DNA of 46,220 nt from Candidatus Flavonifractor intestinigallinarum (GTDB lineage Bacteria > Bacillota > Clostridia > Oscillospirales > Oscillospiraceae), in the NCBI GenBank assembly GCA_019119165.1, contig DWXO01000100.1, positions 1 through 46,220 on the forward strand, written 5' to 3'. Positions 1-46,220 of the stretch are shown here, one piece after another (position 1 is the first letter of the stretch; the number at the start of each line of letters is the position of its first letter). A program made the translations under genes and the position numbers. The notes beneath the pieces were generated by a model. It saw only the letters and a list, made by a program, of their open reading frames with translations, did not search any database and was not told the DNA's origin.

Positions 1-1
1 G

Positions 2-604
2 GAGTTTAAGTTCATCGAGCTGGACGACGCCTTTGCCACCGGCAGCTCGATTATGCCCCAGAAGAAGAACCCGGACGTGGCCGAGCTGGTCCGGGGCAAG
101 ACAGGGCGGGTGTACGGCTCCCTCATCACCCTGCTCACCGTCATGAAGGGCCTGCCCCTGGCCTACAACAAGGATATGCAGGAGGACAAGGAGCCGGTGT
201 TCGACGCCATCGACACGGTGGAGATGTGCCTGCCCGTGTTCACCGCCATGCTGGACACCCTGACCGTGCTGCCCAATAACATGCGCCGGGCGGCCTCCGG
301 CGGCTTCATCAACGCCACCGACTGCGCCGACTATCTGACCAAGAAGGGAATGCCCTTCCGGGAAGCCTACATGATCGTGGGCCGGCTGGTCAACCTGTGC
401 ATCAAGGCCGGCGAGACTCTGGACACCCTGCCGCTCAAGGACTTCCGCTCCATCTCCAACCTGTTTGACGCCGACGTGTATCAGGCCCTGGAGCTCAAGA
501 CCTGCGTCAATGGCCGCAAGGTCTACGGCGGCCCCGCCAAGGAGGCCGTGGAGCAGCAGATTGCCAACATCAAGGCCTTTGTGGAGGAGCGGAAGCATGA
601 GTAA
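2..604 (+). CDS. argH: Argininosuccinate lyase, C-terminal part
   Basis: Cytoplasmic enzyme that splits argininosuccinate into arginine and fumarate, the last step of arginine synthesis. The gene is cut by the window edge; the frame is open from base 2 and about 200 C-terminal residues are present. The visible part carries the fumarase/aspartase superfamily signature GSSIMPQKKNPD, whose flexible loop holds the catalytic serine, followed by the all-helical central bundle and C-terminal domain. The stop codon overlaps the start of argC by 8 bp (597-604), so the two are probably translationally coupled. Placing argH first in an argH-C-J-B-D-F operon is inferred from gene order and spacing; the true start and promoter are outside the window. 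Confidence 0.95.
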   Translation, partial: EFKFIELDDAFATGSSIMPQKKNPDVAELVRGKTGRVYGSLITLLTVMKGLPLAYNKDMQEDKEPVFDAIDTVEMCLPVFTAMLDTLTVLPNNMRRAASGGFINATDCADYLTKKGMPFREAYMIVGRLVNLCIKAGETLDTLPLKDFRSISNLFDADVYQALELKTCVNGRKVYGGPAKEAVEQQIANIKAFVEERKHE

Positions 605-1538
605 GCCCAAGGTATTCATCGACGGCCAGGAGGGTACCACCGGGCTCCAGATCCATCAGCGGCTGGCGGACCGGGACGACATCGAACTGCTGGTGATCGA
701 TCCTGACAAGCGGAAAGACTTGACGGAAAGAAAACACCTCATCAACGAGGCGGACCTGGTGTTCCTCTGCCTGCCCGACACTGCGGCGGTGGAGGCGGTG
801 AGCCTCATTGAGAACTCCCGCACCCGGGTCATCGACGCATCCACCGCCCACCGTACCGCCCCTGGCTGGGTATACGGCTTCCCGGAATTGTACAAAAATC
901 CCCGTGAAATCATCGGAAACGCCCGGTTTGTGGCTAATCCCGGTTGCCACGCCACCGGCTTCCTGGCCTCGACGGCCCCCCTGGTGTCCATGCGCATTCT
1001 CCCCAAGGACTACCCCCTGACCTGCTTCTCCCTCACCGGCTACTCCGGCGGCGGCAAGAAGATGATCGCCCAGTACGAGTCAGCGGAGAAAGGGGAAGAA
1101 CTTTACAGCCCGAGAGTGTATGGGACCACCCTCCGGCACAAGCATCTGCCCGAAATGCAGAAGATCTCCGGCCTGGATACCCCGCCGGTCTTTACCCCGG
1201 TGGTGGACGACTACTACAAGGGCATGGCCACCACCATCTTTCTCCACAACCGCTACCTGGTGGGCCAGCCCACCGCCAAGGAACTGAGTCTGATCCTGAT
1301 GGCCTACTATGCCGGTCAGTCTCTGGTGACGGTGGCCCCCTATTCTGAGGAGCCTGCCTACCTGGCGGCCAATACCCTGGCGGGTACCGACAAGCTGGAG
1401 CTCACCGTCAGCGGCCACGAGGGCCAGTCCATCGTCACCGCCCGGTTCGACAACCTGGGCAAGGGCGCTTCGGGCGCGGCGGTGCAGAACATGAACCTGA
1501 TGCTGGGCTTTGAAGAGACCCGCGGCCTGGCGCTGTAA
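597..1538 (+). CDS. argC: N-acetyl-gamma-glutamyl-phosphate reductase (short type)
   Basis: NADPH-dependent reduction of N-acetylglutamyl phosphate to the semialdehyde, third step of ornithine/arginine synthesis. The protein has 313 residues, the length of the short ArgC type rather than the roughly 345-residue common form. It opens with the nucleotide-binding stretch KVFIDGQEGTTG (residues 5-16), and the catalytic cysteine is Cys117 in NPGCHATG. I chose the ATG at 597 because the homology begins there; an upstream in-frame extension to 465 lies entirely inside argH and has no family similarity. It overlaps argH by 8 bp and is followed after 19 bp by argJ. Confidence 0.95.
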   Translation: MSKPKVFIDGQEGTTGLQIHQRLADRDDIELLVIDPDKRKDLTERKHLINEADLVFLCLPDTAAVEAVSLIENSRTRVIDASTAHRTAPGWVYGFPELYKNPREIIGNARFVANPGCHATGFLASTAPLVSMRILPKDYPLTCFSLTGYSGGGKKMIAQYESAEKGEELYSPRVYGTTLRHKHLPEMQKISGLDTPPVFTPVVDDYYKGMATTIFLHNRYLVGQPTAKELSLILMAYYAGQSLVTVAPYSEEPAYLAANTLAGTDKLELTVSGHEGQSIVTARFDNLGKGASGAAVQNMNLMLGFEETRGLAL

Positions 1539-1557
1539 GCAAAGAGGAGTGAACGAT

Positions 1558-2820
1558 ATGAAACAGATCCCCGGCGGCGTGACCGCCCCCAAGGGTTTTA
1601 CCGCGTCTGGCGTCCACTGCGGCGTGAAAAAGGGTAAGGGGGACGGCAATCAGCCCCCCATGAGCAAGATGCCCGAGGTGCTGGAGGGCAAGAAGGACCT
1701 GGCCCTCATCGTGTCCGAGCAGCCCTGTGTGGCGGCGGCGGTGTACACCATGAACCGGGTGAAGGCCGCCCCTCTGTATGTCACCATGGACCACCTGGAG
1801 AACGGCGAGGCCCAGGCCATTGTGGCCAACTCCGGCAACGCCAACGCCTGCGCCCCCAACAGCCACGAGCACGCCGAGACCATGTGCCAGCTGGCCGCCC
1901 AGGCCACCGGCCTGAAGGCCAGTGACTTTGTGGTGGCTTCCACCGGCGTCATCGGCCAGGAACTGAACATTGACGCCATTGCCAAGGGTATGCCTGCCGC
2001 CGCCGCCGCCCTGTCCAAGGACGGCTCCGACGCCGCGGCCAACGCCATCATGACCACCGACACCGTGAAGAAGGAGCTGTCTGTCACCTGCTCCATCGGC
2101 GGCAAGATGGTGACCATCGGCGCCATCGCCAAGGGCTCCGGCATGATCCACCCCAACATGGGCACCATGCTGTGTTTCGTCACCACCGACTGCGCCATCA
2201 CCCATGAGATGCTCACCGACGCCCTCCATGAGATCGTTCCCCGCACCTTCAACCGGGTGACGGTGGACGGGGACACCTCCACCAACGATATGTGCGTGGT
2301 ACTGGCCAACGGCATGGCGGGCAACGAGCTGGTGGAGTGGAAGGACGACAACTATACCGTCTTTTACAAGACCCTCTACTATGTGTTTGAGCAGCTGGCC
2401 CGGAGCATCGCCGCCGACGGCGAGGGCGCCAGCAAGCTGATTACCTGCACCGTGGCCAATGCCCGCAGCGAGGAGAGCGCCGAGCGCCTGAGCAAGGCGG
2501 TGGTGGGCTCCTCCCTGGTGAAGGCCGCCATGTTCGGCTCCGACGCCAACTGGGGCCGGGTGCTGTGCGCCATGGGCTACTCCAAGGCCCCCTTCCGTCC
2601 CGAGTTTGTGGACGTGAAATTCTCCTCCGCCGTGGGGGAGATCCTGGTGTGTGAGAAGGGCGCCGGGGTGGACTTCGACGAGGAGGCCGCCAAGAGCATC
2701 CTGTCCCAGGACGAGGTGGTGATCCATGTGGACCTCCATGAGGGGGAGCATGAGGCCACCTGCTGGGGCTGCGATCTGACCTACGACTACGTCAAGATCA
2801 ACGGCGACTACCGCACCTGA
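1558..2820 (+). CDS. argJ: Glutamate N-acetyltransferase / amino-acid acetyltransferase
   Basis: Transfers acetyl from N-acetylornithine to glutamate, recycling acetyl groups in the cyclic arginine pathway; some family members also make N-acetylglutamate from acetyl-CoA. The protein has 420 residues and is a self-processing Ntn hydrolase. The cleavage motif KGSGMIHPNMGTML places the nucleophile at Thr203, and STGVIG (128-133) forms the oxyanion region. Most relatives have Ala-Thr at the scissile bond; here it is Gly202-Thr203, a small change that should still allow cleavage. The start at 1558 has an AGAGGAG Shine-Dalgarno 9-10 bases upstream. Because ArgJ recycles acetyl groups, no separate argE is expected in this operon, and none is seen. 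Confidence 0.95.
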   Translation: MKQIPGGVTAPKGFTASGVHCGVKKGKGDGNQPPMSKMPEVLEGKKDLALIVSEQPCVAAAVYTMNRVKAAPLYVTMDHLENGEAQAIVANSGNANACAPNSHEHAETMCQLAAQATGLKASDFVVASTGVIGQELNIDAIAKGMPAAAAALSKDGSDAAANAIMTTDTVKKELSVTCSIGGKMVTIGAIAKGSGMIHPNMGTMLCFVTTDCAITHEMLTDALHEIVPRTFNRVTVDGDTSTNDMCVVLANGMAGNELVEWKDDNYTVFYKTLYYVFEQLARSIAADGEGASKLITCTVANARSEESAERLSKAVVGSSLVKAAMFGSDANWGRVLCAMGYSKAPFRPEFVDVKFSSAVGEILVCEKGAGVDFDEEAAKSILSQDEVVIHVDLHEGEHEATCWGCDLTYDYVKINGDYRT

Positions 2821-2846
2821 TCAAAGGCAATATGGAGGCGATTCCC

Positions 2847-3701
2847 ATGTCATTCAGCGAGGTGGACCGGGCCAAGGTGCTGGCCGAGGCCCTGCCCTAC
2901 ATTCAGAAATACTACGGCAAGACCGTGGTGGTGAAATACGGCGGCAACGCCATGATCTCTGACGAGCTGCGTCAGGCCGTCATTTCCGACATCATCCTGC
3001 TCCACCTGGTGGGCATCCGGGTGGTGGTGGTCCACGGCGGCGGGCCGGAGATCACCGAGATGCTGAACAAGATCGGCAAGGAGTCCAAATTTGTGGACGG
3101 CCTGCGCTACACCGATGAAGAGACCATGGAGGTGGTCCAGCAGGTGCTGTGCGGCAAGGTGAACAAGAACCTGGTGGCTACCCTCAACCGGATGGGCGGC
3201 AAGGCCGTGGGCCTGTGCGGCATGGACGCCGGGCTGTTCCAGGCCCAAAAGCTGGACGAGAAGTACGGCCTGGTGGGCGAGATCACCGCTGTGGAGCCCC
3301 AGATGGTGGTGGACGCCCTGAAGGATGGCTATATCCCGGTGGTGTCCACCGTGGCCCAGGGTGTGGACGGAGAGAACGCCTATAACATCAACGCCGACAC
3401 CGCCGCCGCCAAGCTGGCCACCGCTCTGAAGGCGGAAAAGCTGATCCTGCTCACCGATGTGCGGGGCCTGATGATGGACCCGAAAAACGAGAACACCCTG
3501 CTGCCGGTGGTGCGGCTGTCCCAGGTGCCCGGTCTGGTGCAGGACGGCGTCATCAAAGGCGGCATGATCCCCAAGGTGGAGTGCTGCGTGGAGGCGGTGC
3601 GCTCCGGCGTGGAAAACGCCATCATTCTGGATGGCCGCATCCCCCACTCCATTCTCATCGAGCTGCTGTCCGACGAGGGCATCGGCACCATGCTGATGTG
3701 A
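2847..3701 (+). CDS. argB: Acetylglutamate kinase
   Basis: Phosphorylates N-acetylglutamate with ATP, second step of arginine synthesis and, in the family, the usual point of arginine feedback inhibition. The protein has 284 residues from the chosen start. The amino acid kinase fold is shown by VVVKYGGNAM near residues 27-36 (phosphate-binding Lys30), then VVVVHGGGPEI, and a C-terminal ILLTDVRGL segment. An ATG at 2832 is in frame, but the strong GGAGG at 2834-2838 overlaps it and sits 8 bases before the ATG at 2847, which decides the start. It lies 26 bp after argJ and 9 bp before argD. Confidence 0.95.
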   Translation: MSFSEVDRAKVLAEALPYIQKYYGKTVVVKYGGNAMISDELRQAVISDIILLHLVGIRVVVVHGGGPEITEMLNKIGKESKFVDGLRYTDEETMEVVQQVLCGKVNKNLVATLNRMGGKAVGLCGMDAGLFQAQKLDEKYGLVGEITAVEPQMVVDALKDGYIPVVSTVAQGVDGENAYNINADTAAAKLATALKAEKLILLTDVRGLMMDPKNENTLLPVVRLSQVPGLVQDGVIKGGMIPKVECCVEAVRSGVENAIILDGRIPHSILIELLSDEGIGTMLM

Positions 3702-3710
3702 GGTGATTTT

Positions 3711-4889
3711 ATGGACCATAAGGAATTGGTGGAGCTGGACCACCAGTATATGATGCAGACCTATGGCCGGTTCGATGTGGATATCGACCACGGCCAGGGA
3801 GCCACCCTGTACGACCTGGATGGGAAGGAGTACATCGACTTCTCCTCCGGCATCGGGGTCAACTCCATCGGCTACGCCAACCCCAAGTGGGTGGAGGCCA
3901 TCACCCAGCAGGCCATGAAGCTGGGCCATATCTCTAACCTGTTTTACTCCCAGCCCTATGCCAAGCTGGCGGAAAAGCTGTGCCAGCGCTCCGGTATGGC
4001 GGCCGCCTTCTTCGGCAATTCCGGCGCCGAGGCCAACGAGGGCATGATCAAGCTGGCCCGGAAATATTCTTTTGACAAGTACGGCAAGGGACGGGGCACC
4101 ATCATCACCCTGAAAAATTCCTTCCATGGCCGTACCATCACCACCCTGACCGCCACCGGTCAGGATGTGTTCCACCAGTATTTCTTCCCCTTCAATGACG
4201 GCTTCCGGTATGCCCTGGCGGGGGATATGGACTCCCTCCAGGAGGTGGCGGGCCATGACGTGTGCGCCGTCATGCTGGAGCTGGTGCAGGGTGAGGGCGG
4301 CGTGCTCCCCATGGACCCGGAGTACGTCCACGACCTGGCGGTGCTGTGCGCCGAGCGGGACTGGCTGCTGCTGGTGGACGAGGTGCAGACCGGCGTAGGC
4401 CGCACCGGCACCCTGTTCGCCTTCCAGCAGTACGGTATCATCCCCGACGCGGTGTCCTTTGCCAAGGGCATCGCCGGCGGCCTGCCCATGGGCGGCTTCC
4501 TGGCCAATGAGCGCTGCCGGGATGTGCTGGGCCCCGGCACCCACGCCTCCACCTTCGGCGGCAACCCCATCTGCGCCGCTGCCGCCCAGGTGGTGCTGGA
4601 CACCCTGGACGAGGACGCCCTGGCCCAGGTGAAGGAGAAGGGCCACTATATCCGCACCCGCATCGAGCATATGGGCCTGTCCAGCCTGGGCCAGACCCGT
4701 GGCCTGGGCATGATGATCGGTGTGGAGGTCAAGGGCGAGGAGAGCAACAAGGTGCTGGCCGCCCGGCTCATCCGCAACGGCCTGCTGGTGCTCACCGCCG
4801 GCTCCGCCCTGCGGCTGCTGCCTCCCCTGACCATCTCCATGCAGGAGATCGACAAGGGCCTCGCCATTCTCAAGGAGACCCTGCTGTAA
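3711..4889 (+). CDS. argD: Acetylornithine aminotransferase
   Basis: PLP-dependent class III aminotransferase converting N-acetylglutamate semialdehyde and glutamate to N-acetylornithine and 2-oxoglutarate. The protein has 392 residues, normal for the family. Visible are the substrate/phosphate segment FFGNSGAEANEG (100-111), the PLP-contacting aspartate in LVDEVQTGVGRTG (221-233), and the Schiff-base lysine Lys252 in SFAKGIAGGLPMGG. Related enzymes can also serve lysine synthesis, but placement between argB and argF fixes the arginine role. AGGTGA a few bases upstream is the ribosome site. Confidence 0.95.
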   Translation: MDHKELVELDHQYMMQTYGRFDVDIDHGQGATLYDLDGKEYIDFSSGIGVNSIGYANPKWVEAITQQAMKLGHISNLFYSQPYAKLAEKLCQRSGMAAAFFGNSGAEANEGMIKLARKYSFDKYGKGRGTIITLKNSFHGRTITTLTATGQDVFHQYFFPFNDGFRYALAGDMDSLQEVAGHDVCAVMLELVQGEGGVLPMDPEYVHDLAVLCAERDWLLLVDEVQTGVGRTGTLFAFQQYGIIPDAVSFAKGIAGGLPMGGFLANERCRDVLGPGTHASTFGGNPICAAAAQVVLDTLDEDALAQVKEKGHYIRTRIEHMGLSSLGQTRGLGMMIGVEVKGEESNKVLAARLIRNGLLVLTAGSALRLLPPLTISMQEIDKGLAILKETLL

Positions 4890-4916
4890 GAAAACCGAAA
4901 CAATGAGGTGAATACA

Positions 4917-5837
4917 ATGAAGAAAGACCTGCTCAAGCTGATGGACCTGACCAAGGCGGACATTGTGAAGATCCTGGACACCGCCGATCAGATGAAGTAC
5001 AACCAGAAGCACGGCCTGACCCACCACTATCTGGAGGGCAAGACCCTGGCCATGATTTTTGAGAAAAACTCCACCCGTACCCGGGTGTCTTTTGAAACCG
5101 GTATGTTCCAGTTGGGCGGCCACGCCCTCTTCCTCTCCGGCAAGGAGAGCCAGATCGGCCGGGGCGAGCCCATCGAGGACACCGCCCGGGTGCTCAGCCG
5201 CTACTGCGACGGTATCATGATCCGCACCTTCGGCCAGGCCGAGGTGGAGACCCTGGCCAAGTATGCCACCATCCCCGTTATCAACGGCCTCACCGACTTT
5301 GCCCATCCCTGCCAGGTGCTGGCCGACCTCATGACCATCCGGGAGCACAAGTCCCGGCTGGAGGGCCTGAAGCTGTGCTACATCGGCGACGGCAACAATA
5401 TGGCCAATTCCCTCATTGTGGGCGGCCTGAAGGTGGGTATGGAGGTGTCCGTGGCCTGCCCCGAGGGCTACGACCCCGATCCCCAGGTGCTGGAGTTTGC
5501 CAAGAACTGCGGCGGCAAGTTCACCCTGTGCCGGGACCCCAAGGAGGCGGCCGCCGGAGCCGACGCCCTGTTCACCGACGTGTGGGCCTCCATGGGCCAG
5601 GAGGGCGAGGCCCAGAAGCGCCGCGCCGTCTTTGAGGGCATCTATCAGATCAATGATGAGCTGATGGCGGTGGCCAACCCCGGCTGCATGGTGCAGCACT
5701 GCCTGCCCGCCCATCGCGGCGAGGAGATCACTGCCGAGGTGTTCGAGGCCCACGCCGGTGAGATCTTTGACGAGGCGGAGAACCGCCTCCACGCCCAGAA
5801 GGCGGTCATGTACCTGCTGATGAACAACGGCAACTAA
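4917..5837 (+). CDS. argF: Ornithine carbamoyltransferase
   Basis: Makes citrulline from ornithine and carbamoyl phosphate. The protein has 306 residues. It carries the carbamoyl-phosphate loop STRTR (52-56), the HPCQ motif in the middle, and the ornithine-binding HCLPAHR near residue 265. The start chosen is the ATG at 4917, six bases or so after GAGGTG; an in-frame GTG at 4908 overlaps that Shine-Dalgarno and is unlikely. Its position in the biosynthetic operon, with no arcA or arcC nearby, argues for the anabolic enzyme rather than the deiminase-pathway one. It is the last gene of the operon and is followed by a strong terminator. Confidence 0.95.
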   Translation: MKKDLLKLMDLTKADIVKILDTADQMKYNQKHGLTHHYLEGKTLAMIFEKNSTRTRVSFETGMFQLGGHALFLSGKESQIGRGEPIEDTARVLSRYCDGIMIRTFGQAEVETLAKYATIPVINGLTDFAHPCQVLADLMTIREHKSRLEGLKLCYIGDGNNMANSLIVGGLKVGMEVSVACPEGYDPDPQVLEFAKNCGGKFTLCRDPKEAAAGADALFTDVWASMGQEGEAQKRRAVFEGIYQINDELMAVANPGCMVQHCLPAHRGEEITAEVFEAHAGEIFDEAENRLHAQKAVMYLLMNNGN

Positions 5838-5853
5838 GTGACAGCGTTACGGA

Positions 5854-5895
5854 CAGGCCGGCCCCGGTCAGACGGGGCCGGCCTGCCGTTTTCTT
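5854..5895 (+). terminator. Rho-independent terminator of the arginine operon
   Basis: A perfect 13-bp GC-rich stem (5854-5866 with 5873-5885), a six-base loop, and the T-rich tail CCGTTTTCTT begin 17 bases after argF. Confidence 0.9.
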
Positions 5896-5915
5896 ACGGA
5901 GCGGTATGTTTTTTC

Positions 5916-5944
5916 TTGACGCGGTCTCCGTTCGGTGTTATAGT
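5916..5944 (+). promoter_or_regulatory. Sigma-A promoter of the cold-shock gene
   Basis: TTGACG (5916-5921), a 17-base spacer, and TATAGT (5939-5944). It predicts a start near 5951 and therefore an untranslated leader of about 120 nt before the cold-shock gene. Confidence 0.8.
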
Positions 5945-5955
5945 ATTCAGGTAGT

Positions 5956-6041
5956 CTAAATGTACGGCCTGAACTCACGTTTTTGTAGTCATCGTCGCTT
6001 CTTCAGACGATGCGCAAGATGTGAGTTTTCTTGTCATTTAG
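5956..6041 (+). promoter_or_regulatory. Nested stem structure in the cold-shock mRNA leader
   Basis: Three concentric perfect inverted repeats lie in the leader: CTAAATG (5956-5962) with CATTTAG (6035-6041), AACTCAC (5972-5978) with GTGAGTT (6021-6027), and CATCGTC (5990-5996) with GACGATG (6006-6012). They would form one long interrupted hairpin ending just upstream of the ribosome site at 6058-6063. Long structured leaders that switch with temperature are known for E. coli cspA; a similar role here is inference. Confidence 0.65.
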
Positions 6042-6072
6042 CGCGAAATTTTTTGCAGGAGGTACCATTATT

Positions 6073-6285
6073 ATGTATCACGGTACTGTCAAGTGGTTCA
6101 ATGAGACCAAGGGCTTCGGCTTCATCTCCAACGACGAGGGCGGCGACGACGTGTTCGTCCACTTCTCCGCCATCGTGTGCGACGGCTTCAAGACCCTCCA
6201 GGAGGGTCAGAAGGTGACCTACGACGTGGAGCCCGATCCCAAGAACGCTGACAAGCTGCGCGCTGTCAACGTGGTGGCCGCTTGA
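6073..6285 (+). CDS. Cold-shock protein, CspA family
   Basis: A 70-residue single-domain nucleic-acid-binding protein that acts as an RNA chaperone in the cytoplasm. It has both ribonucleoprotein motifs of the family, KGFGFI (RNP1) and VFVHFSAI (RNP2), and the usual start [10 protein letters not shown]. The ATG at 6073 is preceded at 9 bases by AGGAGG; an upstream in-frame extension lies within the leader structure and is not credible. It is monocistronic, with its own promoter, leader and terminator. Several csp paralogues are usual in these bacteria, so I do not assign a letter. Confidence 0.95.
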
Positions 6286-6306
6286 TCGTCAGGATATAAG
6301 CCGCAG

Positions 6307-6348
6307 AGAGCAGACCGACAAAACCTGTCGGTCTGCTCTTTTGTATTT
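6307..6348 (+). terminator. Terminator of the cold-shock gene
   Basis: A perfect 14-bp stem (6307-6320 with 6326-6339) with a five-base loop and the tail TTTGTATTT. Confidence 0.9.
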
Positions 6349-6351
6349 CCG

Positions 6352-6380
6352 TTGACAAGCAGGGGAAAGAATGGTACATT
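6352..6380 (+). promoter_or_regulatory. Sigma-A promoter of the folate C1 operon
   Basis: TTGACA (6352-6357), a 17-base spacer, and TACATT (6375-6380). The -35 box is consensus and the -10 box weaker. It predicts a leader of roughly 95 nt before fhs. Confidence 0.65.
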
Positions 6381-6408
6381 CTAAATGATCGATCTGCGAA
6401 AATGGAAC

Positions 6409-6450
6409 AAAACGCCGGTTTGCCAAGTTGGCCGAGCCGGCGCGTTTTCG
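6409..6450 (+). promoter_or_regulatory. Leader hairpin upstream of fhs, attenuator-like
   Basis: CGCCGG (6413-6418) pairs with CCGGCG (6437-6442). An inner GCCA/TGGC stem lies at 6422-6432, and flanking A and T runs follow (GTTTTCGTT from 6444). It has the shape of an intrinsic terminator inside the 5' leader. No known riboswitch was recognised, so an attenuation role is only a suggestion. Confidence 0.4.
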
Positions 6451-6483
6451 TTGATAAGCGGAAGGATGAAGGAGTGAAGGTCC

Positions 6484-8154
6484 ATGAAAACGGATATCGA
6501 GATCGCCCAGGCCTGTGAGATGCGCCCCATCCGGGAGATCGCGGCCCTGGCCGGGGTGGATGAGGACTATATGGAGTATTACGGCAAGTACAAGGCCAAA
6601 ATCGACCTGAAACTGCTGGCCGACCGGGAAGGCAGGCCCGACGGCAAGCTGGTGCTGGTCACCGCCATCAACCCCACCCCGGCGGGCGAGGGTAAAACCA
6701 CCACCACCGTGGGTCTGGCCGACGGAATGCGGCGGCTGGGCAAGAACACCGTGGTGGCTCTGCGGGAGCCCTCCCTGGGCCCCGTGTTCGGCGTCAAGGG
6801 CGGAGCCGCCGGCGGCGGTTATGCCCAGGTGGTGCCCATGGAGGACATCAACCTCCACTTTACCGGCGACTTTCACGCCATCGGGGCGGCCAACAATCTG
6901 CTGGCCGCCATGCTGGACAACCATATTCAGCAGGGCAACGAGCTGGATATCGACGTCAAGCGCATCACCTGGAAGCGGTGCGTGGATATGAACGACCGCC
7001 AGCTGCGCAACATCGTGTGCGGCCTGGGCGGCCGGATGCAGGGCGTGCCCCGGGAGGACGGCTTCGACATCACCGTGGCCTCCGAGATCATGGCGGTGCT
7101 CTGCCTGGCCACCGGGCTGGGCGATCTGAAGGCCCGGCTGGGCCGGATGGTGGTGGGTTACTCCCGCTCCGGCGCTCCCATCACCGCCCACGACCTGAAG
7201 GCCGAGGGCGCCATGGCCGCCCTGTTGAAGGACGCCATCAAGCCCAACCTGGTCCAGACCCTGGAGGGCACCCCCGCCTTCATCCACGGCGGACCCTTTG
7301 CCAACATCGCCCACGGCTGCAACTCCGTTATGGCAACCCGGGTGGCCATGAAGATGGGGGACTACGCCATCACCGAGGCCGGTTTCGGCGCCGACCTGGG
7401 GGCGGAGAAGTTCCTGGATATCAAGTGCCGCCTGGCGGGGCTTACCCCCTCCGCCGTGGTGGTGGTGGCCACCGTCCGGGCCTTGAAGCACCACGGCGGC
7501 GTGGCCAAGGCCGACCTGAACAACGAGAACCTGGAGGCGCTGGAGAAGGGCCTGCCCAACCTGCTGCGCCATGTGGAGAACATCACCACCGTGTACGGCC
7601 TGCCCTGTGTGGTGGCCATCAACCGGTTCCCCACCGATACCGAGGCCGAGCTCAAGCTGGTGGAGGACAAGTGCAAGGCCCTGGGGGTCAACGTGGCCCT
7701 CAGCGAGGTGTGGGCCAAGGGCGGCGAGGGCGGTATCGCCCTGGCCAAGGAGGTCATCCGCCTGTGCGAGGAGCCAAACCACTTCTCCTTTGCCTATGAG
7801 CTGGACCAGCCCATCGAGGCCAAGCTGGCCGACATCGTGAAGAAGGTGTACCACGGCGACGGCGTGGTTCTCACCCCCGCCGCCAAGAAGCAGGCGGCGG
7901 AGCTCACCGCCCTGGGCTTCGGCGGCCTGCCCATCTGCATGGCCAAGACCCAGTATTCCTTCTCCGATGACCAGAATCTGCTGGGCGCCCCCGAGGGCTT
8001 CACCGTCACGGTGCGCAACATCAAGGTGTCCGCCGGCGCCGGGTTCCTGGTGGCCCTCACCGGCGACATCATGACCATGCCGGGATTGCCCAAGGTCCCC
8101 GCCGCCGAGAAGGTGGACGTGGACGAGAACGGTAAGATTTCCGGCCTGTTCTAA
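6484..8154 (+). CDS. fhs: Formate-tetrahydrofolate ligase
   Basis: ATP-dependent activation of formate to 10-formyl-tetrahydrofolate, the entry of formate into the C1 pool and the first folate step of the methyl branch in acetogens. The protein has 556 residues, full length for the family. Evidence includes the P-loop [14 protein letters not shown] (65-77), the segment [20 protein letters not shown], and the C-terminal [11 protein letters not shown]. Its ATG follows AGGAGTGAAGG. It heads a cluster with fchA and folD that together interconvert formate, methenyl- and methylene-THF. The cluster lacks metF and CO-dehydrogenase genes here, so full acetogenesis cannot be claimed. Confidence 0.97.
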
Positions 8155-8166
8155 GCCAAGATACCA

Positions 8167-8192
8167 GCGGGCGGGTGGGGACACCCGCCCGC
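8167..8192 (+). other. GC-rich hairpin between fhs and fchA
   Basis: An 11-bp perfect stem (8167-8177 with 8182-8192) with a four-base loop but no proper T tract. It may stabilise the upstream message or lower expression of the downstream genes rather than terminate. Confidence 0.5.
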
Positions 8193-8217
8193 CCCTTATC
8201 ATGAGGAGTTGATTTTG

Positions 8218-8835
8218 ATGGATACCGCACGGCAGAGCTGCGGCGATTTTCTGGATGCCCTGGCCTCCAAGGCGCCCGTCCCCGGCGGCGGCGGCGCCTC
8301 CGCTCTGGTGGGCGCCCTGGGGGCCGCCCTGTGTACCATGGTGGGAAACTACACCGTGGGAAAAAAGAAGTATGCTGAGGTGGAGGAGGACGTGAAGGCC
8401 CTGATGGCGAAGGCGGAGGATCTGCGCGCCCGTCTGCTTGCCCTGGTGGACGCCGATGCCGCCGCCTTTGAGCCCCTGTCCAAGGCCTACGCCATCCCCA
8501 AGGAGGACCCCAACCGGGAGCAGGTGATGGAAGAGTGCCTTCGGAATGCCGCCGCCACCCCCATGGAGATCCTGCGGCTGAGCTGTGAGGCCATTGACCT
8601 TCACAGTGAGATGCTGGAGAAGGGGAGCGTGATGATGCTCTCCGATGTGGGCACCGGGGTGATTTTCTGCTGGAGCGCCCTGTACGGCGCGGCCCTCAAC
8701 GTGAAGGTCAACACCAAGAGCATGGCCGACCGGGCCTATGCCCAGGCTATGAATGAGGAAGTGGACGCCCTGGTGGAGCGGTACTGGAAGATCGCCGAGG
8801 GCGTTTATGAAGCGGTTTTAGGGAGGTTTGCCTGA
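8218..8835 (+). CDS. fchA: Methenyltetrahydrofolate cyclohydrolase (FTCD C-terminal type)
   Basis: A 205-residue protein of the formiminotransferase-cyclodeaminase C-terminal family, which in clostridia hydrolyses methenyl-THF to 10-formyl-THF. Family marks are the N-terminal PVPGGGGASALVGALGAAL, the helical middle, and SDVGTGVIF with ALNVKVN near the C-terminus. The ATG at 8218 has AGGAG at 8204-8208; an in-frame TTG at 8209 is too close to it. The gene overlaps folD by one base (TGATG). Its presence matters because the adjacent FolD seems to have lost cyclohydrolase residues. A cyclodeaminase activity on formimino-THF cannot be excluded, although no hut genes are seen. Confidence 0.85.
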   Translation: MDTARQSCGDFLDALASKAPVPGGGGASALVGALGAALCTMVGNYTVGKKKYAEVEEDVKALMAKAEDLRARLLALVDADAAAFEPLSKAYAIPKEDPNREQVMEECLRNAAATPMEILRLSCEAIDLHSEMLEKGSVMMLSDVGTGVIFCWSALYGAALNVKVNTKSMADRAYAQAMNEEVDALVERYWKIAEGVYEAVLGRFA

Positions 8836-9683
8836 TGGCGGAGCATTGGAAGGGGGCCCCTGTGGCCCAGGCCCTGACGGAGCGGCTGGCCGCCCGGGCG
8901 GACCAGCTGAAGGTCCAGGGCATCGTCCCCACTCTGGCTATCGTGCGGGTGGGGGAGCGGCCGGAGGATTTGTCCTACGAGCGGGGAGCCCTCAAGCGGT
9001 GTGAAAAGGTGGGTATCCGTGTCAGGCAGTTTGCATTGCCCAAGGAATCCAGCCACGGGGACCTGCTGGAGGTCATCCGGCAGATCAACGCGGACCGGGA
9101 GATCCACGGCTGCCTGCTCTTCCGGCCTCTGCCGCCCCAGATGGACGAGGAGGCCATCTGTGCGGCCCTGGACCCGGCCAAGGATGTGGACGGCATCACC
9201 GACGGTTCGCTGGCGTCGGTGTTTGCAGGCAGCGGGGCCGGCTATCCCCCCTGCACCGCCCAGGCCTGTATGGAGATTTTGAACTACTACGGCTGCGACC
9301 TCACCGGTAAGCGGGCGGTGGTGGTGGGCCGGAGCCTGGTGGTGGGCAAGCCTCTGGCCATGCTGCTGCTGGGGCAAAACGCCACTGTCACCCTCTGCCA
9401 CACCCGCACCGCCGACCTGGCCGCCGAGTGCCGCCGGGCGGAGGTGCTCATCGCCGCCGCCGGACGGGCCAGCATGATAGGTCGGGACCATCTCTCACCC
9501 GGCCAGCTGGTGCTGGACGTGGGTATCAACGTGGACGAGGAGGGCAATCTGGTAGGCGACGTGGACTTTGCCGCCGCCGATGCCATCGTCGGTGCGGTGA
9601 CGCCGGTGCCTGGCGGCGTGGGTGCCGTGACCACCTCGGTGCTGGCGGCCCATGTGCTTCAGGCCGCGGAACAAGCCAGATAA
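8835..9683 (+). CDS. folD: Methylenetetrahydrofolate dehydrogenase, FolD family
   Basis: NAD(P)-dependent oxidation of methylene-THF to methenyl-THF. The protein has 282 residues, with a substrate domain containing KDVDG and a Rossmann domain with VVVGRSLVVGKP and TPVPGGVGAVT. Aligned by eye with E. coli FolD, the catalytic Tyr is kept (Tyr48 in SYERGALKRC). The cyclohydrolase lysine (E. coli Lys54, in YVASKRKAC) is Ala52 here, and the partner Gln98 is Phe96; the Asp of KDVDG remains. This suggests a dehydrogenase-only enzyme with FchA supplying the cyclohydrolase. The start overlaps the fchA stop by one base. I am sure of the family; the loss of activity is inference. Confidence 0.92.
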   Translation: MAEHWKGAPVAQALTERLAARADQLKVQGIVPTLAIVRVGERPEDLSYERGALKRCEKVGIRVRQFALPKESSHGDLLEVIRQINADREIHGCLLFRPLPPQMDEEAICAALDPAKDVDGITDGSLASVFAGSGAGYPPCTAQACMEILNYYGCDLTGKRAVVVGRSLVVGKPLAMLLLGQNATVTLCHTRTADLAAECRRAEVLIAAAGRASMIGRDHLSPGQLVLDVGINVDEEGNLVGDVDFAAADAIVGAVTPVPGGVGAVTTSVLAAHVLQAAEQAR

Positions 9684-9684
9684 C

Positions 9685-9719
9685 AAAAACAGGCGCTGCC
9701 GCTGGCAGCGCCTGTTTTT
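9685..9719. terminator. Bidirectional terminator between folD and the hydrolase gene
   Basis: A 16-bp perfect stem (9685-9700 with 9704-9719), A-rich on the left and T-rich on the right, with a three-base loop. It serves folD on plus and the convergent hydrolase on minus. Confidence 0.9.
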
Positions 9720-9728
9720 CATGATAGA

Positions 9729-10673
9729 TTATAGTCCGCCCATCAGGAAGCTGGCGGCGTGTTCCATGGCCTCGTTGGCCTTCTTCATGGGGAAGGTCTG
9801 AAAGACGTGCCACATCTTGTCCCATACCTCCAGACGGCAGGGCACCGAAGCCTTGAGCATCCGGTTGCGCAGCCGGACCGAATCGGAGAGCAGCAGCTCG
9901 TTGGTGCCCGCCTGGATCAGGGTGGGGGGAAAGCCGGTGAGATCGGCGAACAGGGGGGACAGACAGGGATCGGTCAGATCCTTCCCCCGGGCGTAGGCGT
10001 CCCGGGTGGCGTAGATATAGTTGAGGGTGAGTACGGGGTCGATGTCGGCCCGCTCCTGATAGGACTTGCCGCTGGCCGTCATGTCGGTCCAGGGGGAGAA
10101 GAGAAGCAGCGCCCGGGGAAGCAGACGGCCCGCCTCTTTCAGTTTGTGGGTGAGCACCAGCGCCAGGTTGCCGCCGGCGGAATCGCCCGCCACAATGATG
10201 TCCCGGGCGCCGTAGCCCAGATACATCAGATGATCCCAGGCCTGGAGGGCGTCCTCCACGGCGGCGGGGTAGGGGTGCTCGGGGGCCAGGCGGTACTCGA
10301 AACTCATGACCTGCAGTCCGGTGACCAGAGACAGCTTGGAGCCGAGAATGCGGGAGTAGCCCAGGGTGCCGCTGGTGTAGCCGCCGCCGTGGCAATAGAG
10401 GACGGCCTTCCTGCGGTCATAGCTCCGGTGGGGCCTGATCCAGGCACAGCTCATCTCGCCCAGGGAGAAGGGTTCCCAGCTCATGCCGCCCATGGGGGCC
10501 ACCAGACGGCCCAGGAGCTCCTGACTTTTGCGCTGGCGGGTCAGATCTTCCACATTCATGACCTCGGGGGTGGTGGCGCTGTGGATGGCCTTCAATGCCC
10601 GCATGAAAGGGGCCAGACGTTGCTTTTCCGCCCGCTGTCCGGCCAGCTCCTGACGCTTGCTGTGGTGGCTCAT
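9729..10673 (-). CDS. Alpha/beta hydrolase, hormone-sensitive-lipase family
   Basis: A predicted cytoplasmic carboxylesterase of 314 residues. The oxyanion motif HGGG is at 95-98 and the nucleophile elbow GDSAG at 163-167 (Ser165). The late histidine is His289 in WHVFQTF. At the usual catalytic acid site the protein reads AGTNELLLSDS (256-265), with Asn where many relatives have Asp; the next residue Glu259 may serve instead. No signal peptide is visible. The start has AAGGAGA upstream and an extended -10 promoter. It is divergent from a condensation-type acyltransferase gene, which suggests joint handling of an ester or acyl product; the substrate is unknown. Confidence 0.88.
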   Translation of the reverse strand: MSHHSKRQELAGQRAEKQRLAPFMRALKAIHSATTPEVMNVEDLTRQRKSQELLGRLVAPMGGMSWEPFSLGEMSCAWIRPHRSYDRRKAVLYCHGGGYTSGTLGYSRILGSKLSLVTGLQVMSFEYRLAPEHPYPAAVEDALQAWDHLMYLGYGARDIIVAGDSAGGNLALVLTHKLKEAGRLLPRALLLFSPWTDMTASGKSYQERADIDPVLTLNYIYATRDAYARGKDLTDPCLSPLFADLTGFPPTLIQAGTNELLLSDSVRLRNRMLKASVPCRLEVWDKMWHVFQTFPMKKANEAMEHAASFLMGGL

Positions 10674-10714
10674 GATGCCGTCTCTCCTTATTTCAGGGTA
10701 ATTCGATAAACCGC

Positions 10715-10723
10715 ATTATACCA
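10715..10723 (-). promoter_or_regulatory. Extended -10 promoter of the hydrolase gene
   Basis: On the minus strand TGGTATAAT reads as an extended -10 element; no good -35 hexamer is visible. The predicted leader is about 35 nt. Confidence 0.6.
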
Positions 10724-10787
10724 CAGGGGAGGATGAAAGAAAAGAGCGGGGCGGCCTCTCTTTTTCGGCTGGGGAGTTTACTTTCCC

Positions 10788-10816
10788 TTGTGAGCGACAA
10801 CGGAATGTGGTATTCT
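10788..10816 (+). promoter_or_regulatory. Sigma-A promoter of the acyltransferase operon
   Basis: TTGTGA (10788-10793), a 17-base spacer, and TATTCT (10811-10816). Confidence 0.6.
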
Positions 10817-10840
10817 TTTTTCAGGAAAGGGGGGCGCGTC

Positions 10841-12145
10841 ATGGCGGCAGATCGAACCGGCGGACAAAAGGGAAAGCATAAAGAGTGGTACCGGCTGGAC
10901 AATGCGGCTGTGGTCTACTCCGCCATCCAGAAGGAGACCTACTCGGCGGTATATCGCTTCTCTGCCGTGATGGATCAGCCGGTGGACCCGGAGGCCCTCC
11001 AGCGGGCGGTGGACAAGACCATGCCCCGCTTTCCCAGCTTTCGGGTGCGTATCAAGCCGGGGATCTTCTGGTATTATTCTGAGTTCAACGACGCCCCCGG
11101 TCCCTTTGTGCAGAAGGATATTGCCAATCCCTGCCAGCCCGTGCGCTTTGACCAGGGGGATGGGTGGCTGGTGCGTTTTTTCTACTATGAGCGGCGGATC
11201 TCCCTGGAGGTGTTTCACGCCATCAGCGACGGCGGGGGCGCCATGACCCTGCTGCGTACTTTGCTGGCGGTCTATCTCCGGGAGCTGGGCTACCAGATTC
11301 CCAATACCTGCGGGGTGCTGGACGTGGATCAGCCCCCCAGGCCGGAGGAGCTGGAGGACGCCTACGCCCGGTACGCTACCGTAAAGGCCAGAAGCTTTAC
11401 CACGTTGAAGAAGGCCTATGCCAACGCCGGCACGCCGGAGCCCTTCTATACCCTCAACGTGACCATGGGCTTCTGCTCGGTGCGGCAGCTGAAGGAGAAG
11501 GCCAAGGAGCACGGGGCATCCATTACGGAATATCTGACGGCGGTGCTGCTGAAGGTGTTGGTGGACAAGCAGCACCGGGAGGGCCCCAAGAAGGAGCTGC
11601 CGGTGTCCCTGGCCATTCCCATCAACCTGCGGCCCTGGTTCCCCACGGAGAGCCTGCGGAACTTCATCCTCACCGTCCGGCCCTGCATCGACCCCAGCCT
11701 GGGGGAGTATACCTTTGAGGAGATCGTCAGCCAGGTACACCACTATCTGCGGCTGAACATCAACCGGCAGCAGATGCAGGCGGAGCTGGCGGGCAACGTG
11801 AAATTTGCCCGGAACAAATTTGTTCAGATTATGCCCATTGCCCTGAAAAAGCCGGGTATTGCCTTCGGCTACTGGATGGCGGGGGTGCGGCCCTATTCCG
11901 GGACCTATACCAATCCCGGCCCCTTCCAGGTGCCGGAGGAGATGCGGCCCCACATCCGCCGGATGGAGGTCATCCTGGGCCAGGCCACCATGCCCCGGGT
12001 CCACTGCGCCTCCATCAGCTACGGCGATATCATGGAGATTACCTTTGCCGGGACCCAGAAAGAGACCGATACCGAGCGGGACTTTTTCCGCTTTTTGGTG
12101 CGGGACGGCGTCCATGTCAAAGTGGAGAGCAACCGCGCCCAGTAA
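10841..12145 (+). CDS. Condensation/alcohol acetyltransferase-like acyltransferase
   Basis: A 434-residue member of the CoA-dependent acyltransferase superfamily (condensation domain, alcohol acetyltransferase and PapA relatives). The key motif HxxxDG appears as HAISDGG (126-132), and an N-terminal half FPSFRVRI resembles the family's donor-binding lobe. The C-terminal lobe has ISYGDIMEITFAG. These enzymes move acyl groups onto alcohols or amines; the acceptor here is unknown. I chose the ATG at 10841 because it follows a G-rich ribosome site and the promoter ends at 10816. A longer in-frame opening from 10733 would start upstream of the promoter. It lies 12 bp before a zinc-ribbon membrane protein gene. 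Confidence 0.75.
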   Translation: MAADRTGGQKGKHKEWYRLDNAAVVYSAIQKETYSAVYRFSAVMDQPVDPEALQRAVDKTMPRFPSFRVRIKPGIFWYYSEFNDAPGPFVQKDIANPCQPVRFDQGDGWLVRFFYYERRISLEVFHAISDGGGAMTLLRTLLAVYLRELGYQIPNTCGVLDVDQPPRPEELEDAYARYATVKARSFTTLKKAYANAGTPEPFYTLNVTMGFCSVRQLKEKAKEHGASITEYLTAVLLKVLVDKQHREGPKKELPVSLAIPINLRPWFPTESLRNFILTVRPCIDPSLGEYTFEEIVSQVHHYLRLNINRQQMQAELAGNVKFARNKFVQIMPIALKKPGIAFGYWMAGVRPYSGTYTNPGPFQVPEEMRPHIRRMEVILGQATMPRVHCASISYGDIMEITFAGTQKETDTERDFFRFLVRDGVHVKVESNRAQ

Positions 12146-12157
12146 GGAGGAAACGCC

Positions 12158-12862
12158 ATGTCCTATTGTGTTCATTGCGGGGTGGAGCTGGACGCCACCG
12201 CCACCTTCTGTCCCTTGTGCCAGACCAAGGTGGTGGACCCGGGCCGTCCGCCCGACACAGCCTCCCCCAAACCCTTTCCCACCGAGCGGGCGGAGGTGCC
12301 CCCCATCCCCAAAGGAGCGGTGGCGGCGGCCATCACCGCCATGCTGGCCTGCGTGGCGGTGGGGTGCGGCCTGCTCAACCTGTTTCTCAAGCCGGGGCGG
12401 GCCTGGTCCCTCTATGTGATTGGCGCCACCATCATGCTGTGGCTGTGGATCGTGCTGCCCCTCATTTTCAAGCGCATCCCCCTGCTGGTGCGCAGCGTCA
12501 TCAATGTGGCGGCGGTGGCCCTGTATGTCTACCTGATGTCGGTGGACCTGAACGGCAGGGCCTGGTATCTGGGCCTGGCGGTGCCCATCATCCTGTGGGG
12601 CGGCGCGGTGTGGCTGCTGCTGTCCCTGATGCTGCGGGTCTATCACCGCTCGGTTATCAGCAGCGCCGCCATCCTCATCAGCAGCCTGGGCGTGTTTCTG
12701 CTGGGGGTGGAGTTTTTCATCGACCGCTGGCTCACCGGCCAATGGGACCCCTCCTGGTCCCTGGTGGTGCTCACCATCTGCGTGTGTACCGTGATCCCCC
12801 TGGTGGTGATCCGGCGCATCCCCGCCTTCCGGGAAGAGGTGCGCCGCCGGTTCCATACCTGA
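12158..12862 (+). CDS. Zinc-ribbon multi-pass membrane protein (DUF6320-like)
   Basis: A 234-residue protein with an N-terminal zinc ribbon (CVHCG then CPLCQ within the first 25 residues), a proline-rich linker, and about six hydrophobic membrane segments from residue 50 on. It ends in a basic tail, REEVRRRF. The arrangement matches the DUF6320-type proteins I recall next to alcohol acetyltransferases in Clostridia, but that name is from memory. No catalytic residue is evident. It is the second gene of a two-gene operon with GGAGG just before its ATG, and may anchor or assist the acyltransferase at the membrane (inference). Confidence 0.7.
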   Translation: MSYCVHCGVELDATATFCPLCQTKVVDPGRPPDTASPKPFPTERAEVPPIPKGAVAAAITAMLACVAVGCGLLNLFLKPGRAWSLYVIGATIMLWLWIVLPLIFKRIPLLVRSVINVAAVALYVYLMSVDLNGRAWYLGLAVPIILWGGAVWLLLSLMLRVYHRSVISSAAILISSLGVFLLGVEFFIDRWLTGQWDPSWSLVVLTICVCTVIPLVVIRRIPAFREEVRRRFHT

Positions 12863-12873
12863 ATCCGAAGCTT

Positions 12874-12903
12874 AAAAAGGCCGCCCTGCCGGGCGGCCTT
12901 TTT
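12874..12903. terminator. Bidirectional terminator between the zinc-ribbon gene and ppk1
   Basis: A 13-bp perfect stem (12874-12886 with 12891-12903), AAAAA on the left and TTTTT on the right, with a four-base loop. Confidence 0.92.
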
Positions 12904-12921
12904 GCGTGAAAATCGGGATAT

Positions 12922-15066
12922 TCAGCGGGATTCCCGGTGGAAAAGACGGTGGAAAAATCCGCCGCGCTTCTCCTGGGGAGCTGGGGCGTTGATCACAGCC
13001 CGGGCCTCCTGTACGGCCTGTTCCATCAGCGCCGCCTGGGCGTTGACAGCGGGGGCGCCCTCCTGCCGGGGCACCGGCGTGTAGCTGCCGTCGGGGCCCA
13101 TATTGCGGGCCTTCACGTTGTCGGAGCAGAACAGCTCCACATACTGCCGGATCTGCCGCCGCACATCCGGGTCCACCACCGGGCAGGCGATCTCCACCCG
13201 GCGCTCGGTGTTGCGGGTCATCAGGTCGGCGGAGCCGATGTAGAGGCGGGTGCCCTCTCCCACGCCGAAGGCGTAGATCCGGGGGTGCTCCAGGTAGCGG
13301 CCCACGATGGAAAAGACCCGGATACGGTCGGTGAGGCCGGGTACGCCGGGCCGCAGGCAGCAAATACCCCGCACGTTGAGGGTCACCGGTACCCCCGCCT
13401 GGCTGGCTTCAGCCAGCTTGTCGATGAGCTCCCGGTCGGTGACCGAGTTGACCTTGAAGAAGATACGGGCGGGCTGGCCCTGACGGGCCTTCTCGATCTC
13501 CCGGTCCATCAGGCCCAGGATGCGGTTTTTCAGACTGTGAGGGGCCACCAGCAGCTGGTGATACTCGCCGTGGAGGTTGGAGGTGGACATATTCTGGAAG
13601 AAAGCCGCGCCGTCGCCGCCGATGGCGGGGCTGGCGGTCATGAGACAGAAGTCGGTGTACAGCTTGGCCGTCTTTTCATTGTAGTTGCCGGTGCCGATCT
13701 GGGTGATGTACTGGATGCGGCCCTTCTCCCGGCGGGTGATGAGGCAGATCTTGGAGTGGACCTTGTAATGCTCAAAGCCGTAGAGGATGGTACAGCCCGC
13801 CTCCTCCAGCCGCTGGGCCCACGCGATGTTGTTCTGCTCGTCGAACCGGGCCCGCAGCTCCATGAGCACCGTCACGTCCTTGCCGTTTTCCGCCGCCGCC
13901 GCCAGGTACTCCACCAGCTTGGCGGTGGAGGCCAGCCGGTAGATGGTGATTTTAATGGACAGCACCGCCGGATCGTTGGCGGCCTCCCGCACCAGCTGGA
14001 GGAAGGGCTCCATGGAGTGGAAGGGGTAGAACAGCAGGGTATCCCGCCGCAGGATCTGGGGGATCAGCTTCTCCCCCTTCACCAGTCCGGCGGGCCACTG
14101 GGGGGTATAGGGGGGATAGCACAGAGCCGCGGCGCTCTCCTCGGGCAGCTTGCCCTCCAGGGAGTAGACGTAGCCCATAATGAGAGGGCTTTTGGAGCGG
14201 AACACCTGCTCGGCGGTCAGATTGAGCCGCTGGCAGAGAAACTGCTGCAGCTCGGCGGAGGCCTCCCCCTGGATCTCCAGCCGCACGGGGGCCAGCCGGG
14301 CCCGCTTCTTCAGCACCTTCTGCATATGGGCCCGGAAATCCTCGCCCACATCGTAGTCCTCATCCTCAGGGCTGATGTCGGCATTGCGGGTGACCGAAAT
14401 GACGCACTTCTCCTCCACCTGGTAGGTCTCAAAGAGCTGGTCGGCAAAGTGAAGCACGATCTGCTCGGTGAGCAGGTAGCGCACGCCCTGCTCCTCCAGC
14501 AGGAGGTAGGGGGGCAGCGCCTTGGGGATGGGCACCAGGCCGAAGCAGCGGGTGTTGCCCAGACGCAGGGTGAGGGCGATGGTCAGGCTGTTGGAGGGCA
14601 GATGGGGGAAGGGGTGGTGGCTGTCCACCACCATGGGGGACAGGATGGGCAGGGCGTAATCCTTGAACCACCGCTCCACCTGCTTGCGCTCCTTGCCGTC
14701 CAGCTCCCCGGGGGTCAGGTTGCAGATGTTGCAGGTCCGCAGCCGCTTCTCCAGCTGGGAAACGATCTTGTCCTTCTGCTTGTAGAGGGCGGGTACCGCC
14801 TTGAAGATGGCCTGGAGCTGCTCGGTGGGGGTGAGGCCGCTTTTGCTGTCCACATGGGTCTGCTTGGACAGCGTCATGTCGTAGATGGAGCCCACCCGGA
14901 TCATGAAGAATTCGTCCAGGTTGCTGGTAAAAATGGCGGCGAATTTCAGCCGCTCGAAGAGGGGGACGCTCTCGTCCTTGGCCTCCTCCAGCACCCGCTC
15001 GTTGAAGCGCAGCCAGGACAGCTCCCGCTCCTGGGTGTAGCGTGTGTCAATCTCTTTATTGGTCAT
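12922..15066 (-). CDS. ppk1: Polyphosphate kinase 1
   Basis: Reversibly builds inorganic polyphosphate from ATP. The protein has 714 residues, the usual length. It has the N-terminal helical domain (RELSWLRFNERVLEEA near residue 15), the head domain, and two phospholipase-D-like C domains. The histidine in KVHSK, ahead of IGTGNYN, fits the autophosphorylated residue. The second conserved histidine is in LEHPRIYAFG. The C-terminal tail beyond about residue 680 is rich in Ala and basic residues and is not conserved. Its start overlaps the end of ppx by 11 bp, so synthesis and breakdown of polyphosphate are encoded in one operon, ppx first. Confidence 0.96.
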   Translation of the reverse strand: MTNKEIDTRYTQERELSWLRFNERVLEEAKDESVPLFERLKFAAIFTSNLDEFFMIRVGSIYDMTLSKQTHVDSKSGLTPTEQLQAIFKAVPALYKQKDKIVSQLEKRLRTCNICNLTPGELDGKERKQVERWFKDYALPILSPMVVDSHHPFPHLPSNSLTIALTLRLGNTRCFGLVPIPKALPPYLLLEEQGVRYLLTEQIVLHFADQLFETYQVEEKCVISVTRNADISPEDEDYDVGEDFRAHMQKVLKKRARLAPVRLEIQGEASAELQQFLCQRLNLTAEQVFRSKSPLIMGYVYSLEGKLPEESAAALCYPPYTPQWPAGLVKGEKLIPQILRRDTLLFYPFHSMEPFLQLVREAANDPAVLSIKITIYRLASTAKLVEYLAAAAENGKDVTVLMELRARFDEQNNIAWAQRLEEAGCTILYGFEHYKVHSKICLITRREKGRIQYITQIGTGNYNEKTAKLYTDFCLMTASPAIGGDGAAFFQNMSTSNLHGEYHQLLVAPHSLKNRILGLMDREIEKARQGQPARIFFKVNSVTDRELIDKLAEASQAGVPVTLNVRGICCLRPGVPGLTDRIRVFSIVGRYLEHPRIYAFGVGEGTRLYIGSADLMTRNTERRVEIACPVVDPDVRRQIRQYVELFCSDNVKARNMGPDGSYTPVPRQEGAPAVNAQAALMEQAVQEARAVINAPAPQEKRGGFFHRLFHRESR

Positions 15067-15970
15067 GGCTGGTTCCCTCCATCACGCGGCGGAGCAGATA
15101 ACCCTCCCGGACGCCGCAGGCGCTGACCGATACGGTGGATACCTTATAGGCGTCCAGAATGGCGGTGAGGATGGCCAGGCCGGGCAGAATGGTGTGGACC
15201 CGGTCGGGCACCGAGCGCAGGATCTGCCGCAGGGTATCCTGATCGCCCTTTTTCAGCCCCTTGTACAGGGCGTGGATTTCCCCGGCGGGGATGATCCGGT
15301 TGTCCGGGTCGGCGCCGGACAGGTCGTTGCACAGCTTGGCGGCGGCCCGGAAGGTGCCGCCCACGCCGGTCAGGTGGCTGCACCGCAGACCGGCGGTCTT
15401 GGCCTTTTCCAGCTCCTCCTTCACGTCGGAGCGGATGGCCTTCCGCTCCTCCTTGGTGGGGAAGAGGCCGGAGACGTGTTTGGTGAAGAGGGACAGGGAG
15501 CCCATAGGCAGGGAGCAGCCAGAGGTGATGGCCCCGTCCCGGTAGGCCACCAGTTCGGTGGAGCCGCCGCCCACATCGGCCAGCATACCGGAGCCCGGCG
15601 CGCCGCCGCCCACGGTGGCCCCCAGGAAAGAAAAGGCGGCCTCGTCAGCCCCCGACAACACCTCTACCTTGATCCCGGTCACCGCCTCAATGGTCTCCAG
15701 GGCCTCCTCGGTGTTGACGATGTTGCGCAGGGAGGCGGTGCCGAATACATAGAGGTCGGCAATGTCGAAATTGCGCAGCAGAGCCTTGAAGCCCGCCAGC
15801 ACCCGGCAGGCCACCAGGATGCCGCTGTCGGAAAGCAGGCCGTTTTTGATATAGCCGGCCAGACCGGCCATTTCCTTTTTATTCATGAGGAGCTTAAACG
15901 TCTGCCCCTCCCAATGATAGATAGACAGGCGGATGGTGTTGGAACCCACATCCACGATCCCGCATTTCAT
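15056..15970 (-). CDS. ppx: Exopolyphosphatase / guanosine pentaphosphate phosphatase
   Basis: Releases phosphate from polyphosphate ends and may also hydrolyse pppGpp. It belongs to the ASKHA fold; the phosphate-1 loop is IVDVGSNTIRL near the N-terminus, and the phosphate-2 loop is ADVGGGSTEL in the middle. It has 304 residues, the short two-domain form without the C-terminal HD region found in E. coli. I chose the ATG at 15970, about 11 bases after AGAGAGG; a GTG at 15982 directly abuts that site. It lies between a small upstream gene (31 bp away) and ppk1 (overlapping). Confidence 0.93.
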   Translation of the reverse strand: MKCGIVDVGSNTIRLSIYHWEGQTFKLLMNKKEMAGLAGYIKNGLLSDSGILVACRVLAGFKALLRNFDIADLYVFGTASLRNIVNTEEALETIEAVTGIKVEVLSGADEAAFSFLGATVGGGAPGSGMLADVGGGSTELVAYRDGAITSGCSLPMGSLSLFTKHVSGLFPTKEERKAIRSDVKEELEKAKTAGLRCSHLTGVGGTFRAAAKLCNDLSGADPDNRIIPAGEIHALYKGLKKGDQDTLRQILRSVPDRVHTILPGLAILTAILDAYKVSTVSVSACGVREGYLLRRVMEGTSHDQ

Positions 15971-16001
15971 GTGATGATACACCTCTCTTTAGATATCTAG
16001 T

Positions 16002-16226
16002 TTACGCGATTTCCTCCCCATTATCAATGGGATTTACAGAAGATTTACAAGCGTCGTCCATGGTTCTGCGGGCTGCCACCAGAGCCAGGCCGTCCCCCAG
16101 GGTACAGAAAAAGGCGGACAGAACGGCAAGTTCCTCGGCGGAGCGGTTGTGGGCCAGCCGGGCGGCGGCCAGCGCGGCGGCGGGCAGCAGGGTCTCGCCG
16201 GAGGGCGGGGTGTACACAGGCCTCAT
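16002..16226 (-). CDS. Small conserved protein, DUF6774-like
   Basis: A 74-residue protein of unknown function. Its core (residues 18-54) reads as two hydrophobic helices, with the motif SAEELAVLSAFFCTLGDGL. It resembles short Firmicute proteins that I recall as DUF6774, so the family name is from memory. The ATG at 16226 has GGAGAG and AAGGGAG just upstream. A longer in-frame opening to 16760 runs through the oppositely oriented DUF3783 gene and is a shadow. It is the first gene of the minus-strand group ending in ppx-ppk1, with 31 bp to ppx. Confidence 0.65.
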   Translation of the reverse strand: MRPVYTPPSGETLLPAAALAAARLAHNRSAEELAVLSAFFCTLGDGLALVAARRTMDDACKSSVNPIDNGEEIA

Positions 16227-16264
16227 CTCCCTTCTCTCCAATGTATGGCGGCGGGAGATGCGGG

Positions 16265-16293
16265 TTGACGGCGGCGGCGGATATGGGTACAAT
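16265..16293 (+). promoter_or_regulatory. Sigma-A promoter of the DUF3783/GreA-like pair
   Basis: TTGACG (16265-16270), a 17-base spacer, and TACAAT (16288-16293), 27 bases before the start codon. Confidence 0.75.
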
Positions 16294-16319
16294 GAGAGGA
16301 ACGAAAGGGGAAGAACCGT

Positions 16320-16730
16320 ATGAATATGCCTCTCATTCTGCTTTATAATCTGGACACCCCCAAGGGAGCCAAGATCCGCCGGATGTGCCTGCCTCTGGGC
16401 CTGCGGACCCGGCTGGTGACGCCGGAGGAATACGGCCTGACGCTGGGCGAGCTGGCGGAGGGCACCGCCCCTGAGACCCCCTGGACCGGGGAAACCTTCG
16501 GGGACGAGATGTTGGTGCTGGTCAACTGCCCCGGTCCTCTGCTGGACCGGTTCCTCCAGGGCTTCCGGCGGAACAAGATCCCGGCGGTCTACCTCAAGGC
16601 GGTGCTGACCCCCACCAACCGGACCTGGAACTCGGTGGCCCTCCACGGTGAGCTGGTCCGGGAGCGGCAGGCCATTGCCCAGGGCCAGGGGGCCCACGCC
16701 GGGCAGACATCCGGGAAGGAAGGGAACTGA
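16320..16730 (+). CDS. DUF3783 domain protein
   Basis: A 136-residue protein of unknown function. The first 100 residues form an alternating hydrophobic/charged alpha-beta pattern (PLILLYN, MLVLVNCPG, IPAVYLKAVLTPTNRTW). This matches the small DUF3783 family common in Clostridia, whose members often end in the motif LKAxLTPTN. The tail after residue 118 is low-complexity. It starts at ATG 16320, with a second possible ATG six bases on. It is one base away from the next gene, so the two are co-translated. Confidence 0.7.
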   Translation: MNMPLILLYNLDTPKGAKIRRMCLPLGLRTRLVTPEEYGLTLGELAEGTAPETPWTGETFGDEMLVLVNCPGPLLDRFLQGFRRNKIPAVYLKAVLTPTNRTWNSVALHGELVRERQAIAQGQGAHAGQTSGKEGN

Positions 16731-16731
16731 C

Positions 16732-17235
16732 GTGCACAACGAACTGACCAAAAAGGACATTCAGATGATGCGGGAGGAGCTGGATTACCGCCGTATCCAG
16801 CTGCGCCCCCAGCTGCTGGAGGCGGTGAAGGAGGCCCGGGCCTTCGGCGACCTCAGCGAGAACTTTGAGTACAAGGCTGCCAAGCAGGAGAAAAACCGGA
16901 ACGAGAGCCGCATCCGCTACCTGGAGAATATGATCCGCACCGCCAAGGTGCTGCCGGACGAGCCGGTGACCGACGGGGTGGGCCTCTACGACAAGGTGAC
17001 GGTATTTCTGGAGGACGAGGGGGATACCGAGACCTACCAGATCGTCACCACCATGCGGCAGGACGCTCTCCATGGCCTCATCAGCAAGGAGTCGCCCATG
17101 GGCCGCGCCCTGCTGGGCCGCAAGGTGGGGGAGACCTTCCGCATCCAGGTCAATGACAGCTACGGCTACGATGCCAAAGTGCTGGCCATTGAAAAGGGAG
17201 AGGACGACGGCTCCGCTCCTCTGACCGGATTTTAA
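16732..17235 (+). CDS. GreA/GreB-family transcript cleavage factor
   Basis: A 168-residue protein with an N-terminal coiled coil (residues 5-75) and a C-terminal FKBP-like domain. The coiled-coil tip carries FGDLSENFEYKAAK, the acidic segment that enters the RNA polymerase secondary channel and triggers cleavage of backtracked RNA. Start is GTG at 16732, where family similarity begins; a longer opening upstream overlaps DUF3783. The C-terminal domain has RALLGRKVGETFRIQV, normal for the family. Pairing with DUF3783 rather than a tRNA synthetase or dus gene suggests a Gre paralogue, not necessarily the housekeeping greA. Confidence 0.85.
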   Translation: MHNELTKKDIQMMREELDYRRIQLRPQLLEAVKEARAFGDLSENFEYKAAKQEKNRNESRIRYLENMIRTAKVLPDEPVTDGVGLYDKVTVFLEDEGDTETYQIVTTMRQDALHGLISKESPMGRALLGRKVGETFRIQVNDSYGYDAKVLAIEKGEDDGSAPLTGF

Positions 17236-17239
17236 CGAA

Positions 17240-17273
17240 AAAAGGACGCATTGCTTGTGCAATGCGTCCTTTT
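17240..17273. terminator. Bidirectional terminator after the GreA-like gene
   Basis: A 15-bp perfect stem (17240-17254 with 17259-17273), a four-base loop, and A and T runs on the two sides. It serves the convergent MocR gene as well. Confidence 0.92.
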
Positions 17274-17276
17274 CTG

Positions 17277-18677
17277 TTAAAAGCCCCAGGCGGATTTCAG
17301 CAGGGACAGGGCGGGAGCCATGTCCTCGGCAGCCACCCGGGTATAGCCCAGGATGAGGGCGGGAGGCCGGTGGGCTGGGGGCGGGGTCAGGTCGCAGATG
17401 GACAGAGGGGACACTCCAACCCCCACCTCCGCCGCCCGGGCGGCCAGCTCCCCCTCGTTCCACCGCTTGTCCATCCACAGCAGCAGGTGGAGGCCGGCGT
17501 CACCGCCTTCAAAGGAGCCCACCTGGGTCAGACCGGTGTCCCGGGCGGCGGCCAGCAGGGCCTCCCGCCGGGCCTTGTACCGGGTGCGGGTGCGGTTCAG
17601 GTGGCGCTCAAAGTGGCCCCGGTCCATGAACCGGGCCAGAGCATACTGCTCGAAGGAGGGGACGGTGGAGGAGTAGAACCAGAACTCCCGCCGCCACCGC
17701 TCCACCAGGTGGGGGGGCAGCACCATGTAGCTGATGCGCAGGGAGGGGGCCAGGCTTTTGGCGAAGGTGTTGAGGTAGATGACCCGCTCCATGCTGTCCA
17801 GGCTTTGCAGGGCCGGAATGGGCCGGCCGGAGAAGCGGAACTCACTGTCGTAATCGTCCTCCAGGATATAGCGCCCCGGCTGCCTGGATGCCCAGCGCAG
17901 CAGGGCCTGCCGCCGGGTCACCGGCATGATGATGCCCAGGGGAAAGTGGTGGGAGGGGGTGACGTGGACCACCTGCACCTTGTGCCGGTCCAGCTCGTCC
18001 ACCATCAGACCCTGGTTGTCCAGGGGGATGGGTTCCACCTGGACCCCGCAGCTGCCCAGGATGCGGTGGGTCTTGGTATAGCCGGGGTTCTCCACCCCGT
18101 AGCGGCCCTCCCGGCCCAGTAGCTGGACCAGCAGGCTGGTGAGTACCTCCGATCCGGCGCCCACCACGATCTGGGCCGGGTCGGCCTGGATGCCCCGGAA
18201 GCGGTAGAGGTGAGCGGCAATGGCCTCCCGCAGCTCGGGCACCCCCTGGGGATGGGGGGTATTGAGCAGGGTGTCCTCCTGCTGGGACAGCACCTCCCGC
18301 ATCAGCTTGGCCCAGGTGGCGAAGGGAAACAGGGCGGTGTCTACGGCGCTGGTGGAGAAGTTGTAGCGGAAGGCGGGTCGGGCGGGCTCTTCTGGCGGGG
18401 GCAGAGGGGCGGAGGAGGTTCTGGCGGGGGCCGCCTCCGCCGCCTGTACAAAGAAACCCCGCTTGGGCTGGGAGCGGAGGTAGCCCTCCGCCAGCAGCTG
18501 GTTATAAGCCCCCTCCACCGTCACCACACTGATTTTCAGGTGGGCGGCCAGGGCCCGCTTGGAGGGCAGCCGCTCCCCGGCGGCCAGCCGTCCAGACTCA
18601 ATCTCCCCCCGGATGTGGCGGTAGAGCTGCTCATACAAGGGCATGGAAGCGCTGCTGTCCAAAATGGGTGTGAGCAT
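17277..18677 (-). CDS. MocR-type regulator (GntR HTH plus aminotransferase domain)
   Basis: A 466-residue transcription factor with an N-terminal GntR winged helix (residues 10-78, including RLPSKRALAAHLKISVVTVEGAY) and a class I aminotransferase-like effector domain. Lys307 in NTFAKSLAPSLR is at the PLP Schiff-base position, and EDDYDSEFR (273-281) is the MocR signature. Best-known relatives are PdxR (vitamin B6 synthesis) and GabR, but no pdxS/pdxT or gab genes are adjacent, so the target is open. AGGAGG precedes the ATG. It is divergent from sigG, with a 186-bp gap; any control of sigG would be speculation. Confidence 0.88.
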   Translation of the reverse strand: MLTPILDSSASMPLYEQLYRHIRGEIESGRLAAGERLPSKRALAAHLKISVVTVEGAYNQLLAEGYLRSQPKRGFFVQAAEAAPARTSSAPLPPPEEPARPAFRYNFSTSAVDTALFPFATWAKLMREVLSQQEDTLLNTPHPQGVPELREAIAAHLYRFRGIQADPAQIVVGAGSEVLTSLLVQLLGREGRYGVENPGYTKTHRILGSCGVQVEPIPLDNQGLMVDELDRHKVQVVHVTPSHHFPLGIIMPVTRRQALLRWASRQPGRYILEDDYDSEFRFSGRPIPALQSLDSMERVIYLNTFAKSLAPSLRISYMVLPPHLVERWRREFWFYSSTVPSFEQYALARFMDRGHFERHLNRTRTRYKARREALLAAARDTGLTQVGSFEGGDAGLHLLLWMDKRWNEGELAARAAEVGVGVSPLSICDLTPPPAHRPPALILGYTRVAAEDMAPALSLLKSAWGF

Positions 18678-18804
18678 GACGAACCTCCTGTCTGACCTGA
18701 TTGATTCTGTCTGTTAGTATATCTGATCCAAGGTCAGAGAGCAAGGGTGTCCGAAGTCCATCGAAACTGGTCCCACGATAAAAAAGATTGCCGCCGGGGC
18801 TGCC

Positions 18805-18833
18805 GTATGAAAGGGACCGCCGGGGACATACTG
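18805..18833 (+). promoter_or_regulatory. Sigma-G/sigma-F-type promoter of sigG
   Basis: GTATG (18805-18809), 17 bases, then CATACTG (18827-18833). It fits the B. subtilis sigma-G pattern GHATR and CATNMTA with one mismatch. The overlapping GGACATACTG also fits the sigma-F -10 pattern. It lies about 31 bases before the sigG start, as expected for forespore expression with autoregulation. Confidence 0.6.
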
Positions 18834-19135
18834 AACACAGACACAGAGAAGGAGGCAGGGACCATGCAGGGGAAGGTTGAGATCTGCGGCGTCAATACGG
18901 CAAAGCTGAAGGTACTGAAAAACGAGGAGACCATGGAGCTGCTCCGGCGGGTGAAGCAAGGGGACATGGAGGCTCGGGAACAGCTCATTGCAGGCAATCT
19001 GCGGCTGGTGCTGTCGGTGATCCAGAAATTTTCCGGCCGGGGAGAGAACGCCGACGATCTGTTTCAGGTGGGGTGTATCGGACTGATCAAGGCCATCGAC
19101 AATTTCAACACCGATCTGGACGTGCGTTTTTCCAC

Positions 19136-19162
19136 CTACGGCGTGCCAACGATTATACATCT
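19136..19162 (+). other. attL, left junction of the sigG element
   Basis: sigG sequence CTACGGCGTGCC meets element sequence AACGATTATACATC. Aligned to the right junction by codon phase, the shared bases are TGCC, then A, then GATT (10 of 13 positions from TGCC to the T after GATT). The cross-over dinucleotide must lie in TGCC or GATT; TGCC restores the canonical residues VPMIVGEI. Confidence 0.75.
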
Positions 19163-19202
19163 GGGGAAATACATTAAACTTTCGATTTTAGAATCCGGAA
19201 TC

Positions 19203-19231
19203 TTGAATCTAAACTGTATCCGTGGTAAAAT
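19203..19231 (+). promoter_or_regulatory. Sigma-A-type promoter at the element's left end
   Basis: TTGAAT (19203-19208), a 17-base spacer, and TAAAAT (19226-19231), 43 bases before the alcohol dehydrogenase start. It gives the cargo a promoter independent of sigG. Confidence 0.65.
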
Positions 19232-19273
19232 AAACAAGAAATCAACCGCGGACAGCGAGGAGGAGTGGATACC

Positions 19274-20476
19274 GTGAACAGCACCATGTCGAAGCTGAGT
19301 GTGGCCGTACGCAAGCCGGTCATTAAAATCGTCAGCAAACCCACCCCCGTGACCTACATCGGGCCGGGACGGGCCAAGGAGGCCGGTCGCCTGCTGCAAA
19401 TGCTGGGGGCCAAAAAGGCTCTGGTGATCACCGATTCCTTCCTGCATCAGTCCGGCCTGCTGGACGGGGTGGAGGAGAGCATCCGGAACGCCGGAGTGGA
19501 GCATATTGTGTATGACGGGGTGCAGCCCGATCCCACCTTTGCCATTGTGGCCGAGGCCAAAAAGGCCTGCTCCGGCTGCGACGCGGTGGTGGCGGTGGGC
19601 GGCGGATCGGTGATGGACACCGCCAAGGCGGTGGCCGCCGCCGTGGCCAACCACACCAGCGCCGAGGCCCTGGCCGGGATGCTGAAGGTGCGCCGCCGGC
19701 CCCTGCCCCTCATCGCGGTGCCCACCACCGCCGGTACCGGCAGTGAGACCACCGTGGCCGCCATCATCTCGGACTCCATCACCCACAGCAAGAAGCAGCT
19801 GCTGGACCCCAAGCTGGTACCCATGTTCGCCATTCTGGACCCGGAGCTGACGGTGGGTCTGCCCAAGCACACCACCGCCCACACCGCCCTGGACGCCCTG
19901 ACCCACGCCCTGGAGGCCTATGTGGCGGGCTATGCCGACGAGGAGACCGACCGTCAGGCCCGCATTGCCGTCCGGCTCATCTTCCAGTACCTGCCCAAGG
20001 TCCAGGAGAATCCGGCGGACCTGGAGGGCCGGGAGGCCCTGCTCACCGCCTCCTTCTTCGCGGGCATGGCCTTCACCCGTACCTATGTGGGCTATGTCCA
20101 CGCCTTTGCCCACACCATCGGCGGCAAGTTCGGCGTGCCCCACGGCCTGGCCAACGCGGTGCTGCTGCCCCATATCATGCGCTACTACCTGCCTGTGTGT
20201 AGTAAGCAGTTTGCCGAGCTGGGCCGGATGCTCAAGCTGGGGATGCCGGGAGACAGCGACCAGATCAAGGCCACCCGCTTTGTGAAGCTGCTCTATAAGC
20301 TCAACCGGCAGATGGGCATTCCCACCCGGTTTGAGAAGTTCCCCGCCTCCGCCATCGAGGAGGTTATCGATATGGCCTTCCAGGAGTGCCACGGCACCTA
20401 TCCGGTGCCCCGGTACTTCACCCGGGAGCACGCCCGCAAGCTGATGGAGGCGGTGTGCGCCAAGGAGGAGGCCTGA
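19274..20476 (+). CDS. Iron-containing alcohol dehydrogenase
   Basis: A 400-residue group III alcohol dehydrogenase, interconverting an alcohol and aldehyde with NAD(P). It shows the dinucleotide site GGGSVMDTAK (109-118), PTTAGTGSE, the metal-site segment DALTHALEAY, and two further histidines in the stretch HAFAHTIGGKFGVPHG. GTG at 19274 is chosen because GGAGGAG (19258-19264) lies nine bases upstream; GTG 19265 and ATG 19286 are alternatives. Its first base overlaps the stop of the truncated sigG frame. With the AOR downstream it could link acid, aldehyde and alcohol: AOR reduces acid to aldehyde, and the dehydrogenase takes aldehyde to alcohol, or the reverse. Confidence 0.9.
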   Translation: MNSTMSKLSVAVRKPVIKIVSKPTPVTYIGPGRAKEAGRLLQMLGAKKALVITDSFLHQSGLLDGVEESIRNAGVEHIVYDGVQPDPTFAIVAEAKKACSGCDAVVAVGGGSVMDTAKAVAAAVANHTSAEALAGMLKVRRRPLPLIAVPTTAGTGSETTVAAIISDSITHSKKQLLDPKLVPMFAILDPELTVGLPKHTTAHTALDALTHALEAYVAGYADEETDRQARIAVRLIFQYLPKVQENPADLEGREALLTASFFAGMAFTRTYVGYVHAFAHTIGGKFGVPHGLANAVLLPHIMRYYLPVCSKQFAELGRMLKLGMPGDSDQIKATRFVKLLYKLNRQMGIPTRFEKFPASAIEEVIDMAFQECHGTYPVPRYFTREHARKLMEAVCAKEEA

Positions 20477-20488
20477 GTTCAGGCAGTT

Positions 20489-20519
20489 AAGCCCGCCCCG
20501 ACCGCGGGGCGGGCTTTTC
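20489..20519 (+). terminator. Terminator after the alcohol dehydrogenase gene
   Basis: A 12-bp stem (20489-20500 with 20505-20516) with a four-base loop and a short T run. The next gene starts 26 bases later with no clear promoter between, so it may act as a partial terminator. Confidence 0.75.
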
Positions 20520-20544
20520 CATGATGCGGGAAGGAGGGATCTGG

Positions 20545-20973
20545 ATGCCATACCAGATCACAGAAAACTGCGTGGGCTGTACCCTGTGCGCCAAAAGCTG
20601 CCCGGTGGGAGCCATCAACGGCACGGTCAAGCAGGTACATACCATCGATCCCGTCCGCTGTACCCAGTGCGGGGTGTGCGGCCGGGTGTGCCCCAGAGGG
20701 GCCATTGAGGGACCCCTGCCTGGCCTCTACAGCCATAAGGTTCCCAAGGAAAAATGGCCCAGACCGATCATCGACACCAACTTGTGTACCGCCTGCTCCA
20801 TGTGTGTGCTTGCCTGCGGCTTCTCCTGCCTGTCCATCAGCCTGCCCCGGCAGAAGGGGGATCTGGAGGTATTCGCCCAGCTGAGCGTTCCGGACAAATG
20901 CGTGGGCTGCGGTCTGTGCGCCCGAGCCTGCGGCATCGGGGCCATTACCATGAAGGAAGGGGTGGGAGCATGA
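20545..20973 (+). CDS. Ferredoxin-like protein with four [4Fe-4S] sites
   Basis: A 142-residue polyferredoxin. Four CxxCxxCxxxC motifs start at residues 9, 39, 81 and 119, two pairs of bacterial ferredoxin domains joined by a linker (60-78). It resembles the 4Fe-4S subunits encoded beside AOR-family enzymes and would carry electrons between the AOR cofactor and ferredoxin or other partners. ATG 20545 is preceded by AAGGAGGG; an in-frame ATG at 20521 lies at the end of the terminator tail. The stop overlaps the AOR start (ATGA), indicating coupled synthesis of a two-subunit enzyme. Confidence 0.88.
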   Translation: MPYQITENCVGCTLCAKSCPVGAINGTVKQVHTIDPVRCTQCGVCGRVCPRGAIEGPLPGLYSHKVPKEKWPRPIIDTNLCTACSMCVLACGFSCLSISLPRQKGDLEVFAQLSVPDKCVGCGLCARACGIGAITMKEGVGA

Positions 20974-22868
20974 TCCTGCCGGTCTATGCCCAAGTGGACC
21001 TGACAAACGGCCGGTGGCGGAAGTGTACCATCTCCGCCAGGCTGTTTGAGCAATATCTGGGTGGTAAGGCCCTGGGGGCCAGGCTGCTCACCGATCTGAC
21101 GACCGCGGGACTGGACCCCCTCAGCCCGGAGGCGGTGCTCATTGTCAACACCGGATCCATGAACGACACCGGCGCTCCCAGCTCCAGCCGGTTCAACATG
21201 ACCTTCAAAAATGTCCTCACCGGCGGGATCGCCTCCTCCAACTGCGGCGGACCCTTCGGGATGCTGCTGAAAAAGGCGGGCTTTGACGGGCTCATCCTGT
21301 GCGGAAAGGCCCCGGAGCTGAGCATGGTGGTGGTGGAGGACGGCAAGATCCGCATCGAGGCCTGCCCCCAGCTCCAGGGTCTGGACACCGAGCGCACCCA
21401 GGAGGAACTGCCGGAGCGGTACGGCAAGCTGGTCATCGGCCCCGCCGGAGAGAACGGGGTGCGCTTTGCCTGCGCCGCCAGCGGCGAGCGGGTGGCTGGG
21501 CGCTGCGGCGCAGGGGCCGTCATGGGCAGCAAGAACCTGAAAGCGGTCATTGCCTACGGCACCCGGGAGGTGGTGAAGGCCAACCCCGAGGGCTTTGAGG
21601 CCCACACCCGCAAGTGGGTCAAGCTGCTGAAAAAGCACCCCATGACGGGCGACAGCCTGCCCCGGTACGGCTCGGCGGGCCTTGTGAGCAAGGCCAACGC
21701 CTCCGGCGTGCTGCCCACCCGCAACTTTACCCGTGGCCGGTACGAGTACTATGAGGAGGTCAGCGGGGAGACCCTGGCGGACACCAGGCTGACCCGCAAC
21801 AGCAGCTGTGTCAGCTGCCCCATCCGCTGCGAGCGGCGGGTGAAGGTAAAGGGCAAGGAGGTCAAGGGGCCGGAGTACGAAACTCTGGGCCTCTTTGGAC
21901 CCAACCTGGAGAACCGGGACCTGGACCTCATCAATGAACTGAACTACAAGTGCGACCTGCTGGGTATGGACACCATCTCCCTGGCGGGTACCATCGCCTT
22001 TGCCATGGAGCTCCAGGAGAAAGGGATGGGGGATTTTGGCCTGAAGCCCGGCCAGCCAGACGACCTGCCCCGGGTGGTGGAGGACGTGGCCTACCGCCGG
22101 GGTCCCGCCGGGGAGCTGTCGGTGGGCAGCAAGGCCTTGAGCGAGAAGTACGGCGGCGCCGACTTTGCCATCCACGCCAAAGGGCTGGAGCTGGCCGCCT
22201 ATGAGCCCCGGAAGAGCGTGGGCATGGGCCTGGGCTACGCCACCGCCAACCGGGGCGGCTGCCATCTGAACGGTGGCTATCTGGCCCTGCTGGAGTCGGT
22301 GGGCGTCATCAGCATGGACGCCCAGACCCCCAAGGGTAAGCCGGAGCTGACGGTGTTCTTCCAGAACGGTATGGAGGCGGCCTCCGCCGCCGGGTTCTGC
22401 CTGTTCACCATGCAGGCCATGATCCCCGGCATCCTGTTCAAGTTCGGACCTGCCAGCTTTGCCTGCCGGGCGGCGGGCAAGGTAATGCTGTCCGCCCGGC
22501 CTCTGCTGGGCCGGATCTGGAAGTTTATGCCCTGGATCATGCCCATCAACTGTATGCTGGTACCCCACAGCAAGTCCATTGCCCTGGTCACCGGCCTGCC
22601 CATGACCATCGGTAAATTCTTCACCGTGGGGGAGCGCAGCTATAATGTGGAGCGGCTGTACAACCTGCGGGAGGGCCTGACGGCGGCGGACGACGCCCTG
22701 CCCGGACGGCTCACCAGGACGCCCCAGGACCCGGACCGGCCGGACACGGTGGTGCCTTTGGACAAGATGCTGCCGGTGTACTACAAGGTCCGGGGCTGGG
22801 ATTCCCACGGCGTGCCCACCGCCAAGCGGCTGAAACACCTGGGCATCCCTCTGCCGGAGGGGGGATAA
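20970..22868 (+). CDS. Aldehyde:ferredoxin oxidoreductase family protein
   Basis: A 632-residue tungsten- or molybdenum-pterin enzyme that interconverts aldehydes and carboxylic acids with ferredoxin-level electrons. The N-terminal pterin-binding domain contains SSSRFNMTFK and GRCGAGAVMGSKNLKA (178-192). Cluster cysteines are Cys280, Cys283 and Cys287 (CVSCPIRC); a likely fourth is in GFCLF. Near the C-terminus is YNLREGLTAADD, the family's usual RVxNxREG-type segment. Which metal it uses cannot be told from sequence. The ATG at 20970 follows AAGGAAGGGG; a longer upstream opening is the shadow of the ferredoxin gene. It is followed one base later by a MoaD-like gene, consistent with cofactor supply. 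Confidence 0.9.
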   Translation: MILPVYAQVDLTNGRWRKCTISARLFEQYLGGKALGARLLTDLTTAGLDPLSPEAVLIVNTGSMNDTGAPSSSRFNMTFKNVLTGGIASSNCGGPFGMLLKKAGFDGLILCGKAPELSMVVVEDGKIRIEACPQLQGLDTERTQEELPERYGKLVIGPAGENGVRFACAASGERVAGRCGAGAVMGSKNLKAVIAYGTREVVKANPEGFEAHTRKWVKLLKKHPMTGDSLPRYGSAGLVSKANASGVLPTRNFTRGRYEYYEEVSGETLADTRLTRNSSCVSCPIRCERRVKVKGKEVKGPEYETLGLFGPNLENRDLDLINELNYKCDLLGMDTISLAGTIAFAMELQEKGMGDFGLKPGQPDDLPRVVEDVAYRRGPAGELSVGSKALSEKYGGADFAIHAKGLELAAYEPRKSVGMGLGYATANRGGCHLNGGYLALLESVGVISMDAQTPKGKPELTVFFQNGMEAASAAGFCLFTMQAMIPGILFKFGPASFACRAAGKVMLSARPLLGRIWKFMPWIMPINCMLVPHSKSIALVTGLPMTIGKFFTVGERSYNVERLYNLREGLTAADDALPGRLTRTPQDPDRPDTVVPLDKMLPVYYKVRGWDSHGVPTAKRLKHLGIPLPEGG

Positions 22869-22869
22869 G

Positions 22870-23118
22870 ATGGCGTTGGTGCGCTACCACGGCCGGTTGG
22901 CCGACCTTACCGGCTGCCGGGAGGAACCAATAGACGGGACCAACGTGTCCCGGCTGCTGGATCAGATCAAGAAGCGCCGCGGGGTTGAGGCCTACCGGCT
23001 GGCAAAGCGGAGCCACATCATTGTGGACAAACGCTCCGCCGGGGCGGAGAAGGGCTTCCGCACCCCCACGGGACCGGACAGCGTGGTGGAGTTCATTCCC
23101 GTGTGCGGCGGCGGTTAG
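22870..23118 (+). CDS. MoaD/ThiS-like sulfur carrier
   Basis: An 82-residue beta-grasp protein ending in CGGG, so the C-terminal Gly-Gly needed for adenylation and thiocarboxylate formation is present. It has the MoaD pattern (LVRYHGRLADLTG at the start, DSVVEFIPVCGGG at the end). Sulfur from this carrier would go to the dithiolene of the AOR pterin. ThiS for thiamine is an alternative, but the neighbours (AOR before, MoeB-like after) favour the pterin role. The start is one base past the AOR stop. Confidence 0.8.
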   Translation: MALVRYHGRLADLTGCREEPIDGTNVSRLLDQIKKRRGVEAYRLAKRSHIIVDKRSAGAEKGFRTPTGPDSVVEFIPVCGGG

Positions 23119-23127
23119 GAGGGCGCT

Positions 23128-23844
23128 GTGGAACTGGAGCGATACCGACGGCAGCTGGCCATCCCGGAGATCGGACCGGAGGGCCAGCACAAGCTGGCCG
23201 ACTCCTCGGTGCTGGTGGTGGGAGCCGGGGGCCTGGGGGGGCCGCTGCTTTACGCCCTGGCCGGCGCCGGGGTGGGGCGTTTGGTAATAGTGGATGGCGA
23301 CACCGTCTCCCTCAGCAACCTGAACCGGCAGTTCCTCTTTGACCAGGCCGATCTGGGCCGCCCCAAGGCGGAGATGGCCGCCCGGCGGCTGTCCGCCTTC
23401 AACCCGGACCTGCGGGTGGAGGGGGTGGAGGCCTGGCTGGATGAGAAAACGGGAATGAATCTGCTGGCGGACTGCCAGCTGGCGGTGGCGGCGGTGGACA
23501 ATCTGCCCGCCCGGCTGGCCCTCAACGCCGCCTGCGCCCAAAAGAACATCCCCCTGGTCAACGGCGGGGTGGAGGGCTGGTACGGCTCGGTGATGGCGGT
23601 AGAGTTCGGAAAAACCCCCTGCCTGGCCTGCTGCTATGCCGGGACTGCGCCGGAGGAGGGCGGTCAGGCTCTGGGGGCGGTGACCGGCGCGGTGGCCTCC
23701 CTGATGGCCTCTGTTACCCTTCAGATGCTGCTGGGGCACAACCCCATTCCGGGGGAACTGCTGCTCTACGACGGCAGACGGCTGGAACTGGACCGTGTGC
23801 CGGTGGAGCGGGGCATGGGCTGCCCCGTCTGCGGAATATGTTGA
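23128..23844 (+). CDS. MoeB/ThiF-like adenylyltransferase
   Basis: A 238-residue E1-like enzyme that adenylates the C-terminal glycine of the carrier encoded just upstream. Visible are ATP loop GAGGLGG (32-38), VIVDGDTVSLSNLNRQFLF (53-71) with the Asp and Arg that bind ATP, and two CxxC zinc pairs (CLAC and CPVC, the latter at the very end). The adenylation core is present; no C-terminal rhodanese domain. Start is GTG at 23128 with AGGAGGG six bases upstream. It completes a ferredoxin-AOR-moaD-moeB unit and is followed by a terminator. Confidence 0.85.
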   Translation: MELERYRRQLAIPEIGPEGQHKLADSSVLVVGAGGLGGPLLYALAGAGVGRLVIVDGDTVSLSNLNRQFLFDQADLGRPKAEMAARRLSAFNPDLRVEGVEAWLDEKTGMNLLADCQLAVAAVDNLPARLALNAACAQKNIPLVNGGVEGWYGSVMAVEFGKTPCLACCYAGTAPEEGGQALGAVTGAVASLMASVTLQMLLGHNPIPGELLLYDGRRLELDRVPVERGMGCPVCGIC

Positions 23845-23847
23845 TGG

Positions 23848-23880
23848 AAGGACCTGCTGTGAAAACGGCAGGTCCTTTTG
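23848..23880 (+). terminator. Terminator after the MoeB-like gene
   Basis: A 10-bp stem (23848-23857 with 23868-23877), a ten-base loop, and TTTTG. It separates the metabolic cargo from the recombination genes. Confidence 0.8.
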
Positions 23881-23926
23881 TCTGCCTTCGGGCAAAACCG
23901 GGCACACTGAGAGCGGAGGCGATTTC

Positions 23927-24052
23927 ATGGAAATACGGCGCTATATCAACGGCAAGCCGGTGTCCGGCAAGGATTTGCCGCCCCAGCAAGTGGAAAACCC
24001 GGTGCTGGTCCGTCTGCTGCGGCAGGCCAGAGCCAGAGGACGGCGGCGGTGA
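23927..24052 (+). CDS. Small basic protein, 41 residues, next to the recombinase
   Basis: Unrecognised. It begins MEIRRYINGKPVSGKDLPPQ and ends in the very basic ARARGRRR. GGAGG sits seven bases before the ATG at 23927, a better ribosome site than many in the window, so I think it is real despite its length. It lies between the cargo terminator and the recombinase gene, inside the element. Large serine recombinases need a small partner, the recombination directionality factor, to excise; a small basic neighbour is a candidate, but there is no sequence proof. It could also be a short host-like regulator. Confidence 0.5.
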   Translation: MEIRRYINGKPVSGKDLPPQQVENPVLVRLLRQARARGRRR

Positions 24053-24067
24053 CGGTAAAAAAAGGAA

Positions 24068-24097
24068 TTGCACCCGGCGGGGATCATCCGGTACAAT
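24068..24097 (+). promoter_or_regulatory. Putative promoter of the recombinase gene
   Basis: TTGCAC (24068-24073), an 18-base spacer, and TACAAT (24092-24097), 31 bases before the chosen start. Confidence 0.55.
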
Positions 24098-24128
24098 GGA
24101 CCCCATGACACAGCATCAGGAGAGAAAC

Positions 24129-25523
24129 ATGACAGAACTTGTGGAAAACCAGCCCCTGCGGGCCCTCTATATCCGGGTGTCCACCGAGGCCCAGGCGGAG
24201 GAGGGATACTCCATCCAGGCCCAGACCGAGCGGCTGGAGGCCTACTGCAAGGCCATGGGGTGGGACAACTACCGCTGTTACACCGACGGCGGCTACAGCG
24301 GCAGCAATCTGGACCGGCCGGAGATGACCAGGCTCATCGCCGACGCCCGGGGCGGACAGCTGGCCACGGTGGTGGTGTTCAAGCTGGACCGGCTGTCCAG
24401 AAGCCAGAAGGATACCCTCTACCTTATTGAGGACGTGTTTCTGCCCCACGGGGTGGACTTTATCTCCCTCAATGAGAGTATCGACACCTCTACCCCTTAC
24501 GGACGGGCTATGATTGGTATTCTGTCCGCCTTTGCCCAGCTGGAGCGGGAAAACATCTACCTGCGTACCCGGATGGGCATGGTGGAGCGGGTGCGGCAGG
24601 GCTACTGGATGGGGGGTGGCGGGGTGCCTTTCGGCTACGACTACGACCGGAGCACCGGTATTCTGGTGCCCAACGCAGACGCCCCCCGGGTGCGGCAGAT
24701 GTACGAGCTCTACCTGAAGGGATGGTCCGCCCAGCGGATCGCCCACAGAATGGGGCTGAAATACGACAAGCTGGTGACCCAGATCCTCACCCGCAAGAGC
24801 AACATCGGCCTGATCTCCTACAAGGGGGAGGAGTACCAGGGCCTTCACCAGCCCATCGTGCCGGAAGAGCTGTTTTATCTGGTTCAGGACCGGATGAAGG
24901 AGCGGGCGTCCAAGCACCGGGCCGCCGGAGGGGGCCACCTGCTCACCGGACTGGTGTACTGCGGCGCCTGCGGGGCCCGGATGCGGTACATCCGCTGGGG
25001 CAAGAACGGCTATAAGCTGCGCTGCTATGGACGGGACCCCTCCAAACCCCACATGAAGCGGGGCGACAACTGTCAGGCCGAGGCGGTGTGGGCGGAGGAG
25101 CTGGAGGAGCAGGTGCTCCACGACCTGTTCCAGGTGTCCGCCCGGCTGGGGGAGGAGACCGACCCCGTCCCCGATCCTCTGACCCAGCTGGAGGGGGAGA
25201 TGGACAAGCTGGAGAGCAAGCTGCGGCGGCTCTACCAGCTCTTTGCCGAGGGGGAGGACCCGGTGCTGCTGGACGAGGTGCGGGCGGTGCGCGGTCAGCT
25301 GGAGCTGCTGCGGCAGGACTATGAGACCGAGCAGGCCACCTGCCGCCGGGCCGCCCGGTTGGAGGACCTACGGGAGCAGGCGGCGGGCATCAAAGACAGC
25401 TGGCCCAATCTCACCCCGGAGGAGCGGCAGGCGGTAATCCGGGACTGCGTGGAGCGCATTGTGGTGGACGGGCCCAAAGTGGAGATCTATTACACCTTTT
25501 TGAAGCATGGGGCGGAGTCATAG
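24129..25523 (+). CDS. Large serine recombinase of the sigG element
   Basis: A 464-residue site-specific integrase of the resolvase/large serine type. The N-terminal catalytic domain has ALYIRVSTEAQAEEGYSIQ with nucleophile Ser18, then FKLDRLSRSQ and a GRAMIGILSAFAQLERE segment. The recombinase domain follows (about 165-260). A zinc-ribbon domain comes next (CGACG, then CYGRD and a later Cys). A coiled coil at about 355-405 is probably needed for synapsis control. ATG 24129 is preceded by AGGAG; in-frame upstream ATGs at 24096 and 24105 are possible. It ends 25 bp from the right junction, the usual placement of an integrase. Its target appears to be sigG region 2.4. Confidence 0.93.
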   Translation: MTELVENQPLRALYIRVSTEAQAEEGYSIQAQTERLEAYCKAMGWDNYRCYTDGGYSGSNLDRPEMTRLIADARGGQLATVVVFKLDRLSRSQKDTLYLIEDVFLPHGVDFISLNESIDTSTPYGRAMIGILSAFAQLERENIYLRTRMGMVERVRQGYWMGGGGVPFGYDYDRSTGILVPNADAPRVRQMYELYLKGWSAQRIAHRMGLKYDKLVTQILTRKSNIGLISYKGEEYQGLHQPIVPEELFYLVQDRMKERASKHRAAGGGHLLTGLVYCGACGARMRYIRWGKNGYKLRCYGRDPSKPHMKRGDNCQAEAVWAEELEEQVLHDLFQVSARLGEETDPVPDPLTQLEGEMDKLESKLRRLYQLFAEGEDPVLLDEVRAVRGQLELLRQDYETEQATCRRAARLEDLREQAAGIKDSWPNLTPEERQAVIRDCVERIVVDGPKVEIYYTFLKHGAES

Positions 25524-25540
25524 AGAATTTTCCCTAACAG

Positions 25541-25567
25541 CAGTATCATGCCGATGATTGTTGGGGA
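25541..25567 (+). other. attR, right junction of the sigG element
   Basis: Element sequence CAGTATCATGCC meets sigG sequence GATGATTGTTGGGG. Joining the element arms of both junctions gives a putative attP with imperfect dyad arms GTATCAT and ATTATAC around GCCAACG, typical of serine-recombinase sites. The phase of ATG CCG ATG ATT matches that of GTG CCA ACG ATT at the left end. Confidence 0.75.
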
Positions 25568-26039
25568 AATCCGCCGCTACCTCCGGGACAACTCCTCTCT
25601 CCGGGTGTCCCGGTCCATGCGGGACACCGCCTACCGGGTTCTCCAGGCCAAGGAGAAGTTTATGAACGAGCACCAGCGGGAGCCCAGCATGGAGGAGATC
25701 GCCAAGATGCTGGAGCTGAAGCGGGAGGACGTGGTCTTTGCCCTGGACGCCATCGTGGACCCGGTGTCCCTCTACGAGCCGGTGTACGAGCACGGGGGAG
25801 ATACCATCTGCGTCATGGACCAGGTGAAGGACTCCAAAAACACCGACGAGAGCTGGCTGGAGCACATTGCCCTGAAGGAGGCCATGGAGCGGCTCACCGA
25901 CCGGGAGAAGCGGATTCTGCGGATGCGTTTTTTTGAGGACAAGACCCAGATGGAGGTGTCCGCCGAGGTGGGTATCTCCCAGGCACAGGTGTCCAGATTG
26001 GAAAAAAGTGCAATAAACCGGATGAAAAAGGATCTCTGA
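25548..26039 (+). pseudogene. sigG: sigG 3' portion, interrupted by an inserted element
   Basis: Carries the rest of SigG: region 2.4 from MIVGEIRRYLRDN, region 3 (EPSMEEIAKMLELKREDVVFALDAI), and region 4 with the -35-binding helix-turn-helix (MEVSAEVGISQAQVSRLEKSAI). The first two codons, ATG CCG, come from the element side. No ribosome site precedes that ATG, so the fragment is probably not made while the element is in place. Joined to 18864-19147 it gives 256 residues, close to the 260 of B. subtilis SigG. No further frameshift or stop is seen, so the gene looks restorable rather than decayed. Confidence 0.93.
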
Positions 26040-26047
26040 AGAACAGA

Positions 26048-26076
26048 TTGCGGATTTGGGGCCGCCATGATACAAT
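26048..26076 (+). promoter_or_regulatory. Sigma-A promoter of the ornithine cyclodeaminase-like gene
   Basis: TTGCGG (26048-26053), a 17-base spacer, and TACAAT (26071-26076). Confidence 0.7.
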
Positions 26077-26112
26077 GGAGGGGACAACAGACGGAAAGGA
26101 GTTCTGATCCCC

Positions 26113-27195
26113 ATGAGCTTTACACTTCCGCAGTATCATGCCCCTGATTTTACCCAGCCCATGTTCCAGAACGCCCCCAGCGTGACCTTCCGCTCCGCCC
26201 CCCGGGACGGGGTGGCCCCGGAGGGCTATCACGCCACCAGTATTTTCCCGGAGTATTTCAAGGTCAACGGCGACTGGCTCCTGGCCGAGGAGAGCCGGAT
26301 GGACTGCGTGGCCGTCCTGCGGGAGGGCAGGATCGCCGTGGTGGAGTTCCGCAACCTGAAGGCGGGGGAGCCGGTGGTGGTAGGCCGGACGGAGGACGCC
26401 TCGGAGGGCATCTACATCCATGCCGACGGCTTCGACACTGAGAAGGGGGAGCAGGAGACCTTCTCCTTCCGTCAGGGCCGCTCCCGGGAGACCGCCTACT
26501 CCATGGATTACGACTCCATCTATGAGCTGCTCCGCCACGAGAAGGACCACGGGCGCATTTTGTGGGTCATGGGTCCCGCCTGTGCCTTTGACCACGACGC
26601 CCGGGACGCCTTTGCCGCTCTGGTGCGGGGTGGCTATGTCCACGGCCTGCTGGCGGGCAACGCCCTGGCCACCCACGACCTGGAGGCGGGCTATCTCCGT
26701 ACCGCCCTGGGCCAGGACATCTATACCCAGAAGAGTATGCCCAACGGCCACTACAACCACATCGACACCATCAACGCCGTCCGGCTGGCGGGGTCCACCG
26801 CCGCCTTCGTCCATTCCGGCAAGGTGAAGGACGGCATCATCTACGAGTGCGTCAACCACGACGTGCCCTTTGTGCTGGTGGGCTCGGTCCGGGACGACGG
26901 CCCCCTGCCCGAGGTGTACGGCAACGTGTATGAGGGCCAGGACGCCATGCGGGCCCTGGTGAGAAATGCCACCACCGTCATCTGTATGGCCTCCACCCTC
27001 CATACGGTGGCCACCGGCAACATGACCCCCTCCTACCGGGTGGTGGACGGGGTGGTGCGCCCGGTGTACTTCTATTCGGTGGACATCTCCGAATTCGCGG
27101 TGAACAAGCTGCGGGACCGGGGCAGTCTGTCGGTACGCACCATCGTCACCAATGTGCAGGACTTTGTGGTCAACGTCCGCAAGGGCGTGCTGTAA
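26113..27195 (+). CDS. LOR/SDH-domain protein, ornithine cyclodeaminase-like (TIGR00300 type)
   Basis: A 360-residue protein whose second half matches the family first named LOR/SDH and later linked to archaeal and AgrE-type ornithine cyclodeaminase. Segments include GGYVHGLLAGNALATHDLEAG, KDGIIYECVNHDVPFVLVGSVRDDGPLPEV and VGSVRDDG with NAx-binding Rossmann features, and FYSVDISEFAVNKLRDRGS. Archaeal enzymes of this group convert ornithine to proline and ammonia. The N-terminal 130 residues are a beta-rich domain. Here it could draw on the arginine/ornithine pool encoded at the start of the window, but activity is inferred from family only. It has its own promoter and terminator. Confidence 0.72.
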   Translation: MSFTLPQYHAPDFTQPMFQNAPSVTFRSAPRDGVAPEGYHATSIFPEYFKVNGDWLLAEESRMDCVAVLREGRIAVVEFRNLKAGEPVVVGRTEDASEGIYIHADGFDTEKGEQETFSFRQGRSRETAYSMDYDSIYELLRHEKDHGRILWVMGPACAFDHDARDAFAALVRGGYVHGLLAGNALATHDLEAGYLRTALGQDIYTQKSMPNGHYNHIDTINAVRLAGSTAAFVHSGKVKDGIIYECVNHDVPFVLVGSVRDDGPLPEVYGNVYEGQDAMRALVRNATTVICMASTLHTVATGNMTPSYRVVDGVVRPVYFYSVDISEFAVNKLRDRGSLSVRTIVTNVQDFVVNVRKGVL

Positions 27196-27207
27196 TCCAA
27201 GCGCATA

Positions 27208-27246
27208 AGGCCCCGGGGCTTTTCAGCCCCAGGGCCTGTCTGTTTG
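27208..27246 (+). terminator. Terminator after the LOR/SDH-domain gene
   Basis: An imperfect 12-position stem (27208-27219 with 27226-27237, one C-A mismatch), a six-base loop, and the tail GTCTGTTT. Confidence 0.75.
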
Positions 27247-27345
27247 CATGGAAAGGTCAGACGACCAGACTGGAAGTTGAAGTTTCCAACTGTTCTTCAC
27301 GCTGAAGATGCTGGTTCCTTCTTGTGTTCTGGCGGATCTTGAGCT

Positions 27346-27370
27346 ATCATGACTGTAGAGCAGTCATGAT
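27346..27370. repeat. Perfect 10-bp inverted repeat with TATAAT overlap
   Basis: ATCATGACTG and CAGTCATGAT flank TAGAG. TATAAT at 27370-27375 begins on its last base, so it may be an operator touching a -10 element; no -35 at normal spacing is seen. Confidence 0.6.
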
Positions 27371-27584
27371 ATAATCTTGTTAGTTCATTATAGGTAGAGA
27401 AACATGATCCATAGCAAAAGTGAGCGCACTATGGCCCCTCGAAAACAGATAGCTCGGATACACCTTCCGACAGGCGGTGAAGAGAGGAGAAGAGCCCGAT
27501 GGACTAGAACTTTGGCGGTTTGAAGCGGGAAGACATTCCGTTTATCTTTTGCTTCAAACTGCTGCAGAAGTGAGGGAGACGGAT

Positions 27585-27595
27585 GAACCGTCCCC
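27585..27595 (+). repeat. Left copy of inverted repeat flanking the AT-rich gene
   Basis: GAACCGTCCCC matches, as reverse complement, GGAGACGGTTC at 28808-28818 in 10 of 11 positions. Similar CCGTCCCCTTGTCTC strings are familiar to me near small transposable or REP-like units in Clostridia, so this may mark an old mobile unit. Confidence 0.45.
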
Positions 27596-27683
27596 TTGTC
27601 TCACGCGGCTGCAAGTATGAACAAACCAAGGGGATGAGACAAAAGGAGGATCCCTTTGGCACATCGAAAGATCGGGTAACAAA

Positions 27684-28802
27684 ATGAAAAAAATCATGAG
27701 TATTCTTATACTTTGCATGATGGTTTCTCTTGTTTCCTCTGCTTGCGCCATAAATGGCGATGGGACTGAGCCTGTACTCTCACTCAATGGCCACGGATTG
27801 CTTTTTATCGTTCCCACGATGTCTGAAAAAGAACAACTCTCTTCTGCTTCGGCAGATATTGATACAGTGGGCGAAGCCTCCGCAAAAAACCTACTTGATT
27901 ACCGCGCAATAGCGCTGCCGGTAGATTACGTCGATCATTTTAATCTGTCCGCCCTATATAAGAACAATGTGCTTATTTACCTCTACGGCGAGCAGGTTTC
28001 TGTTAACGCATACATAAATGCTGTAGGCACAGATTCTTTTGGGACCATGTATGAAGATATTACCGGAACTCCCTCAAAAGTGTTAGTTGCGCAGGAGCAA
28101 GTTTTTCAGATCATCGGCTCTGTCCCCGGAAACGATCGGTTTGCGGCGTTTATTGACGCTGCCCCTGATGGAGAAATCTCAAACACCCATTTTTATAATA
28201 TGATTCTTTCGGATTATGTTAGATTTCTTGCTGTTCCCAATACAGTTGTCAAATCCGACCTGAATGTCTCCTTGTCCACTTCTGGGGAATATCAAGTAAT
28301 GAATTGCGGATGGATATTGGAACGCAATATGGACGAAATCGACCCAAATGCGGATTATTTTGGTATTAAAGCAAAAATGAATCCTATTGTTTTGGGTGGT
28401 GGACAAGTCGCAAGATTTACGGAAGTGTATACAGAAATCCAGTTAGGCGACACATCGAAACAACATATTTATCTTTCCAGTCCTTCCAGCACGACCTATG
28501 ATACAAGCTATTCACTTTCTATTGGTGGCGGCGGCGAGTGGGAGCTTTCCATTTCCGGCTCCTTTAGCGGGGAGGCGACCATTAATAGGTCTGCAAATCA
28601 TGGTTCCGGAAATGTAAAGTGGACCTTTACTTCTGGAAGTCTTAATGACGGTGAATATGAAACTGGATTAACATTTTCCAGAGACGTTACGTCAGGTTCG
28701 CAAACTGTAAAAGCCAACGTTACTTTTGGCGGTAAAACGAAGGGGTGGTCGTCTAGTACGACATTAGGCCCAAAGACCGTAAGCATTGTTTATCCATATT
28801 GA
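27684..28802 (+). CDS. Secreted protein of unknown function in an AT-rich island
   Basis: A 372-residue protein with a clear signal peptide (MKKIMSILILCMMVSLVSS, cleavage likely after ACA at about residue 22). There is no proper lipobox, since the position three before Cys21 is Ser. The mature part has no motif I recognise. Residues 50-210 are mixed; from about 250 it is rich in Ser, Thr, Gly and alternating beta pattern (YSLSIGGGGEWELSISGSFSG), suggesting a beta-sandwich. Codon use is much more AT-rich than all neighbours, and the ribosome site is weak. It is bracketed by an 11-base inverted repeat. Signs point to horizontal acquisition; function is unknown. Confidence 0.75.
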   Translation: MKKIMSILILCMMVSLVSSACAINGDGTEPVLSLNGHGLLFIVPTMSEKEQLSSASADIDTVGEASAKNLLDYRAIALPVDYVDHFNLSALYKNNVLIYLYGEQVSVNAYINAVGTDSFGTMYEDITGTPSKVLVAQEQVFQIIGSVPGNDRFAAFIDAAPDGEISNTHFYNMILSDYVRFLAVPNTVVKSDLNVSLSTSGEYQVMNCGWILERNMDEIDPNADYFGIKAKMNPIVLGGGQVARFTEVYTEIQLGDTSKQHIYLSSPSSTTYDTSYSLSIGGGGEWELSISGSFSGEATINRSANHGSGNVKWTFTSGSLNDGEYETGLTFSRDVTSGSQTVKANVTFGGKTKGWSSSTTLGPKTVSIVYPY

Positions 28803-28807
28803 GTTGC

Positions 28808-28818
28808 GGAGACGGTTC
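28808..28818 (-). repeat. Right copy of inverted repeat flanking the AT-rich gene
   Basis: GGAGACGGTTC; inverse of the copy at 27585-27595 with one mismatch. It begins six bases after the stop codon of the secreted protein gene. Confidence 0.45.
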
Positions 28819-29019
28819 TTTTGTAAGCGTAAAACCTATCGACGTATAAAAGATCGGGCGCTAACAACTATTCTGTAGCTTGTCATGACAGTATGTTTTA
28901 TAGCAGAGATATTTTCCTTACTGGCGAACATATTTGCCGCTCATATGCTCTACACATCTTCTCATCGACACATACAATTCATCCCCCCATAAGACTTTGG
29001 CGACGCAATATCTAAAATA

Positions 29020-29059
29020 GAATGCCGAGCATCTTCCGCACGGAGGATGCTCGGCATTC
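29020..29059. terminator. Long hairpin, possible terminator
   Basis: An 18-bp stem with one G-U pair (29020-29037 with 29042-29059) and loop GCAC. The flanking tails are only moderately T-rich (CTTGATG on plus, TATTTTAG on minus), so termination is likely but not certain. Confidence 0.6.
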
Positions 29060-29131
29060 TTGATGATGCTCAACAGTGTTCGACTGCCGACCTGTGTTTG
29101 TAGATTGGCCTGGAAGTTTCCGCCTGTGCTC

Positions 29132-29160
29132 TTGTATTTCCGAAACCACCAGTATATAAT
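29132..29160 (+). promoter_or_regulatory. Sigma-A promoter of the Lrp-aminotransferase operon
   Basis: TTGTAT (29132-29137), a 17-base spacer, and consensus TATAAT (29155-29160). Confidence 0.8.
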
Positions 29161-29226
29161 ATCACATAATAGGCCTTTTTACAGACCTGTGTGAATCGCT
29201 GATAGGAAGAAGGAGGGAGCACAGCC

Positions 29227-29703
29227 ATGAAATTGCTCCAGCTTTTGGAACAAGACTGCACTCTGACCCCCGAACAGCTTGCATCCATGGCCGATATGTC
29301 CGTGGAGGACGTGAAGGCGGAGATCAAGCGGTACGAGGATGAAAAAATCATTCTGGGCTATAAGGCCATCGTGGACTGGGACCGCACCGACCGGGAGGCG
29401 GTTACCGCCCTCATCGAGGTCAAGGTGACCCCCCAGCGGGGCGAGGGCTTTGACCGGGTGGCCGAGCGGATCTACCAGTACGACGAGGTGGAGAGCGTCT
29501 ACCTGATGAGCGGCGCCTTTGACCTGACCGTTATCATTTCCGGCCGCACCCTGAAGGAAGTGGCCCAGTTCGTGGGGGAGCGCCTGTCCACCCTGGAGGA
29601 CGTGACCGGCACCGCCACTCATTTCATCCTGCATAAATATAAGGAAAAGCATCTGATCTTTGAAAAGCAGGAGAAGCAGCCGAAGGAGTGGATTTTCTCA
29701 TGA
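29227..29703 (+). CDS. Lrp/AsnC family transcriptional regulator
   Basis: A 158-residue feast/famine regulator. The N-terminal helix-turn-helix spans residues 1-45 (LTPEQLASMADMSVEDVKAEIKRYE), and the C-terminal RAM effector domain runs from about 58 (VTALIEVKVTPQRGEGFDRVAERI) to 140. Such proteins sense an amino acid and often control the adjacent metabolic gene. The stop overlaps the aminotransferase start (ATGA), so the regulator is made together with its probable target, and autoregulation through the promoter at 29132 is likely. The effector is unknown. Confidence 0.92.
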   Translation: MKLLQLLEQDCTLTPEQLASMADMSVEDVKAEIKRYEDEKIILGYKAIVDWDRTDREAVTALIEVKVTPQRGEGFDRVAERIYQYDEVESVYLMSGAFDLTVIISGRTLKEVAQFVGERLSTLEDVTGTATHFILHKYKEKHLIFEKQEKQPKEWIFS

Positions 29704-30890
29704 ACTACGACGAGATACTGTGTAAGCGCATCCAGGATGTGAAGCCCTCGGGCATCCGGCGCTTTTTTGACATTCTGGAGGAGATGAAGGACGCCATCTC
29801 CCTGGGCATCGGCGAGCCAGACTTCGTCACCCCCTGGCACATCCGGGATGCCGGCATCTACTCCCTGGAGAAGGGCTTCACCAAGTACACCGGCAACGCC
29901 GGTATGGCCGAGCTGCGGCGGGAGATCGCCGCCTATCTGGCCCGCCGCTTCGACCTGCACTACAATTTTGCCGACCAGATCGTGGTCACCGTGGGCGGCA
30001 GCGAGGCCATCGACCTGACCCTGCGCTGCCTGCTCAATCCCGGGGACGAGGTCATCGTGCCCGTGCCCTCCTTCGTGTGCTACGGGCCCCTGGCCTCCAT
30101 GGCCGGCGGCACCCCGGTGTATGTGGAGCTGAAGGCGGAGAATGAGTTCCGCCTCACCCCCGAGCAGCTGCGCGCCGCCATTACCCCCCGGACCAAGGTG
30201 CTGGTGCTGCCCTTCCCCTCCAACCCCACCGGCGGCATCATGGGCCGGGAGGATTTGGAGGCCATTGCCGAGGTGCTGCGGGGTACCAATATCATGGTGC
30301 TCTCCGACGAAATCTACGCCGAGCTGACCTACGGCCAGCACCATGTTTCCATGGCCAACCTGCCCGATATGTACGACCGCACCATCGTGGTCAACGGCTT
30401 CTCCAAGAGCCATGCCATGACCGGTTGGCGGATGGGCTACGTCTGCGGGCCCGCCCCGGTCATCAAGCAGATGCTGAAGCTCCACCAGTTCGGCATCATG
30501 TCCGCCCCCACCGTCAGCCAGTACGCCGCCATTGAGGCCATGCGTAACGGCGACGGCGATATCGAGCATATGCGGGACGAGTACGACGGCCGCCGCCGCT
30601 ATCTGGTGGAGGGCCTGCGCCGCATCGGCCTGCCCTGCTTTGAGCCCAGAGGGGCCTTCTATGTGTTCCCCGACATCCGGGGCACCGGCCTGACCTCCGA
30701 TGAGTTCTGTGAGCGCTTCCTGATGGAGGAGAAGGTGGCCGTTATCGCCGGTTCCGCCTTCGGACCCGGCGGCGAGGGCTTTGTCCGCTGCTGCTACGCC
30801 ACCTCTATGAAGGACATTGCCGAGGCCCTGACCCGTATGGATAACTTCCTGACCAACCTGAAGAAAAAGCAGGCCAGAGAGCAGGAGTAA
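29700..30890 (+). CDS. Class I PLP-dependent aminotransferase
   Basis: A 396-residue fold-type I aminotransferase. Visible are SLGIGEPDF (substrate segment), VTVGGSEAIDLTLR (PLP phosphate loop), PSNPTGG, SDEIYAELTYG, and the Schiff-base lysine in NGFSKSHAMTGWRMGY. The family includes aspartate, aromatic and alanine transaminases; the substrate cannot be fixed. The start ATG at 29700 overlaps the lrp stop, with AAGGAG upstream. It is followed 16 bp later by thrH. With an upstream Lrp regulator and downstream phosphoserine/homoserine enzyme, a role in serine, aspartate or threonine metabolism is plausible. Confidence 0.92.
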   Translation: MNYDEILCKRIQDVKPSGIRRFFDILEEMKDAISLGIGEPDFVTPWHIRDAGIYSLEKGFTKYTGNAGMAELRREIAAYLARRFDLHYNFADQIVVTVGGSEAIDLTLRCLLNPGDEVIVPVPSFVCYGPLASMAGGTPVYVELKAENEFRLTPEQLRAAITPRTKVLVLPFPSNPTGGIMGREDLEAIAEVLRGTNIMVLSDEIYAELTYGQHHVSMANLPDMYDRTIVVNGFSKSHAMTGWRMGYVCGPAPVIKQMLKLHQFGIMSAPTVSQYAAIEAMRNGDGDIEHMRDEYDGRRRYLVEGLRRIGLPCFEPRGAFYVFPDIRGTGLTSDEFCERFLMEEKVAVIAGSAFGPGGEGFVRCCYATSMKDIAEALTRMDNFLTNLKKKQAREQE

Positions 30891-30906
30891 AAAAGGAGGA
30901 GAGGAT

Positions 30907-31509
30907 ATGTACATCACCTGTCTGGACATGGAGGGGGTCCTGGTCCCTGAGATCTGGATCGCCTTTTCCGAAGCCACCGGCATCCCGGAGCTGCGCCGCA
31001 CCACCCGGGACGAGCCTGACTACAACAAGCTGATGCGGTTCCGGCTGGACATCCTCAAGGAGCACGGCCTGGGCCTGAAGGAGATTCAGGACACCATTGC
31101 CACCATCGATCCCCTGCCCGGGGCCAAGGAATTTCTGGACGAGCTGCGCTCCTTCAGTCAGGTGATCATCCTCAGCGATACCTTTGAGCAGTTTGCCCAG
31201 CCCCTGATGAAAAAGCTGGGCTGGCCCACCCTGATGTGCAACACCCTGGAGGTGGCCGCCGACGGTACCATCACCGGCTTCCAGATGCGCTGCCCCCAGT
31301 CCAAGCTGACCACGGTGAAGGCCCTCCAGTCCATCGGCTATGACACCATTGCCGCCGGGGACAGCTTCAACGACCTGGGCATGATCCAGGCCAGCAAGGC
31401 GGGCTTCCTCTTCAAGAGCACCGACCAGATCAAGGCCGACCATCCGGAGCTGCCCGCCTTTGAGGAATTCCCCGATCTGCTCTCCGCCATCCGGAGGGCT
31501 ATGGACTGA
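30907..31509 (+). CDS. thrH: Phosphoserine phosphatase / homoserine phosphotransferase
   Basis: A 200-residue HAD enzyme. The opening CLDMEGVLVPEIWIAFSEATGI matches Pseudomonas ThrH closely, with nucleophile Asp7; the middle VIILSDTFEQFAQPLM and GDSFNDLGM (late Asp pair) complete the HAD motifs. ThrH removes phosphate from phosphoserine and can move it to homoserine, so it may serve both serine and threonine synthesis. AGGAGG precedes the ATG. Placement between an aminotransferase and a DUF1015 gene fits serine metabolism. Confidence 0.9.
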   Translation: MYITCLDMEGVLVPEIWIAFSEATGIPELRRTTRDEPDYNKLMRFRLDILKEHGLGLKEIQDTIATIDPLPGAKEFLDELRSFSQVIILSDTFEQFAQPLMKKLGWPTLMCNTLEVAADGTITGFQMRCPQSKLTTVKALQSIGYDTIAAGDSFNDLGMIQASKAGFLFKSTDQIKADHPELPAFEEFPDLLSAIRRAMD

Positions 31510-31548
31510 GTACCACCCAAACTTCATGCCTGGAAGTGAGTGAGCAAT

Positions 31549-32823
31549 ATGCTGCGGCAATTTGAGGACCTGGCCTTCCGGCCGGCGGACATCCTGCTGC
31601 CCCGAGACTGCGAATACCGCAAGTGGTCGGTGGTGGCCTGCGATCAGTATACTTCCCAGCCGGACTACTGGCAGCGGGTGGAGGAGTATGTGGGTTCCGC
31701 CCCCTCCGCCCTGCGGCTCATCCTGCCGGAGAGCTGCCTGGACGGTCCCAATGTAGAGACCGATATTATGGAAGTCAACAACACCATGACCCGCTACCTG
31801 CGGGAGGACCGCTTTCAGGAGTTCCCCAACGCCCTCATCTATGTGGAGCGCCGGCTGGACAACCTGAAGGTGCGCCGGGGTCTGGTGGGCATGGTGGATC
31901 TGGAGCAGTACGACTATGAGCCCGGCTCCGGCGCTGCCGTCCGGGCCACCGAGGGCACCGTCATGTCCCGCATCCCGCCCCGGGTGGCGGTGCGGAAAAA
32001 CGCCCCTCTGGAGCTGCCCCACGTCATGCTGCTGACCGACGATCCCCAGAAAACGGTCATTGAACCCTTGGCGGAGCGCAAGGACAGGATGGAGAAGGTA
32101 TACGACTTCGACCTGATGGAGCGGGGGGGACACATTACCGGCTGGCTGCTGGATGAGGAGAGTATGGTCCTGGTGGCCGGCGCTCTGTCCGCCCTGGCTG
32201 ATCCCGCCGCCTTCCGGGCCAAATACGGCGCGGAGGAGGTCATGGCCTTCGCCGTGGGAGACGGCAACCACTCCCTGGCCACCGCCAAGGAGTGCTATGA
32301 GCGGCAGAAGCGGCTGACCCCCAAGGAGCAGTGGGACCGTTTGCCCGCCCGCTTCGCCCTGTGCGAGCTGGTGAACCTCCACGACCCGGCCCTGGAGTTT
32401 GAGGCCATCCACCGGGTGCTCTTTGGCGTGGAGCCGGAGCGGGTAGTGGAGGCTCTGGTGAAGGCATTCCCCGGCGCCTTCCAGGGAGAGGGGGAGGGCC
32501 ACGTCCTCCGCTATGTCCACGCCGGCGGGCAGGGGGCGGTCACCGTGCCCAACCCAACCGCACAGATGGAGGTAGGCACCCTCCAGCCCTTCCTGGACGC
32601 CTATGTGAAGGAACAGGGGGGACGTATCGATTACATCCACGGGGCCGACGTGGCCCGTTCCCTGGCGGCCCGGCCGGGCAACCTGGCCTTCCTGCTGCCC
32701 GCCATGGGGAAGGACCAGCTGTTCCCCACCGTGATCCACGACGGGGCCCTGCCCCGCAAGACCTTCTCCATGGGAGAGGCCCACGACAAGCGCTTTTACC
32801 TGGAGGCGCGCAAGATCCGATAA
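31549..32823 (+). CDS. DUF1015 family protein
   Basis: A 424-residue protein matching DUF1015 (FRPADILLPR near the start, VACDQYTSQPDYWQ, VGDGNHSLATAKECYE in the middle, MGKDQLFPTVIHDGALPRKTFSMGEA at the end). The middle motif is ParB/SerK-like, and related proteins have been linked to ATP-dependent serine phosphorylation; that link is from memory and weak. The gene follows thrH, a phosphoserine enzyme, by about 40 bp, which would suit such a role. Start: ATG at 31549 behind GGAAGTGAG; a GTG at 31540 is also in frame. ispE follows after 11 bp. Confidence 0.85.
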   Translation: MLRQFEDLAFRPADILLPRDCEYRKWSVVACDQYTSQPDYWQRVEEYVGSAPSALRLILPESCLDGPNVETDIMEVNNTMTRYLREDRFQEFPNALIYVERRLDNLKVRRGLVGMVDLEQYDYEPGSGAAVRATEGTVMSRIPPRVAVRKNAPLELPHVMLLTDDPQKTVIEPLAERKDRMEKVYDFDLMERGGHITGWLLDEESMVLVAGALSALADPAAFRAKYGAEEVMAFAVGDGNHSLATAKECYERQKRLTPKEQWDRLPARFALCELVNLHDPALEFEAIHRVLFGVEPERVVEALVKAFPGAFQGEGEGHVLRYVHAGGQGAVTVPNPTAQMEVGTLQPFLDAYVKEQGGRIDYIHGADVARSLAARPGNLAFLLPAMGKDQLFPTVIHDGALPRKTFSMGEAHDKRFYLEARKIR

Positions 32824-32834
32824 GGAGGAGTCTC

Positions 32835-33716
32835 ATGGCAGTCCTGGAGGTCAAGGCCTACGCCAAACTGAATCTGTCCCTGGATGTGCTGGGGAAACGG
32901 CCCGATGGTTACCACGATATGCGGATGGTGATGCAGTCGGTAACGCTCACCGATACCCTCCGGCTGGAGACCGGCACCGGGCAGCCCCTGCGTATGGAGA
33001 GCAATCTGGGCTTTCTGCCCGCCGACGAGAGCAATCTGGCCGCCGCCGCCGCCCTGCGGCTGTGTGAGGAGGCGGGGGTGGACCACGGTGGGCTGTCCAT
33101 CAAGCTGGACAAGACCATCCCGGTGTGCGCCGGAATGGCGGGCGGCAGCGCCGACGCCGCCGCCGTGCTCCGGGGGCTGAACAAGCTGCTGGGCCTGGGC
33201 CTGTCCGGGACGCGGCTGGAGGAGATCGGTGCCCTGGTGGGCTCCGACGTGCCCTACTGCGTCCGGGGGACCACCGCCCTGGCTGAGGGCAGGGGAGAGA
33301 TCCTCACCGATCTGCCCCCTCTGCCGTCCTGCCTGGTGGTGCTGTGCAAGCCCGCCTTCTCGGTGTCCACGCCGGAGCTGTTCCGCACTCTGGACGGCTG
33401 CCGTATCCGCCGGCGGCCCAATACCGCCGGGCTGATCGAGGCCCTGGGCCAGGGAGATCTGCCCGAGGTGGCCCGGCGGATGTACAACGTCTTTGAGGAC
33501 GCCCTGCCGCCCCGCCGTGCCCAGGAGATCGATTCCATCAAAAATGTCATGATCCAGCACGGGGCCCTGGGGTCCTCCATGAGCGGCACCGGCCCCACTG
33601 TGTTTGGCCTCTTTGATGACGAAACCCGGGCTCACGGCGCTTTCCTTGCCCTGAAGGAGCAGTATCCCGAGACCTTTTTGGTCCGGAGCGTGGAAAATCT
33701 GCTGGAGCAGGTATAA
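32835..33716 (+). CDS. ispE: 4-diphosphocytidyl-2-C-methyl-D-erythritol kinase
   Basis: GHMP kinase that phosphorylates CDP-methylerythritol in the non-mevalonate isoprenoid pathway. The protein has 293 residues. It starts with AYAKLNLSLDVLGKRPDGYHD, has the ATP loop PVCAGMAGGSADAAA (near 96-110), and ends with GSSMSGTGPTVFGLFD. AAGGAGGAG lies just before the ATG. It is the last gene of the Lrp operon. Its final codons overlap the likely sigma-F promoter -35 box of spoIIR, and its terminator is the hairpin at 33723-33770. The ispE-spoIIR neighbourhood is common in Clostridia. Confidence 0.95.
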   Translation: MAVLEVKAYAKLNLSLDVLGKRPDGYHDMRMVMQSVTLTDTLRLETGTGQPLRMESNLGFLPADESNLAAAAALRLCEEAGVDHGGLSIKLDKTIPVCAGMAGGSADAAAVLRGLNKLLGLGLSGTRLEEIGALVGSDVPYCVRGTTALAEGRGEILTDLPPLPSCLVVLCKPAFSVSTPELFRTLDGCRIRRRPNTAGLIEALGQGDLPEVARRMYNVFEDALPPRRAQEIDSIKNVMIQHGALGSSMSGTGPTVFGLFDDETRAHGAFLALKEQYPETFLVRSVENLLEQV

Positions 33717-33740
33717 AATCAGAAATCACCGTCCACAATG
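33711..33740 (+). promoter_or_regulatory. Sigma-F-type promoter of spoIIR, inside the ispE terminator
   Basis: GTATA (33711-33715), 15 bases, then GTCCACAATG (33731-33740), nine of ten positions of the sigma-F -10 pattern GGNNANANTR. It predicts a start at about 33747, in the loop of the hairpin. SpoIIR is a known sigma-F target in B. subtilis. Confidence 0.65.
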
Positions 33741-33770
33741 GAGGCAATCCAATGTGGACGGTGATTTTTT
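33723..33770 (+). terminator. ispE terminator that also masks the spoIIR ribosome site
   Basis: A perfect 15-bp stem (33723-33737 with 33753-33767), a 15-base loop, and a T tract that runs directly into the spoIIR ATG. The only ribosome site for spoIIR, GGTGA (33760-33764), lies in the 3' arm. Readthrough transcripts would hide it, while transcripts starting in the loop would not. Confidence 0.85.
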
Positions 33771-34403
33771 ATGAAACAGAGCAAGACTCTGCGGCGATGG
33801 GAGCTGGCCCTTCTGCTGGGGGTGGCCCTTGCGGCTCTGGCCGGGGTCTGGCTGGACCGGAGTCAGGCGGCCCTGGCCGATCAGGTGATTCGCCTTCATG
33901 TGCTGGCCAATTCCGACTCGGAGGCCGACCAGGCCCTGAAGCTGAAGGTGCGGGACAGAGTGCTGGAAACGGCCTCTGATTACTTTGTGCCTGGGGCCAC
34001 CCTGGAAGAAACCAGAGCGGTTTTGACCGAGCATCTGGCCGACCTGGCAGCCGCCGGGGCGGATCAGGTGGCCCAGGAGGGGTACCGGTATCCGGTGACG
34101 GTCTCCCTGGAGGACAACTACTGGTTTCCCACCAAGCAGTACACAGACTTTGCTCTGCCCGCCGGGGAGTACACCGCCTTGCGGGTGGTGATCGGGGAGG
34201 GGGACGGCCAGAACTGGTGGTGCGTGGTATTCCCGCCCCTGTGCCTGGGGTCGGTCAGCGAGACAGCCGCCCAGACCGCCCTCAGTGACGGCTTTACCCA
34301 GGACCAGGTGTCCCTCATCACCGGCGAGGACGAGGGATATGTGGTGAAATTCAAGGCCATCGAGCTGTGGGAGGAGTTCCAGCACTGGCTCAGCGGCACA
34401 TAA
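33771..34403 (+). CDS. spoIIR: Stage II sporulation protein R
   Basis: Forespore-made signal protein, secreted into the intermembrane space, that triggers SpoIIGA to cleave pro-sigma-E in the mother cell. The protein has 210 residues with one N-terminal hydrophobic segment (residues 11-28) as signal or anchor. Family motifs are IRLHVLANSDSEADQALKLKVRD and GDGQNWWCVVFPPLC. The ATG at 33771 abuts the T tract of the ispE terminator. Expression control is expected from the sigma-F-type site at 33711. Its presence and intactness show the lineage keeps sporulation genes despite the split sigG. Confidence 0.95.
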   Translation: MKQSKTLRRWELALLLGVALAALAGVWLDRSQAALADQVIRLHVLANSDSEADQALKLKVRDRVLETASDYFVPGATLEETRAVLTEHLADLAAAGADQVAQEGYRYPVTVSLEDNYWFPTKQYTDFALPAGEYTALRVVIGEGDGQNWWCVVFPPLCLGSVSETAAQTALSDGFTQDQVSLITGEDEGYVVKFKAIELWEEFQHWLSGT

Positions 34404-34441
34404 AAAGGCAGGTCCGGTTCAAGTAGCCGGACCTGCCTTTT
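34403..34441. terminator. Bidirectional terminator between spoIIR and the NSS transporter gene
   Basis: A 15-bp perfect stem (34403-34417 with 34427-34441), a nine-base loop, and A and T runs at opposite ends. Confidence 0.92.
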
Positions 34442-34450
34442 GCAGTAATA

Positions 34451-35767
34451 TCAGCCGATGCCGCCGTAGTAGATGCCCAGCACCCACACGGCTGCCGCCA
34501 CCAGCACATAGAACCGGGCGGTGACGGTGAAGAAGGCACCGGGGCGGCCCTTCCCGCCCAGAGCCAGCTCGTCCTTGATGGTGTCCACACGCAGCACGAA
34601 ATAGATGAACACGGCCACCAGCAGGGCGCCGAAGGGGGAGACATAAATGGTGATCAGGTCCATCCAGCCGCCCATGCCAGCTAGGGACTCCAGGAAGAGG
34701 CCGGGCACGAAGGTGACCACGCCCACGATGAGGGTGGCGGCCCGCCGGGACAGCTTGACGGTGGAGTTGAGGGCCTCGCCGCAGGCCTCCAGCATATTCA
34801 TCAGGGAGGTAATGCCGGCAAAGAACACCGACACGAAGAAGAGCAGGGCGAAGATCTGTCCGCCGGGCATCTGAGCAAAGACCTGGGGCAGGGTGACGAA
34901 CATGAGGGAGGGGCCGCTGGTGGGGTCAATGCCGAAGGCAAAGACGGCGGGGATGATGGCAAAGCCAGCCAGCAGAGCGGCCAGGGTGTCCAGCAGGGCG
35001 GTCATGCCTGCGTGGCGCAGGATGCACTCCTCTTTCTTCATATAGCTGCCGTAGATCAGCATACCGGCGCCGTTGATGGACAGGGAGAAGAAGGCCTGTC
35101 CCATGGCCATGACCCAGGTCTCCGGCTTGAGCAGGTAGCTCCAGTCGGGCCGGAGCAGATAGAGGTAGCCCTCCGCCGCGCCGGGGAGAAAGGCCACCCG
35201 GACGGCGATGATGAGAAACAGAATGAAGAACGCGGGCATCATGAACTTGCTCAGCTTCTCAATGCCGGCAGCCACGCCGAAAATGAGGATGACCACCGTA
35301 AAGACTACCGCGATCAGGTGCCAGGGCACGGAACCGAAGTTGACCGCCAGAGCATCAAAGAAGCGCTGGGAATCTCCGGCCAGGATGGAGCCGGTAACGG
35401 AGCCGGCGGTGTACCGCAGGACCCAGCCCACCACCACCGAGTAGCCGATGGCGATGCCAAGCACGCCCAGCAGGGGGATAATGCCCAGGAGCTTGCCGCC
35501 CTTCTTGCCACGGGATTTCATGACATAGTCCAGGGAGCCCATGGCGCCGGTGCCGGTGAGCCGGCCCAGGGCAAACTCGCCGGACAGCCCCACATAGCTG
35601 AACAGGGCCACAAAGATGAAATAGGGGATCAGGAAGGCGCCGCCGCCGTACTGTCCCACCCGGTAGGGGAAAAGCCAGATATTGCCCATGCCGACGGCGG
35701 AGCCTACCGCCGCCAGGACAAAGCCCAGGGAGCTGGTAAACTTGCCGCCGGATTTGTTGTGTTCCAT
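34451..35767 (-). CDS. Sodium-dependent transporter, NSS family
   Basis: A 438-residue integral membrane protein with about 11 segments, of the LeuT/neurotransmitter:sodium symporter family. The unwound first helix with the sodium and substrate site is visible as GSAVGMGNIWLFPY (22-35). Bacterial members take up amino acids with sodium; the substrate here is unknown. The ATG directly follows the GNAT stop codon, with GAGGAGG in the end of that gene. It is the second gene of a two-gene unit. Confidence 0.93.
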   Translation of the reverse strand: MEHNKSGGKFTSSLGFVLAAVGSAVGMGNIWLFPYRVGQYGGGAFLIPYFIFVALFSYVGLSGEFALGRLTGTGAMGSLDYVMKSRGKKGGKLLGIIPLLGVLGIAIGYSVVVGWVLRYTAGSVTGSILAGDSQRFFDALAVNFGSVPWHLIAVVFTVVILIFGVAAGIEKLSKFMMPAFFILFLIIAVRVAFLPGAAEGYLYLLRPDWSYLLKPETWVMAMGQAFFSLSINGAGMLIYGSYMKKEECILRHAGMTALLDTLAALLAGFAIIPAVFAFGIDPTSGPSLMFVTLPQVFAQMPGGQIFALLFFVSVFFAGITSLMNMLEACGEALNSTVKLSRRAATLIVGVVTFVPGLFLESLAGMGGWMDLITIYVSPFGALLVAVFIYFVLRVDTIKDELALGGKGRPGAFFTVTARFYVLVAAAVWVLGIYYGGIG

Positions 35768-36328
35768 TCAGAGATCCTCCTCGTCATTTCTGCGTACCAT
35801 GTGGATGTGGTCCTCCCACACCCCGTTGATTTTGAGATAGCGCCTGGCCAGCCCCTCCTCCTCGAAGTCGGCTTTTGCCGCCGCCCGGCGGGAGGGGAGA
35901 TTGCGGGGCATGATGTTGGCCTCCACCCGGTGGAGCCCCAGGTTGCGGAAGCCCCACTCCGTCAGGGCGGCGATGGCCTCCGCGCCGTAGCCCTGCCCCC
36001 ATAGGGTGTGGTCCAACTTGTAGGAGATGAAACAGGAATGAAGGGCGCCGCCGATGATTTCATTCAATCCGGTCAGCCCGATGATCTTGCCGGGGTGCCG
36101 GGGCTGGACCAGCAGGAAGCGGAAGCTGCGGCCAGCCTCTGCCTGCTCCAGATCCCAGGTCAGCCGTTCCTCCTGCCCCTCCGGAGTGAAAAACTCCTCC
36201 GGCTGGATGGGATCGAAGGGGGCAAAGGCCTCCCGGTTGCGGCGGTAAAAGGCGGCCGCCGGAGCTGCCAGCGCCGGATCGCAGGCCAGAAATCCCAGCC
36301 GGGGGGAACGAAAGACAAAGCGGCGCAT
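35768..36328 (-). CDS. GNAT family N-acetyltransferase, RimJ/RimL-like
   Basis: A 186-residue acetyl-CoA-dependent acetyltransferase. Motif A with the CoA-pyrophosphate loop is LDHTLWGQGYGAEAI, and NLGLHRVEANIMPRNLPSRRAAAKADF is the RimJ-type C-terminal segment. Substrates of such proteins include ribosomal N-termini and small amines; none can be named here. The start is ATG 36328, behind a GGAAGGGAGAGAG site; a longer opening from 36370 begins inside the promoter -10 box. It is immediately upstream of the NSS transporter gene. Confidence 0.88.
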   Translation of the reverse strand: MRRFVFRSPRLGFLACDPALAAPAAAFYRRNREAFAPFDPIQPEEFFTPEGQEERLTWDLEQAEAGRSFRFLLVQPRHPGKIIGLTGLNEIIGGALHSCFISYKLDHTLWGQGYGAEAIAALTEWGFRNLGLHRVEANIMPRNLPSRRAAAKADFEEEGLARRYLKINGVWEDHIHMVRRNDEEDL

Positions 36329-36368
36329 CCCAACTCTCTCCCTTCCAAAGTCATTGCACGCGAGGCAC

Positions 36369-36377
36369 ATTATATCA
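36369..36377 (-). promoter_or_regulatory. Extended -10 promoter of the GNAT-transporter unit
   Basis: On the minus strand TGATATAAT forms an extended -10 element, about 40 bases before the GNAT start. Confidence 0.65.
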
Positions 36378-36454
36378 CATCCTTAAAACTTTTGCACTAT
36401 GAAGTTATAGCACTTTAAAGAGCACACCGGGGGAAAAGAATCCCCTGGGGGTGG

Positions 36455-36483
36455 TTGACCTGGCCGCCGCTTTTCGATACAAT
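36455..36483 (+). promoter_or_regulatory. Sigma-A promoter of pcrA
   Basis: TTGACC (36455-36460), a 17-base spacer, and TACAAT (36478-36483). The leader then holds a hairpin (GGGAGCCG...CGGCTCTCCC, about 36498-36529). Confidence 0.75.
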
Positions 36484-36553
36484 AGGGGTACCAGAAAGGG
36501 AGCCGTCCACCTGTGGGCGGCTCTCCCATTGCCAAGGGAGAAATGAGAACGCT

Positions 36554-38986
36554 ATGTTGAATACCCAAGAGGAACTGCGCTTTTGTAAAGCCCGCCGGGC
36601 GGCCATTGAGCTGGAGTTTGGGAATCTGAATCCCGAGCAGCGGAAGGCAGCCCTGGCCACCGAAGGGCCGCTGCTGCTGCTGGCAGGGGCGGGCAGCGGA
36701 AAGACCACCGTGCTCATCCACCGCATCGCCAACCTGATGAAATACGGCCGGGGAGCGGATTCCGACGAGGTGCCCGCCTGGGTGACGCCGGAGGATCTGG
36801 CCTTCCTGGAGGATTATGTGGCCCACCCCGACCCGGAGAAGAAGGGCGAGCAGGAGCGGCTGTGCCGCCTGGACCCGGCGGTGCCCTGGTCCATCCTGGC
36901 CATCACCTTTACCAACAAGGCCGCCGGTGAGCTGAAGGAGCGGCTGGAGCGGATGCTGGGCCCCGCCGCCAACGACGTGTGGGCCTCCACCTTCCACTCT
37001 GCCTGTGTGCGTATCCTGCGGCGGGACATCGACCGGCTGGGCTTTACCAGCTCCTTCACCATCTACGACACCGCCGACTCCGAGCGGGTCATCAAGGACA
37101 TCGTGAAGGACTTCAATCTGGACGACAAGACCTTCTCCGCCCGCACGGTGCTGGGCTACCTGTCCCGGGCCAAGGACGCTATGCTGTCCGGGGCGGACTT
37201 TCTGGCCCAGAAGGAGAAGGAGGGGGACTTCCGGCTCATCAAGATCGCCAAGATCTATGTGGAGTATGAGCGGAGGCTGAAAGAGGCCAACGCGCTGGAT
37301 TTTGACGATATCATTCTGGACACGGTGCGCCTGCTCCAGCGGTTTGAGGAGGTGCGGATCTACTATCAGAAGAAGTTCCGCTACGTCCTCATTGACGAGT
37401 ATCAGGACACCAATAATCTGCAATATCTGCTGGCTTCCACCCTGGCGGGCGGCTACGAGAACATCTGCGTGGTGGGCGACGACGACCAGTCCATCTACCG
37501 CTTCCGGGGGGCCACCATCGAGAACATCCTCTCTTTTGAGAATCAGTACAAGGGGGCCAGGGTGATCCGGCTGGAGCAGAATTACCGCTCCACCAAGAAC
37601 ATTCTGGAGGCCTCCAACGCTGTCATCAAGAACAACGAGGGCCGCAAGGGCAAGGAGCTTTGGACCCAGCACGAAGAGGGCGAGAAGATCCAGTGCTACA
37701 CCGCCATGAACGAGCACGACGAGGCCCAGTATGTGGCGGCCCAGATTCTGGCGGACTACTCTGCCGGGCGGGGCTGGAGAGATCACGCGGTGCTCTACCG
37801 CATGAACGCCCAGTCCAACCAGATCGAGCAGGCCTTCAAGCGCAACGGCATTCCCTACCGCATCATCGGCGGCATCCGGTTCTTCGACCGGGCCGAAGTC
37901 AAGGATATGCTGGCCTACCTCAGCGCGGTGAACAACCCCGGCGACGATCTGCGGCTGTCCCGCATCATCAACAACCCGCCCCGGGGCATCGGCGCCACCA
38001 CGGTGGACCGGGCCCAGAACATCGCCCAGGCCGAGGGTCGGTCCCTGTGGGAAGTTATCAGCCATGCCGGAGACTGGCCGGAGCTGCAGAAGGCGGCTCC
38101 CAAGCTGGGCCAGTTTGTGGAGCTGATGGACGATCTGCGGAAGCTGTCCCGGGAGCTGCCCCTGCCCGCCTTCTACGAAGAGGTGGTGGAGCGCACCGGC
38201 TATGCCGTGATGCTGGAGCAGAAACGGACCGTGGAGGACCGCACCCGTCTGGAGAACGTACGGGAGCTGGCCACCTCCATCCAGAACTATCTGGACAACG
38301 CGGTGGAGGAGCCCTCCCTGGCCGGTTTCCTGGATGAGATCGCCCTGTATACCGACATCGACAGCCACGACCCCAGCGAGGACTGCGTGGTTATGATGAC
38401 CATGCACTCCGCCAAGGGCCTGGAGTTCCCGGTGGTCTTTGTGGTGGGCGTGGAAGAGGGTATCTTCCCCGGCATCCGGGCCATCGGTGAGCCGGAGGAG
38501 ATGGAGGAGGAGCGGCGGCTGTGCTATGTGGCCATGACCCGGGCCAAAGAGAAGCTGTATATGACCTGCGCCTCCCAGCGGATGCTCTTCGGCCGCACCA
38601 ATTCCAACCGGCCCTCCCGCTTTTTGGGAGAGATCCCCCCGGAGCTGGTGGAGAAGTCGGGCCGCCTGCCCCGTGGTGAGCGGGAGGAGGGAGAGCGGCC
38701 GGCCCGCAAGACCGCGCCGATGCGCCGGACCTTTGACCACGGCTTCTCCCTGGGCCACACAGCCCCGGCGGCTTCCGCCTCCGCCGCGCCTGCGGCCAGC
38801 CAGGGCACCCCCGCCGGCGGAGCCTTCCACATGGGCGACACCGTGCGCCACAAGGCCTTCGGTCAGGGCCTCATTACCAAGCTGACCCCCATGGGGGGCG
38901 ACGCCCTGGTGGAGATCGCCTTCGACAGCGTGGGCACCAAGAAGCTGATGCTGAAATCCGCCTCTCAGTATATGACCAAGGTATAA
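36554..38986 (+). CDS. pcrA: ATP-dependent DNA helicase PcrA/UvrD
   Basis: An 810-residue superfamily 1A 3'-5' helicase for repair and plasmid replication. Visible motifs are LLLLAGAGSGKTTVL (I, Walker A), AITFTNKAAGELKER (Ia), LIDEYQDTN (II), GDDDQSIYRFRGA (III), LEQNYRSTKNI (IV), MTMHSAKGLEFPVVF (V), and YVAMTRAKEKL (VI). The C-terminal 65 residues after a low-complexity Ala/Pro linker (FHMGDTVRHKAFGQGLI onward) form the Tudor-like RNA polymerase-binding domain of PcrA. An insert at about 65-115 (GRGADSDEVPAWVTPEDL) lengthens domain 1A. The start ATG at 36554 begins the homology; the earlier frame from 36455 overlaps the promoter. Confidence 0.96.
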   Translation: MLNTQEELRFCKARRAAIELEFGNLNPEQRKAALATEGPLLLLAGAGSGKTTVLIHRIANLMKYGRGADSDEVPAWVTPEDLAFLEDYVAHPDPEKKGEQERLCRLDPAVPWSILAITFTNKAAGELKERLERMLGPAANDVWASTFHSACVRILRRDIDRLGFTSSFTIYDTADSERVIKDIVKDFNLDDKTFSARTVLGYLSRAKDAMLSGADFLAQKEKEGDFRLIKIAKIYVEYERRLKEANALDFDDIILDTVRLLQRFEEVRIYYQKKFRYVLIDEYQDTNNLQYLLASTLAGGYENICVVGDDDQSIYRFRGATIENILSFENQYKGARVIRLEQNYRSTKNILEASNAVIKNNEGRKGKELWTQHEEGEKIQCYTAMNEHDEAQYVAAQILADYSAGRGWRDHAVLYRMNAQSNQIEQAFKRNGIPYRIIGGIRFFDRAEVKDMLAYLSAVNNPGDDLRLSRIINNPPRGIGATTVDRAQNIAQAEGRSLWEVISHAGDWPELQKAAPKLGQFVELMDDLRKLSRELPLPAFYEEVVERTGYAVMLEQKRTVEDRTRLENVRELATSIQNYLDNAVEEPSLAGFLDEIALYTDIDSHDPSEDCVVMMTMHSAKGLEFPVVFVVGVEEGIFPGIRAIGEPEEMEEERRLCYVAMTRAKEKLYMTCASQRMLFGRTNSNRPSRFLGEIPPELVEKSGRLPRGEREEGERPARKTAPMRRTFDHGFSLGHTAPAASASAAPAASQGTPAGGAFHMGDTVRHKAFGQGLITKLTPMGGDALVEIAFDSVGTKKLMLKSASQYMTKV

Positions 38987-39015
38987 GAAAACCGGGCCGC
39001 CGGAAGGCGGCCCGG
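38985..39015 (-). terminator. Terminator of the HAD/glycosylase operon
   Basis: A 10-bp GC stem (38992-39001 with 39006-39015) with loop GGAA; on the minus strand it is followed by TTTTCTTA. It sits at the end of pcrA but lacks a T tract on plus. Confidence 0.75.
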
Positions 39016-39022
39016 AGAAGCG

Positions 39023-39655
39023 CTATGGCTGGAGCAGTTCCGTAAAGCTGTGGATATACCGGTGGCAGAGTCCCTTCAATTCTGCCTCGTACCGGGCGTA
39101 AAAGGGGTCGTACACCCCTACCACGGTGAGTCCCGCCTCTTTGGCGGCGGCGCAGGCGCCGGGGGAGTCCTCGTAGAGGGTACTCTCCTCCGGCGTGGCT
39201 CCCAGCTCCTTCAGCACATGGCCGTAGGTGGCCGGGTCCTTTTTCAGCATACCCAGCTCCTGGACGAAGATCAGGTGGGAGAAGTAGCCCTCCATATGCA
39301 GCCGCCTCAGGGCGGCCCGGCAGAATTCGGGTACGCAGGCGGTGAGCAGGGCCATGGGCTGCCCCTGACTCCGGCACTGGTCCAGAAAGGCCAGAGCCCC
39401 CTCTTTGGCGGGCACCTGGGACAGGTATGCCTCCCGGCCCAGCTGGGTCCACACATCCATAATGGCCTGGGGCGTGGTGTCCAGGTGGTAGTAGTCGATG
39501 GTGAATTGGGCGGCCAGCGGGAAGATGGAGTGGCCCACCGTCTCGCTGTACTCCTGGGTGGGGGTCAGCCCCCGACGGGCCAGGAAGGTGTTATCCACCT
39601 CCTCCCACACGCCGTTGGAGTCCACCAGGGTGCCGTCAAAGTCAAACAGGATCAT
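39023..39655 (-). CDS. HAD-family hydrolase (phosphoglycolate phosphatase-like)
   Basis: A 210-residue HAD phosphatase of the beta-phosphoglucomutase/Gph group. Motif I is FDFDGTLVDSNG (4-15, nucleophile Asp6), motif II LLTA, motif III lysine in LGMLKKDPATYG, and motif IV YEDSPGAC. A helical cap (residues 16-85) is present. The substrate is not identifiable. The start ATG at 39655 overlaps the glycosylase stop (ATGA), so the two are one transcript. A link to DNA repair, as with glycolate phosphatases that clear damaged 3' ends, is possible but speculative. Confidence 0.88.
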   Translation of the reverse strand: MILFDFDGTLVDSNGVWEEVDNTFLARRGLTPTQEYSETVGHSIFPLAAQFTIDYYHLDTTPQAIMDVWTQLGREAYLSQVPAKEGALAFLDQCRSQGQPMALLTACVPEFCRAALRRLHMEGYFSHLIFVQELGMLKKDPATYGHVLKELGATPEESTLYEDSPGACAAAKEAGLTVVGVYDPFYARYEAELKGLCHRYIHSFTELLQP

Positions 39656-40236
39656 ACATAAAACCTCCAGGGGAAATGAACGGCCTCCTCGGCATAGTCG
39701 ATGCCGATGCGGGGGCCGGTGTGGATCACGGAGGGCCTTTCGCCCGGGTCCCAGAGGAAGAGCTCCTGGCCGCACAGGTCCAGGCCGTTTTGGGCCCGGG
39801 TGAGCGCCAGGGCCTTGCATACCTTGCCGGGTCCGTCCAGAAAGTGCTTCTTCTGGTAGGAAGTCAGCTCGCCGGGCAGCTTTCCGAAGCGGTTGAGGCT
39901 CATACGGGCCAAGCCCTCCACCGGCTCCAGCCCTCGCAGCAGAACGGCGGCGGGTTCGCCCTCCGCCTCGGTGACAAAGTTGAGGCAGTGGTACATCCCG
40001 TAGATCAGGTAGATGTAGGCGGTACCCGGCGGGGCGAACAGGGTCTCGGTCCGGGCGGTGCGGCGGTAGCCATAGGCGTGGCAGGCCTTGTCGCACCGGC
40101 CGATATAGGCCTCGGTCTCGGTAATGCGGCCCACCAGCGCCTCCCCGTCCCACATCCGGACCAGGTACTTTCCCAGCAGCTCCCGGGCCACGTCCAAGGT
40201 GTCCCGGTCGAAGAATGCCCGATCCAGCGGTTTCAT
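39652..40236 (-). CDS. 3-methyladenine DNA glycosylase (Mpg/AAG family)
   Basis: A 194-residue base-excision enzyme that removes alkylated purines. Seen are the catalytic ETEAYIGRCDKACHAY (ETEAY motif with the water-activating Glu), the substrate-pocket YLIYGMYHCLN, and the late DGPGKVCKALALT. This is the AAG type, unrelated in fold to E. coli AlkA and Tag. It is the first gene of a two-gene minus-strand unit, with TATAAT on the minus strand at 40259-40264 as likely -10. Confidence 0.92.
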   Translation of the reverse strand: MKPLDRAFFDRDTLDVARELLGKYLVRMWDGEALVGRITETEAYIGRCDKACHAYGYRRTARTETLFAPPGTAYIYLIYGMYHCLNFVTEAEGEPAAVLLRGLEPVEGLARMSLNRFGKLPGELTSYQKKHFLDGPGKVCKALALTRAQNGLDLCGQELFLWDPGERPSVIHTGPRIGIDYAEEAVHFPWRFYV

Positions 40237-40270
40237 TTGGATGCCCCCCTTTGTTGGGATTATATTTTAT

Positions 40271-40285
40271 TTTACCATAGGTAAA
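40271..40285. repeat. Perfect palindrome in a divergent promoter region
   Basis: TTTACC-ATA-GGTAAA lies between the divergent glycosylase and EamA transporter genes, just upstream of the -10 of the former and 15 bases before the ATG of the latter. Its position suits an operator for a dimeric repressor; the factor is unknown. Confidence 0.5.
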
Positions 40286-40299
40286 GGAGAGGTACAACC

Positions 40300-41199
40300 A
40301 TGAGCCAAACCAACGAAAACAGTGTCCTGGCTAAGTTCGCCACCCCGCTGATCATCCTCGCCACCATTATCTGGGGCAGCTCCTTCGTGGTGATGAAGAG
40401 CAGCGTGGATGTGCTGCCCACCTTCTGGCTGCTGGCCATTCGGTTCAGCTTTGCCGCCCTGGTGCTGGCGGTGGTCTTTATCCGGCGCTGGAAGGTGATG
40501 GACCGCCACTACCTGATCGGCGGCACGGTAATGGGCTTCTGCCTGTTTGTGGCCTATGCCTTCCAGACCTATGGCCTGGAACAGACCACCCCCGGCAAAA
40601 ATGCCTTCCTCACCGCGGTCTACTGTGTCATCGTTCCCTTCCTGTACTGGATCGTGGCCAAGCGCCGGCCCGACAAGTTCAACGTCATTGCCGCCCTGCT
40701 GTGCATCATCGGCATCGGCCTGGTTTCGGTCACCGGCGATAACGCCTCCGCCTTCAATATGGGCGACGTGCTTACCCTCATCGGCGGCTTCTTCTTTGCC
40801 GCCCACATCGTGGCGGTGTCCAAGTTCTCCGAGGGCCGGGACATCTTCATCCTGACCACCCTCCAGTTTGCCAGCTTCGCTGTGTTTTCCTGGATCGGCG
40901 TGCTGGTCACCGGCACCTCGGTGAGCCCCGAGGTGTTCAACGGCGACCTGATCTTCGGCCTTGCCTATCTGGTGATTTTCGCTTCCTGCGGCGCGCTGCT
41001 CTTCCAGAACATCGGTCAGAAGTACACCGCTCCCTCCACTGCGGCGGTTCTCCTATCCCTGGAGGCCCCCTTTGGCGTGATCTTCTCCATGATCTTTGCC
41101 AGTGAGCAGCCTACCACCCTGATGCTGGTGGGCTTTGCCCTCATCTTTGTAGGCGTGATCTGCTCCGAGACCAAGTTCGCGTTCCTGCGCAAGAAATAA
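40300..41199 (+). CDS. DMT superfamily transporter, EamA family
   Basis: A 299-residue inner membrane protein with ten predicted helices in two EamA repeats (residues 14-140 and 155-290). Typical marks are IWGSSFVVMKS at the first helix and APSTAAVLLSLEAPFGVIFS near helix nine. Members export amino acids, metabolites or drugs; no substrate can be given. AAAGGAGAGG lies before the ATG. A palindrome in its upstream region may regulate it. Confidence 0.93.
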   Translation: MSQTNENSVLAKFATPLIILATIIWGSSFVVMKSSVDVLPTFWLLAIRFSFAALVLAVVFIRRWKVMDRHYLIGGTVMGFCLFVAYAFQTYGLEQTTPGKNAFLTAVYCVIVPFLYWIVAKRRPDKFNVIAALLCIIGIGLVSVTGDNASAFNMGDVLTLIGGFFFAAHIVAVSKFSEGRDIFILTTLQFASFAVFSWIGVLVTGTSVSPEVFNGDLIFGLAYLVIFASCGALLFQNIGQKYTAPSTAAVLLSLEAPFGVIFSMIFASEQPTTLMLVGFALIFVGVICSETKFAFLRKK

Positions 41200-41213
41200 G
41201 ACCCAGACAGAAT

Positions 41214-41256
41214 AACAGCTCCTGCCCGGAAGGGCGGGGGCTGTTCTCTATTTTTT
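41214..41256 (+). terminator. Terminator of the EamA transporter gene
   Basis: A 14-bp stem with two G-U pairs (41214-41227 with 41232-41245), loop GGAA, and tail CTCTATTTTTT. Confidence 0.92.
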
Positions 41257-41279
41257 GTGCATCCGCGTGATGTGATCTC

Positions 41280-41308
41280 TTGCACTGCATGGTTCTGTTT
41301 GGTATCAT
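41280..41308 (+). promoter_or_regulatory. Sigma-A promoter of the comEC-rnmV operon
   Basis: TTGCAC (41280-41285), a 17-base spacer, and TATCAT (41303-41308). Confidence 0.65.
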
Positions 41309-41324
41309 GAATAAGGTGATGACC

Positions 41325-41372
41325 ATGTATGTTCAGTCCATCCGCTGCCTGACTGGAATGTCCTATGCGTAA
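41325..41372 (+). CDS. Possible 15-codon leader peptide before comEC
   Basis: ATG at 41325 lies six bases after AAGGTG and opens MYVQSIRCLTGMSYA. Its stop (41370-41372) overlaps the first codons of comEC, whose own ribosome site is weak. The design would let ribosomes re-initiate at comEC. Only the reading frame and spacing support it. Confidence 0.4.
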   Translation: MYVQSIRCLTGMSYA

Positions 41373-43632
41373 GCTGTCCTGGTTTGCCGCCGCCTTTTCC
41401 GGCGCGGTTTTTCTGGCGGTTTATCTGCTGCCGGAGGCTGTGCTGGCACCGGCGGGGGCCTGCTGCGCCCTGGCGGCCCTGGCAGGGCTGCCCCTGCAGG
41501 GGAAGGGCCGTTTGCGGACGCTGCTCATCTGCTTCGGGCTGGCCACGGGTTTGTGCTGGACGGGGGTGTACTGCGCTCTGGTGCGGGCGCCTGCGCTGCG
41601 GCTGAACGGTATGGAGACGACAGTGACCGCACTGGTTACCGACTGGCCCCAGGGAAATGATTACAGCACCGCTGTTCTGGTGGAGGTCTATGGGGAGGAC
41701 GGAAGTGGGGTCAAGACTCTGCTCTACCTGAACGGGGAGGAGGCCGCCGATCTGCGGCCCGGCGACCGGCTGACGGTGACCGCCTCCTTTCAGATGGCGG
41801 ACACCATGGCGGGGGAACCCACCAGCTACTATTATGCCAAAGGGGTGCTCCTCATTGGCAGCGGCGGGAAGAAATGGACGGCGGAGCGTCCGGCGCAGGC
41901 CCCGGTGGGCTGCTGGCCCGCCCTGTTCAGCGGGGCGCTGAAGGACAGCGTGGCCCGGGCCTTTCCCGACAGCACCGCCCCGCTGGTCACCGCGCTGCTG
42001 ACAGGAGACAAGACGGAACTGCCCGATGGCGTATACAGCGCCCTCCGCCGGTCTGGACTGGCCCATGTGATTGCCGTCTCCGGTCTTCACGTCTCCTTTC
42101 TGGCGGGACTGATCACCACGCTGCTGGGCCGCCGCAGGCGGCTGTCGGCGATGGTGGGCATCGGCCTGCTCTTCTTTTTCAGCGCCGTGGCGGGCAACAC
42201 CCCATCGGTGCAGCGGGCGGCCTTGATGCAGGCGCTGCTCCTCATCGCCCCTCTGGCCGACCGGGAGAACGATCCGCCCACCGCTCTCAGCGCCGTGCTG
42301 ATGACGCTGCTGGCCATCAATCCCTATGCCGCCGCCAGCGTGTCCTTACAGCTGTCCTTTGCCGCCGTAGCCGGCATCTTCCTCTTTACCGGGCCCCTGT
42401 GTGAGCGGTGGGGGCGCAAGCTGCCCCGCAAGCCAAAGGGGTTCTGGCCCAGGCTGGGCTGCCGGATGGCCCGGGTGGTCTTTGCCACCGTGGCTACGAC
42501 TCTGGGGGCTATCGTGTTCACCACCCCTCTGATGGCCTACTATTTTGACAGTGTATCCCTCATTTCGCCCCTCACCAACCTGCTCTCCCTGTGGGCGGTA
42601 TCCCACGCCTTCCTGGGCGGCCTGGTGACGGCGCTGGTGGGGCTTGTGCTGCCCGCCGTTGCCACGGTGATGGCCTGGGTGGTCTCTCTGCCGGTGTGGT
42701 ATCTCCAGTGGCTTACCGCAGCCCTGGCAGGACTGCCCTTTGCCTCAGTGGCCGTCCATTCCATCTATCTGGTGCTGTGGATGATCCTGACCTATGGACT
42801 GATCTTTCTGTGGGTTTTGTGGCGGGGGCCCAGAGGGCGGGTGGTGGTGCCGGTGTGCCTCAGCACCTCCACCCTCTGCGGAGCCCTGATCCTTCAGGCC
42901 GCCGCCCTCACCGGCGGGAGGCTTACCGTGTCGGTGCTGGATGTGGGACAGGGCCTCAGCGTGGCCCTCTATTCCCAAGGCCAGACCGCCCTCATCGATT
43001 GCGGTGGGTACGATGCGGGAAACGTGGCCGCTGATCACTTCCAGTCCCTGGGCCTGAGTTATATTGATCTGGTGATCCTCACCCACTACCACGACGACCA
43101 CGCCGCCGGTATCCCTCAGCTGCTGGAGCGGGTGGACGTGGGACTGCTGATTCTGCCCGACGTGGAGCCGGACAGCGCCCTGCGGGCGGAGGTGGAAGCT
43201 GCCGCCCGGGAACATGGGGTGGGGACTTTGTTCATAACCGAAGGAGCCACCGCGGAGCTGGGCGAGGCCAATCTGAACATCTACCCGCCCCTGGGCAGCG
43301 GCGACAGCAACGAGGAGGGGCTGTCGGTGCTGGGCAGTGCGGGGGACTTTGATTTTCTGGTTACCGGGGATATGGATACCACGGTGGAGGGACGGCTGGT
43401 GAAATACGGGAACCTGCCGGACACGGAGCTGCTGGTGGCGGGCCACCACGGCTCCAAGGACGCCTCCTCGGATCAGCTGCTCCAGGCCATTCAGCCGGAA
43501 TGGGCTGTCATATCAGTTGGATACAATACCTACGGTCACCCGACCGGGGAGACGCTGGCTCGGCTGGCCCAATACGGCTGCCGGATCTACCGCACCGACT
43601 GGTCGGGGACTGTTACCATTACTGCGGAATAA
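41365..43632 (+). CDS. comEC: DNA internalization competence protein ComEC/Rec2
   Basis: Membrane channel that passes single-stranded DNA into the cytoplasm during transformation. The protein has 755 residues in the usual three parts: an N-terminal OB-like DUF4131 domain (to about 170), the competence membrane domain with GLAHVIAVSGLHVSFLAGL and about ten helices (200-500), and a C-terminal metallo-beta-lactamase domain. That last domain has LTHYHDDHAAG and VAGHHGSKDASS as metal ligands, consistent with degradation of the non-transported strand. comEA is not adjacent. Its ribosome site is poor and may depend on the short upstream frame. It is followed 12 bp later by holA, a common clostridial pairing. 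Confidence 0.95.
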   Translation: MRKLSWFAAAFSGAVFLAVYLLPEAVLAPAGACCALAALAGLPLQGKGRLRTLLICFGLATGLCWTGVYCALVRAPALRLNGMETTVTALVTDWPQGNDYSTAVLVEVYGEDGSGVKTLLYLNGEEAADLRPGDRLTVTASFQMADTMAGEPTSYYYAKGVLLIGSGGKKWTAERPAQAPVGCWPALFSGALKDSVARAFPDSTAPLVTALLTGDKTELPDGVYSALRRSGLAHVIAVSGLHVSFLAGLITTLLGRRRRLSAMVGIGLLFFFSAVAGNTPSVQRAALMQALLLIAPLADRENDPPTALSAVLMTLLAINPYAAASVSLQLSFAAVAGIFLFTGPLCERWGRKLPRKPKGFWPRLGCRMARVVFATVATTLGAIVFTTPLMAYYFDSVSLISPLTNLLSLWAVSHAFLGGLVTALVGLVLPAVATVMAWVVSLPVWYLQWLTAALAGLPFASVAVHSIYLVLWMILTYGLIFLWVLWRGPRGRVVVPVCLSTSTLCGALILQAAALTGGRLTVSVLDVGQGLSVALYSQGQTALIDCGGYDAGNVAADHFQSLGLSYIDLVILTHYHDDHAAGIPQLLERVDVGLLILPDVEPDSALRAEVEAAAREHGVGTLFITEGATAELGEANLNIYPPLGSGDSNEEGLSVLGSAGDFDFLVTGDMDTTVEGRLVKYGNLPDTELLVAGHHGSKDASSDQLLQAIQPEWAVISVGYNTYGHPTGETLARLAQYGCRIYRTDWSGTVTITAE

Positions 43633-43644
43633 GGAGAAGATACC

Positions 43645-44682
43645 ATGCCGCCAAAGGGAAAACCGGATACTGCCGCCTATCAGAAGCTGAAACAGGACCT
43701 GAAAAGCGGCACTCTGGGCAGCCTCTATGTATTTCACGGCGAGGAGGCCTATCTGCGGGACTACTACCTGGGGCAGATGAAGCAGAAGCTGCTGCCTCCG
43801 GGGATGGAGGCCTTCAACTACCATGTCATCCAGGGCAAGGAGTTCGATCTGAAGGCACTGGCTCAGACGGTGGACTGCCTGCCCATGATGAGTCCCCGCA
43901 CCATGATCGTGGTCAACGATTACGACCTCTTCAAAGGAGACAAGGAGGGCCTGACCGGGATTTTGAAGGATTTGCCCGACTATGTGTGCCTGGTCTTTGT
44001 GTACGACCTGATCGAATATAAATCAGACGCCCGCACCAAGCTGGCCGGAGTCATCAAGGAGAAGGGCAGCGTGGTGCCCTTCAACCGGCAGGAGCAGGGG
44101 GATCTGGTGGACTGGATCGCCCGGCGATTCCGGGCCATGGACCACGATATTGGTACCGAGGACGCCAAGTATCTCATCTTCCTGTGCGGAGATCTGATGC
44201 ACACCCTGATTTCGGAGATCGGCAAGATCGGCGCCTACGCCTCCCACCGGCGGGTGACCCGTGCGGACATCGACGCGGTTGCCACCCCTCAGCTGGACGC
44301 GGTGGTGTTCCAGATGACCGACGCCATCTCCGCTGGCGATTTTGATAAGGCGGCCTCAGTGCTGGGGGACCTCTATCATATGCAGGAGCCCCCCATCAAA
44401 CTGCTGGCGGCCCTGGGCAAGCAGCTGCGGCAGCTCTATACCGCCCGGTTGGCCCTGGAGCACAGAAAGGGGAGCCGCTATTTGATGGAGCTATGGGGAC
44501 TGCGCTCGGCCTACCCGGCGGAGCGGATGATGCAGTCAGCCCGGCGTTTTTCCCTGGGCTGGTGCCGCCGGGCGGTAATCCGCTGCGGTGAGGTGGATCT
44601 GGCCATGAAATCCACCGGTGCGGATGGAGAAGAACTGTTGACGGGCCTGCTGATGGAGTTGGCCGTAAAGAAAGGAGCCTGA
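43645..44682 (+). CDS. holA: DNA polymerase III, delta subunit
   Basis: Clamp-loader subunit that opens the sliding clamp. The protein has 345 residues with an AAA+-like N-terminal region (GTLGSLYVFHGEEAYLRDYYL, residues 22-42), a lid domain, and a helical collar at the C-terminus (PIKLLAALGKQLRQLYTARLAL). Delta lacks a working Walker A lysine motif, as here. AAGGAGAAG precedes the ATG. The stop overlaps the next ATG by one base. Confidence 0.93.
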   Translation: MPPKGKPDTAAYQKLKQDLKSGTLGSLYVFHGEEAYLRDYYLGQMKQKLLPPGMEAFNYHVIQGKEFDLKALAQTVDCLPMMSPRTMIVVNDYDLFKGDKEGLTGILKDLPDYVCLVFVYDLIEYKSDARTKLAGVIKEKGSVVPFNRQEQGDLVDWIARRFRAMDHDIGTEDAKYLIFLCGDLMHTLISEIGKIGAYASHRRVTRADIDAVATPQLDAVVFQMTDAISAGDFDKAASVLGDLYHMQEPPIKLLAALGKQLRQLYTARLALEHRKGSRYLMELWGLRSAYPAERMMQSARRFSLGWCRRAVIRCGEVDLAMKSTGADGEELLTGLLMELAVKKGA

Positions 44683-45113
44683 TGGCAATGAAAAAGCGTA
44701 CGATTTTTGGTGTGGCCCTGGCCGCCGTCGGCGCGGCGGGGTGGTATCTGGCCGCTAACCGCAGAAAGAACCAGATGGAGATCATCCGGGAGCAGGTCCG
44801 CAAGCTGCTGGCAGTGCGGCGGGATGAACTGCAGACGCTGCGGAAGGCTGCACAAGCTGGGGAGCTGTCGGCCCAGGGACTGAGCACGCAGCCGCTGGAT
44901 GGGCTTGAGGTGGAGGCTGTCCGGCTGGAGGATGGGGCGCTGACCGTGTGTCTCTGCAACGGCACGGCCCGGGCCTGGCTGTCCGATCAGCCGCTGGACC
45001 GCCTGAATGTCTATCATCAGCCCTGGCGGGGCAGCGCCCGGCCCGGTGTCCTGTATACGGAGAACCTGGGTGACGGCTGGTATGTTGGATACGCCTGCCT
45101 GCACTGGAGCTGA
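44682..45113 (+). CDS. Membrane-anchored protein of unknown function
   Basis: A 143-residue protein with one N-terminal membrane segment (residues 7-25) after a basic start, then a coiled-coil-like stretch (30-60) and a short C-terminal domain with several Trp and Tyr residues (ARAWLSDQP, GWYVGYACLHW). I do not recognise a family. Start ATG 44682 overlaps the holA stop; a second ATG at 44688 is possible, both served by AAGGAG. It lies two bases before rnmV and belongs to the same operon. Confidence 0.7.
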   Translation: MAMKKRTIFGVALAAVGAAGWYLAANRRKNQMEIIREQVRKLLAVRRDELQTLRKAAQAGELSAQGLSTQPLDGLEVEAVRLEDGALTVCLCNGTARAWLSDQPLDRLNVYHQPWRGSARPGVLYTENLGDGWYVGYACLHWS

Positions 45114-45115
45114 GT

Positions 45116-45736
45116 ATGCTGCGCATCAAAGAGGCCATCGTGGTGGAGGGCCGCTATGATAAGAACACCCTCTCTCAGCTGGTGGATACTGTTATTGTGG
45201 AGACCTCCGGCTTCGGCGTGTTCAAAAACAGTGAAAAGCTGGCCCTGTTCCGCCGTTTGGCGGCGGAGCGGGGCCTCATCATCCTCACCGATCCGGATGG
45301 GGCTGGCTTTGTAATCCGTAATTTTCTCAAGGGTAGCATCCCCCCGGAGCAGGTGAAGCACGCCTATGTGCCCGATATCCTGGGCAAAGAGCGGCGGAAA
45401 CGGGCTCCGGGGAAGGAGGGCAAGCTGGGCGTGGAGGGAATGCGCCCCCAGGTATTGGAGCAGGCTCTCCGCCGGGCGGGGGCCACTTTCCTGGATGAAA
45501 ATGCTCCGCAGGTACGGAGTGGGCGACCCATCACCAAGGCGGACCTGATGCTGTTGGGGCTGTCTGGAGGGGCGGGATCAGCAGAGCGAAGGCAGGCGCT
45601 GATGGAGCAGCTGAAGCTGCCTAAGCACTTGTCTCCCAATGCCATGCTGGAGGTACTGAATGCCCTATTCTCCTATGAGGACCTGGCGGCTGCTGTCCAA
45701 ATATCCGGAGCGGAAAAAGAAAAGGTCAAAAAGTGA
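45116..45736 (+). CDS. rnmV: Ribonuclease M5
   Basis: Endonuclease that trims the 5S rRNA precursor. The protein has 206 residues with an N-terminal Toprim domain: EAIVVEGRYDKNTL has the catalytic Glu, and ILTDPDGAGFVIRN the DxD pair. A C-terminal region with LGVEGMRPQVLEQAL and ITKADLMLLGLSG follows. Upstream rsmA/ksgA, its frequent partner, is not the next gene. It sits directly before the promoters of an rRNA operon whose product it would process, which is a suggestive though perhaps chance arrangement. Confidence 0.94.
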   Translation: MLRIKEAIVVEGRYDKNTLSQLVDTVIVETSGFGVFKNSEKLALFRRLAAERGLIILTDPDGAGFVIRNFLKGSIPPEQVKHAYVPDILGKERRKRAPGKEGKLGVEGMRPQVLEQALRRAGATFLDENAPQVRSGRPITKADLMLLGLSGGAGSAERRQALMEQLKLPKHLSPNAMLEVLNALFSYEDLAAAVQISGAEKEKVKK

Positions 45737-45745
45737 AAAAAGGTG

Positions 45746-45774
45746 TTGACAAATGGGGGAGGGAGTGATATTCT
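45746..45774 (+). promoter_or_regulatory. rRNA operon promoter P1
   Basis: TTGACA (45746-45751), a 17-base spacer, and TATTCT (45769-45774), starting 10 bases after the rnmV stop. Confidence 0.8.
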
Positions 45775-45872
45775 ATCTGAGCGCCTTGCGAGAGGGCATG
45801 AAAATCTGACCAAAATCGGAAGAAACCGAGGGGAACCTGGACGGCCTTCTGAAAGAGATCAGAAAAAAGTGC

Positions 45873-45901
45873 TTGACAAGCGCGAGTGTGCGTGGTAAAC
45901 T
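45873..45901 (+). promoter_or_regulatory. rRNA operon promoter P2
   Basis: TTGACA (45873-45878), a 17-base spacer, and TAAACT (45896-45901). Its spacer shares GAGTGTG with P3. Confidence 0.85.
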
Positions 45902-45997
45902 AAATGAGTTCGCGCCGGAAGGTGAGAACGAGCTTGAAAAAGAACCGAAACAAGCGGTTCGGGGCTAAAAAGCCATGAAAAAACTTGAAAAAAGTTC

Positions 45998-46026
45998 TTG
46001 ACAAGCGAAATCGAGTGTGCTAAAAT
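45998..46026 (+). promoter_or_regulatory. rRNA operon promoter P3
   Basis: TTGACA (45998-46003), a 17-base spacer, and TAAAAT (46021-46026). It is preceded by an A/T-rich stretch (45964-45995) that could serve as an UP element. Confidence 0.9.
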
Positions 46027-46220
46027 AAATAGCACGTCAGCCCGAGTGGCTGACAAGAGCGTGTACCTTGTAAATTAAACAACGTGAAAGAAACACGAAG
46101 CACCAGAAAGGACGAGAAGTCCTTCTGACAAGCGCAAGCTTGAATGAAGGCTCTTGATTTAATTTCTTTGAAGCTATGAATTAAGCTTCGATAAGATGAT
46201 TTGAAGAACTTCGGTTCTTT
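46027..46220 (+). other. Leader of an rRNA operon (16S gene outside the window)
   Basis: A non-coding transcript leader. It has a hairpin GTCAGCC/GGCTGAC (46036-46042 with 46048-46054) and a stretch ACCTTGTAAATTAAACAACG like that upstream of many clostridial 16S genes. A TTCG-capped stem (46204-46209 with 46214-46219) stands at the very end. The 16S gene itself is not reached; identification rests on the promoter triplet and these leader features. Confidence 0.7.

What the first reader, a model, noticed from the sequence alone, without database searches (positions are those of the whole stretch)
18864..26039. sigG split by a 6.4-kb recombinase element that can be removed in frame
Directly seen: the SigG N-terminus stops matching at VP (19147) and the match resumes at MIVGEIRRYLRD (25553), in the same codon phase, with a TGCC core at both breaks and a serine recombinase gene beside the right one. 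Deleting 6,405 bp yields 256 sense codons with no stop. Known parallel: sigK is interrupted by skin elements in B. subtilis and C. difficile and rebuilt by a serine recombinase during sporulation. I do not recall one in sigG. Neither half shows decay, which suggests the gene is still rejoined at times.
Basis: partly seen in the sequence, partly recalled or inferred. Interest (0 to 1): 0.95.

Follow-up and report, generated by a model that had tools for sequence, protein, structure and literature searches.

The report
Split sigG spore gene with recombinase
In this gut bacterium, and in many relatives, a master gene for making spores is cut in two at one exact point, and the sequence around the cut suggests that a DNA-rearranging enzyme encoded next to it rejoins the gene inside the developing spore.

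Summary
In a Flavonifractor draft genome, sigG is cut at a TGCC core (19147|25553). The 6,405 bp between hold a large serine recombinase (LSR), a 41-aa ORF and an ADH-AOR operon; deleting them leaves 256 sense codons. It is no isolated accident. Eleven of 20 genomes of the genus are split at this codon, and this LSR is in exactly those 11. Three carry the 5' half inverted, so a 3.7-kb inversion, not an excision, would rejoin sigG. Elsewhere in the order the same codon is split; 44 genomes were read at both junctions. In a single-contig 4.0-Mb genome the halves lie inverted, 757 kb apart, across the terminus. In Flavonifractor both halves are under strong purifying selection (dN/dS 0.04-0.05). 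The arms at the two breaks mirror each other. A small ORF upstream of the LSR, a candidate directionality factor, has a sigma-F-like -10 box in 18 of 25 loci tested. Best reading: sigG is rejoined by site-specific recombination in the forespore, the cell that becomes the progeny, unlike the known sigK, gerE or yabG elements. No joined state was seen, one genome (G643) fits neither mode, and six genomes carry a second break in sigG.

The parts
18805..18833 (+). sigma-F-like promoter of sigG (GTATG, 14 nt, GGACATACTG)
   Evidence: same -35 box and spacing and a full -10 match in 19 of 19 upstream regions tested in the genus (G002 and the second G012 copy not tested)
18864..19147 (+). 5' part of sigG (94 codons and the CC of the Pro codon)
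19126..19169 (+). left recombination site (attL), crossover CC at 19146-19147
   Evidence: element-side TGGGGAAA in 8 of 8 excision-type genomes of the genus, TGTGGAAA in the 3 inversion types
19265..20476 (+). iron-containing alcohol dehydrogenase (cargo)
   Evidence: Fe-ADH, Pfam
20521..20973 (+). 4Fe-4S ferredoxin-like protein (cargo)
   Evidence: Pfam
20973..22868 (+). aldehyde ferredoxin oxidoreductase (cargo; start approximate)
   Evidence: AFOR_N and AFOR_C, Pfam
22870..23118 (+). ThiS-like sulfur carrier (cargo)
   Evidence: Pfam
23128..23844 (+). ThiF-like adenylyltransferase (cargo)
   Evidence: Pfam
23880..23909 (+). sigma-F-like promoter of the small ORF (GTCTG, 15 nt, GGGCACACTG)
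   Evidence: in six excision-type loci the boxes are 100% and 95% identical and the spacer 43%; full -10 form before 18 of 25 small ORFs tested, 1.54 expected
23927..24052 (+). 41-aa ORF, candidate recombination directionality factor (RDF)
   Evidence: just upstream of the recombinase in 11 of 11 split genomes of the genus and, by a weaker profile match, in other genera; no Pfam, PHROG or NCBIfam match
24129..25523 (+). large serine recombinase (Resolvase, Recombinase and Zn_ribbon_recom domains)
25526..25569 (+). right recombination site (attR), crossover CC at 25551-25552
   Evidence: TTTTCCCyAA or a close variant, and TGCC, in 11 of 11 split genomes of the genus
25553..26039 (+). 3' part of sigG
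17277..18677 (-). MocR-type regulator next to sigG; lies inside the invertible segment of the inversion-type relatives, not in the window's element

Best explanation
sigG is stored split and is rejoined by site-specific recombination when a spore forms. Shown by sequence: both halves, the two half-sites with mirrored arms and a CC core, the adjacent large serine recombinase, and the small conserved ORF with a sigma-F-like -10 box in most loci tested. Inferred: in the forespore sigma-F makes the small protein, which acts as a recombination directionality factor and lets the recombinase join attL to attR. That rebuilds sigG (attB) and leaves attP. In the window's lineage the 6.4-kb segment leaves as a circle; in the three inversion-type relatives a 3.7-kb segment flips; in G648 a 757-kb segment would flip. 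sigma-F also transcribes the rebuilt sigG. At or after germination the recombinase alone (attP x attB) would split the gene again, so the arrangement survives although the joining happens in the cell that becomes the progeny.
For: (1) Same codon split in 44 genomes read at both junctions. (2) Purifying selection: dN/dS 0.041 (N) and 0.050 (C) in 11 split genomes of the genus, against 0.054 and 0.112 in 8 of the 9 unsplit ones (G002 left out). (3) Beyond the site arm the N half runs into tails of very different length, 3-200 residues, in 44 loci, and only 2 of 50 C halves have an SD-like 4-mer before the ATG. (4) Mirrored arms: mean 12.65 of 19 matches against 9.77 for random pairing of 43 genomes; none of 20,000 shuffles reached it. 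(5) Recombinase in 11 of 11 split and 0 of 9 unsplit genomes of the genus, with single clades for g179, g4 and this genus. (6) Three relatives have the halves inverted and no metabolic cargo; G648 has them inverted across the terminus. (7) Full sigma-F-like -10 form before 18 of 25 small ORFs, 1.54 expected; control genes 1 of 11, 1 of 18, 2 of 19. (8) Of 36 split genomes tested (of 50), 34 keep SpoIVA and 34 SpoVAD. (9) Working parallel: in C. difficile a constitutive LSR plus an RDF found only in the mother cell excises skin (PMC5025042, abstract and passages).
Against: No joined state was seen: of 45 genomes searched for this recombinase (most of them with unsplit sigG) 5 have it, and none of these has sigG only in one piece; G410 and G412 hold a whole and a split copy (4% and 8% contamination). 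That search does not cover the g5/g40 recombinase lineage. In G643 the sites are direct but the wrong way round: joining would put sigG on a 112-kb circle. Within a genus, arm pairs fit no better than shuffled ones (p 0.26). The three inversion types and four other loci lack the full -10 form before the small ORF, the -35 box matches sigma-F poorly, and in g179 the sigG upstream regions themselves show it in 0 of 14 (5 of 6 positions). The small ORF was not found by the profile in g4 or beside the g5/g40 recombinases. In 7 of 50 split genomes no recombinase like the probe is in the fetched stretch. The two recombinases of genus g107 are not sisters. G374 keeps the recombinase without a detectable sigG (78% complete). 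Five of the 44, and G588, have a second break near the 3' end of sigG, which one joining would not mend. Function of recombinase and small ORF is untested.
Confidence: 0.75

Rival explanations
1. Stochastic phase switch: the recombinase joins and splits sigG at a low rate in growing cells, so that only a minority can finish a spore (bet-hedging), with no link to sporulation.
For: Sites, selection and inversion geometry fit equally well, and the assemblies read are in the split state. Two subpopulations, integrated and excised, are reported for the yabG element of C. botulinum (PMC10747680, passages).
Against: The sigma-F-like -10 form before the small ORF, shared with sigG in this genus, points to the forespore.
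Confidence: 0.13
2. The element simply broke sigG and these lineages no longer complete sporulation.
For: sigG is essential for spores in the models (recalled); no joined copy seen; G399 and G536 show no SpoIVA, G399 and G206 no SpoVAD; six genomes have a second break in sigG.
Against: dN/dS of 0.04-0.05 in both halves across 11 genomes and no stops in them, exact codon conserved, SpoIVA and SpoVAD each kept in 34 of 36 split genomes tested.
Confidence: 0.05
3. The two halves are made as separate polypeptides that assemble into sigma-G, so no DNA joining is needed.
For: The C half begins with an in-frame ATG at the same place in the loci read; it would explain G643 and halves on different contigs.
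Against: 2 of 50 C halves have an SD-like 4-mer and the tails of the N half differ; the cut lies inside sigma region 2 (recalled), not between domains; it leaves the mirrored arms unexplained.
Confidence: 0.04
4. sigG is just a recurrent landing site for mobile elements with serine integrases, tolerated because they leave often; no developmental role.
For: Two recombinase lineages use the same codon; the window's element carries metabolic cargo; a second site near the 3' end of sigG is hit too.
Against: Inversion types carry no metabolic cargo; single clades per genus for three genera and halves far apart are not what a passing element leaves.
Confidence: 0.03

Closest known systems
skin element in sigK (B. 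subtilis SpoIVCA; C. difficile CD1231 with RDF CD1234)
   Same: A sporulation sigma gene interrupted in frame; large serine recombinase; a small RDF in C. difficile, where the RDF, not the recombinase, is cell-type specific (PMC5025042, abstract and passages).
   Different: sigK acts in the terminal mother cell, so loss of the element does no harm; sigG acts in the forespore, whose DNA is inherited. The passages shown describe excision, not inversion. The window's element has no phage genes.
gin element in gerE of B. cereus ATCC10987 (PMC5595907, abstract and passages)
   Same: Non-prophage element splitting a sporulation gene, rejoined during sporulation.
   Different: 28.6 kb, in a mother-cell gene.
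yin element in yabG of C. botulinum; vfbin in spoVFB; SP-beta in spsM (passages of PMC10747680)
   Same: Insertions in sporulation genes; a recombinase and a putative small RDF are described for yin.
   Different: Called prophage-like there; none of them in sigG.
Invertons (PMC11892184, passages)
   Same: Reversible inversion that changes gene content or expression.
   Different: The passages shown speak of surface and restriction genes and tyrosine-type recombinases; here a large serine recombinase and segments of 3.7 to 757 kb.

Membership tests
Sporulation gene-intervening element (skin-like) | Insertion splits a sporulation gene and its removal restores one open frame | tested here: met
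   6,405 bp, 256 sense codons after in-script joining
Sporulation gene-intervening element (skin-like) | Encodes a site-specific recombinase next to an attachment site | tested here: met
Sporulation gene-intervening element (skin-like) | Recombination directionality factor expressed in the right cell type | tested here: inconclusive
   conserved small ORF with sigma-F-like -10 form in 18 of 25 loci; activity not tested
Sporulation gene-intervening element (skin-like) | Excision observed during sporulation | not testable with these tools
   needs reads or cultures
Sporulation gene-intervening element (skin-like) | Target gene acts in the terminal mother cell | tested here: not met
   the gene is sigG by profile; sigma-G follows sigma-F in the forespore (PMC5025042 passage)
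Large serine recombinase / integrase | Resolvase, Recombinase and zinc-ribbon domains | tested here: met
   solved TP901-1 and A118 integrase chains match by sequence
Prophage | Phage structural or replication genes in the element | tested here: not met
   the seven ORFs between the sites that were scanned match ADH, Fe-S, AOR, ThiS, ThiF and recombinase families, or none (small ORF)
Invertible switch | Recombination sites in inverted orientation flanking the segment | tested here: met
   G004, G011, G019 and single-contig G648; not the window itself, whose sites are direct
Invertible switch | Both orientations observed | tested here: not met
   no joined state beside this recombinase in the 20 genomes or the 45

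The most novel reading that the evidence does not exclude
A whole order of gut bacteria controls sporulation by reversible, programmed chromosome rearrangement in the germ-line cell: sigma-F in the forespore makes a directionality factor that joins sigG, by excision or by flipping segments up to 757 kb across the terminus, and germination resets it. Even direct sites far apart (G643) could work, because the forespore does not replicate and both circles stay together.
Probability: 0.4. Interest if true: 0.96.

Novelty: new variant of a known kind. Interest (0 to 1): 0.9.

Why it matters
The known sigK and gerE elements sit in genes used by the mother cell, which dies; one paper states that insertion in genes of terminal cell lines ensures vertical transmission (PMC5025042, passage). 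sigG breaks that rule, and inversion would be a way out: a gene can be switched on without losing the switch. This makes it testable whether bacterial development can use germ-line DNA rearrangement. It also warns that genome surveys which look for a whole sigG may call spore formers non-sporulating. The conserved pair of recombinase and small ORF is a natural source of new recombinase and directionality-factor pairs.

Tried and rejected
Repeat finding in 18000-26500 showed only chance-like families among the 20 listed. Phage and plasmid records gave no copy of the element: the hits were 60-80% identical pieces. IMG/VR gave no relative of the recombinase, so no excised circle was found. The recombinase was sought in 45 relatives, most with unsplit sigG, to catch a joined snapshot: none.

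Candidate splits outside the genus were chosen by best E-value between 1e-60 and 1e-95. Five of 24 were rejected as contig ends or broken frames (G153, G156, G148, G283, G291). Of the 75 genomes without a match, seven were looked at and were not taken further, except that their rows gave no pair of sigG halves; of the 26, only G541 was followed. G020 and other genomes scoring near 1e-100 were not read. G467 lies at a contig end and was not counted; G734 is full length. Five of 215 genomes of the class score as possible splits outside the order (G750, G763, G783, G891, G945) and were not read.

Rows dropped: G699 from the 43-genome arm test (nearly the same as G648); G002 and the second G012 copy from the dN/dS and sigG promoter sets; three of the 28 small ORFs printed (L156, L173, L109) and the later second-round hits from the promoter test. 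I first took G588 as whole; two searches showed that it has the second break. A SigG tree was prepared but not built.
Full report
WHAT IS THERE. The window is contig C65 of an unnamed 2.29-Mb draft genome, 85.6% complete, of the genus whose named contigs are titled mostly Flavonifractor and Pseudoflavonifractor. sigG stops matching at 19147 and resumes at 25553. Both breaks carry TGCC. Taking out the 6,405 bp leaves 256 sense codons and one stop. Between the breaks lie, on the + strand: iron alcohol dehydrogenase, a 4Fe-4S protein, aldehyde ferredoxin oxidoreductase, a ThiS-like and a ThiF-like protein, a 41-aa ORF and a large serine recombinase. No phage structural or replication family was matched. 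The own genome shows no other sigG.

THE SAME SPLIT IN THE GENUS. Of 20 genomes of the genus, 9 have sigG unsplit and 11 have it split at the same codon. The recombinase family (E below 1e-280) is in exactly those 11. Eight have the window's layout (G010 with ADH, small ORF and recombinase only). Three (G004, G011, G019) have the 5' half on the other strand, together with the neighbouring mocR gene and the recombinase: flipping about 3.7 kb between the two sites would restore the order mocR(-) sigG(+) seen in unsplit relatives. These loci carry no metabolic cargo, only mocR, a 57-60 aa ORF, the small ORF and the recombinase. Their recombinases are a clade (100/97) beside the excision types (93/95, drawn open).

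BEYOND THE GENUS. Low-scoring sigG hits in 400 genomes of the family and 395 of the order were followed up and read at the junctions. With the 11 above, 44 genomes show both halves broken at the same codon (11 + 13 + 20), and 6 more show the C half only. Of the 24 low-scoring genomes outside the genus, 19 are such splits and 5 are not. In genus g4, 10 of 11 genomes have the split C half by profile coordinates (G410 and G412 also hold a whole sigG, with 4% and 8% contamination). In genus g179, 13 of 15 were read as split, G541 is split by its search rows, and G588 is unsplit at this site. The core shared by all sites read is CC in the Pro codon. In 16 of 44 genomes both halves are on one contig: 11 in excision geometry (8 of this genus, G130 25 kb, G205 6.7 kb, G533 17 kb), 4 in inversion geometry (3 of this genus, G648) and 1, G643, direct but reversed. 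In the other 28 they are on different contigs. In G648, one contig of 4,005,854 bp, the halves lie at 1.747 Mb (+) and 2.504 Mb (-); GC skew in 20 samples of 20 kb changes sign between 1.9 and 2.1 Mb. So the halves lie on opposite sides of the likely terminus, both on the G-rich (leading) strand, and a 757-kb inversion across it would join them.

A SECOND BREAK. In five of the 44 (G533, G633, G679, G699, G723) and in G588 the match ends a second time, about 17 codons before the stop, at one place in the region-4 helix (after ISQ or its equivalent). G648, nearly identical to G699 in its recombinase, is whole there. In G679 the missing 3' end lies about 23 kb downstream on the same strand, with an IHISQ repeat and a gene 30% identical to the recombinase about 1 kb before it. 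In the other five it was not found in the stretches read. This looks like a second intervening element in the same gene; decay is not excluded there.

RECOMBINASE AND SITES. A recombinase similar to the window's, or of the remote g5/g40 lineage, is in the fetched stretch of 43 of 50 split genomes; in 38 of 50 it lies within about 1.1 kb upstream of the C half in the same direction. In the recombinase tree of 46 rows, 13 rows of g179, 6 of g4 and 11 of this genus each form one clade; the two rows of g107 do not. Taking the element-side arms of both sites, the mirror match averages 12.65 of 19 positions against 9.77 under random pairing of 43 genomes (0 of 20,000 shuffles as high); pairing within a genus makes no difference (p 0.26). 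So the two breaks of a genome, even on different contigs, fit one symmetric attP of that lineage.

THE HALVES ARE IN USE. dN/dS (Nei-Gojobori, Jukes-Cantor) is 0.041 (N) and 0.050 (C) in the 11 split genomes of this genus and 0.054 and 0.112 in 8 unsplit ones; the 11 have no stops. Neither half looks like a gene of its own: tails after the break range from 3 to 200 residues in 44 loci and agree only over the site arm, and 2 of 50 C halves have an SD-like 4-mer. Of 45 genomes tested, SpoIVA is found in 34 of 36 split and 7 of 9 unsplit ones, SpoVAD in 34 of 36 and 9 of 9; some of these matches come in pieces.

THE SWITCH. A small ORF of about 40-70 residues (motif RY-x-NG, then LP) stands just upstream of the recombinase in 11 of 11 split genomes of this genus, in 14 g179 genomes, and in G533, G413, G069, G328, G064 and the named contigs L106 and L109. 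First-round E-values outside the genus are weak (1.6e-7 to 0.1, some found only in the second round, which used a lax inclusion of 0.2); position supports them. It has no family. Upstream of it stands GTCTG, 15 nt, GGGCAyACTG: in six excision-type loci the boxes are 100% and 95% identical and the spacer 43%. The -10 box fits GGnnAnAnTR, the sigma-F form as I recall it; passages read agree that sigma-F and sigma-G boxes are alike, that a G upstream of the -10 marks sigma-F, and that 15 nt is the usual sigma-F spacing while sigG has 14 nt in 14 of 15 Bacilli and 3 of 13 Clostridia (PMC3789822; PMC5942855). The full -10 form is present before 18 of 25 small ORFs with 1.54 expected from shuffles, before 19 of 19 sigG genes of this genus (with 14 nt), before 0 of 14 sigG genes of g179 (GTATA, 15 nt, and 5 of 6 positions), and before 1 of 11, 1 of 18 and 2 of 19 control genes. 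Related sequences are not independent. The three inversion types miss the full form before the small ORF.

HOW IT LIKELY WORKS. Shown: anatomy, sites, selection, association, promoter likeness. Inferred: sigma-F makes the small protein in the forespore; with it the recombinase joins attL and attR; sigG is whole and sigma-G follows; without it the recombinase can only do attP x attB and resets the split. C. difficile skin is the working parallel: constitutive recombinase and an RDF confined to one cell type (PMC5025042, abstract and passages), with sigma-E listed for the RDF gene (PMC3789822, table passage). The difference is the cell: skin leaves a terminal cell, whereas sigG must be whole in the cell that becomes the spore. 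Inversion keeps the segment; an excised circle may be recaptured. G643 would need a temporary 112-kb circle and is the main misfit.

WHAT IS KNOWN. Eight searches of the paper library (listings were cut at 20 of 49, 20 of 25 and 12 of 362) listed no paper on an interrupted sigG. Known targets named in a passage are sigK, spsM, spoVFB, gerE and yabG (PMC10747680). Most subscription papers are not in that library, so this is not proof of novelty. A survey of LSR targets (PMC10083194, passages) has no occurrence of 'sigma factor' in its main text.

VERDICT. It is a new variant of a known kind, in a cell type where it was not expected, with a second mode (inversion) and a wide spread. The direct test, a junction in sporulating cells, remains to be done.

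Noticed in passing
L154, L204-L205 (G679); L156 (G699), L152 (G633), L158 (G723), L131 (G533), L160 (G588): Second break in sigG at one place in the region-4 helix, about 17 codons before the stop, in six genomes; in G679 the missing 3' end is about 23 kb downstream beside another recombinase-like gene.
   Followed up: partly
L161-L164 (G002, G008); also G413 (L167, L168): In two genomes of the genus with unsplit sigG, spoIVA is split near residue 402; in G002 the parts lie about 46 kb apart on one contig, in G008 and G413 on two contigs. It looks like another intervening element, in a mother-cell gene.
   Followed up: partly
NZ_AP023421.1:136776-137526: Pusillibacter faecalis carries an annotated sigG on a 504-kb replicon listed as a plasmid.
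   Followed up: no
G533 (L170-L172): SpoVAD matches come in three pieces on three contigs in a genome that also has sigG split.
   Followed up: no
G012 (L054, L055): One draft genome of the genus holds two unsplit sigG genes, paralogous or from a contaminant.
   Followed up: no
L199 (G374): The recombinase without a sigG half beside it; no sigG found in that 78% complete genome.
   Followed up: partly
L110:4375-5844, L112:1842-3089: A MocR-type gene (43-48% identical to the window's) stands beside the recombinase on two other contigs, so it may belong to the switch.
   Followed up: no
L039:5743-5916 and the same place in L044, L047: A 57-60 aa ORF (MRPYxxDLYxLFRH...) between mocR and the small ORF in all three inversion types; no Pfam match for the L039 copy.
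   Followed up: partly
G000:C47:9533-10672: A second, more distant recombinase (about 300 bits) in the own genome and in G001, G010 and G015.
   Followed up: no
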